From: Arctopsyche grandis
Lineage: Eukaryota; Arthropoda; Insecta; Trichoptera; Hydropsychidae
Reading direction: 5' to 3'
Assembly: GCF_051622035.1 (NCBI RefSeq)
Contig: NC_135356.1
Coordinates: 9,770,579 to 9,834,578 of the forward strand
DNA length: 64,000 nt
The position numbers were made by a program, and so were the translations under genes. Numbering within the stretch: position 1 is the stretch's first letter; each line of letters opens with the position of its first letter. Positions 1-64,000 of this stretch are shown one piece after another. The notes under the pieces were generated by a model. The model had not been told where the DNA came from and searched no databases. It was given only the letters and a program-made list of their open reading frames with translations.

Positions 1-1150
1 CATATATATATTTGTGCGTTAGACGAAGGTAAATAAAAAACGTGTGAATTTTTAAGATTGTCAATTATTATGGTAAAACATTTGGGAATCGCTCGCTATT
101 TATGATAATAATATTTATATGGATACATATATATTTATTAAAAAAAGGAACACTTCAGAAGTATTGAATATATTTACGATTGATAATAATATAATTTTAT
201 ATGCATATATATATATATATATTTTATGAAAATAAATTAAAATTGAAATAACGTGAATATTTTGTCAGTTGAACTTGATTAACTTTTACACATATGTAGT
301 TCCGGTACGATTGATATGTGAATGTAAGCTTTATATTCTAAATTATTTAACAATGTACATACATATTTTTGCATTTCGTTTTTAACTATTGATATTTAAA
401 TTTTATGAAGAATATTTATATATCACGACCCTACACGAAAACCCTGTAAATCCACTTTTGCTCAAAAACAATATTTTTATATTTTCCTACAGAACTGTTC
501 TGAAATCACGTCTATGTTAAACTTTTACAACATTAACTGTAAAAAAGGTCAAAAAATTAAAAATATTTAAGGCCTAATAAAACAGCTTTTATTATTTCTT
601 GAATAAAATTTAAATTTGGATTTACTAGGTTTACAATTTAGTTTATAATATATATTTATATATAGACTACGGATTCAAATTATTTAAAAAAAATCTATCC
701 TTAATGTCGTAAGTGAAATATATTTGTGTTGTAATAATATTCAAAATGCTATAAAAATATAATTTTAAGTCAAACATACCAAAGCTACGTTCTTGTTAAA
801 AATTGTTAAATTTTTTTAATTATTTTATAGATATTCTCAATCGTAATAAAAATAAAAGACATCGACAAAATTGAGGCTAAAAGAAGTATTATCTACTTCA
901 CGGTTCATATTTTCATTGAATTTTACATGCCTGTATAGGTTCTTATGAATTTTAAAAGTATTATTTAAGGATTTTATAAATAATGTGTTTTGATTAATAA
1001 TGTATTCAATGTTAAACCTTAGAGGTTTAGAATAGTATATTGATATTAAAAATGCATGTCGTAATGTCACTTCGAACCTTTCATTTAGTATAAATTAATG
1101 TTCAATTAAAAATACCTATATAATTACCAGATTAAAATGCATGTGAATCG
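1..1150. other. AT-rich DNA without a recognisable gene
   Basis: Very AT-rich sequence. Short open frames exist on both strands but have no recognisable domain, codon bias or splice context. I see no tRNA, rRNA or transposon ends. The right edge grades into the tandem repeat that follows. Confidence 0.6.
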
Positions 1151-1179
1151 ATGTTATGTGTAATTATATCTACATATTC

Positions 1180-2665
1180 ATAATCCAAAAGTAATTCTTT
1201 TTCGTATTATTGTAATAGATTTCTAATGATCAAGAAAAATCACTTATTATATTTAAATGTTATTAAACGTATTCAACGTGTTGCATAACTCTTAAAAAAA
1301 AATGAATATCAATATATACAATAAATAAATGTGTTGTATCATTGTAATTGATCTCTAATCACTAATAATATTCAAACGCTATTAAATGTATTCCACGTAC
1401 TGCATAAATGTGAAAAAAAAAAAATATCAATATACATATATAATATATGTAATATTCAATAAATAAAAATGTTGTGTCATTTTAATAGATCTATGGTAAT
1501 CAATATAAATCACTTATTATATTTAAATGCTTTTAAACGTATTCAACGTGTTGCATAAATGTGAAAAAAATATTAATATCAATATATACATAAAATAAAT
1601 ACATATATATGTTGTGTCATTGTAATCGATATCTAATAATTAAGATAAATCACTCATTATGTACTATATGTGCTTTAAATGTACTGCATAAATGTGAAAA
1701 AAATATGAATATCAATATATACATTAAATAAATACATATATATGTTGTATCATTGTAATCGATATCTAATAATCAAGATGAATCACTCATTATGTACTGT
1801 ATGTGCATTAAATGTACTGCATAAATGTGAAAAAAATATTAATATCAATATAAACTTTAAATTAATACACATATATGTTGTGTCATTGTAATCGATATCT
1901 AATAATCAAGATGAATCACTCATTATGTACTGTATGTGCATTAAATGTACTGCATAAATGTGAAAAAAATATTAATATCAATATAAACTTTAAATTAATA
2001 CATATATATGTTGTGTCATTGTAATCGATATCTAATAATCAAGATGAATCACTCATTATGTACTGTATGTGCATTAAATGTACTGCATAAATGTGAAAAA
2101 AATATTAATATCAATATTAACTTTAAATTAATACATATATATGTTGTGTCATTGTAATCGATATCTAATAATCAATATGAATCACTCATTATGTACTGTA
2201 TGTGCATTAAATGTACTGCATACATGTGAAAAAAATATTAATATCAATATAAACTTTAAATTAATACATATATATGTTGTGTCATTGTAATCGATATCTA
2301 ATAATCAAGATGAATCACTCATTATGTACTGTATGTGCATTAAATGTGCTGCATAAATGTGAAAAAAATATTAATATCAATATAAACTTTAAATTAATAC
2401 ATATATATGTTGTGTCATTGTAATCGATATCTAATAATCAATATGAATCACTCATTATGTACTGTATGTGCATTAAATGTACTGCATAAATGTGAAAAAA
2501 ATTAATATCAATAAATACAATAAATAAATATGTTGTGTCATTGTAATATATCTCTAATATACGAGATAAATCGCTATTATATTCAAACTTTATTAAATGT
2601 ATTCCATGTAATGCATAATTGTGAAAAAATATATATGTTCAATAAATAAATATATCAAGCATATT
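1180..2665. repeat. 133-bp tandem repeat array
   Basis: The motif ATCGATATCTAATAATCAAG recurs at about 1626, 1758, 1891, 2024, 2157, 2290 and 2423, a spacing of 132 or 133 bp. Each unit also has TGTTGTGTCATTG, ACTGCATAAATGTGAAAAAA and an AT-rich linker. The seven central copies are very similar. Copies toward both edges (about 1200-1600 and 2500-2665) are shorter and more diverged, as expected if unequal exchange homogenises the centre. No coding potential is seen. Confidence 0.9.
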
Positions 2666-2940
2666 TTTTTGATTTTGATTTTTAAATGCTTTTTATTATT
2701 ACGAAATTATGTTCACAATACATCTTATATCTATTTTAATAGCTACTGATCTACTGATCATTTTCTATTTTACAATTTAATTTAATTTGGTTAGTAATCA
2801 CGATATTATATTATTCTAATGTTAATCTAAAGCATAATAGGAAAAAGAGCTCAAAAACCTATTTACAATCCTTATAAATGTTCATAATACATCTAATACA
2901 TAATATTAATTAAAGACTCTCTAAAGTCGATGACCTAAAG

Positions 2941-3330
2941 CAGATTGTGTTTAGGTAATCTGTGTGTTATACCTGAAGGGTATAGACATTTTGTTGTAAT
3001 CACCGAGACTCTTCACAAGTGTGTTAGTATGGTTATTAGTGATTCTGTCATAGAATCTACTGGTTAGTTTGTTAGTAATGTCTGTAACAAACGGAATATT
3101 ATATATGGCATGCAGTTTTTTCAGGTTAGTATATATGGGTGTATTATAAATTATTTTTAGGGATTTATTTTGTATTACTTGGAGCTTGGAAAGGTTAGTA
3201 TTCGAGGCGTTATTCCATACAGGTGAAGCATAGGTTAATAATGGTAATATGAGCGCGCGATATAATTTTATTTTATTTAGCGTTGATAAAGAACTATGGC
3301 GATTAAAGCATATCATGATTATTCAATGTA
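2941..3330 (-). pseudogene. Non-LTR retrotransposon reverse transcriptase, C-terminal fragment
   Basis: The minus-strand translation from about 3316 to 2951 reads as the region after the RT fingers/palm of Jockey-like LINEs, with LYRALILPLLTYASPVW followed by LSKLQVIQNKSLKIIYN. In this family that segment lies downstream of the catalytic YADD. No endonuclease or YADD segment is present, so this is a 5'-truncated dead copy. The clade is inferred by eye only. Confidence 0.75.
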
Positions 3331-3985
3331 TGAAATTCTTAAATTAATAAACATATTACATCATACAAACTCATTACAAATATGGGAGAAAAGATGTCCA
3401 AGTCGTAAAAAAACCTCGTAAAAACAGTTCATTTAAACAATCAGTATCATAGATGAGGTCAAATTTTCTTCAATTTTAGCTTTAATTTGCCATGTTTGGT
3501 CTGAAGTCAATCGAATATATTCTCATAAACTCAATTAAATGCATCTTGTTTTATGAACACTTTCAAATTATTACCTCCCACTATAATGCTAATAATACCT
3601 CAAATTATTACCTCCCACTATAATACTATTTTGTCATGCCTTTATTCTTTACTTTTTAATTTGTTTTCCTTATATTTATCTTTTTCATTTTTGTAAAATT
3701 CTGTTATTGGACTCGGAAGTTACATATATTATTTATTTACTATTTGTTTTTTTATACATATCCTATGTACATCCTGTCTGTTGATTTTTCAATAAATAAA
3801 ATAAAATAATAAAATAAAATAAAATAATGCATATGTATGTTATTCATAATTATATATTTCATCGTCATCGTCAAGAAACATAATGTAGTTAAAGATTATA
3901 TGTTTAATTATATGTATATGTATCAAATGAAGTACATACATACATATATTCGATGACCGTTTTGAATCGTCTTATTCACATTTTT
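3331..3985. other. Intergenic DNA with a LINE-type 3' tail and a short duplication
   Basis: No gene is seen. ATTATTACCTCCCACTATAA occurs twice in a row (about 3569 and 3604). A TTTTTCAATAAATAAAAT stretch with TAAAA repeats at 3785-3830 resembles the 3' tail of a plus-strand LINE, but no coding part precedes it. Confidence 0.4.
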
Positions 3986-6925
3986 GAAAATAAGGAAAAA
4001 TGGCTGCAATGAAAGTGGGTGGACGAAATTAAAAAAATTCGGGTGTGACCAACCCATGACTTTATCTATATATTTGAGGAATATAAGAAGGTTACAAAAC
4101 AAAATTCGATATTAAACTAATAACTATAATAGCGATACAAATTGAGCGCAAATATATGGAAACTTGCACAAGACAAAATTTCTACTTCCGGTTGGCGGAT
4201 TTTGTTCAAATTTTTTTTAATTATTTAAAATCAGTATAATTATTATACACATATAATATCAAGAGGATAAAAATAATTTAAAAGGTCAAAATAAAATAAT
4301 GAAATATTGTTTTAAAAAAAAATACTACTTCCGGTTTACGAATTCTGACTAAAACGTTACCAAATCTAAGTTAGTACATAAACAACACAAATATAAATTT
4401 TCAGCTTAATACGTTCAGGGGTGTGGACAGGATCCAGGCGACAACATTTTTGACTTTTCTAATAGGAGAAAATCCCACTTCCGGTTCATTAAATTAGCTG
4501 ATTTTATTTTTTATTTTTACTTAAAATCACTATCTTTATTATACACAATAAATATCAAGACGCTTAAAATAATTTAAAAGGTCAAAATAAAATAATGAAA
4601 TATTGTTTTAAAAAAAAATACTACTTCCGGTTTACGAATTCTGACCAAAACGTTACCAAATCTAATTTAGTACATAAACAACACAAATATAAATGTGTGG
4701 ACAGGATCCAGGCGACAACATTATTGACCTTTCTAATAGGAGAAAATTCCACTTCCGGTTCATTAAATTTGATGGTTTTATTTTTTATTTTTACTTAAAA
4801 TCACTATCTTTATTATACATAATATATATCAAGACGCTTAAAATAATTTAAGAGGTCAAAATAAAATAATGAAAAAATAATGAAATATTGTTTTTAAAAA
4901 AAATACTACTTCCGGTTTACGAATTCTGACCAAAACGTTACCAAATCTAAGTTAGTACATAAAGAATATAAATATAAATGTTCAGCTTAATACGTTCATG
5001 GGTGTAGTCAGAATACAGGTGACAACATTTTTGACCTTCCTTCCGGATGCTTCCGTAAGGGAAAAAATCCCACTTCCGGTTTATTAAATTTAGTGATTTT
5101 TTTTTATTTTAATCACATTGATACAAGAATTATACTTGCATTTTTTTCATGAAGACCACACATGTTTAAGGGGTCGAAAAAAATAGTGGAAGAAAAATCG
5201 AACGAGAGTTTTTATACATAACTTGGTATTGAGCTTAAACTGACCAATATGAAATTTCAGTTCGATAAATCAAAAGGCTTTTGAGAAAAACATAAAAAAC
5301 CTCGATTCTCTAGATTAAAAGTACTACTTCCGGTTCAGGTAAAAATATTTAAAAAATATAAAATTATAAAAATTATTATTTCTAGTACATGTAAAAAAAA
5401 TTCAGTCCGATTCAGTTAGTAGTTTGGGAGAAAATCGAATTCAAAAACTTAAAAAAAAGAGGACACCTATAAGGGGAGGTACCATTTCCGGTCAACTTAA
5501 AAATTTGAAAAAAATTTACCTAGTGTCGATAAGAATTTCAGTAACCGATACTAAGTTTCGGTTTGATAGAACTAACGGTGTTGAAAAAATCCCCAAAATA
5601 CACAGACACACACACACATTTTTTCTAGATCATGAAAACGTGATCAGTAATCGATTCTGAGTTCGAATCAGTCAAAATCTCGAGTTCGAATTTTCGCATG
5701 ATCACAAAACTTCATCTATTGTTACTACGTATGTACATAGATAAAGTAAAAAATCGGATGTGATCAACCCACGACTTTATATGTATTTGAAGAATATAAG
5801 GTCACAAAACAAAATTCGATATTGAACCGTTCAGACACATTCACACATACCGGCATCATTATGAAATACTAATAGCTATGACAGCATTTTCGATACAAAT
5901 TGAACGCAAATGTATGGAAACTTGCACAATATAAAAGTTCTACTTCCGGTTGTCGGATTTTGTTCAAAATTTTTTTATTACTTAACATCACTATCATTAT
6001 TATACACAATAAATATCAAGAAGATTAAAATAATTTAAAAGGTCAAAATAAAATGATGAAATATTGTTTAAAAAAAAAATACTACTTCCGGTTTACGAAT
6101 TCTGACCAAAACCTAATCAGCTCTAAGTTAGTACATAAAGAATATAAATATAAATTTTCAGCTTGATACGTTCAGGAGTATGGACAGAATAGCGGGCACA
6201 ACATTTTTGACCTTTCCACGAGGAAAAAAATCCCACTTCCAGTTTATTAAATTCAGTGATTTTTTTTTATTGTCATAAAATCACATTGATACAATAATTA
6301 AACTTGATTTTTTTTTCTGAACAGCACACATGTTTAAGGGTCGAAAAAAACAGTGGAAGAAAAATCGAGCAAGAGTAAACTGCCACTTCCGGCTTGACGG
6401 ATGCATACCAAACTTTATACATCAATTGGTATTAAGCTTAAACTTTTAGATATGAATTTTCAGTTCAATAAACCAAAAGATTTCTAAGAAAAACGAAAAA
6501 ACCTCGATTCTCTAGAGTAAAAGTACTACTTCCGGTTCAGTTAAAAATATTCAAAAAATATTAGGGTATAAAATTTATAATTTATATTACATGTAAAAAA
6601 AATTCAGTCCGATTTGGTTAACGGTTTGGGAGATAATTGAATTAAGAAAATTAAAAAAAGGACACCTATAAGGGAAGGTACCATTTCAGGTCAACTTAAA
6701 AATTTACGTAGTTTCGATAAGAATTTCAGTAACCGATACTAAGTTTCAGATCGATAGGACTAACGGTGTTTTAAGAATCACCAAAATACACACACATTTT
6801 TTCTAGATCATGAAAACGTGTGATCAGAATCAGTGATCGATTCTGATTTCGAATCAATCAAAATCTCGAGTTCGAATTTTCGCATGATCACAAAACTTCA
6901 TGTATTGTTTCTACGTACTTAGATA
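3986..6925 (-). repeat. Helitron-derived array of TTCCGG-containing repeats
   Basis: Two diverged large blocks (about 4020-5760 and 5760-6920) share GTGATCAACCCACGACTTTA, several ACTACTTCCGGTTTACGAAT units and a terminal CATGATCACAAAACTTCAT segment. CTTCCGG or a near match occurs about a dozen times. The 5390-5760 part is the reverse complement of 57770-58160, which sits just inside the 5' end of a Helitron-like element. I therefore read this block as internally amplified Helitron sequence on the minus strand. No intact protein is encoded; Helitron terminal motifs are not seen here. Confidence 0.65.
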
Positions 6926-7098
6926 AAGTAAAAATGTGTGGGGTGAAATGGGTGAGAGCTACACAAAACAGAGACAAATCAGGCGTGTTTGAGGCTTTCA
7001 CCCAGCAGCAAAAATAAATTCACATGTACATACATCATTTCAACCATCGTCGTCATTTGTTTATGGCTGTAAATGATAATACTGAGTTTATAAGCTAT
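6926..7098. other. Left flank of the gypsy element
   Basis: Short AT-moderate segment between the Helitron-derived array and the LTR. No gene or repeat end recognised. The five bases before the LTR are GCTAT; no matching target duplication is evident after the other LTR, so one boundary may be imprecise or lost. Confidence 0.4.
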
Positions 7099-7748
7099 TG
7101 TTGCGTGGACGTGACGAGGGGGCTTCCAGAATCGGAGAGAAAGACGCAGGAGCTTGTAGAAGGTGTTTATTAGTGTGCTCTCCTCGGAATGGTTTCCAAA
7201 CCGAGAGCGCCCCACATTTATACCCGTTGGGCACAACACACATACATATGTACATACACATGTAAACTATTGGTCGATGAGTGGGGCGATCCCATTGGCC
7301 GTTCCATACGGCTTATTCATTCGGCGAGGACATTTTGGCGCGAACGAGAGATCAGGTGATTAGCGCTGGTAAGCCATCGGTCCACGAGCGCCACCCACCT
7401 AATCTCTACGTTACACTATTATTCAAAACCAACTTTACTTGAAAAATATCATCAGCTTAAAAATGAAAGTGAAAAAAGTAGCTGTTATAACTGTTTAGCC
7501 TGTGAGTTATCGTGGAAAGAGGTGTATGGATAGCTAGCTGTCATCGCTTCAATCTTACACAATATTCCAATGTATTTTTTAATGATTTCGTTAATTATTA
7601 AACTCCTCTAACTTCATATCGGAGACATTTACTTACCGTTAGAATTTCAGTTACCGCTCAGTTTACTTACAGTTAAATTCCATTATGAAAATAATGATGA
7701 GCGCAGTCTACCAGAAAATAGGTAAAAATAATCTCTGATCACTTACGC
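7099..7748 (-). repeat. 3' LTR of the gypsy element
   Basis: Starts TGTTGCGTGGACGTGA on the plus strand and matches the copy at 17581-19453 through CTGATCACTTACGC. Read on the minus strand it runs TG...CA as LTRs do. It has no hAT insertion, so it gives the empty-site sequence (CACATACATATGTACATACA, about 7238-7257) for the hAT in the other LTR. Confidence 0.85.
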
Positions 7749-7830
7749 GTTCAATTAGTTACAATTAGTTACAATTAGTTACAATTAGTTACAATTAGTT
7801 ACAATTAGTTACAATTAGTTACAATTACAG
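7749..7830. repeat. 10-bp minisatellite (ACAATTAGTT)n
   Basis: Six exact ACAATTAGTT units in a row (7761-7820) with one variant unit on each side. They lie just inside the 3' LTR, where the polypurine tract region would be expected. The expansion probably arose after insertion. Confidence 0.95.
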
Positions 7831-8308
7831 TTACACTTAGTTATAAATACAGTAACGATTACAGATACATACAATTACAAGAACAAAACGGCTCCCTCCA
7901 ATTTATTACAATTTCAAATCAGTTACACATCATTACAATTATACACACACACCCACACAATTCAGGATGATTCTTCTTCAGCGGGTGTGGCTCGATATTG
8001 AGCCAGGCAATCCAGATGTATAGCTCGTGCAGCGAAAGCTGGCACGTACCAATACAAGCACGTATATTGTGTCCGTGAAGATATGAATAAGATTTTTTGT
8101 ATGTGTTTTCTAGGACAATCAGTTGGTCCCTTTCATACGCACCCACTTTCCGAGCATGACAGAAACAACAATTATCTTTTGTATTGTTCAAAGTGTGCAC
8201 AGTCACCGATCAACCCCCACAAACTGACGTAATGCGTTCTTATATTGTTTGTAAATTGGTTAATTCAAGTTAGTTCATTATAATTAGTGGATATATGATA
8301 ATAAATTT

Positions 8309-9231
8309 GTGGTGGCTAATAAACCGCCAACATCGCAACCTTCAATATCGGAGCCATCAACGAAACAACCTATATCTTCAGAGTCATATCTTCCTATATC
8401 TTCAGCCTATATCTTCAGAGTCAAACAACCTATATCTTCATCAGATCCAGCAGCATCCACATCTTCATCGACTGTGCGAGTTGTTTTAAGGACACCGGGC
8501 AAAAATCGTGTAAGGTTATCAAAAATAACTACAGTGGATAGTTTTGATCAAGAGGTCATCAGGCGAACTATCTACGATTTTCATCTAGTTCATAAGACAT
8601 TTCCGACCCTACAAAAGTTATTAGAAGTTTTGAAAGATAGTTTAAAATTTAAAGGTGCAATTTCTTAGTTAAGAGTTATCGTTCGTAGGCTAGGTTTCAA
8701 ATGGAGAAAGATGAAAAATAATAAACAAATACTTATTGAAAAAAGTGTAATTCGACTGAAGAGATCCATATATCTTTCCAAATTAGAAGAGTATAGATTG
8801 CAAGGCCGCCCTATAGTTTACACGGAGGAATCCTATATAAATAGCTCACATACATACGATGCCAAAATCATGGTCCGATGAAACTAGCAAAGGTTGCAGA
8901 GTACCGATATAAGGGTAATATGCTAATAATAGTTCACGCCTGTTCTGAAAAAGGATTTATTCCAAATGCGTTACTTATACATCCATCTAAAATTAAAACC
9001 GGAGATTATCATAATAATATGAACGCGATTAATTACCAAAAATGGATTAAAGAAAAGCTTGTTCCAAATTTACAACCCCAATCTGTAATTGTTATTGATA
9101 ATGCGTCGTACCATAATGTCATGTCAGAACCTATGCCCACATCTAATTCGTACGTACGTACGTTCGTTTTACTTATAATTAAAAAAAAATGCTATTTATC
9201 ATTTTATTCGTGGCACGTATTCAAATATTAA
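8309..9231 (+). pseudogene. Tc1/IS630-like DDE transposase relic
   Basis: The plus-strand reading has a Ser/Pro-rich N-terminus, then a helix-turn-helix-like stretch (TIYDFHLVHKTFPTLQKLLE), an in-frame stop near 8666, then GRPIVYTEESYINSSHT. After a frameshift near 8875 come GFIPNALLIHPSK and VIVIDNASYHNV. The last motif is the second catalytic Asp region of DDE_3/IS630-type transposases. YTEESY stands where family members have YTDESY, so the first catalytic Asp is Glu. The C-terminal catalytic acid is missing. Terminal repeats were not identified. It lies in the 3' part of the gypsy element, so it inserted later. Confidence 0.75.
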
Positions 9232-9305
9232 ATAAATATGCCATCCAAATTATATCATAGATCTTAAAAACATTACACGATCGGTTGAAATAAAATATAT
9301 AAATA

Positions 9306-10430
9306 TTAGCGTGTTTCTTTCAACAGCCTGTATATGAAAAATGCATTTGTGTGAGTACTGTGTACGCGCCTTCTGTAGCTAATATACCTATACCACCATG
9401 CAACGTGTAGAGTTTCCAAATTCTTTCTTGGTGCGATATATACCACGTCACTGATGCGCTTCATGATCAGATACGGTCCCTCCCAGAAAGATTGGAGTTT
9501 TGGCGAAATTCCCACGTGTCTGGCCGGATTATATAGCCACACTCGTTCGCCTTCCTCGTATCGGGATTCCGATGCGCGAATGTCGTATCGCAATTTCATT
9601 CGGTCGTGCTGCATTTTCAAGTGGGTGCGAGCGAATCGATGGACTTCCGCCATTTGTTCGACTAGTTGTGTAGTGTACTGGTGTGGGTCCCTTGGTTCGT
9701 TGACAGGTGGGGGCCCTCCATACAAGAGGTCTGCTGGCATCGTGCTGTGCGGCTCTATACGCCATCAGAAAGTGTGGGACCAACTTGTCCCAGTCTTTCT
9801 GTCGGTTTGCCACGAATTTTGTTAAGTGAGCCAGTAGCGTCCGATTTAGCCGCTCCATACATATATGGGGTAGTCCTTCTTTTGCGGATCCCCATGAGTT
9901 GCAGTGCTTGCCGGAATAATTTCGATTCGAAATAACGCCCTTGGTCCGAGTGCAGTTCGTTAGGCACACCCAGTCATATGAAAACTTGGTTTACCAGCAC
10001 GTCGGCAACCGTCTCTAATTCTTGATTAGGTATGGGGATCACCTCTGGCCACTTGGTAAAGTAGTCCATAGGGATTTCCTCGCTCTGTTGTTGGTAATGG
10101 TCCAAGGATATCGACCGCCATTCGTTCTAAGGGTGCCCCGTAAATGTACTGCCGTAGTGCTCCTCTGTTTTTCCGCTGTTGTCCATTATGGGCTGCGCAT
10201 ACCGCAAAATTTTCACACCAGCGAATTACGTTGATTCGACACGTCGGCCAATAGTATCGCTGGCGATGTTCTTTAGTGTTTTATTCACACCAAAATGTCC
10301 CCCCGTTGATGAGCTATGGAATTCCCGTAGAAGGTCCGTCGCGCGTTCTTTTGGTACGACCAATTGTCGTATTTGTCGACTTCCGGTTGTACTTTCCCAG
10401 TTACGGTACAGTTTGTCATCTTGTACCGCC
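9306..10430 (-). pseudogene. Gypsy integrase region, frameshifted
   Basis: Minus strand. The N-terminal zinc-binding part is near 10150-10430 (GGHFGVNKTL, then two Cys before AHNGQQRKNR in a shifted frame). A core fragment near 9760-9970 has ELHSDQGRYFESKLF, carrying the second catalytic Asp (SDQG). The C-terminal part at 9306-9740 has RVWLYNPARHVGISPKLQ and FWEGPYLIMKRISDVVY, the GPY/F module of gypsy integrases. Several frameshifts separate the parts, so no functional integrase is made. It would have joined element cDNA to host DNA in the nucleus. Confidence 0.85.
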
Positions 10431-11300
10431 AGAGAGACTCACTGGGCCCAGAGAACTTTTACTTCCGGCTCTTCTAAGGATACTGCTTCCCACGATGGTC
10501 GCTGTCCGGTTCGTTTACAATCAATAATTTTCTGAATGGTGGCATCGTTTATAACATCCGGCTGAATTCCCACCAGAGATATTTTAACACCGGTATCTTG
10601 GTCTTCAGCTTCTTGGTCCCGTTCTTCCAATCGCGAGCATTTCGGGAAATCTATTCTACATGGTCTTCGTGACAGCGCGTCCGCGTTTCCATGTTTCCTT
10701 CCAGGCCGATGGACTATATCTGGGTTGTACTGGCCCAGTATCTCCAACCATCGAGCAAGTTGTCCTTCCGGGTGCTTAAATCCGCTAAGCCATGTCAATG
10801 TAGAGTGATCGGTTCTTATTGTAAAACGTGTACCCGCCAAATAATGATGGAAGAAGGGCGAGTAATTCCTTTCGGGTCACGCAATAGTTTTTTTCCGCCT
10901 TATTCATTGCGCTACTGAAATATCCGATCACTCGTTCCTCCACTTCCTGACGTTGGGAACGATTTCTGACACTCTGATGTCCACTCGAATTTTCTGTCTT
11001 TTTCAGTTAGCCCATGCAGTGGTTTTGCGATCTTCGCAAAGTTTTGTACGAAGCGCCGGTAGTAAGTACACAATCCTACAAAGCTTCGTACTTGGGTCTT
11101 TATGCGTGGAACGTCCCAATTCTTCACAGCCTGTATTTTCTTTGGGTCGGTTGTAATTCCCTCTGGTGATACTCGGTGTCCCAGGAAGTCAACCTCTCGA
11201 TTTAACAATTGACACTTTTCGGCGTTCAGTTTCAGTCCAGCAGCCTGCATTCGTTGTAGAACTTGTTCCAGCTGTTCCAAATGTTCCTCAAAGGTGTGGC
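10431..11300 (-). pseudogene. Gypsy RT C-terminus and RNase H
   Basis: The minus strand from 11280 gives LKLNAEKCQLLNREVDFLGH, then GLCTYYRRFVQNFAKIAKPL, the RT thumb/connection of Ty3/gypsy. Farther down (about 10840-10640) come FTIRTDHSTLTWLSGFKHPE and RPGRKHGNADALSRRP, the RNase H C-terminal part with its catalytic Asp. A frameshift separates them near 10912. The RT segment is the direct continuation of 14128-14300 across the LINE insertion. Confidence 0.9.
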
Positions 11301-11313
11301 TAAGTATGATTAT

Positions 11314-14127
11314 ATTGCTGTCGGTTCCCTCATCACTGAGGATCGTGACTATGATGTGCGGTCAACCAGCTGCCTCCATTCAGTTCTAAATTCGGCCAGG
11401 CGAAGACTTGCTACCGTGGAAACGCCCGTCGCTGCAGATACTTGGTCAGTCCAGCGTGCGGGGGATCTGCCTCTGGCTCTTCTGCCTTCGACGCTACCAA
11501 CCACAAGCAACCGCTCCAGGCTCTCCTCACCTCTTCGTGCAATGTGGCCGAAGAACTGCAATATACGTTTCAGGCATATTGTTGACAGTCTATCCTTGAT
11601 TTTCAATTCTTCAAGAATAGACACATTCGTGCGTTTGTCGGTCCAAGGCACGCGCAGTAGCCGTCTCCAGGACCACATCTCGAAGGCACATTCTCCGTCT
11701 ATCCGCCGCCTTCATGGTCCACGTCTCGACACCATAAAGGCAGACAGAAAAAACGAGACTCTTCACGAGACGGATTTTGACAGCAGTTGTAATGGCTCTA
11801 TTCTTCCAAATCTTCGTTAGTTGTGACATTGCCGATTTTGCTAATGTAATCCGGCGCCGTATTTCCAATTCGCTGCCGCCGTTGTTAGATATGAGTGACC
11901 CCAGATAGACAAAATTATCAACCACATCTATACCGTTTAAAGCTGAGTTGTTGTTTTGCAGCTGTTGGTGACGGTCAATTATCATAATTTTTGTTTTGGG
12001 GCGGTTTATCTGGAGGCCAAGCACATTACTTTCTGTCTCAACACGACGGATCAGTTCGGCCATTTCTTCATGATTATTAGCTATGAGCGTTGTGTCATCC
12101 GCATACCGAAGATTGGATAGTTTTTTTCCACCAATGGACACTCCACCCTTCCAACCATCCAGTGCTCTACGCATTATATACTCTCCATATATATTAAATA
12201 GGTCTGGAGATAATATACACCCTTGCCTTACTCCACGTTGTACTCGAAAATTTGTCGAGTTTAGCGAATTGATTCGAACTACTGAATTGTTATCATTATA
12301 CAAGTTATATATTATTTTTACAAGATGCATGGGGACTCCCATGTCCAGTAGAACTTTCCACAGATAGTCCCAGTTCACAAAGTCAAAAGCTTTTTTATAG
12401 TCTATAAAACAAAGAACGGCTGGAGTTTGAAACTCCCGACATTTTTCAATGAGTTGACGTATATTCAGTATTTGTTCCCTCGTCCCTTTGCCTTTTACAA
12501 ACCCTGCTTGTTCGTTCGGTATTTGCCATCCAAGGTAACTGCTCAAACGATCTTTAATTATATACAGCAATACTTTACTAGAGTGCGATATTAAGGCTAA
12601 GGTCCTGTAATTCTCGCATTTTTTTGTAGATCCTTTCTTGTGTAAGGGAATGAATATTGAATTGACCCAATCTTTCGGCCATACTCCGTTTACCCAGATC
12701 TTGTTGCACATATTACATAGCGCCTTTATCGCAGTTTCACCAAGCTCTTTCAGAAGTTCAGCTTGTATACCATCGCTGCCAGGAGACTTTTTACATTTCA
12801 GTTTCTTTATGGCATTTACAACTTCAGATGTCAAGATGTCAGGCTCCCTGACATCATCAATTAGGGAAACAATTGAGGTCGACGAACTACCACTGTACAA
12901 TTCCGAACAGTATTCTTTCCATCGGTTGAGTATCACATCAATATCTGTAAGCGTGTTTCCAAATTGATCATCTATTGTCCAAGTTTTGGGTGAAAATTTT
13001 TGAGTGACGATTTTTACTTTGTGAAAAATATCCCTTGCCTGATTCTTTAATGCGTGTTTTTCTATCTCCTCACATATGTCATTTATATATTTGGCTTTAT
13101 CCCGCCTACAACTCCTTTGAATATCTTTATGTAATATTGCACCTTTCAAGATATTAACCTTTCAAGATATTCTGTCGATGTTATGCCAGTTTGTTTAAGT
13201 CTTTTACGTTCTTTTATCTTAACCCAAGTTGAATCAGAGATAAAAGACTTACGATGTTCATTTTGCGGTGTTTGATGTTTTCTGGCATACCGAATAATGA
13301 GATCTTTAAAAATTTTCCAAGACTCTTCTACATCTACATTAGGATTTATTTGGAATTCTGCATCTTTTTCTCTGATTACATTGCCAAAATTAATTACATC
13401 ATCATTGGTGAGTTTAATTGCCTTATTTTGATGTCTTTTAATCATTTTCAATTTCAGTCGAAATTTAGCAACAAGTAAGTTATGGTCCGATCCGCAATCT
13501 GCACCTGGATATGTTTTGACGTTATGTATCGATGATTTCCATCTAGAATTTATTAATACATAATCGATTTGGTTGCGGTGACGATCCCCAGGAGATATCC
13601 AAGTGTATAATCGCCTAGGATGATGTTGAAACCAAGTATTCATAATGGACATTTTATTTTCAATGCAGAAACTTATAAGTTTCTCTCCTCTCTCATTTTG
13701 AATACCCAATCCATATTTACCTACTATGTTATCAATGTTGCTATTATTACCGACTTTGGCATTAAAATCACCAAGAATGATGGTCATTTCTTTGTTTGAG
13801 ATATTTGACAATGTATCGAGTAGTGAAGCATAGAACGCATTTATTTTAATATCTTCGGCATCTGCAGTAGGAGCATATATTTGAAGGATGTTGAGTTTAT
13901 ACGGATGCGTGTTGAGTTTTAAGTGTATAAGTCTGTCGCTTATGGGGTTGTAGCCAATTAGTGCACTGGTTAATTTAGATGCTAAGATCACCGCGACACC
14001 GCTATGTGACGAATCTTGGTTACCAGAAAAATATATCGTATTTCCATTTGAAGTTTTATAATGGGCGTTGTTCTTCCAGTGCGTTTCCGAGATTCCGAGT
14101 ATATCTAGCCCATGACTGTACATCTCT
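11314..14127 (-). mobile_element. RTE-like LINE inserted in the gypsy RT gene (13-bp TSD)
   Basis: Minus-strand non-LTR element. The apurinic endonuclease region (14123-13146) shows LDILGISETHW, ILGDFNAKVG and SDHNLLVAKF, the metal-binding and catalytic motifs of the EEP fold. The reverse transcriptase (13149-11611) shows RQGCILSPDLFNIY and NLRYADDTTLIANN with catalytic YADD. A shifted frame continues at 11678-11349 with FGHIARRGEESLERLLVVG, the usual RTE-type C-terminus. Both borders carry TAAGTATGATTAT (11301-11313 and 14128-14140), a perfect target duplication. The start is truncated at the beginning of the endonuclease. A frameshift lies between endonuclease and RT and another near the C-terminus, so the copy is dead though fairly young. 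Confidence 0.93.
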
Positions 14128-14300
14128 TAAGTATGATTATGTCGTCCAAATACACCAATACATGATCCTGCATGTCTCCGACAACTTTCTCCATCAGCCG
14201 TACAAACGTTGCCGGTGCATTACACAATCCAAACGGCATGACTTTGAATTGGAACAGGCCAAATTCCGTGGCAAACGCTGTCTTTTCACGGCATGGGCGC
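14128..14300 (-). pseudogene. Gypsy RT catalytic core fragment
   Basis: The minus-strand translation has KTAFATEFGLFQFKVMPFGL, CNAPATFVRLMEK, then VLVYLDDIII. YLDD is the RT active-site motif. The fragment is cut at one end by the LINE target duplication and at the other by the hAT relic. Confidence 0.9.
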
Positions 14301-15315
14301 CCGCAGGGGGGAGCAAGAGGGGGCACTTGCCCCCCCCCCCCCTGGATTGATTTAAAATAGTCAAATAATGTTACTTTTATTTTAAAGCACTTCGTGTTAG
14401 CATAAGTAAAGTGTGGAGAGACAGAACGTTAACTCCTGTCTGTAAAAAACGGAAAACGGATGCTGTTGCTTGTTCATCTGCAGCAGCAACGCTATCACCA
14501 GAACCAGACCCTGAAAAGCTTGAAAGTGGAGATACTAGATTAACCTATGACATTGGACTCTATGTAAAATCTATTACGAAGATTCCTATCGATCTTAAGC
14601 TTAAGTATCGTTTGCTAACTGATCCATACAAGCCTCACCCGTCATATGATGTTGAAGGCGACATGTCAAGAAGTGAAAAATGTTTTTTCAGGGAATCTTG
14701 GCTAACCCAGTATACTCCATGGTTTCACCTAATAAATAATTCACCTAGGTTAAAAGGTGCTTTTTGAATTTTCTGTGTTTTATTTCCGCAACCAGTTCAA
14801 AGAGGAATTCAACGTGCCTTCATTACTACTCCTTGTACAAAGTACAATGATTTTAATGAATGTGCCAGAAACCATACCAGCTCAGCATGGCATCGTGGGT
14901 CTCTCAACAAGATGCTGAACACTTCGCGTCAACCATTAGAGACCCAAATAAGGATATTATTTGTCAGATAGATAATTCTGTAAAACGAACTATTGAAGAA
15001 AACAGAAAGAAACTGTATCCTATTATTTCAACAATCTTATTTTGCGGAACAAATGATTTGGCAATTCGTGGGAAAGATAGCACCAAAGGAAATGTTGAAC
15101 AACTTTATGCGTATCGAATTGAGGGAGGAGACAGTATTTTAAAAAACCATTTTGATACAGCTGCTGGAAATGCACGTTACACATCACACCGAACGCAGAA
15201 TGATTTGAACAATTTGTCTGAACAAGCTCTGCGAGAAGACTGTCCGTTCGTTCACCATACAAATACGCCACAGTAAATTAAAACTACATTAAAACATTAC
15301 TAAAAATATGTTGCC
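14290..15315 (+). mobile_element. hAT transposon relic (ZMYM1-type) inside gypsy RT
   Basis: Plus-strand frames at 14411-14767 and 14860-15276 read as a ZMYM1-like hAT N-terminal region: a Ser/Ala-rich lead, then a TTF zinc-finger-like stretch with CFFRESW, then SAWHRGSLNKML in another frame. Frameshifts break it and there is no C-terminal catalytic or dimerisation part. The borders carry G-rich/C-rich inverted sequence (CGCCCGCAGGGGGG at 14297, CCCCCCAGAGGCG at 15313). The gypsy RT on either side lacks about 45 residues of conserved palm, so the insertion or later decay deleted about 135 bp. No target duplication could be fixed. Confidence 0.75.
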
Positions 15316-15839
15316 CCCCAGAGGCGTGAAGATCCATCTTTCTTCTTCACCATCACAATAGGAGATGCCAATGGACCGGAACCTGATTCTATGATAACTC
15401 GTCGTAGAAGATCATCAATCAGCTGCCTGACTTCTCGCTTTCTGGCTAATGGTGTCCTCCTCGGTGCTTGCTTGATTGGTTTGGCGTATCCCACATCGAT
15501 GGAATGTACAGCTTTCGCAGTACGGCCGTGATCGTCCTCGTTCTGAGCAAATGCCACTACATTCCTTTGTAACACTTTATGTACTTGCTGCTGTTGTTCA
15601 CACGATAAACATTCCGCCAAAGTTTGCTCTAGCTTTGTGATTGTCAAGTTTTCCACTGATGCGTTCACTCTTCGTAGTTTAACTTCCACTCCAGACTCAG
15701 CCAACGATATGATAACTCCGATTTTCCGCATGAAGTCCACTCCTAGCCCTTTCAGGAGTACGACCGTACGGGTACGGGAAAAGTAAAATGACCCCGCCAG
15801 AGTATGGCCGTACCCGTACGGTTTGACACGTTCAATCAC
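15316..15839 (-). pseudogene. Gypsy RT N-terminal region
   Basis: Minus-strand frame with SIDVGYAKPIKQAPRRTPLA and VIIESGSGPLASPIVMVKKK followed by DGSSR, the classic opening of a Ty3/gypsy reverse transcriptase. It stops where the hAT relic begins. Confidence 0.88.
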
Positions 15840-16345
15840 TCAAAATACTCTACCTCTCTCATTGTTCGACATATTTGCATCTCGTTTTTTTTAAGTGTTG
15901 CTGAGGTTTCTCTTTCACTCTTGTATATATATAAATTTTTGTATTCGAATAAAGAAACCAAATTTGACGAGGCGTGAAAACCAGTTAAATTTTTATGACT
16001 GAACATGATGACAATTTTTTTTCTAAAGTAATATTTTCCACATGTAAAAACTATAAAATATGTTCCGAACGAATAACATTGAAACTTCTGACTAAATTTA
16101 GTTCATTTGACCCTCATAAAAATAATTTAGCGTAAAATTATAGATTTATTTTCGAGAGAATTTGTTCTGGGATGCAAGGCAAAGCCGCCGCCGGGCAATA
16201 AATCAATCATATAATCGAGCGAAATATGTCAACTTTAAAACTTCCCACAAAATAAGAGTGTTCGCTCGGATTTTTCAAGTCAGTTGATTCCGAAAAAAAA
16301 ACTCACTCCTGAGACGTTTCTGGTGTTCAAATTAACTCACTACTC
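15840..16345. other. Unassigned 0.5-kb insertion between gypsy RT and protease
   Basis: No open frame continues the polyprotein here. The segment is AT-rich, with ACTCACTACTCAAAA near its right end and TCACTCAAAATACTC near its left end. This weak terminal similarity suggests another nested element. I cannot name the family. Confidence 0.4.
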
Positions 16346-16351
16346 AAAAGA

Positions 16352-16714
16352 CTAGCAGGACTTCGTCATGGATATCGGCCACGGCGAAATTCCACTTATT
16401 ATTATTCCAATTATTTTGCTCATGAACTTGATCTTGACCTCGATCCATTTTACGATGTGTAGGTAAGAAGGAGACTTTGACGCCTGTCTCGCTCCCCTCC
16501 TTTTGTCGTTCAGCACTTTATACCGGTTCCTGGGAAGTTGTTGATATAGTTCTAAATTTAGAACAGAAATCTCTGCACCGGTGTCGACAACCATTTGACA
16601 TGGTATGTCACCAATCGCTCCGTCGATTTTCGGTGACCCTTTTGAATTAAACGAGTACAGCACGGGTATTGTGTTGGGCGTGGTGATCATCGTATCCCGT
16701 TCTTGGATGATCAC
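16352..16714 (-). pseudogene. Gypsy aspartic protease
   Basis: The minus-strand translation shows IDGAIGDIPCQMVVDTGAEI then SVLNLELYQQLP. DTGA is the catalytic motif of retropepsins. It lies between gag and RT as expected for Ty3/gypsy. The C-terminal flap part is followed by an early stop, so it is likely a broken copy. Confidence 0.85.
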
Positions 16715-17560
16715 TGCTCGTAGACCGCCTCAGCGACTTTCACGACTTCCGGAAGACTCGTGCTTGGGCTTAGTCTAGCCACCGCTGCTTTGACTCCTGA
16801 ATGCATGATGCTGTTTATGAACATGCAAACGATCACGCGTTCGAGAGCTTCGGTCGCGACGACACCCGCGAAACTCTTCCCCTCGTTCTGGATCCTATTT
16901 TCTTCCGCTGGGCCTCTCGAAGTGTTGTTGATATACGGACGTCCGATTGCCGTAGCGTGTTGTGAGTTTCTCCATTAGTAGCTGGTAGTCGTCCTGCGTA
17001 TCCTGTGGAAGCCGGCAGACGTATCCTGTGGAAGCCACACATTGCTGCACACAGCCTCTTCGACAGATTTCGTGCTCCCTGAAGTCGAGCTGTGAATCGG
17101 AATCTCGCCAGAAATCTCCCAGGAACCTGACCCATCGTATGTCGGGAATTCCCGGTATACTGTGTCACGGTCAAATTCATTGACCGATTCGTGAGTGATA
17201 TGCTGATAATCGCATTTTAACCGATTCGTCTTTTGCTGGAGCTTCTTTCTGCGCCGCTCGTAGTGTCGCCATTTCCTTTTCCATGGCACGAATTCGGTCC
17301 TCCAGTTCTCGGGTTTGACTTCGTAGTGGCGTTGCATCGATATCCGACGGTTGCTGCATCCTCGTTGCTCTGCGCATTTTCAGTTCTGCTGGTTGTCCGT
17401 CAATGTAAGCTCGCTGGGTGAACCTCTCTCGCCTTTGAATGCCGTCAAGTGCAATGCACGGCACATGGCATTCTGTCCATGGCACGAAGTAGCTCAGCTT
17501 TCGTCAGATCTCTTCGGTCGCCGACGATTTATATTTCTTCGTTGCTCTGCTCATCTCCGA
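16715..17560 (-). pseudogene. Gypsy gag region, frameshifted
   Basis: Minus strand, upstream of the protease and just after the primer-binding site. One frame has a charged coiled-coil stretch (RELEDRIRAMEKEMATLRAA, about 17320-17260). The 3' part reads MNSIMHSGVKAAVARLSPST then SLPEVVKVAEAVYEQ, typical of insect gypsy gag ends. Several frameshifts split it. No CCHC zinc knuckle was found. Confidence 0.75.
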
Positions 17561-17562
17561 TT

Positions 17563-17580
17563 CCACTTGACTGACACCAA
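17563..17580 (-). other. Primer-binding site of the gypsy element
   Basis: Directly after the 5' LTR terminus GCAACA the minus strand reads TTGGTGTCAGTCAAGTGG. Insect Ty3/gypsy elements commonly carry TGGTGTCAG-type primer sites here. The complementary tRNA was not identified. Confidence 0.65.
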
Positions 17581-17749
17581 TGTTGCGTGGACGTGAAGAG
17601 GGAGCTTCCAGAAGCGGAGAGAAATGCGCATGAGCGTTGTAGAAGGTGTTTATTCGTATGCTCTCCTCGGCGCTCCAGGTCGGAATGGTTTCCAGACAAA
17701 GAGCGCCCCATATTTATAGCCGTTGGGCACAACACACATACATACATAC

Positions 17750-18953
17750 CAGTGGCGGTTCGTGATAATTTTTAGTGGCGGGGCTGCACTGAAAAGATGT
17801 CTAAAACATGTCACCATAATTGTTCTATCATGTCATAACAGGACAAAAGTTTTCGTTATGCTTATCGATTTCCCGCCGATAAGTTTCGCTTAAATGGGTT
17901 TTTATGTTAGCCGATCCCAAAATCGTGGATTACACACATTTTTTAAGTTTTCGACACTTCCCTCGTGTTTTTTTAATTTTATCGTTTAAATGTTTTAAGT
18001 CAATAACTCCTGTTTTCGTCCAAGATGCTTCGCCTGGCGACTCGCCTCCAAACAAAAGACACGGATAACAAAATAACGCGTTTTTTTCTGTACATCTCGT
18101 TAACCAATTGTATTTTTTATAAATGTTTGGATTAAATTTTCGCGAGTAACTAAAGGATCTACTAGTTGCAGGCTGTGAAATAATTAAATTGGGCGTGAGG
18201 CAGCCTAATGCTTTTATAGCGACTTTTTCGGTAAGTTCTAGTCGCGAAAAGTGCAAATTTTGTAAATATTTTACTTAATTATTTTTTCTTCCATTTTTAA
18301 AAGAATGTTAACAAATCTTTATATATTTAAATAAAAATTACGAGAAAAAATTAAACAGATTTGAAAAAAGTTTGCTGTTATCGAAATGAAAACGACTCAC
18401 CGAAGATTTGATGAGGGCTCGTACACAACCAATTAAGAGTAACGAAAACGAATAAAGCTGTGTCGTGCGATTCAACTAATCAAATGTAAGATCAAGCGCG
18501 CGAAATCTTACACAAACTGACAGATGAATGTCGTTTAACAGGCGAAGGCTGCCGACCATCCAGCCCAAAACGGCAGAGTGTGTGAAAGAGAAAGAGCTAT
18601 CTGCAGTTGCAAATAGCTCTTTCTCTTTCTCGTTCCGAGACTCCGGGCTGCGTGGAGTTCAGGGCGGCGCTGTAAAACTTTACAGCCAGTACAGCAACAT
18701 TTTAATTCATCTGTCACCATACAAGTTAGTGGGGTCTTCGAAACGGTCAACATTACTTACAATATCACCCTTTTGGATATGGGTGATATTGTAAGTAATA
18801 TTTACTCTGTCGAAGGCCCCAATAGTTCGTCCATCCAACTAATAAAAAAAATATCATTGATAAATAAAATATTAAATTTATTATTAAACATATATTTTAG
18901 AATTTTATAGGAGGGGCTGCAGCCCGGCAGCCCATTAGGACGAGCCGCCACTG
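17750..18953 (-). mobile_element. hAT element with perfect 8-bp target duplication
   Basis: Terminal inverted repeats CAGTGGCGGTTCGT (17750) and ACGAGCCGCCACTG (ending 18953), flanked on both sides by ATACATAC (17742-17749 and 18954-18961). The minus strand at 18256-17930 encodes a TTF-type zinc finger of ZMYM1-like hAT transposases: NIYKKYNWLTRCTEKNALFC, YPCLLFGG, then W..TGVIDLKHLN. The catalytic core and C-terminal dimerisation region are missing, so it is an internally deleted, non-autonomous copy. The other LTR preserves the empty site. Confidence 0.95.
18731..18820. repeat. 40-bp-arm hairpin inside the hAT
   Basis: Arms 18731-18770 and 18781-18820 are inverted copies with about six mismatches in 40. 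The inner 19 bp (ATTACTTACAATATCACCC and its complement) pair perfectly around a 10-nt loop. Confidence 0.9.
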
Positions 18954-19456
18954 ATACATACACATGTAAACTATTGGTCGATGAGTGGGGTGATCCCATT
19001 GGTCGTTACATACGGCTTATTCATTCGTCGAGGACATTTTGGCACGAACGAGAGATCAGGTGATTAGCGCTCGTAAGCCATCGGTCCACGAGCGCCACGC
19101 ACCTAATCTCTACGTTACACTATTATTCAAAACCAACTTAACTTGAAAAATATCATCAGCTTAAAAATGAAAGTGAAAAAAGTGGCTGTTATAACTGTTT
19201 AAACTGTGAGTTATCGTGGAAAGAGGTGTATTGATAGCTAGCTGTCATCGCTTCAATCTTACACAATATTCCAATGTAATTTTTAATGATTTCGTTAATT
19301 ATTAAACTCCTCTAGCTTCATATCGGAGACATTTACTTACCGTTAGAATTTCAGTTACCGCTCAGTTTACTTACAGCTAAATTCAATTATGAAAATAATG
19401 ATGAGCGCAGTCTACCAGAGAAATAGGTTAAAATAATCTCTGATCACTTACGCTCA

Positions 19457-19813
19457 CTGAGGTGAAAAATATCACATTAAGGCGCAGCAGCAACGATTTC
19501 ATTGAGAAATTGAATAGCTCTTGTAATAGGAGCCATTCGATAAAGACTTTGCGAGCAGAAGGTACAAACATCAAGGCATCTTCAACATCCGGTTAGGCAT
19601 GTACCCGGATATGTATTCCCACGACACCTAGTCCCATGGTATCGGTCATTTCTGCGAAGGGACCAATAGCGGCCACTTCAGTGGCCATTGTTTAGCCTAC
19701 ATGCACTTAGAGTCTAGAGATAGCCCTTGAAACCAATTATAACGGTCACACAGCCTCTGGGATGCTACTCGGCCTAATCCGATTGCAGCTACTCGGCGGT
19801 GTACGTAACAGTA
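19457..19813 (+). repeat. Diverged LTR-like repeat (family B relative)
   Basis: Shares ATGTATTCCCACGACAC, ATTGTTTAGCCTACATGCAC, a CCTAATCCGATTGCA stretch and the terminal TACGTAACA with the LTR-like repeats at 38805, 46544 and 52699. It abuts the gypsy 5' LTR. The left boundary is uncertain. Confidence 0.65.
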
Positions 19814-20890
19814 TTATTAACCACATAAGAGGGCTGTACACCTGAAACCTTAATTTTGTTACCGTTCCTTTCTTCGATATATATATTGAGTGTATGTATA
19901 TATTGAGTGAATGCGACAATATATATATCAATATATATATTGAGTGAATGCGACAGTTGCGCTTCGACCAGATAAAACGTATTTTAAATTGACAAAATCG
20001 AGGTTTCGTATTCTACTATTTTCTCCTCCAAAACTGGACCAATTTTTAAAAAAATATCATCATCGGTATGAGAAAGATACTTTCTGTGCATCTATCGGCG
20101 TATTTTTTTTTTAAATCGACCGTTAAATAAGCACGCTGGACTCGTTTCGTGGGTGTAAAAAAGAGGCGATTTTATAGATGTTTGGCGGCTCCCTAGCTCA
20201 TATAAAAAATAATTAATCAAAAAAATAAAACGATAGATGCACCCCAATGGTGGATATCCATAGCATATTAAAAAATAATTTCTCTAGTGCCATAATTGAG
20301 GAAGGGAGAAGTATAGTACGTTTGACTACATGCCATCTCGCTTGCCCTAACATAACAGTCCGACCGCTGTACTCTGTGAGGTGGATTATATGCCATCTCG
20401 CTTGCCCCAACATATTACGCGATACAACCATATATACAACGAAAGCATTTAAATTGCAATTACCGCTTTAGTTAGTACGTTTAGATTAAAAAAAAATATT
20501 GAGATAGAAAACCAATCCTTATAAACGTGGTGAAATAAAAAATTTGCCAAATAAATGAAAAATAGCACGGAAAAAAAATATATTTTTGACTTTTAAAATT
20601 CGCTAGACAATTAATTAGCAGTATTTTAAAGCAATGAAATATAACAATTAATAGCAAAAATATCTGACTATTGATTCCAATACTCACTTTGAGCGTAACA
20701 ATCCTAAATTTTGAGTTTAAGACCGCAAAAGCCAAAAAACTGTAAAAATCGCGGATTTTTTTAAACGCTCATATCTCGTAAACGATCACCCACCAACAAA
20801 AATCAATATCATATTCGAATTCAGTGGGTCAAACTTAGTAAAGATTGGTTAGTCTCCGCTCTGGTAACTCAAAAACGTGATTTTTTGTTG
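19814..20890. other. Intergenic DNA with a short duplication, no gene seen
   Basis: Contains an AT-rich palindromic stretch (19877-19955, TATATATTGAGTGAATGCGAC units). A segment of about 60 bp is repeated, with GCCATCTCGCTTGCCC at 20332 and 20392. No host exon or transposase recognised. Confidence 0.45.
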
Positions 20891-20893
20891 CTC

Positions 20894-21075
20894 AGTGTTA
20901 TTAGTCGCATTGCGATCGCCCAAGACAATTTTTGCCATGAAAATCGCGAATACGGAATATTTGGCACTCGAGTTCTCAGTAGTATGATGGACTTTTCAGC
21001 TGCCAGATGTTCCGTTATAGAGATTTTAGTGACTTTTGGGCGGGCGCTCTGTGACCAATAATCACTGAACCACTA
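20894..21075 (+). mobile_element. MITE downstream of SLC35B1 (copy 1)
   Basis: About 180 bp bounded by inverted ends: CAGTGTTATTAGTC on the left, and TGACCAATAATCACTG on the right. The interior (TTTTTGCCATGAAAATCGCG, CTGCCAGATGTTCCGTTATA) is repeated in reverse orientation at 24436-24640. No coding capacity. The family is not identified; CAGTG/CACTG termini would suit hAT-type MITEs. Confidence 0.75.
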
Positions 21076-21512
21076 CGTACATATATAAAGTAAAAAGAAG
21101 TGTGCTGTACTACACAGCTACATGTACATATGTGTATGAGGGATTTAAATGAAAATCATTATACAAAAATATGCAAAGCTGTTTTTAGGCATATTTCTTT
21201 ATTGATTTTAAAACAATAAAAATAGTTCAAGGATGATTATGAAACATGTACACCTGTGATAACATCAATGATACATTTACATTTCGTTGAAAACACGATT
21301 GAAAAACATAGTATTTATTAAGCAATTACGAAGGATAAATCATTTAGTTTTTAACAAAAGAAATAATAATTTATTTTTAAATATTTCTTAAAAATACTAT
21401 ATTTATAATAATAATTCAAGGTATTGTGCTTGAAGGCATTACGAATGTAGGATATATATTTTTTGTACATAAATAACAATTGGACTATAGATTTTTTAAG
21501 CGAATGCCATTG

Positions 21513-24315
21513 TTATGACCTCGTCGATGGCGTCTTCTTTCCATAGAACATGTCGAGGAACAGACCTGAAAAAATTTAAATTGAAAATTAAACACGTTGC
21601 ACACGAATCGGCGAACGTTCTATACCTAAAATTGTATTTAAATGATAGCCGCAAACACACCTGAGAAAACAACGACGGCCCCTAGCCACTGCCTAGAACT
21701 CAAAGTATTGCCGAATATAAGCACAGATGCTAAAACGGTGAAAAATTTCCTAGTCGTCGTCACAACCGAACACGCCAACGGTCCGAATTGAGAAACCTAA
21801 AACGTCAAATCACAGATTAAAATACATCCATCACCAGTACATTACACCACAATAGCATTATAATTACAGCGAGGAAGATAAACAACTGCCCCAACGCTCC
21901 GGCCAATCCCAAAGTGATCAGATGCCATATAATTTCCGGGTGACGTATCACAAACAACACGAACACTTTCAATTCACCGCTTAATACGACCGCTGTACCC
22001 AAAATTAAGTTGGACCTGAAAGTTCAAAATAATGACAATAAGCACATTAAAAAAGATCGCATTTCAACCATTTATTTATAATATTACCAATAATTGGTAT
22101 TCAGCATCATGTATTGCGCCGACGGTGAAGATTCAGCTCTCATCCGATCCTAAAATAGGAACGTAATAACAATACATAATACAAATCTATAAATAATAAT
22201 ACATTAGATACATTTTTACAAACAAATTTTTCACCATTACAAAAATACAACAAAAGTATTTCTAAGGAAACGTTCCGTCTAAATTACGCGCATGCAGCAT
22301 ATTTATTGATTGTTTTTATATGTACGTATTAAAATGTGATTTAAATGATTTTTTCTTATCTTATGATTGAAAGAAAATATATTTGAAAAAAAATTCACCT
22401 TCAGCACTTTGCTTTTGATGTTTTTTTGTATTAAAAATTGGTGGATTAAAACTTAAAAGGTTGATTCGAGATTTGTTGACTTTTTAGTTAGCCAGTGTCA
22501 ATTATTATAAAAAAAAACCTCTTATTTGATCAAAACTTAATAAACTTTTTTTTTAATTCAACCAAAATTTGAAAAATTCAAGTTGACAGACAAAATATGT
22601 TAACAGAAGTCCAATAAAGGGAATGTCCTTATTTGGAAAGACGTCTAATTAAGTACAATTGATGATTATATCTGACTTTAACCTACTGTTCTCACATTTA
22701 CTGACAAAAATCACTAAAATCCTGAAACAGAGCACGTTGGAAAGGAAACAATACATAAGAATGTCGCTTTAAAGGTTAGAAATTACGCAGCAACGTGTAT
22801 CAGACGCTTTAAAATCGCAATATTGAATCATTTACGCAAGTTTTAAGTGGATTGGTATTTAACCTGAACGGCACCGGTCAACCCGTCCATGGTGAGCGAA
22901 AGCAGTAGAAGAATTTCTCCGACACCGAACTCGGTTGACTCGTTGGTAACCTTTTTGACTTGATCTTTGTACATGAACATTATGACGCCGATGACGATCA
23001 TCAAAACGAACAAGTAACGTTTCAACGGATACTTCTTGTGGCCGATCAACACTCCAAGGATCATGACAGGTATCGGTTTTGCTGACTTTCCAACCACCTG
23101 AAAACAGAAGTCAGGATAAATATAATAATATTCGCTGATATGTGGAAAACATTTTGTATTTTATAAAACGAAACATTACCGAAGGCTTTCATACTAAACG
23201 TTTATTTATTTAGTACATTCAACATGTCATTATTAAGCGATTGGAAAAGACAGAAAATGGTAGTAAAGCGGGTTATAAAATTAAATTGATAATACGACTT
23301 GGAAACATAGCCAAAGTTGGACAGTACAAGTACTCGAATGTAAAAAGACTTAAAGATGACCACAAATTAGATGATGGAAGGTTAAGTGAATGAGTCTTGC
23401 TCGGAACAATGATGATTGGAAGCATGTTGGGGAAGCCTTCGTACAGTAAAGGATGGTCAATGCCTGAAAATAATTGTGTAAAGCCATTAATCTCTACAAT
23501 CGTATATATGTATATATCTTGTCAAACATATGTTCCGTATTGCCTTCCAGAAACTTGAATACCATTCGTAGAACCAAACGAAAAATGGACAGGATAAGTG
23601 CAAAAGGTTAATCACAGTGGCTTTAAGCCAGATCAGATATAACAATTCGACATTAAAATAAAAAAGATCGCTTAAGAAACAATATATTATAACTGAATCA
23701 ATGAAATAAACCTGTGTAGGATAGTTGACCCACTGAAGCGCCAGGTTCGAACAAACCATGGCCAGTAAATACGTCAACGCTGAGCTGATATAATAGAACG
23801 TTCGCGTATCCTCAGGTGGATTCTTCGAAGTCATCTGAAAATGATTAAAACGATAATTAAATTACTATGAAGAGAAAGTACACAATCGAATTTAATTTAA
23901 AAAAAAAACGGAAGGGATATGTGTGTGTGTGTGTGTAGGCAAGGTTTTTGCATCGAAAAGTATGGATTTCAAAAAATAAATTCATTGTTATTATTATTTT
24001 TATACATACGTATATATGTATATTATAATATATAACTTTTACCGGTGATTACGAATTTAATTCATGTATCAATTCCTCTCCAAAACCAACCGTTGAAATA
24101 TGAACGGACATAACACTAGTTGAATATAGGCTCACCACCATAGCTTTGGCGAATATGTAATTGAAAATACACTGCACCAAGACAAAGCAGAGTGCGCAGG
24201 TAAACCGTTCGTCGCCGTACGTTCCTCTCGTGATGGACTCTTGCAGCATCCCGAAGTAGAAGTAACACAGGAAAATGCCAGCGGCATATGTTAAAAATTT
24301 CGTATTCATCAACAT
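21513..24315 (-). CDS. SLC35B1: SLC35B1-like ER nucleotide (sugar) transporter, complete, 7 exons
   Basis: Multipass transporter of the SLC35B family; the mammalian member is reported as the ER ATP/ADP exchanger and the Drosophila orthologue is meigo. Coding exons on the minus strand are 24315-24136, 23834-23712, 23097-22864, 22149-22088, 22015-21868, 21796-21661 and 21565-21513. All junctions are GT/AG and phases match, giving 936 bp or 311 residues, close to family length. Landmarks are [20 protein letters not shown] in exon 1, [20 protein letters not shown] across exons 2/3 (SLC35B signature), [20 protein letters not shown] across 3/4, [18 protein letters not shown] in exon 6, and [10 protein letters not shown] at the end. 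I chose the ATG at 24315 because it directly precedes the first membrane segment; another ATG lies two codons later. The dilysine is not at the exact C-terminal KKxx position. Confidence is high. Confidence 0.95.
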
Positions 24316-24435
24316 TTTGGACGAATATCGGCACACGATCACACCCAACAACCGCCACACGCCAACTGTCTGTCACACGTTGCCTTAATGCGGACGTAAG
24401 TCGACGTGTAACAGCCATGATCTTAAAATATGATT

Positions 24436-24640
24436 TTATGGGTTCGGTGATTACTGGTCACAAATTCCTCGTCACAAAGTCACTAAAATCTCTATAACGG
24501 AACATCTGGCAGCCGAAAAGTCCATCATATTAACGATAACTATCATAGTAATGAGAACTTCAGTGCCAAATATTGTGTATTCGTGATTTTCATGGCAAAA
24601 ATTGTCTTTGTGACCAATGTGACGAATAGTCCAATTACCG
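24436..24640 (-). mobile_element. MITE upstream of SLC35B1 (copy 2, inverted)
   Basis: Reverse complement of the 20894-21075 MITE: CTATAACGGAACATCTGGCAG and TTTCATGGCAAAAATTGTC match it in inverse order, with GGTGATTACTGGTCACAAA and TTTGTGACCAATGTGACGAA at the ends. It begins about 120 bp upstream of the SLC35B1 start codon, so it may overlap the promoter or 5' UTR. Confidence 0.75.
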
Positions 24641-25537
24641 ATTTTATGACAATAGAAAAAATTAATTGATAAATTAAATCGTCTAAAATCGTCTGGGATA
24701 AAAGCTATTATTATTATTAAATTATATTTTTGTATTCACCTTTATTTTTTTTAAATGACTAGAAATAAAATTTTCATATTAGAGGTAAAATCTTGACGAC
24801 GAGCCAACATCACGATATATATATTTATTTTACATATTTTTTACATACATATATACAAATATATCAGGAAGGCTTAACAGGTAAACTGCAAATGCGCCTT
24901 CCTGGTCCATATAATTTCACGACAACTACAAGACATCCCAGGTTGGCCCTTCTGTTCCCTTTGACCCCCACCACGGAACAAAGAACGAAAAAACGTATCC
25001 CTGTACGCCAGTAACTCTCCCAGCGAGAGAGTTGTATTCCCGCGTAAATACGTTTTGTCACAATATACATAGTACCGTTTACCATGCACCCTTTTTTTTT
25101 GGTCTTTCGACTTAAGATCTTTCGATTTTCGATCTTTGCCTCCCGATATTTGCTTTTTCGATCTGTAGGCGGGGGTAGGTAGTGTTGACCGTATCCTAGC
25201 CTAACGAAACACTGTTGTGTTTGTTTGAATAATTTATTTTTATTATATAGTTTGGTTATACAAGTGTATAAAAGATTATGTTGATGAAGCGGGTATGTTC
25301 TGGAAGTTCTCAAAGCGGCTGGATTCGGCTGTGTTCTGGAACGGTTCTTCCATGTTGGTTGTCGCAGGTTGAGTGAGTCTGGCTCTGTTGCTGGTCGACT
25401 CTTCTAGCTGACTGGTTGTTGGTGTAGCGTGGTCTGCTGCTGGTTGTTGACTGTCTGTTGAGCCCGCTGTGCGGGTTTATTTAGTAGTCCGCTGTATTCG
25501 GTTCATGTGCAAGGGATGCGAGGAATGCCGTTCGTTC
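24641..25537. other. Repeat mosaic upstream of SLC35B1
   Basis: A CAGGAAGGC...GCGCCTTCCTGG tail repeat lies at 24867-24908. The segment at about 24920-25170 recurs at 26572-26835 and, inverted, at 51693-51830; it shares GTATCCCTGTACGCCAGTAA and CATAGTACCGTTTACCATGC. The interval 25170-25537 is rich in CTGGTTGTTG-like words and has no identified family. No host gene is seen. Confidence 0.6.
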
Positions 25538-26117
25538 TCTAGAAATATAGTACAACTCGTGCTATTATATCAAAACCAGCGATCTCATCATCGATCCTGT
25601 CCAAAAACGCATAAACTCAAGGGCAACGACCTTTCGACCATACCAGAAGAGAGAGTTCATCGCTCGATCGTAAAACAATAAAACCACACATGTTCTGGAA
25701 ACAAAGAAAAAGCATTTATGTGTAGCGCATGAACCCATAAAATACGCGCCTCGAAAATAGGTCGACACGTGCTTCTTACACACGTGTCTTGGAAACAAAG
25801 AAAGCGCATGACCCCATTCTCATACGGACATCGTCCTGGCGCTGATCCCAAAGCTATCAAATGCACGTCTCGAGCACACGTGCCCGAAGAACAAAGGATA
25901 TGCACGCGACACGCTTCAAGCCAGAAGGTATATAAAACAATACGCCAGCCCCAAACACCAGAGTAAATCTCTGGAGTTCAACCAGATCACATCTCCGAAG
26001 AAACCTCTTCGTACATACAATAACCATTGTACCAATTGAACAAAAATAAACGATCCTCTTTCAAACTCGACGGAATTTCCGTAGGCCGGGAAACGGTCGA
26101 AACCTTTCACCCGTCCT
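25538..26117 (+). repeat. LTR (family C) followed by a primer-binding-like site
   Basis: Matches the repeat at 28430-29058 over its whole length: AACGACC..TTCGACCAT, AGAGTTCATCG, TGTCTTGGAAACAAAG, ATGACCCCATTCTC, GGACATCGTCCTGGC. It has a TATA-like GTATATAAAAC (25929) and an AATAAA (26045), then CCTATA and ATTGGTGACCACCGAC, which looks like a retroelement primer-binding site. It is therefore read as a plus-strand 5' LTR. The initial TG is TC, so it is a degraded copy. Confidence 0.75.
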
Positions 26118-26840
26118 ATAATTGGTGACCACCGACTACTAAATTGGTGATCACTAAAGTTCCATTTGATTTGTTAGGGTGGAACATTCTCGAATATGTG
26201 GCGTCGTTCCACTCGATTTAGTTTTTATCACCCTTTGTCCCAGTGAGTCAGAATGTTTGTTCAATGGGTTACAATGTAGTTGTTGTTTGTACAGCTGCAC
26301 TTTAATGGATGCAGGTGTTCTTCGACTTCGCGACGTTCCGCTTGATTTGTTGGGGTGGAAGTTTCTCGACTCGAGATGACGTCAATGGTTGAGCGTGAGA
26401 AATGTATCCTCCGTCGGAATAGATGTTTCGATTGCGGTGACGAGATTCCTACAACGGTATGACCAGTTTTCTCGTGACCAGTTTTAGTGTGACGGGTGAT
26501 CACGCGTGACCGATCTAGAGTGACCGGTTGTCCTGTGATTGGTTCACATATGACTAGTAGTCCGCTTACCCTACAAGACATCCCAGGTTAGTCCTTCTGT
26601 TCCCTTTGACCGCCACCACGGAACAAACGCACCTGGAAGAACGAACAAACGTATCCCTGTACGCCAGTAACTCTCCCAGTGAGAGAGTCGTATTCCTGCG
26701 TAAATACGTTTTGTCACAATATACATAGTACCGTTTACCATGCACCCTTTTTTTGGTCTTTCGACTTAAGATCTTTCGATTTTCGATCTTTGCCTTCCGA
26801 TATGTGCTTTTTCGATCTTTTAACTTTCGGTGCCGTGAGG
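26118..26840 (+). other. Truncated retroelement leader and adjoining repeat
   Basis: Follows the family C LTR. Two related blocks containing TTGTT[A/G]GGGTGGAA (26174 and 26347) suggest an internal duplication of about 170 bp. A run of GTGACC-type words follows (26460-26560). From 26572 the repeat shared with 24920-25170 begins. No gag-pol frame follows, so the element is truncated upstream of SelK. Confidence 0.55.
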
Positions 26841-27138
26841 TAGACCCGACAGAACGAAACCGATTTCAAAAAATTCCTGCTTCCACAACACCAAGATGAA
26901 TTTTCTACAGATATCGCTTTAGTGCGGGGTGATTCTAAAATTTAGCCAAGATTTTGCTTGGTTTATTTGGACTTTTAAGTATATTCATATTTTATGTAAA
27001 TGCGTAAAAAGATGAAAAATTGTTAGGTCGTATAGACTGACGTTAGGGCCGAGTGTGACGGACACGTCACGTTCGTATAGGAGCTGCTGTCTTTCTTCTT
27101 TGTTCGCTGTTCGATGTAGGTCGCACTAAATCGCCGCG

Positions 27139-29373
27139 ATGGTCTACATATCATCAGGTTTGTATATTATTCTATCATTTTAATTGCTTGCACCATTTTT
27201 AAAATGCGAATTGATCAAATACATCAAGTCTCCGGTTTTTTTACTTCGCATACTGTGTGTCAAGGCTGTTCACAAAGTAAAACGCAATATGATTGTGCGT
27301 CGATTGATTGGGTGTTGAACACAAAGAACTCCATGTACATATATATTATCATATCCATACTCGCAACTTCTTTAAATAATTCTGATCGCATATGTTACAC
27401 ATTGTAATGATTCGATAAACAAAATTTAATATTTAATTGTTTGTGTTTTATTTGTGTTGTAGATGGTTCAGTGAGCCGTAAAGCCCCGCTCAGTTTATCC
27501 TTGGTGTTTGGATATTTTTGGGGAATTCTAGACTTCGTTTACATGTTGTAAGTCTTGCGCAATATCGACTTAAAATACAGATGGTATTATAAACAATGAA
27601 TTATTATAAAATATATGTTTTCAGTGGCTGGACTCTATTCAATCCGGGAACAAATAGACAAGATCCTCGCTATTCTGTTGCTTTTAGACCACCAGGCACC
27701 GGGTATGCATTTTACTATTTATTTATTTATTTATTGAATAATCAACAGGCAACATATGTAGTAATACATAATTATAGATTTTTACAAATTACATAAAATG
27801 GTACATAGAGACAAATAAATGAAAAAGAAAAGAATTAAAATTAAAATATGACTAAATAGGAGAGTCTATAAATAAACATAAAGTGATATATTATTGGATA
27901 AAGATTATATAATAGAAATAGATGGCAGTCCTGAATTGATACAAAGAAATACCGAATAGATCAACGTCACTCAGCTCTCCGTTAAACATACGATAAACAC
28001 GCTGTAGATAGGAATATTTTACAGAATTAAAGAAAAGAGTGCAACGTGTCTAGAATACCTAACTGGGATCCTGAAACCAACCTTACTCAGTAAATCGGGA
28101 CTATCAAAGAAACCATTTAGGAGCTTTAAAGGGAATGTAGCCAGTGAGACGTCGCCTGACAGAAAGATTGTTAAAGGATAGGAATTTTAAAATATCGGGA
28201 ATAGTAGTATGGGCGTAGATAGGAAAACGGTAGCGTAAGGATTTGATCAATTTTAGTTGGACATTTTCAATACAATTAATATGGGATATATAAAAAGGTG
28301 ATCAGATAATTGAGGCAAATTCAAGGTGAGACCTTACAAGGGAAAAATAAAGTAGTTTAAGTAAATGAGGATCATTAAAGGGTTTAGTTGAGCGGAGTAG
28401 GAATCCAAAAGATTTATATGCTTTATTAGTGTAGGAATATAACACAAAGTGTGCCATTTCTAAGCAAAAACAGTGATCCCATATATCCTGTACAATCACG
28501 CAGAACTCGAGAGCAACGACCCCTTCGACCATTCCAGAAGAAAGAGTTCATCGTTCGATCATAAACAAACAATGATCTCACCAGGCCACTGCGACACATA
28601 TCCTGAAAATCGTTTACTCGTGGCAATCATTTACACGTGTTCGTGGAAACAAAGAAAAAGCATTCATGTGTGGCGCTTGAACCTATAAAACAGGTCGACA
28701 CGTGCTTCGTATATACGTGTCTTGGAAACAAAGGAAGCGTATGACCCCATTCTCTTACGGACATCGTCCTGGCTTTGACCCCAAAGCTATAAAACTCTCG
28801 CCCTGAGAACACGTGCCCTGGAGAACAAAGAGATCTTTTGCACACGCCACGCTCAGAACTTCCATATATAAACCCGCACAGCAGACGCAGCAGCAGTCCA
28901 GTCCAGACTTTTCCCTGAAGCAGGCAACTAGCCCACTTCCCCGTGAAATTTTCTGTACTTACCATAAATTGAATTCTGGAGAAAATAAATATACTCTGTT
29001 AACTACAACGAGTTTCCGTAGGCCGGGTTTCGGTCACAACATAACCTCTCGACCTACATTAGTAATGAAGGAAATATGTTCAAAGCCATCGAGTTTATAA
29101 TTAAGTATTACACCGAGATCCTTAATAGAAGAGGTTGTATTTGGAATTAAATGGTTTAAATGATAATGATAAGTGATAATAGATTTAAGATGGAACATTT
29201 TTCAGGATTTAGATTTACTATATGTAATTGAAATGCATTGTTATCTTTCTGATGTAACTTTTGTGATTATTTCTTTTTTTAGAAATGGCCCTTCAAATCC
29301 ACGATTTGGTGGACTTGGACCTTCCGGTGGACCGAATTCTCCTCCTCCACCGGGTTGCGGCTGCGGTGGTTAA
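27139..29373 (+). CDS. SelK: Selenoprotein K homologue with Cys in place of Sec, complete, 4 exons
   Basis: Small single-pass ER membrane protein; the family binds p97/VCP and Derlin in ER-associated degradation and partners the DHHC6 acyltransferase in vertebrates. Coding exons are 27139-27157, 27463-27547, 27625-27702 and 29283-29373, with GT/AG introns and matching phases, for 273 bp or 90 residues, the usual family size. The product starts MVYISSDGSVSRK, then a membrane helix (LSLVFGYFWGILDFVYMFF, about residues 18-36), then a Gly/Pro-rich cytosolic tail ending SPPPPGCGCGG. Vertebrate and fly SelK have selenocysteine near this end (GGUG-type); here the codon is TGC and the frame ends at TAA, so no Sec insertion is needed. 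The start sits in a good context (GCGATGG). Intron 3 (1.58 kb) is enlarged by a LINE and a solo LTR. Confidence 0.93.
27717..29195 (-). pseudogene. LINE reverse transcriptase fragment in SelK intron 3
   Basis: The minus strand reads SSIKDLGVILNYKLDGFEHI (about 29145-29085). After the LTR at 28430-29058 is removed it continues NKAYKSFGFLLRSTKPF, LVRSHLEFASII, NCIENVQLKLIKSLRYRFP. This is the post-YADD region of Jockey/R1-type elements. An AAAT-repeat tail lies at its 3' end (27717-27737). It is 5' truncated, has stops, and was split by the LTR. Confidence 0.85.
28430..29058 (+). mobile_element. Solo LTR (family C) in SelK intron 3, sense orientation
   Basis: Runs TGTAGG...CCTACA and is flanked by TTAG on both sides (28426-28429 and 29059-29062), a 4-bp target duplication. 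The LINE frame continues on either side, proving insertion into the LINE. It holds a TATA-like CATATATAAACC (28862) and an AATAAA (28984). No internal retroelement sequence remains, so it is a solo LTR left by LTR-LTR recombination. Confidence 0.9.
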
Positions 29374-29792
29374 AAATTCGCATTGACCATTATTTTATTA
29401 TCACGAGGCTCTTCTATATTTCACTTCGCTCATTGGTCTGACAACATATTATATTATATTATATTCTGCATTCTTCCGATTGTTTTGAAGTTTTTTTGCC
29501 ATTTTATTATTATTCATTTCATTATGCTCGATGCTATTTATTTTATTAATCTAAATTAATTTTACATGTGAATCTGCTTGATTTTCGTTTGTATAAAATA
29601 GTATATAGGTATATTTTAATTCAATCTTTTAAAATTGTGTCACAAAGGAATAATCAAACAACTGATTAAACCATTTCCTCGTTTGCGTATGATGTATGTA
29701 TGTACATAGTGTATGTATTGTCATTCTATTGAAACCTTGATAACTATTAAACAAAGATAGCTGCGCAGGACAAAAGTAAATTCCTATATATT
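29374..29792 (+). other. SelK 3' flank, probable 3' UTR
   Basis: AT-rich sequence after the SelK stop codon, with no other gene. It ends where the 798-bp tandem array starts. Whether a SECIS-like fold persists cannot be judged by eye, and a Cys codon would not need one. Confidence 0.5.
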
Positions 29793-32700
29793 ATATTTTA
29801 TATCTAATAAAAATTAAAACGTACTCATGATTAGATATCGGAGTCACAAATTCTCTCATTTAATAAAAAATTTTATTATATAATATATTGTGGTATTTAA
29901 AAATATCTAAAACACATATTCTTAAAAACAAAGATTCACAAATGGTTTCAAAAAAATATTATTTAACAAGTTTCAAAAATGTAAAAAAGTTTGAGGAACA
30001 ATTGTTAAATTAATTTAAGAATGACTGGTAAAAATGATTTTAAAACTATGTTAGTGAACAAGTTGAGAACGCAATGTGCCTCTGTTGAAGAGTGGAATCA
30101 AATCTGTCATCATCATCATTGTCGTCGGCCGTTCACCATGCACTGCTGGATGAAGGCCTCTCCAACACGCTTTCACTCACTCTGGTTTTGCGCAACTATC
30201 TTCCATCTCACCCCACACATTTTCCTAATTGTGTCTATCCATCTTGCGCAAACCGGTTCGAGTGGAACCGTGTTGTTGAGGCCTTCATCCAGCAGTGCAC
30301 GGTGAGCAACAGACGACGATGAAGATGATGACTGATTTAATTCTTCTTTTCAACGGAATCACATTGGGTTCTCAATTTGTTCACTATTAAAATATTTTTT
30401 AAAAAATTTTTACCAGTCATTCTTAACCGTTTGTCCGCGGCCGTCTTCTATGGAAGACAAGTCTGTAGCGCGGCTGTCTTCCATAGAATTTCTGAACTTT
30501 GCACGGGGTTTTGAGGCTTATATGCGCCTATTTCAACTGTTTTAAGGTTCAAAATTGTTTGAATATACATATAACTGAGAGTTGAATGCCATATTTTATA
30601 TCTAATAAAAATTAAAACGTACTCATGATTAGATATCGGAGTCACAAATTCTCTCATTTAATAAAAAATTTTATTACATAATATATTGTGGTATTTAAAA
30701 ATATCTAAAACACATAGTCTTAAAAACAAAGATTCACAAATGGTTTCAAAAAAATATTATTTAACAAGTTTCAAAAATGTAAAAAAGTTTGAGGAACAAT
30801 TGTTAAATTAATTTAAGAATGACTGGTAAAAATGATTTTAAAACTATGTTAGTGAACAAGTTGAGAACGCAATGTGCCTCTGTTGAAGAGTGGAATCAAA
30901 TCTGTCATCATCATCATTGTCGTCGGCCGTTCACCATGCACTGCTGGATGAAGGCCTCTCCAACACGCTTTCACTCACTCTGGTTTTGCGCAACTATCAT
31001 CCATCTCACCCCACACATTTTCCTAATTGTGTCTATCCATCTTGCGCAAACCGGTTCGAGTGGAACCGTGTTGTTGAGGCCTTCATCCAGCAGTGCACGG
31101 TGAGCAACAGACGACGATGAAGATGATGACTGATTTAATTCTTCTTTTCAACGGAATCACATTGGGTTCTCAATTTGTTCACTATTAAAATATTTTTTAA
31201 AAAATTTTTACCAGTCATTCTTAACCGTTTGTCCGCGGCCGTCTTCTATGGAAGACAAGTCTGTAGCGCGGCTGTCTTCCATAGAATTTCTGAACTTTGC
31301 ACGGGGTTTTGAGGCTTATATGCGCCTATTTCAACTGTTTTAAGGTTCAAAATTGTTTGAATATACATATAACTGAGAGTTGAATGCTATATTTTATATC
31401 TAATAAAAATTAAAACGTACTCATGATTAGATATCGGAGTCACAAATTCTCTCATTTAATAAAAAATTTTATTACATAATATATTGTGGTATTTAAAAAT
31501 ATCTAAAACACATAGTCTTAAAAACAAAGATTCACAAATGGTTTCAAAAAAATATTATTTAACAAGTTTCAAAAATGTAAAAAAGTTTGAGGAACAATTG
31601 TTAAATTAATTTAAGAATGACTGGTAAAAATGATTTTAAAACTATGTTAGTGAACAAGTTGAGAACGCAATGTGCCTCTGTTGAAGAGTGGAATCAAATC
31701 TGTCATCATCATCATTGTCGTCGGCCGTTCACCATGCACTGCTGGATGAAGGCCTCTCCAACACGCTTTCACTCACTCTGGTTTTGCGCAACTATCATCC
31801 ATCTCACCCCACACATTTTCCTAATTGTGTCTATCCATCTTGCGCAAACCGGTTCGAGTGGAACCGTGTTGTTGAGGCCTTCATCCAGCAGTGCACGGTG
31901 AGCAACAGACGACGATGAAGATGATGACTGATTTAATTCTTCTTTTCAACGGAATCACATTGGGTTCTCAATTTGTTCACTATTAAAATATTTTTTAAAA
32001 CATTTTTACCAGTCATTCTTAACCGTTTGTCCGCGGCCGTCTTCTATGGAAGACAAGTCTGTAGCGCGGCTGTCTTCCATAGAATTTCTGAACTTTGCAC
32101 GGGGTTTTGAGGCTTATATGCGCCTATTTCAACTGTTTTAAGGTTCAAAATTGTTTGAATATACATATAACTGAGAGTTGAATGCTATATTTTATATCTA
32201 ATAAAAATTAAAACGTACTCATGATTAGATATCGGAGTCACAAATTCTCTCATTTAATAAAAAATTTTATTACATAATATATTGTGGTATTTAAAAATAT
32301 CTAAAACACATAGTCTTAAAAACAAAGATTCACAAATGGTTTCAAAAAAATATTATTTAACAAGTTTCAAAAATGTAAAAAAGTTTGAGGAACAATTGTT
32401 AAATTAATTTAAGAATGACTGGTAAAAATGATTTTAAAACTATGTTAGTGAACAAGTTGAGAACGCAATGTGCCTCTGTTGAAGAGTGGAATCAAATCTG
32501 TCATCATCATCATTGTCGTCGGCCGTTCACCATGCACTGCTGGATGAAGGCCTCTCCAACACGCTTTCACTCACTCTGGTTTTGCGCAACTATCATCCAT
32601 CTCACCCCACACATTTTCCTAATTGTGTCTATCCATCTTGCGCAAACCGATTCGAGTGGAACCGTGTTGTTGAGGCCTTCATCCAGCAGTGCACGGTGAG

Positions 32701-35700
32701 CAACAGACGACGATGAAGATGATGACTGATTTAATTCTTCTTTTCAACGGAATCACATTGGGTTCTCAATTTGTTCACTATTAAAATATTTTTTAAAAAA
32801 TTTTTACCAGTCATTCTTAACCGTTTGTCCGCGGCCGTCTTCTATGGAAGACAAGTCTGTAGCGCGGCTGTCTTCCATAGAATTTCTGAACTTTGCACGG
32901 GGTTTTGAGGCTTATATGCGCCTATTTCAACTGTTTTACGGTTCAAAATTGTTTGAATATACATATAACTGAGAGTTGAATGCCATATTTTTTATCTAAT
33001 AAAAATTAAAACGTACTCATGATTAGATATCGGAGTCACAAATTCTCTCATTTAATAAAAAATTTTATTATATAATATATTGTGGTATTTAAAAATATCT
33101 AAAACACATATTCTTAAAAACAAAGATTCACAAATGGTTTCAAAAAAATATTATTTAACAAGTTTCAAAAATGTAAAAAAGTTTGAGGAACAATTGTTAA
33201 ATTAATTTAAGAATGACTGGTAAAAATGATTTTAAAACTATGTTAGTGAACAAGTTGAGAACGCAATGTGCCTCTGTTGAAGAGTGGAATCAAATCTGTC
33301 ATCATCATCATTGTCGTCGGCCGTTCACCATGCACTGCTGGATGAAGGCCTCTCCAACACGCTTTCACTCACTCTGGTTTTGCGCAACTATCATCCATCT
33401 CACCCCACACATTTTCCTAATTGTGTCTATCCATCTTGCGCAAACCGGTTCGAGTGGAACCGTGTTGTTGAGGCCTTCATCCAGCAGTGCACGGTGAGCA
33501 ACAGACGACGATGAAGATGATGACTGATTTAATTCTTCTTTTCAACGGAATCACATTGGGTTCTCAATTTGTTCACTATTAAAATATTTTTTAAAACATT
33601 TTTACCAGTCATTCTTAACCGTTTGTCCGCGGCCGTCTTCTATGGAAGACAAGTCTGTAGCGCGGCTGTCTTCCATAGAATTTCTGAACTTTGCACGGGG
33701 TTTTGAGGCTTATATGCGCCTATTTCAACTGTTTTACGGTTCAAAATTGTTTGAATATACATATAACTGAGAGTTGAATGCCATATTTTTTATCTAATAA
33801 AAATTAAAACGTACTCATGATTAGATATCGGAGTCACAAATTCTCTCATTTAATAAAAAATTTTATTATATAATATATTGTGGTATTTAAAAATATCTAA
33901 AACACATATTCTTAAAAACAAAGATTCACAAATGGTTTCAAAAAAATATTATTTAACAAGTTTCAAAAATGTAAAAAAGTTTGAGGAACAATTGTTAAAT
34001 TAATTTAAGAATGACTGGTAAAAATGATTTTAAAACTATGTTAGTGAACAAGTTGAGAACGCAATGTGCCTCTGTTGAAGAGTGGAATCAAATCTGTCAT
34101 CATCATCATTGTCGTCGGCCGTTCACCATGCACTGCTGGATGAAGGCCTCTCCAACACGCTTTCACTCACTCTGGTTTTGCGCAACTATCATCCATCTCA
34201 CCCCACACATTTTCCTAATTGTGTCTATCCATCTTGCGCAAACCGGTTCGAGTGGAACCGTGTTGTTGAGGCCTTCATCCAGCAGTGCACGGTGAGCAAC
34301 AGACGACGATGAAGATGATGACTGATTTAATTCTTCTTTTCAACGGAATCACATTGGGTTCTCAATTTGTTCACTATTAAAATATTTTTTAAAACATTTT
34401 TACCAGTCATTCTTAACCGTTTGTCCGCGGCCGTCTTCTATGGAAGACAAGTCTGTAGCGCGGCTGTCTTCCATAGAATTTCTGAACTTTGCACGGGGTT
34501 TTGAGGCTTATATGCGCCTATTTCAACTGTTTTACGGTTCAAAATTGTTTGAATATACATATAACTGAGAGTTGAATGCCATATTTTTTATCTAATAAAA
34601 ATTAAAACGTACTCATGATTAGATATCGGAGTCACAAATTCTCTCATTTAATAAAAAATTTTATTACATAATATATTGTGGTATTTAAAAATATCTAAAA
34701 CACATAGTCTTAAAAACAAAGATTCACAAATGGTTTCAAAAAAATATTATTTAACAAGTTTCAAAAATGTAAAAAAGTTTGAGGAACAATTGTTAAATTA
34801 ATTTAAGAATGACTGGTAAAAATGATTTTAAAACTATGTTAGTGAACAAGTTGAGAACGCAATGTGCCTCTGTTGAAGAGTGGAATCAAATCTGTCATCA
34901 TCATCATTGTCGTCGGCCGTTCACCATGCACTGCTGGATGAAGGCCTCTCCAACACGCTTTCACTCACTCTGGTTTTGCGCAACTATCATCCATCTCACC
35001 CCACACATTTTCCTAATTGTGTCTATCCATCTTGCGCAAACCGGTTCGAGTGGAACCGTGTTGTTGAGGCCTTCATCCAGCAGTGCACGGTGAGCAACAG
35101 ACGACGATGAAGATGATGACTGATTTAATTCTTCTTTTCAACGGAATCACATTGGGTTCTCAATTTGTTCACTATTAAAATATTTTTTAAAACATTTTTA
35201 CCAGTCATTCTTAACCGTTTGTCCGCGGCCGTCTTCTATGGAAGACAAGTCTGTAGCGCGGCTGTCTTCCATAGAATTTCTGAACTTTGCACGGGGTTTT
35301 GAGGCTTATATGCGCCTATTTCAACTGTTTTACGGTTCAAAATTGTTTGAATATACATATAACTGAGAGTTGAATGCCATATTTTTTATCTAATAAAAAT
35401 TAAAACGTACTCATGATTAGATATCGGAGTCACAAATTCTCTCATTTAATAAAAAATTTTATTATATAATATATTGTGGTATTTAAAAATATCTAAAACA
35501 CATATTCTTAAAAACAAAGATTCACAAATGGTTTCAAAAAAATATTATTTAACAAGTTTCAAAAATGTAAAAAAGTTTGAGGAACAATTGTTAAATTAAT
35601 TTAAGAATGACTGGTAAAAATGATTTTAAAACTATGTTAGTGAACAAGTTGAGAACGCAATGTGCCTCTGTTGAAGAGTGGAATCAAATCTGTCATCATC

Positions 35701-36350
35701 ATCATTGTCGTCGGCCGTTCACCATGCACTGCTGGATGAAGGCCTCTCCAACACGCTTTCACTCACTCTGGTTTTGCGCAACTATCATCCATCTCACCCC
35801 ACACATTTTCCTAATTGTGTCTATCCATCTTGCGCAAACCGGTTCGAGTGGAACCGTGTTGTTGAGGCCTTCATCCAGCAGTGCACGGTGAGCAACAGAC
35901 GACGATGAAGATGATGACTGATTTAATTCTTCTTTTCAACGGAATCACATTGGGTTCTCAATTTGTTCACTATTAAAATATTTTTTAAAACATTTTTACC
36001 AGTCATTCTTAACCGTTTGTCCGCGGCCGTCTTCTATGGAAGACAAGTCTGTAGCGCGGCTGTCTTCCATAGAATTTCTGAACTTTGCACGGGGTTTTGA
36101 GGCTTATATGCGCCTATTTCAACTGTTTTACGGTTCAAAATTGTTTGAATATACATATAACTGAGAGTTGAATGCCATATTTTTTATCTAATAAAAATTA
36201 AAACGTACTCATGATTAGATATCGGAGTCACAAATTCTCTCATTTAATAAAAAATTTTATTACATAATATATTGTGGTATTTAAAAATATCTAAAACACA
36301 TAGTCTTAAAAACAAAGATTCACAAATATAACTGAGAGTTGAATGCCATC
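29793..36350. repeat. Satellite array: eight full 798-bp monomers plus a deleted ninth
   Basis: The same sequence starts at 29793, 30591, 31389, 32187, 32985, 33783, 34581 and 35379, exactly 798 bp apart each time, with a ninth partial copy from 36177. Copies differ only by a handful of substitutions (TATATAATA/TACATAATA, ATATTCTT/ATAGTCTT, TTTAAGG/TTTACGG, AAAAAATTT/AAAACATTT) and no indels are needed. The ninth copy breaks at about 36326 and resumes at the monomer's end (ATAACTGAGAGTTGAATGCC), so about 0.64 kb is missing. The small open frames in each monomer are by-products and not genes. Confidence 0.98.
30015..30426. repeat. 412-bp foldback inside each 798-bp monomer (first copy)
   Basis: Bounded by TTAAGAATGACTGGTAAAAA and its complement, with TTAA at both ends (30015-30018 and 30423-30426). 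The arms stay complementary inward through AACAAGTTGAGAACGCAATG, CATCATCATC and TGCACTGCTGGATGAAGGCC, to a loop of roughly 110 bp. The right arm encodes VVEAFIQQCTVSNRRR and the left arm encodes a similar peptide on the minus strand; both resemble the C-terminus of RTE-like LINEs. Seven further copies lie at +798-bp steps. Confidence 0.9.
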
Positions 36351-37780
36351 TATTAAATTTGCTTAAAATGAATATATATCAGTCAAAAATTAGTTTTTTA
36401 TGGAACCATACTGAAACTTCGTTTATGTGACGTCACGTCTTCATACAATTATGAAGAATGATTATTTGACAATTAATCCAAAACTATGAGATATATTATG
36501 TATTTTATTGTTTAAAATAATACTTTATATGTTAATTAACATATCTGATTACTTCAGTGAACATTAAAATCTGTATTTAAGGTCGAAAACTCGATTGCTA
36601 AAGGGCTTATTCGCTATATTTATCGCCGGGGGCAAAGGGTTAAATGAATATAACAATTGTTCCTCAAACTTTTTTACATTTTACGTGTTCTCCATTTTTT
36701 TTTTCACTACTTAATAGTTTTTTAAACTATTTAAAAGCTTAAAAACCACAGGCGATGAAATTCAAAAAAATCATTTTCTATACTGTCATAAAACTTGTTC
36801 TGAAAATTCTTCAAAAAATTTAAAACCACTAACATTTAAATATTGATAATTTCGAAAAAAATTAACACTACTTAAAAATTTGAAAATAAGTTTGAGAGTC
36901 GTAAAAATCATTTGGGAATCTTTGAAATGTGATTAAGCTCATATATACTGAATACCCAAAGTGGCCAAATTGTGGCTTGCTAGTCACAGTGGCTATATAC
37001 CGTTCTTGGTATTTAAATTTGCGCTATTTCAGTAAAAACGAATTTCAATAATAAAAAAAAATTGACGTTAATATAAATATTTGGAAAATTTAAAATTAAT
37101 TTCGATCTGGCAAATCTCAAACCTGAAATAAATTCTGAGCGATACGAGCTAAAGGGTCAGCATATCTATAAATTGGCATAAATGATCACATTTGCGAACC
37201 ACGTGAAGTCATTGCGGACTTGTAAATCAATGCCAATTTATGGAAGTGCTAACAATAGAAATATATACGGCTCTTTGAGGGCTTGTGGTTTGCTAGAATC
37301 AATCGGTAAGATTGCTGAGCTATTGCTCATTATAATTACTCGTGTATTCAAATATATGTAATTGCGTTGCTTATAATAATTTCATAACATTGCAATATCA
37401 AAGATGCAACATGTATGTTTTTCTCCTTTGTTATTCTAGCCTTATATAAAATGATTTAATTCCAAACAATGAACATGTGTTTTCTTGCATGTATATGTAT
37501 GTATTTTATAGGTATAGTATAATATTTAGCGAAAAAAGCGACATGTGTATTTACAAGCAATTATATTCTAATCTATGTATGTATATCATAATAAACATTG
37601 CTCTATGTAGCGTATATTATTTCTTGTTTGATTTTTTTCAACAAACCATGTCATGATCAGCCATTGCTATTCTATACACATATAACGTAGTTTTTTGACC
37701 ATCGTCTGGTGTGAAATCTTCATGACTTCAATAAGCATCCACTGAAATGATCCACTACCTATTGTATTTCATGAAATATG
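36351..37780. other. Intergenic DNA between satellite and MULE-like element
   Basis: No gene is seen. At 36650-36690 CAATTGTTCCTCAAACTTTTT is the inverse of a stretch inside the 798-bp monomer, so fragments of the same repeat extend here. The rest is AT-rich and unassigned. Confidence 0.5.
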
Positions 37781-37789
37781 CATTTTTGT

Positions 37790-38406
37790 CCGATGCGGTG
37801 CAAACGATCGACAAGCGCCCGACAGACTGAACCACAGATTAACTGGATGGCTGCTTTAAACGCAATTCTCGACTTCACGAACGATAGATTGCACATCAGA
37901 TGACGAGTGTTCTTTTGATGTGCACAGATCATAGATATATAATACACATAGATGGGCCCTGACGTGTGATTTTGGTCGGATATCTTGTCTTCACTAACTG
38001 AGGGGTGCGGGGGGTTTAACTAGCGGGGAAGTTGGGAAAAAAAAAAGGTTTTTTCCCTATGACGCAGCGGTACCTACCTACCTACTGAGAGAAACTGTGC
38101 ATGCGCTATGTATTTTGCATGCGCCAAAAGGGAGACCAGTATAAAGCGTGAGGGCGGATCTAGTGTATTATACATCAATGGCACAGATGCAATTATTAAA
38201 ATTGAGTTGGATCTTTCTGGCGAGTTTAATAAGGCAAAATTCGGAACTAAAGTATCAGAAGAACAGAACGTATACAGGGTAGATATGTCGGGACTTGGGG
38301 TAGATTTCGCTTAGTGTAAGTGCGAGCAGTGCGCACGCATAAGGTACTCGTGTCGTTAATCTGTGGTTCAGTCTGTCTGGCGCTTGTCGATCGTTTGCAC
38401 CAAACC
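37790..38406. mobile_element. MULE-like non-autonomous element, 617 bp
   Basis: Ends are long inverted repeats of about 55-60 bp: GGTGCAAACGATCGACAAGC near the left and GCTTGTCGATCGTTTGCACC near the right. They are flanked by CATTTTTGT on both sides (37781-37789 and 38407-38415), an 8-9 bp target duplication. Long inverted ends with a 9-bp duplication are typical of Mutator-like elements. The interior has no transposase. It is related to 55939-56321. Confidence 0.85.
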
Positions 38407-38804
38407 CATTTTTGTCTTATACATATACCATTCAGTTGGCTAAAAGTGGATCAATCTAATTTGTTTATTTCATTGAACTCTTTGACTGCTACGATATTTT
38501 TCACAATCCCAACGAGAAATGCTTATTATTTATTAACATACTTCATTGGCCGAGCGTGCAATACTTAACTTTGCATTGATTTGAAACAATACATTTGAAG
38601 CGGATGTTTGGTAGATCTCTCTCTCTCTTTCTTTGATGGTTGCAAATGCGAGCGTGCGAGTGAGATGCATCAGGGGGTGACAGTTTATGATTTTGGTATT
38701 GTAAACATTTGGTGTGCATTTTAGTTGTATTTAATTGCACGACGGCTCGTGACCTCTATAATAGAAAACGATTTTCTATTGTTTTTGTTATTATTCTATA
38801 CTAG

Positions 38805-39282
38805 TGTTGCGTAGGGGTGGGTGCAGGATCTAAATAAAAGGCCGAAGTCGCTTCACAGCATTTATTGGGTGATTAAGGAGATCCACGCACTGCCAGTTCT
38901 CCGTCCAGAATGCCTTGATATTGCCTAAGTATCGCCTTATAAGGAATAGGTCTCTCAGGACATCTTTGAATTCCGATTTGTTTACCTATGGTCTCGGACT
39001 CGGGATATGTATTCCCACGACACTTAGACCCACGGTATGGGTCACTTCTGAGAACTCCATGGGAATGTGACCGAGTACCGTTATCGCCGCATTGTTTAGC
39101 TTACTTGCACTTACTTATAACGGTCGCACGGTTTCAGGGATGCGCCTCGGCTTAATCCGATTGCACTTAACCGGCGGCTCTTTACTAACCTCTTATTTTA
39201 GTATACGTAACATTAATGTTTATTTTTATTTTTCTTTCATTTTTATATATACATTTAATTTGCAACCTTTCTCGAAGAAAAC
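38805..39282 (+). mobile_element. LTR-like repeat (family B) plus 70 bp of hAT sequence
   Basis: The repeat runs TGTTGCGTAGGGG...TATACGTAACA (38805-39212). Its next 70 bp (39213-39282, from TTAATGTTTATTTTTATT to CGAAGAAAAC) are the same as the hAT sequence after the matching repeat at 52699-53105. The left flanks of the two copies differ. This locus therefore carries an LTR-hAT chimera, not an independent simple insertion. Confidence 0.8.
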
Positions 39283-39560
39283 AATAAATGGCCTAAGTAC
39301 CTGCTTATAAAGGGCAGGTCTATCACTGCATCTTCCTCGACTCGTTTGTTTACTTATTGTTATAGTCACGTACTAGATATGCAGTCCCACGGTCTCGACA
39401 TGCAGTCCCACGCTTTCGTGCTGTCAGTTCTGAGAACTCTAGCGGGAAGTGACCGACCACTAAGTCCATTCGGAGGGTCTCCATTGTTAGCCGACAGCAC
39501 TTAAGCTTGGAGATAATCCTCGAAAAACCAACTATAACGGCGGCTCCTTTTAGCATATGT
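39283..39560 (+). repeat. Fragment of an LTR-like repeat related to family B
   Basis: Shares the layout of the family B repeats (CTGCTTATAAAGGGCAGG, GTTCTGAGAACTC, AGCACTTAAGCTTGGAGATA, CAACTATAACGGCGGCTCC) but is diverged and incomplete. Confidence 0.6.
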
Positions 39561-39589
39561 TTTTTCTTATACATTTGATTTCGAATGGA

Positions 39590-40422
39590 TCGAAAATTCC
39601 CAGCACCACAGTGTCAGTGCTGAAGTGACCTTCCGGGATTGGAAGCCCCATGGGGTCCCAAAGGGGGCGCAGTCTTATGGGGCGCCGCCTTATGGAGCTC
39701 AGCCGCATGGGGCCCCGAAGGGGGCGCAGTCTCATGGGGCGCAGCCCCATGGGGCCCCAAAGGGGGCGCAGCCTTATCGGGCGCAGCCTTATGGGGCGCT
39801 GCCTTATGGGGCGCTGCCTTATGGGGCGCCGCCTTATGGAGCTCAGCCGCATGGGGCCCCGAAGGGGGCGCAGCCTTATGGGGCGAAGCCCTAAACGGCA
39901 ACTGATCATGGGGGCGAAGCCTTAGACGGCATTTAATCATGGGGGCGCGGAAGAGCGAAGCCCTAAAAGGCATAAACTAAGGGGGGCGAAGCCTTAGACG
40001 GCATTCAATCATGGGGGCGCGGAGGGGCGAAGCCCTAAAAGGCATTAACTAAGGGGACGAAGCCCTAAACGCCAATTAATCTTGGGGGCGTGGAAGGGCG
40101 AAGCCCTAAAATGCATTAACTAAGGGGGGGCGAAGCCCTAAAATGGATCAGCTAAGGGAGGCGAAGCCCTAAACGGCAATTGCTCATGGTGGCTTTGAGG
40201 GGCGAAGCCCTAGAAGGCAAAGGCACAGGGGGGCGCCGAGGGCGAAGCCCTAGAAGGCAAAAAATTTTTTTTTGATTTTTAATTTTATTTTTTTATTTAT
40301 TTATTTTTTTTTTTTTAATTTACAATTTTTATTTTTATATTTTAATGTTTACTATTAGATTAGTCATGTTTAAGCGGTTTATATTATAAATACTGAGCGA
40401 AGCCGGGTATTTTTACAGCTAG
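39590..40422 (+). mobile_element. Helitron-like element, 3' end intact, GC-rich minisatellite core
   Basis: Ends GAGCGAAGCCGGGTA...ACAGCTAG before a T (40419-40422 is CTAG). Insect Helitrons commonly end in CTAG before a host T, often after such a GAAGCC..GGG segment. The interior is an expanded minisatellite of GGGGCGCAGCCTTATGGGGC-like and GGGCGAAGCCCTAAAAGGCA-like units. The 5' end was not found. Several frames are open through the minisatellite only because the repeat lacks stops. Confidence 0.75.
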
Positions 40423-40613
40423 TTAATAATAATGTAAAGCTTCGATGGCAAACTCATTTATTCAATTTATGGTTACAATAACATATATTCATATATATAC
40501 ATAGCTACATAGATATGATGCAATACTACAACGCTATTAAGTACTCATTACAATTTGTACTGTCGATTTTTTAAAATATTCCCACACGACATTATCTTAT
40601 CGTGCAGTCGTGT

Positions 40614-52493
<11,880 letters not shown>

Positions 52494-52698
52494 CTGAAAA
52501 TATGCAGACAAAACTCATTAAACAATTGATATTTTTAAGAGGAGGCTTATCTTACTATATCGAATGGATTTAATATACATATACAGGGAAACAAAATATT
52601 CCCCCTAATCTAGTGGTTTCCAAACTGGGAAGCGCAGACTATTGCCAGGGGAGGCGCCAAAACTTTTTAATAAAAAAATTATTTTCATAGCATAATAT

Positions 52699-53105
52699 TG
52701 TTGCGTAGGGGTGGGTGGAGGATCCAAGTAAAAGGCCAAAGTCGTTTCACAGCATTTATTGGTGATTAAGGAGATACACGCACTGCCAGTGCTCAGTCCA
52801 GAATGTCTTGATATTGCCTAAGTATCGCCTTATAAGGAATAGGTCTCTCAGGACATCTTTGAATTCCGATTTGTTTACCTATGGTCTCGGACTCGGGATA
52901 TGTATTCCCACGACACTTACACCCACGGTGTGGGTCACTTCTGAGAACTCCATGGGAATGTGACCGAGTACCGTTATCGCCGCATTGTTTAGCTTACTTG
53001 CACTTACTTATAACGGTCGCACGGTTTCAGGGATGCGCCTCGGCTTAATCCGATTGCACTTAACCGGCGGCTCTTTACTAACCTCTTATTTTAGTATACG
53101 TAACA
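52699..53105 (+). repeat. LTR-like repeat (family B) inside the hAT
   Basis: TGTTGCGTAGGGGTGG...TATACGTAACA. Its right part (52870-53175, including 70 bp of hAT) is essentially identical to 38976-39282, while its left part differs at several positions. Confidence 0.85.
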
Positions 53106-53176
53106 TTAATGTTTATTTTTATTTTTCTTTCATTTTTATATATACATTTAATTTGCAACCTTTCTCGAAGAAAACC

Positions 53177-53881
53177 AACATGAAGAGGCACATTTGTGGA
53201 CGAACGATAATTTTATTGTTAAACTTGCATATTTCGTTGAAATTTTTGGAAAATTGAGCGGTTTAAATAATCAATGCAGGGATCACAAATACATCCACTT
53301 GTTCAAAAAGACAAAGTAAAAGCTTTCATTAAAAAGTTGAAGTTATGGAAATCAAATTTACAAAAGAATGAGTTGGTTATGTTTTCACTTTACAAAGATT
53401 TCTGGGCCACAGCCAATATTAAAGCAAGTAAAAATCTTTTTATTGACCACTTTGATGGTTTAGTGCTGCATTTTTCCAATTATTTCAAAGACCTTGATTT
53501 CCCCCAAGCTTTTGTGGGTACAGAATCCATTTTACTACAATGAAGAAGACGAATTCGAGCTGACAACCATCGAAAAAGAAAAAATTTATAGAATTATCAT
53601 GCGATAGCTCACTAAAACAAAAGTTTCAAAATGAAACCATAATTAAATTTTAGATGAATCTTAGTGAAGAGTATGAATCTTTGTATTGCAAAGCAATGCA
53701 AGTGCTTCTACCGTATGTAGCATCTTATTTATGCGAAACGGGCTTTTCGGCACTAGCTGCAATGAAAACCAAATATCGAGCCAGGTTAATAGTCGAAAAG
53801 GAATTACGAGTGGCACTCGCCATATTGCCCCCAAGATTTGATAAACTTTGTGCCAATAAACAAAAACATTCTTCGCATTAA
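53177..53881 (+). pseudogene. ZBED5/FAM200-like hAT transposase remnant
   Basis: The first part reads MKRHICGRTIILLL, then QGSQIHPLVQKDKVKAFIKK LKLWKSNLQKN and FSLYKDFW, the middle of ZBED5-like transposases. After several stops the C-terminal dimerisation region follows (53654-53881): MNLSEEYESLYCK, YLCETGFSALAAMKTKYRAR and LRVALAILPPRFDKLC. The BED zinc finger and much of the catalytic domain are absent, so it is inactive. Confidence 0.85.
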
Positions 53882-54139
53882 ATTTTGATATGTTAGATGT
53901 AGTTTAATTAGTAATTTAATATAAAAATAAATATAGATACGTGTTCATATAAATTTATATTATAGCAAAACCTTTTTATTATTCTGTATATTGTAGTGTT
54001 TAGTATTTTTTTTAAATAAAGGTTTATTATTTAAAACGTGTCTATATTATTATATTTATTAAAAAATAAAAGGTAGGGAGGCGCGGAAAAAAAACATTTT
54101 TTTAGGGAGGCGTAGTAGCATAAAGTTTGGAAACCGCTG

Positions 54140-54475
54140 CCCTCATCAATATGTTGTTGGAACCCTGCGACATGTTTGAACTTGGGTTGGCATCCTGCGT
54201 GTTGATACAGGTTTGAGCATGTTGGTAGATCTCACATTAAGTCCTTCCCGCCAGTCAGAATAAACAGTCGTGTCTCAAACTACTCTTTCGTCTCCATAAT
54301 TTTGGTAAACAACGTGTGTTTCTCCCCTATAGGCATCTACATATACACAGCGGGGGAGAGGAAAAATAATGATACCTATCGTCCCACTCTAAGTTTGATG
54401 TTTCAGAATTGCTTCTATGAATCTTTTTTACATTTTACAAAAGATTTGGGCGCTGTGGCTTTTTATGAAAATAAA
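54140..54475. other. Unassigned flank of the hAT
   Basis: No gene is seen. TGTTGTTGGAACCCTGCGAC and AATAAACAGTCGTG suggest a short LTR-like repeat, but no partner copy is present in this window. Confidence 0.35.
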
Positions 54476-54690
54476 TCTAATATATAATTTCAAAAGAGAC
54501 TTTGTATGTACATACATATGAATTGTTGGTTGGGAACTTCGTTTCTATGACGACAATTCAATTGGTTGAATATTATATTTTTTTCGATTCAAATAAATTT
54601 AATAAAAAAACAAATGAATATTTACTATTAGATTCGCCATGTTTAAGCTGTTTATATTACAAATACTGAGCGAAGCCGGGTAAAACAACA
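54476..54690 (+). mobile_element. Short Helitron-like element
   Basis: Begins TCTAATATATAATTTC after an A, with AAAGAGACTTTGTATG as in the copies at 42207 and 57685. It ends ACTGAGCGAAGCCGGGTA. The CTAG terminus is not preserved. About 0.2 kb, no coding capacity. Confidence 0.75.
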
Positions 54691-55929
54691 ATGTAATTAT
54701 ATGAATTTTTAGATTAAACTAGCATGCGTTGCAATGTCATAATAAGGTATGCAATTCCCGTTCCCGTTCATAAATTGAATACATTTTGTGAAGGGGTGGG
54801 GGGGGGGTAGATAAGCCCCAAGTACATATGAACTACTTACATATGAACGTCTATAATTACATTATATAATTGCACAGTTGACATTGCACAAATATAATCG
54901 ACTTGAACCAATTTGTGGAGATTCTTTCGGTTGTGTCATATCGGTCAGCTAATCAAATTATAATAAGCCTAGCGTTTTATAGATCGTGGTCATTGAAGGT
55001 CTTCTGCGACTTGCGAATTTACACTACAGTATAGTGACTACACAAATTACATCATTGGGCTTGATTTTTAATGAGATTATACCTATACATATAGAAATGC
55101 CGTTTTCCAAAGGGGGATAAGAGCTAAAGTTGGGTGCTATTTGAGTATGAAAACTATTGAGACAAACTTGAATTACCAGAGATGTTGGTAATTCAAGTTC
55201 GTTAAGATGTTCATGATTCATTCTATAGAAGGCAATGAAAAAACGATAGTGGGCTTTAGTGTCAAATTTTAAACTTTTTAAATTTCAATTGGATAGATAA
55301 AAAAATTGCATAGTTGCAATAATTTCGAAATAAAGTTGTGTTACCGTTTCAATCTTTATTTTTGTATGTATTTTGTTACTTTTACAATGATTTATTTAAT
55401 GAAAACTCATATTACAAAGATAAAGTCATTTTTACTATCTGACAATAATAATTGATAGTTGTTGTAAAAATTTAAATGAAATATGTACACTTCCATGACA
55501 AGCCTGAGAAATTACTGTTTGCTAAAACTTTTTTCACTTATATTGAAAAAACCAATATTTCAAACTATTTTTATACTTAGTGATATTGCCATTCTTACAA
55601 TACTTTGTATTATGTAGAATATCAACGTATAAAGGCTCGTTTGTATACAGCCGGCAACAGCACGTAAACAGCAGTACGAAATATTTTTTAGCACATTCTA
55701 CGTATACATATGTATGTACACATTCGTATGTTCCGTAATATGTGCGTGCCGTAAATGTTACAGCAGTAGCCGACACAATCTACTCGGTATTTTGCTGGGC
55801 TGTTGACGTGCAGTGTTGGATAATGTAAACGAACCTTAATATATTCGATGGATAAAGCTTAGTTGATATTTAATTCCTTGTTAAGTCTTAAATTATGTTA
55901 AGCAAAATTTAAAATTGGCTAGAAAACGT
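54691..55929. other. AT-rich DNA, no recognised gene
   Basis: Searched for the missing tan first exon on the minus strand (expected RGTHYxVGFDV-like peptide with a GT donor) without success. A poly-G run lies near 54794-54810. GAATTACCAGAGATGTTGGTAATTC (55171-55195) is a small hairpin. Confidence 0.4.
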
Positions 55930-55938
55930 TTCGCAATG

Positions 55939-56321
55939 CGATGCGGTGCAAACGATCGAAAAGCGCCAGACAGACTGAACCACAGATTAACGACACGTGT
56001 ACCTTATGCGTGCGCACTGCTCGCACTTACACTAAGCGAAATCTACCAGAAGTCCCGACATAACTACCCTGTATAAGTTCTGTGCTTCTGATACTTTAGT
56101 TCCGAATTTTTCCTTATTAAATTATTAAAAACTCGCCAGAAAGATCCAACTCAATTTTAATAATTACCATTTTAATAATTGCATCTGTGCACATCGTAAG
56201 GTTACTCGTCATCTGATGTGCAATTTTTCATTCGTGAAGTCGAGAATTGCGTTTAAAGCAGCCATCCAGTTAATCTGTGGCTCAATCTGTCTGGCGCTTT
56301 TCGATCGTTTGCACCAAACCC
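55939..56321. mobile_element. MULE-like MITE, 383 bp, 9-bp TSD
   Basis: Inverted ends of about 55 bp (GGTGCAAACGATCGAAAAGC and GCTTTTCGATCGTTTGCACC) flanked by TTCGCAATG on both sides (55930-55938 and 56322-56330). It shares its interior (GCGTGCGCACTGCTCGCAC, ATACTTTAGTTCCGAATTTT) with 37790-38406 in inverse orientation. No transposase. Confidence 0.9.
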
Positions 56322-56330
56322 TTCGCAATG

Positions 56331-57684
56331 ATATTGAAATTTTTGAAAGAATAATGCATCGTGTTTCAATACGATTGTATAAAACTTTTGAATCGTCGCA
56401 ATATGAACGACAAAACAAATAGTACTTTATAATATATGTACCTACGTACATACATACATATATTAAAGATAGTGTTGTAATTAAGTTCCTCATACATACA
56501 CCAGCAGTCACATAAAACGGAACGAAACATTTTTATTACCTTTTTTTTCACGTTTGGTGTTACACGAATGCACTATGGTACAACCTATCATTTAAATGAC
56601 TTTCAGTTTTGGTTTTATATAAGATTACCGAAATTTCACGCAAAAACATGTTTCGCTTAAGCGTTCCGTTTTATGTGACTGCTGCTGTATGTATATATTA
56701 TCGTATTAATTTTTCTATAATTATTATCTCATAATAGTCATTAATTTATACATAAAACTTTTATAACGTAATAAAACCATAATATTATTACTATAACTAT
56801 TCTATTAGTACCGCTGAATACATATCTTAGTATTTTAACTATTTTCATACATCAAATGAAAACTTATTCGTTGCACACTTCACTTTCTTATCCTTCATAA
56901 TTACTACACGATGCACTGAAATGCTGTTAATAACAAAATTTAGAACATCACTATCACATCCCAACCAAAATCATTAACAAGCAACATCCATTTTCAATGA
57001 TTTAACCGCCACCTTAAAGTAATTCAAATCTTCAAATAATCAATACATAAAAATGTGGCGTTTTCTTTTGTATGGGAATTTGTTTATTTTGTAAAGAATC
57101 GATTCTCATAAAATACAGTTTGAAATGAATAGATATGTATACATATATTCCACATTTACATACATATATGTATGTATGTATTACACGTCAGCATTCTGTA
57201 TTTGTTTTCGTATCTGTATTTAAACTGGCTTACAAGACTGCGTGAGTCCCCTATACTTATAATAGTAATACCTAATTATAATCTTTCTACGTTCTATTTC
57301 AGAATAAGCTTACGTTACGAACTCACTAAGTATGTATGTATGTATGTATGCTAAAGTGTATGTAATACCGTTCACGTTAACAAAACCAACGTGTATAGGG
57401 TAATAAATCAATGTGGAAAATTTATTCTAAAAAACCATAGATTGTGTAAATCATAGACAGTATATTACACCACTTATAGTACGTTTCAACGTGGCATTGA
57501 CTTTGGTCACGATCCGGTTCCGTATGAGACAGCAAAAAGAAAATCGTTTCGTAAGAAATTAACCGTGGTCAGCATTTAACGATAAACACGATTCGAGCGA
57601 ATTTATCGACAGGATATACACCTGTGTTTCAGCATATTGCTAATAACGTGGAAAACAGGGCTTTTCAAACTGTGGATAACATAA
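56331..57684. other. AT-rich DNA, no recognised gene
   Basis: Several short TATG tetranucleotide runs (57160-57180, 57331-57350). No exon, transposase or repeat end recognised. Confidence 0.4.
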
Positions 57685-58385
57685 TCTAATATATAATATG
57701 GAAAGAGACTTTGTATGTATGTATGTATGTATCCTTCGTTCGTTTGTTCGTAGATCCGTGACTTCATCGAACAAATGATTCGATTTTTACTTTATCTATG
57801 TACGTAGTAACAATAGATGAAGTTTTGTGATCATGCGAAAATTCGAACTCGAGATTTTGACTGATTCGAACTCAGAATCGATTACTGATCACGTTTTCAT
57901 GATCTAGAAAAAATGTGTGTGCGTGTGTCTGTGTATTTTGGGGATTTTTTGAACACCGTTAGTCCTATCAAACTGAAACTTAGTATCAGTTACTGAAATT
58001 CTTATCTACACGACGTAAATTTTTTTCAAATTTTTAAGTTGACTGGAAATAGTACCTTCCCTTATAGGTGTCCTCTTTTTTTTAAGTTTTTGAATTCAAT
58101 TATCTCCCAAACCGCTAACTGAATCGGACTGAAATTTTTTTACATGTGATAGAAATAATAATTTTTATAACTTTATGTTTTTTATTTTTTTTTCGATTCA
58201 TAGTCACCAATTCGATTTTGGGGGGGCGCAGAAGGCTAAGCACTAGACGGCAAAGGCTCAGGGCAGCGCAGAAGGCATAGCCCTAGACGGAAAATGCTCA
58301 GGGGGGCGCAAAGGGCATATCCCTAGACGGCAAATGCTCACGGGGGCGCAGAGGGCGTAGCCCCTGACGGGCTGTAGCCCTAGAG
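57685..58385 (+). mobile_element. Helitron-like element, 5' end intact, 3' truncated
   Basis: Starts TCTAATATATAATATGG after an A, then AAAGAGACTTTGTATG and TATG repeats. The next 0.4 kb is the reverse complement of 5390-5760. A GGGGGGCGCAGAAGGC minisatellite as in 39590-40422 follows. It links the 4-7 kb array and the GC-rich Helitrons into one family. The 3' CTAG end is replaced by SINE sequence. Confidence 0.78.
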
Positions 58386-58775
58386 CATATAGTGGGTAGG
58401 ATGGTTTTTGCCAATTCGATGGAGGGACCGCTTCAACAACGAAATCATCTCATTTCATTTGTGTTGGGATATTTGTGACTCCAAATCGATCGTTTCCTAT
58501 CAAAATTTGCCAATTTATCTGATTTAATTGTTGAAACGGTTCCTCCATCAAATTGCCAAAAGCCATCCTACTCGCTTTTTGACGAATACCTGAATTTGAT
58601 TTAAAAATTTATGTACAAGCTTAAATCTATAGATGTCTCTAGGATTGATTAATGGTTACTTTCGTGTTCTTCAACCTCTCGAAATACAGCGATTTATGTA
58701 ATAAAAAATGCTGCAATGTTTGTAATTAATTGTCTAGGAGGCGCATTGGGGTTTACCTGTTAGGCCTTCCTGGTA
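58385..58775. mobile_element. Two SINE fragments head to head, plus tail motif
   Basis: GGTAGGATGGTTTTTGCCAA at 58397 and TTGCCAAAAGCCATCCTACT at 58552 are inverted copies, each with the GAAACGGTTCC-type SINE body between them. The minus-strand tail motif (CCAGGAAGGCCTAACAGGTA) lies at 58755-58774. Confidence 0.7.
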
Positions 58776-60130
58776 TATATATCGATGTAATAAATCAAAC
58801 AAAAGCTGGACAAAATTCTTGTAAACCTTGAAAAAAAACTTGGTAGCCTTGAACTTCGATTCGTACCAATAAAAAAAAATGCACTTTTTACTTCAACTAG
58901 TAATTATCAAGTGCAGTATCTATTGAAGGTTAAAAGTCAGCGAGGCTCAGGTCTACGAACTATGTATGTATGTATGTGTTATACATATTTAAAAAAAACG
59001 TATTTTTTTTAATAATTAACATTTAAATTTTTTTAGGTGTACTTTATTTGGTTCAAATGCAAGCACATAGCACGTTACTAGCGCGATGGCATCCGTTCAA
59101 GTATGCGGGGGGGGGGGGGGGGCTCTGTCACTAATTAACGACAATATGCATAATTGAAATATTAATTAGTGACCTAGCCGGTAGTTAACATTGAACGGCG
59201 CTTCTCAAACTGTATCAAATGCATAATTTTAATGGTCGATCCCGAAACGCGGGCAAAGACACACTTCGAAGACCATGAGTGCCACGGTCGTGACATTTCC
59301 CACCTGACGTAATCCATATTCCCGGCTAATGTTGTGTAAATTATACTAAACACATTTGAAGTGCAACCATTGGTTACATTGTTTTTATTGCGACGACAAA
59401 CCGGTGGCCAAAATTTTAATTAGCATTGCATAAAAAAAATAAACATGTCGATACAACTGAACCAGCTGATAAAACAAAAACAACGAGCTAAAAACGCGTA
59501 AAATACATACGTAAGAAAAGAAGAGGAAATCATATTTTCTTACAATTACATTTTTTTTTCATGTTTTCCCTTCTTACGAAAAATTGATCAAGCGCGTTAT
59601 ATTTAGAAGAGTCGCCTGTATGTATTTATTCACTACCAAAACAGTTTCAATGTGAGTGTGTTTGTTTAAATTTATTTAAAGCCTGCCAAATACGATTAAT
59701 AAAATACGGCTTGGCTGGATATAAACATTGAACGGTTCCAAAAAATTGGAAACCCTGTCCTGTTTCTGACAAAACTCGAGCTTACAGCATCTCGACATTG
59801 CTGATTTATAAAATGTTGCAAATTTGTCCATAGATGTCTCTATGATTGTTAATCGATGTTTATAATTGGCCTTGAATAATACTGACATATATACAATGTT
59901 TGACAATAGATGTCGTGTAAAAAAATACCTGTATAATAATAATAATAGTAACATAATGTATATTTTTGAAGAAAAAAGAGAAAGAGAAAATCACCTACGA
60001 AACGGCATAAATCGATACAATAAAATAATAAGAAAAGTATAAGTTTATATGAAATGTATAAATAAAATAAATTTTGAAAAGAATTAATTAAATTTAAATT
60101 AATTTTGATAAAAATACAAAATTAAAACAA
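58776..60130. other. AT-rich DNA, no recognised gene
   Basis: Contains a poly-G run (59107-59122). A minus-strand stretch (59680-59950) shares TAGATGTCTCTA with 58635 and resembles the 3' body of the SINE family. No host exon was found. Confidence 0.4.
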
Positions 60131-60375
60131 GCGACGAACCCATCAATTGGGCACGTGTCACAGGAGAAGAGAGCAAACTGTGGAATCTATTGAATCTGGC
60201 TCGAAACATTGAAGCTTACATAATTCTGCAAGGATTTCGGGGATTGCTCACCAAACCAACCAGTAACTTATAGATTGAGAGTTGCCGAAAACAGAGACGA
60301 ATTGAAACCCATTGGAGAGGTCTTCATCCAGCAGTGGATGATGAATGGCTGTGAATGACGATGATGATGATGATA
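60131..60375 (+). pseudogene. RTE-like LINE 3' end
   Basis: The plus-strand frames end in LRVAENRDELKPIGEVFIQQ WMMNGCE followed by (GATGAT)n. This is the C-terminus plus microsatellite tail of an RTE-like element, and it is the solitary version of the sequence found inverted in the 798-bp satellite. Confidence 0.75.
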
Positions 60376-60629
60376 ACATTTGTACATATATTTGAACACA
60401 CCTTAGTTAAAATAGCCAAATTTTTATTACAATTTCAATTTATTGTCGTTAATATGTACATATATATTTTTTATGTGAAACCCAAAAGAGACACTTTTAT
60501 AGTGCATGTATTTATTGTAGGCAATTAATAAATTTATTATTATCTTTTATTGATTTTAAGTGTTTTGTAGTGTAATGTAAGCCATATCGCTTGACCTGAT
60601 TTATAGTATCAATCTAGTCAATATATACG

Positions 60630-60897
<268 letters not shown>

Positions 60898-61194
60898 TGT
60901 ATGTATGTAGATGCATATACATATATTATACAACATCGTTTCATGAAAAGTCGATCTATAAAATCAGACTTTTTTATAAGATTATAATATCTATCTATAC
61001 AAAAACAAATAATTTCCGCATTCGTTTGCTTTTAATGTTATCAAAAAAATAAATAAAATTTAAAATTCAACCAGTAGATCGAACATGGTACCTAGTCCCC
61101 TTTATTTTCACAAAATATTTCAGAACAGAAAATGTTTTTAAAAAATCAATAGGTAGGAGGAGAGATACATAAGTTCAACGCTCCGACACTTACT

Positions 61195-61385
61195 ACTTTT
61201 TAGCACTACATCACTGCCACCGAGAGGTTCCCGTATTCAAGCCCTGGGTTGACCTCGATCGAAGCTAATTTATTCCGAGTATTTCTGCAGTGCTACTGAT
61301 CAGACTTAGATATTTATGACCTCAAGTCGATCGTTTCTTTTCAGAGTTTGCCAATTTATTCGATTTCATTGTTGAAACGGTTCAA
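61195..61385 (+). mobile_element. SINE copy (tRNA-derived family)
   Basis: ATCACTGCCACCGAGAGGTT and CAAGCCCTGGG lead into ATGACCTCAAGTCGATCGTT and TTGCCAATTTATTCGATTTC then ATTGTTGAAACGGTTC, the shared SINE body. The B box is degraded. Confidence 0.75.
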
Positions 61386-61431
61386 TATACTAATTAATAT
61401 ACTTTGTAGATGGGATTTACATACAAGAATT

Positions 61432-62045
61432 CTATCCCAATATTGAATTAGCGATACGTATATTTATCACAATGCCTGCAACAGTGGCCTCGACAGAAAG
61501 GAGTTTTAGAAAACTAAAAATACTCAAAAAATATGGTCAAGAGCGATTACCAAATCAAAGTACATTACCAATAGAAATTGAATAGCAAATAATATAAATT
61601 TTGATATTAGAACAACAGACTTTGCTAACGTCAATTCACGGAAAATTCGTTGTTAGTTTTTCTATCTGTAATAATTATAATAATATTTAAGTTGTTAATA
61701 TTGTAATAGTTTATCGGTCTAGACAGATTTAAGAAAAAAATATTTGAAACCAACATTAATAAAAATTAAAATAAATGAATAATAAAAATCACGAAATTTT
61801 AATTGTTTTTTAAATGCACTGATACATTTTATAATATGATATTTATGTCAATGTGGGACATTGAATTTATAAAAAATAATCCTGGTTTTTTGGTAGTTTT
61901 ATTTTTAAATGTTCATTTTATATATTTCAATAAGTATGTATTTTTTAAATGAAATAAATTATTTTAATCTAATAAAAAAATAATAAATGGGCGACAAATT
62001 TTACGTTTGCCAAGGGCACCAAAAACATCGCTACGGCTCTGTATA
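61432..62045 (+). pseudogene. hAT C-terminal dimerisation remnant and 3' terminus
   Basis: The plus strand reads FYPNIELAIRIFITMPATVA STERSFRKLKILKKYGQERL then IEIE and a stop (61432-61590), the hAT family C-terminal dimerisation motif of ZMYM1-like transposases. About 450 bp downstream ATCGCTACGGCTCTG at 62028-62042 looks like the 3' inverted repeat (CAGAGCCGTAGCGAT when reversed). The 5' part is lost. Confidence 0.82.
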
Positions 62046-63180
62046 CATACATATATTATTTTAATTAATTTTTACAATTATTCAAATATGCTCAGTATCA
62101 TACAATGTCCGTTGATTACAAAATGCACTAACTGACTATCACACTTAAAATCAACCTTCACAATACAATCGCTGTTAATAAGTTTTAGGTATAAGTATAT
62201 ATGTATATACATATATACGTTAAATTCATAATTTCACAAAATCGTGACAATTATTACGATCGTGCGATTTCGAATTATGTAGGTATACAAAAGCGTGATT
62301 GACTTAACATGCTTACATTCTAATTTTGTCATCAACCCTTGCGGATTTGAATCGGTTTGCATAGGTAATTTCAAAGATGATGATAATGACACCTCAGGCA
62401 TAATAAATCAGGTAAGTAAGATGACTTACATCAATACATCACACATATATGTAATTATGTATGTGCGGGTATATTCAAAAGTAGGTTCTATGCACATTCC
62501 AATGTCGAATATGATTGTTTTTGATTAGGTAGTCATTATGTTTTGTCATTGTTGTAATTTTGCGTCACATGCTTATATTATATTATACATAAAAGGTGTC
62601 ATGAATATGTTAATTTTCAAGAATACTTAAAATGTGTCAAGCGTAAAAATCGTTACGAAACGAAATGCGATAGCGTCTATTTTCTCGGATTTTCCGTTTT
62701 TGCCTTGCCCGGCTTTGCCCGAGTCTTGATCGATCAGCTGACAATGTGAGAGAAGGTTGAGAAGCGCCGGATTCATTAAAATATCTTGAATACGATTTCC
62801 CTTGAACGTTTTTAATTTATATTATTTGAACTAGGCATGTAGTTAGCCCTGTGCTGTATGTATATTGCATCCTGTATTTATGAAACACCTGTACATTATC
62901 TCCGTATCGAGCAGTTTAAATTTGACCAAAACCACGAATTACATTTATCACATTTTAACTGATCATTAAAACGTGGAATAAAATGCTCGTATCATCATAT
63001 ATGTAATGATTTATTTGCACATAAGAAAGATTTTTCATTTGGCAAATACGCATATCAACATTCAACTTTTTATTATTAGGTACATATATTGTCTTTAGGA
63101 TTTGCTCGTTTTTCGCATTTGTACTCTGAATAAGCTACTAATAAGAATTAGCACGATAAAAGTCAAAATTAAACATCATC
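62046..63180. other. AT-rich DNA, no recognised gene
   Basis: An open stretch at 62295-62410 is followed by AATCAGGTAAGTAAG, a good splice donor, but nothing recognisable is encoded. A possible lone exon of an unknown gene cannot be excluded. Confidence 0.35.
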
Positions 63181-63376
63181 AGTTCGTCTATATGGGCTGC
63201 GGGCCTGCAGCCTCCCAGTGTAGTAAATATGCATGATATTTTTGTCGTTCTATGGTCTGCGGGGCTGCAGCCCTACTACTTTGGTACATGCTGTTTTTGG
63301 TTGCATTTGATCACATATTACAGGCTGATTCATCTCTGCAGCCCCCACTGGGAATTCTCACGAGGCGCCACTGAAC
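63181..63376 (-). mobile_element. hAT terminal fragment
   Basis: Ends GAATTCTCACGAGGCGCCACTG, the inverse of the CAGTGGCGG-type terminus of the 17750-18953 hAT, and carries repeated GGGCTGCAGCC motifs like those near 18913-18930. The other end was not found. Confidence 0.65.
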
Positions 63377-63689
63377 ATCACATTAATGTACATACGAGTC
63401 GATATATTCAAAAGTGGCGGAAGTCCAATTTTCAGATCCAAAAACACAGAATTAGCACGATAAAATCAAAATTTTCAAATAAAATAAAATCAAAATTTAA
63501 ATAATAATTTATCTATGGATAAATTTTTGATGAACTTATATTTTCGGAGGATTTTTATATAAATCGTCAAATTTCGAAATGCTGAAAAAACGAATCGAGA
63601 CATCTGTGGACAAATTTGCAGCATTTTAATACGAATCAGCGAAATTCGAGATGTTGAAAACTCGAAAATTGCGAGAAATGGGTAAATGT

Positions 63690-63863
63690 TGCCGATTTGT
63701 TGGAACCGCTTCAAAGAAAATCAGATAAATTGGCAAACCCTGATATGAAACGATCGTCCTAGAGTCACAAACCATGGTCTGGCCAACAGTAACCAGTGGG
63801 ACTCGAACCCGTGACCACTATGTTCGAAAGCTTTTTTTGCTATCCACTAGTCCACGCTGCTGG
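63690..63863 (-). mobile_element. tRNA-derived SINE copy
   Basis: The minus strand from 63863: CCAGCAGCGTGGACTAGTGG ATAGC (A-box region), then GGTCACGGGTTCGAGTCCCA (B box), then TTTGTGACTCTAGGACGATC and the shared body ending GAAGCGGTTCC. This is the best preserved tRNA-like head of the family in the window. Confidence 0.82.
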
Positions 63864-64000
63864 TTTTATACGTACATATATATGTCCAGAATCTCGGAAA
63901 AGCAGAGTAAATATACATATTACAGGCCACCAGTATTTTTAAATATTGTTGAACCCAAATCATTATATTTAATGTTTTGCGAAATATCTCTCGAAATGAA

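Follow-up and report, generated by a model that had tools for sequence, protein, structure and literature searches.

Introduction

Tetris (TIR-220) of Drosophila virilis is described as a dispersed foldback-like transposon whose internal TIR repeats have been amplified (PMC4079207). In the coral CMITE arrays, piggyBac-related MITEs lie in tandem and the elements are highly similar to one another, for which replication slippage was proposed over independent transposition (PMC2872659). Routes by which transposable-element sequence can become a tandem array are also described, among them microhomology-mediated end joining between sister chromatids and unequal exchange (PMC12628747, PMC9659126). 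As these cases are on record, the kind of array that we report here is already known from the systems described in that literature.

The array lies in a 64,000-nucleotide stretch of the genome of Arctopsyche grandis (hereafter the window). It had previously been described from the letters of the window alone (the sequence-only reading) as a young foldback satellite beside a selenoprotein gene. Our analysis indicates that the array is very probably a locally born satellite, that is, a slice of nested mobile-DNA remains that was tandemly duplicated in place.

Organization of the array

The period of the array is strict. Self-comparison at an offset of 798 gave 96.4% matches across the region, and the offsets 796, 797, 799 and 800 gave 31–32%. 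TRF, run for long periods, reported 29793–36327 with a period of 798, 8.2 copies, 99% matches and 0% indels, i.e. highly similar units arranged head to tail. The array reaches further, to about 36347, because a ninth, deleted copy (171 of 798 bp) is present.

29793–36176, forward strand: eight full 798-bp units (self-match, TRF and unit comparison), starting at 29793, 30591, 31389, 32187, 32985, 33783, 34581 and 35379
36177–36347, forward strand: ninth unit, from which 627 bp are missing, the entire hairpin among them; the two sides of the deletion joint overlap by 2 bp

Pairwise, the eight full units differ at a mean of 3.29 of 796 bp (0.41%; range 0–6). There are nine variable columns among them, two of which (columns 1–2) are partly the left edge itself. 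The eight full copies at exact 798-bp steps with scattered substitutions that the sequence-only reading had reported are confirmed by both TRF and the unit comparison; the ninth, deleted copy follows them. The absence of indels among the full units agrees with the TRF figure, and the earlier description of large hairpins in a young, strictly periodic tandem array is supported.

The sequence-only reading had further proposed that clusters of the same monomer elsewhere would support an active hairpin satellite. A genome search found full-length matches to the 798-bp unit here only (best 40 of 2079 candidates); with no full-length copies elsewhere, an active hairpin satellite is not borne out. 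The abundance, or the presence at several loci, that characterizes a classical satellite was likewise not found, full-length unit matches being confined to one locus of the 475.7-Mb assembly among the same best 40 of 2079 candidates. As the genome searches score the best candidates and skip very common words (for example, 40/2079 for the whole unit and 40/44 for the unit start), a diverged copy elsewhere could escape detection.

Other tandem repeats are present in the window. A second array at 1552–2513 has a 133-bp unit, 7.2 copies and 96% matches; a link with the 798-bp unit (6 × 133 = 798) was rejected, as there is no sequence similarity. G+C-rich minisatellites with GGGGCGAAGCCCTAAA-like units lie at 39644–40261 and 41709–42032, in opposite orientations and about 1.4 kb apart.

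The inverted repeat

30015–30426, no strand assigned: 412-bp imperfect inverted repeat (hairpin) of unit 1, recurring at 798-bp steps in units 2–8

Folded as single-stranded DNA, positions 29990–30440 gave −137.6 kcal/mol against a shuffle mean of −46.1 kcal/mol (z = −22; 0/100 shuffles folded as well). The arms fall into a stretch of 137 nt (82% alike) and one of 39 nt (87%), with 61 nt between the inner arms, and their alignment has 30 mismatches in 180 aligned bases (16.7%). A 412-bp inverted repeat, described earlier as near-complete and bounded by TTAA, thus exists and is non-random, but ‘near-complete’ overstates arms that are about 83% alike.

When the genome was searched with the hairpin, the matches away from the array were to its LINE-like part only (best 40 of 1031 candidates). 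The left outer arm with its left neighbour (query 30700–30908) gave 18 matches, all 18 of which lie in the array or its right flank (17/17 candidates scored); this stretch is, by that search, single-locus DNA. The dispersed copies with long terminal inverted repeats that are expected of a foldback transposon were not found in these searches, and the hairpin was rejected as a mobile foldback element. Because the left outer arm is single-locus and the dispersed matches are confined to the LINE-like part, the most fitting account of the hairpin is that of local DNA duplicated in inverted orientation together with a LINE-like tail, not that of a dispersed foldback element.

The LINE-like parts occupy the centre of the hairpin; their coordinates in unit 1 were transferred from the search with unit 2.

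30107–30245, reverse strand: unit 1, left half of the hairpin, a LINE-like 3′ end (at least 32 dispersed places; reading frame)
30244–30343, forward strand: unit 1, right half of the hairpin, a second LINE-like 3′ end in inverted orientation (genome search; reading frame)

The LINE-like piece was found at no fewer than 32 dispersed places at 84–91% identity (best 40 of 1031 candidates), and portions of it also occur in the window at 43392–43471, 60276–60373 and 6931–7008. Translated in reverse, the left arm reads RWIDTIRKMCGVRWMIVAQNQSE, a stop, KRVGEAFIQQCMVNGRRQ and a second stop, and the right arm reads ANRFEWNRVVEAFIQQCTVSNRRR followed by a stop. The left-arm peptide is 74% alike over 23 amino acids to a genomic copy (L069), which in turn weakly resembles the frame adjoining the RVT_1 ORF of the window (35% across 37 columns; E = 3e-5 when the two sequences were compared with each other). 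The right-arm peptide matched neither L069 nor this frame, the frame itself matched no Pfam family and a full-length element was not found. The central parts of the hairpin look like two inverted LINE 3′ ends, as judged from these frames and dispersed matches; their resemblance to a LINE family is otherwise presumed, and we assign no clade. A tRNA-derived SINE was also considered and rejected, there being no tRNA gene and no Rfam match at the gathering threshold. A B-box-like string in the hairpin centre, judged against what we take to be the consensus, was rejected as a sign of a SINE, as it reads as LINE-like frame.

The MITE at the right edge

30423–30590, forward strand: left part of the MITE, 168 bp, in unit 1 (dispersed places); recurs in units 2–8, with its last bases in unit 9
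36348–36643, forward strand: right part of the MITE, 296 bp, outside the array and ending in TTAA (39 dispersed places and five pieces)
36640–36682, reverse strand: continuation of the right arm of the hairpin past the MITE (95% to unit positions 186–228)

The MITE is 464 bp long, of which 168 bp lie within the unit and 296 bp outside the array. TTAACCGTTTGTCCGCGGC starts at the outer end of the right arm and TTAACCCTTTGCCCCCGGC is found in the right flank on the other strand (36643), and together they enclose one such element. It is short and multicopy: at least 40 dispersed places match its left part (best 40 of 2079 candidates), and at least 39 dispersed places plus five further pieces match its right part (best 40 of 1093 candidates). 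Of 14 copies that were fetched, 8 have the exact end pattern on both sides and the remaining six on one side. Two dispersed copies contain repeats of their own: one (L060) has an in-place tandem duplication with a 323-bp unit present twice (99% alike) and another (L061) has three copies at 295–296 bp, two of them 99% alike and one 71%.

The insertion can be read against an empty site within the hairpin itself. The left arm has CATTC-TTAA-ATTAATTTAACAATTG, whereas the other side has CATTC-TTAA-MITE-TTAA-ATGAATATAACAATTG; since the right arm resumes past the second TTAA and there matches the left arms, the left arm represents the empty site of the MITE. In a genome search with 36640–37420, the 43-bp arm part matched the left arms of the eight units only (14/14 candidates scored), and the five other matches were all to other parts of the query. 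This extension is 95% alike and the arms are 83% alike; the higher value is perhaps chance in so short a stretch. The element at 30423–30590 and 36348–36643 therefore has the target duplication expected at TTAA, with TTAA at both ends and a paralogous empty site in the left arm. The sequence-only reading had taken the TTAA-bounded 412-bp foldback as an element in its own right; the TTAA is instead the target site of the MITE that interrupts the right arm, which resumes past the array. The hairpin thus seems to end at a TTAA because a 464-bp MITE was inserted at a TTAA in its right arm.

The ends of the MITE, TTAACC(G/C)TTTG, are terminal inverted repeats like those of piggyBac elements. Five of six fetched loci with a piggyBac transposase match in the same genome have TTAACCCTTTG and TTAACCTTTTG ends, present on both sides, the sixth (L076) being without them, and TTAACC-TTTG is common to the MITE and these piggyBac transposons. 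On the evidence of its ends and target site, the MITE is assigned to the piggyBac type; it belongs to another family than the transposons compared, as the ends differ past the first 11 bases. A literature search with one string of the MITE found no paper that contains it.

The genome holds at least 116 piggyBac transposase matches (best 116 of 605 candidates), many of them equal-scoring and with open frames of 500–600 amino acids, which suggests the recent spread of several families. Three matches of equal score, at C12:669031, 695448 and 721865, are exactly 26,417 bp apart; a 26-kb segment is perhaps present three times in tandem, or the spacing reflects the assembly.

Duplication breakpoints

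29755–29848, forward strand: dispersed repeat 2, through which the left edge of the array runs; its left part (29755–29792) is outside

The two edges of the array are in phase with respect to the unit, and each lies inside a repeat that continues outside. At the left edge, a match across the edge was seen at five of the best 40 places listed (of 510 candidates). The first bases of the unit occur at 30 or more dispersed places (best 40 of 44 candidates), and in an alignment of 12 of these at least seven, judged by eye, run on into the sequence that here lies outside the array. At the right edge, 14/14 fetched dispersed MITE copies read straight through the joint between unit end and flank. The left breakpoint is in repeat 2 and the right breakpoint is in the MITE, which fits a tandem duplication in place. 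The joint between units is GAATGCC-AT-ATTTTATATC, in which AT (2 bp) is common to both sides.

A ready-made element inserted here would not be expected to have the other halves of its parts outside the array. A Helitron-like unit with ends of its own was rejected, as the unit ends fall inside two other repeats. That an excised circle, which the sequence-only reading had named as one example of a source, is needed to seed the array is not supported.

Proposed growth of the array

Column 755 is A in units 1–3 and C in units 4–8; the C is derived, because A is the base found in the 14 dispersed MITE copies. At column 10, units 1–4 have A and units 5–9 have T, and A is also the usual base in the aligned copies of repeat 2. 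From the patterns at these two columns, each of which changes once along the array, the derived types are those towards the right end. The bases at columns 89 and 129 change in step; along the eight full units column 89 reads T, C, C, C, T, T, C, T, followed by C in the ninth copy. Units 5, 6 and 8 are identical. This identity and the pattern at columns 89 and 129 would fit a late exchange shifted by two units.

The divergences are nested: 16.7% between the arms, 5.5% between the MITE and a consensus of 11 copies, and 0.41% among the units. Three of the 14 MITE copies (L031, L032 and L036), at 22–32% from the consensus, were left out of it, and the 5.5% is a rough guide because the copies were chosen for their likeness to the MITE of the window. 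The main grounds for the proposed order of hairpin, MITE and array are that the arm is interrupted and the MITE is cut.

In-place duplication could also have been followed by growth through circles from the locus that recombined back, and not by unequal exchange alone. A circle reinserted by homologous recombination leaves the same sequence, so that identical edges would be expected, and the copies are indeed near-identical. We nevertheless regard such circles as unlikely: they are not needed, as the stepwise change of variants along the array is given equally well by unequal exchange. An error of assembly, through which a single-copy or shorter array became too long or a longer array too short, would be in keeping with the identity of units 5, 6 and 8 and the few sites at which the others differ, but is improbable in view of the nine variable columns, the distinct unit types, the deletion in the ninth copy and flanks that fit one ancestral layout. 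Such an error could alter the copy number but not the existence of the duplication joint.

The neighbouring gene

The array starts 419 bp past a stop codon at 29371–29373 on the same strand. The sequence-only reading had placed it 420 bp past the stop codon of SelK; the array does adjoin a gene at this distance, but the identity of that gene as SelK is unsupported. The last-exon frame of the upstream gene matched no Pfam family, the SelK_SelG profile had no match in the window (8/8 candidates scored) and the frames upstream did not match SelK motifs. Elsewhere in the genome the profile matched weakly at two places, C7:3734823 (E = 0.024) and C2:35301026 (E = 0.044). The name SelK is thus not supported, because the last-exon frame is without a Pfam match and the profile matches lie elsewhere; split exons could hide a true SelK from the profile search. 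The place at C2:35301026–35301271 (L080) covers profile positions 2–84 with one in-frame TGA, and is perhaps the real SelK of this genome, with the TGA as selenocysteine. The stretch just behind the stop codon, 29392–29505, is itself a dispersed repeat, with matches at 34 of the best 40 places listed (82–93%).

There are two ATTAAA signals between the stop codon and the array, and transcripts may therefore end before reaching it. A functional hairpin locus, either as a producer of small RNA or by shaping the 3′ end of the gene next to it, appears very unlikely: the hairpins are strong and follow a same-strand stop codon after 419 bp, but the arms have about 17% mismatches, the two ATTAAA signals come first and the hairpin has been lost from the ninth copy. 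There is a slim chance that the tandem hairpins are transcribed by read-through from the gene and enter the siRNA pathway; if so, a chance local duplication would have created a new source of small RNA against the MITE and LINE-like families of which it carries pieces. The array is explicable without any function.

Discussion

A mobile foldback element, whether the 798-bp unit or the 412-bp hairpin, that excised as a circle, was copied by rolling-circle replication and inserted here is scarcely credible: the strict period, the freedom from indels and the large hairpin with TTAA ends speak for it, but neither the whole unit nor the whole hairpin was found elsewhere (best 40 of 2079 and best 40 of 1031 candidates, respectively), the left outer arm is single-locus, both edges cut other repeats that run on outside and the TTAA is part of a MITE within the right arm.

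For a locally born satellite, the layout, the divergences and the variant patterns suggest that a LINE-like 3′ end entered single-locus DNA, and that an inverted duplication of that stretch then produced the hairpin. The two following steps are read directly from the sequence comparisons: a 464-bp piggyBac-type MITE inserted into a TTAA of the right arm, and a 798-bp slice was tandemly duplicated in place, joining the breakpoint in the MITE to that in repeat 2. The joint has a 2-bp microhomology (AT), of the kind seen in end-joining or template switching. The same layout, divergences and variant patterns suggest unequal exchange as the source of the nine copies, with growth apparently more on the right and a late step that probably involved a two-unit block. 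Finally, a 627-bp deletion, evident in the last copy, removed its hairpin by a mechanism that we infer.

How a satellite began can usually no longer be seen. At this single locus the original arrangement, the MITE's empty site, the two breakpoints with their 2-bp microhomology, the succession of variants and the deletion are all still legible, and the array is a readable example of the birth of a satellite repeat and not a new mobile element. It also illustrates that a TTAA-bounded inverted repeat can mislead, as the boundary here is that of an inserted MITE.

Compared with the known systems, the array resembles Tetris, as described, in having foldback sequence in tandem in satellite-like arrays, but differs in that the hairpin here is a one-locus inverted duplication and the unit cuts across several repeats (PMC4079207). 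With the coral CMITEs it shares piggyBac-related MITE sequence in tandem; the coral arrays are described as consisting of full-sized MITEs, whereas the unit here combines about a third of a MITE (168/464 bp) with a hairpin, single-locus DNA and part of another repeat (PMC2872659). Set beside the satellites that are reported to have arisen from transposable-element remains (PMC12628747, PMC9659126), the present array differs in that the starting layout, both breakpoints and the later steps are legible at a single site.
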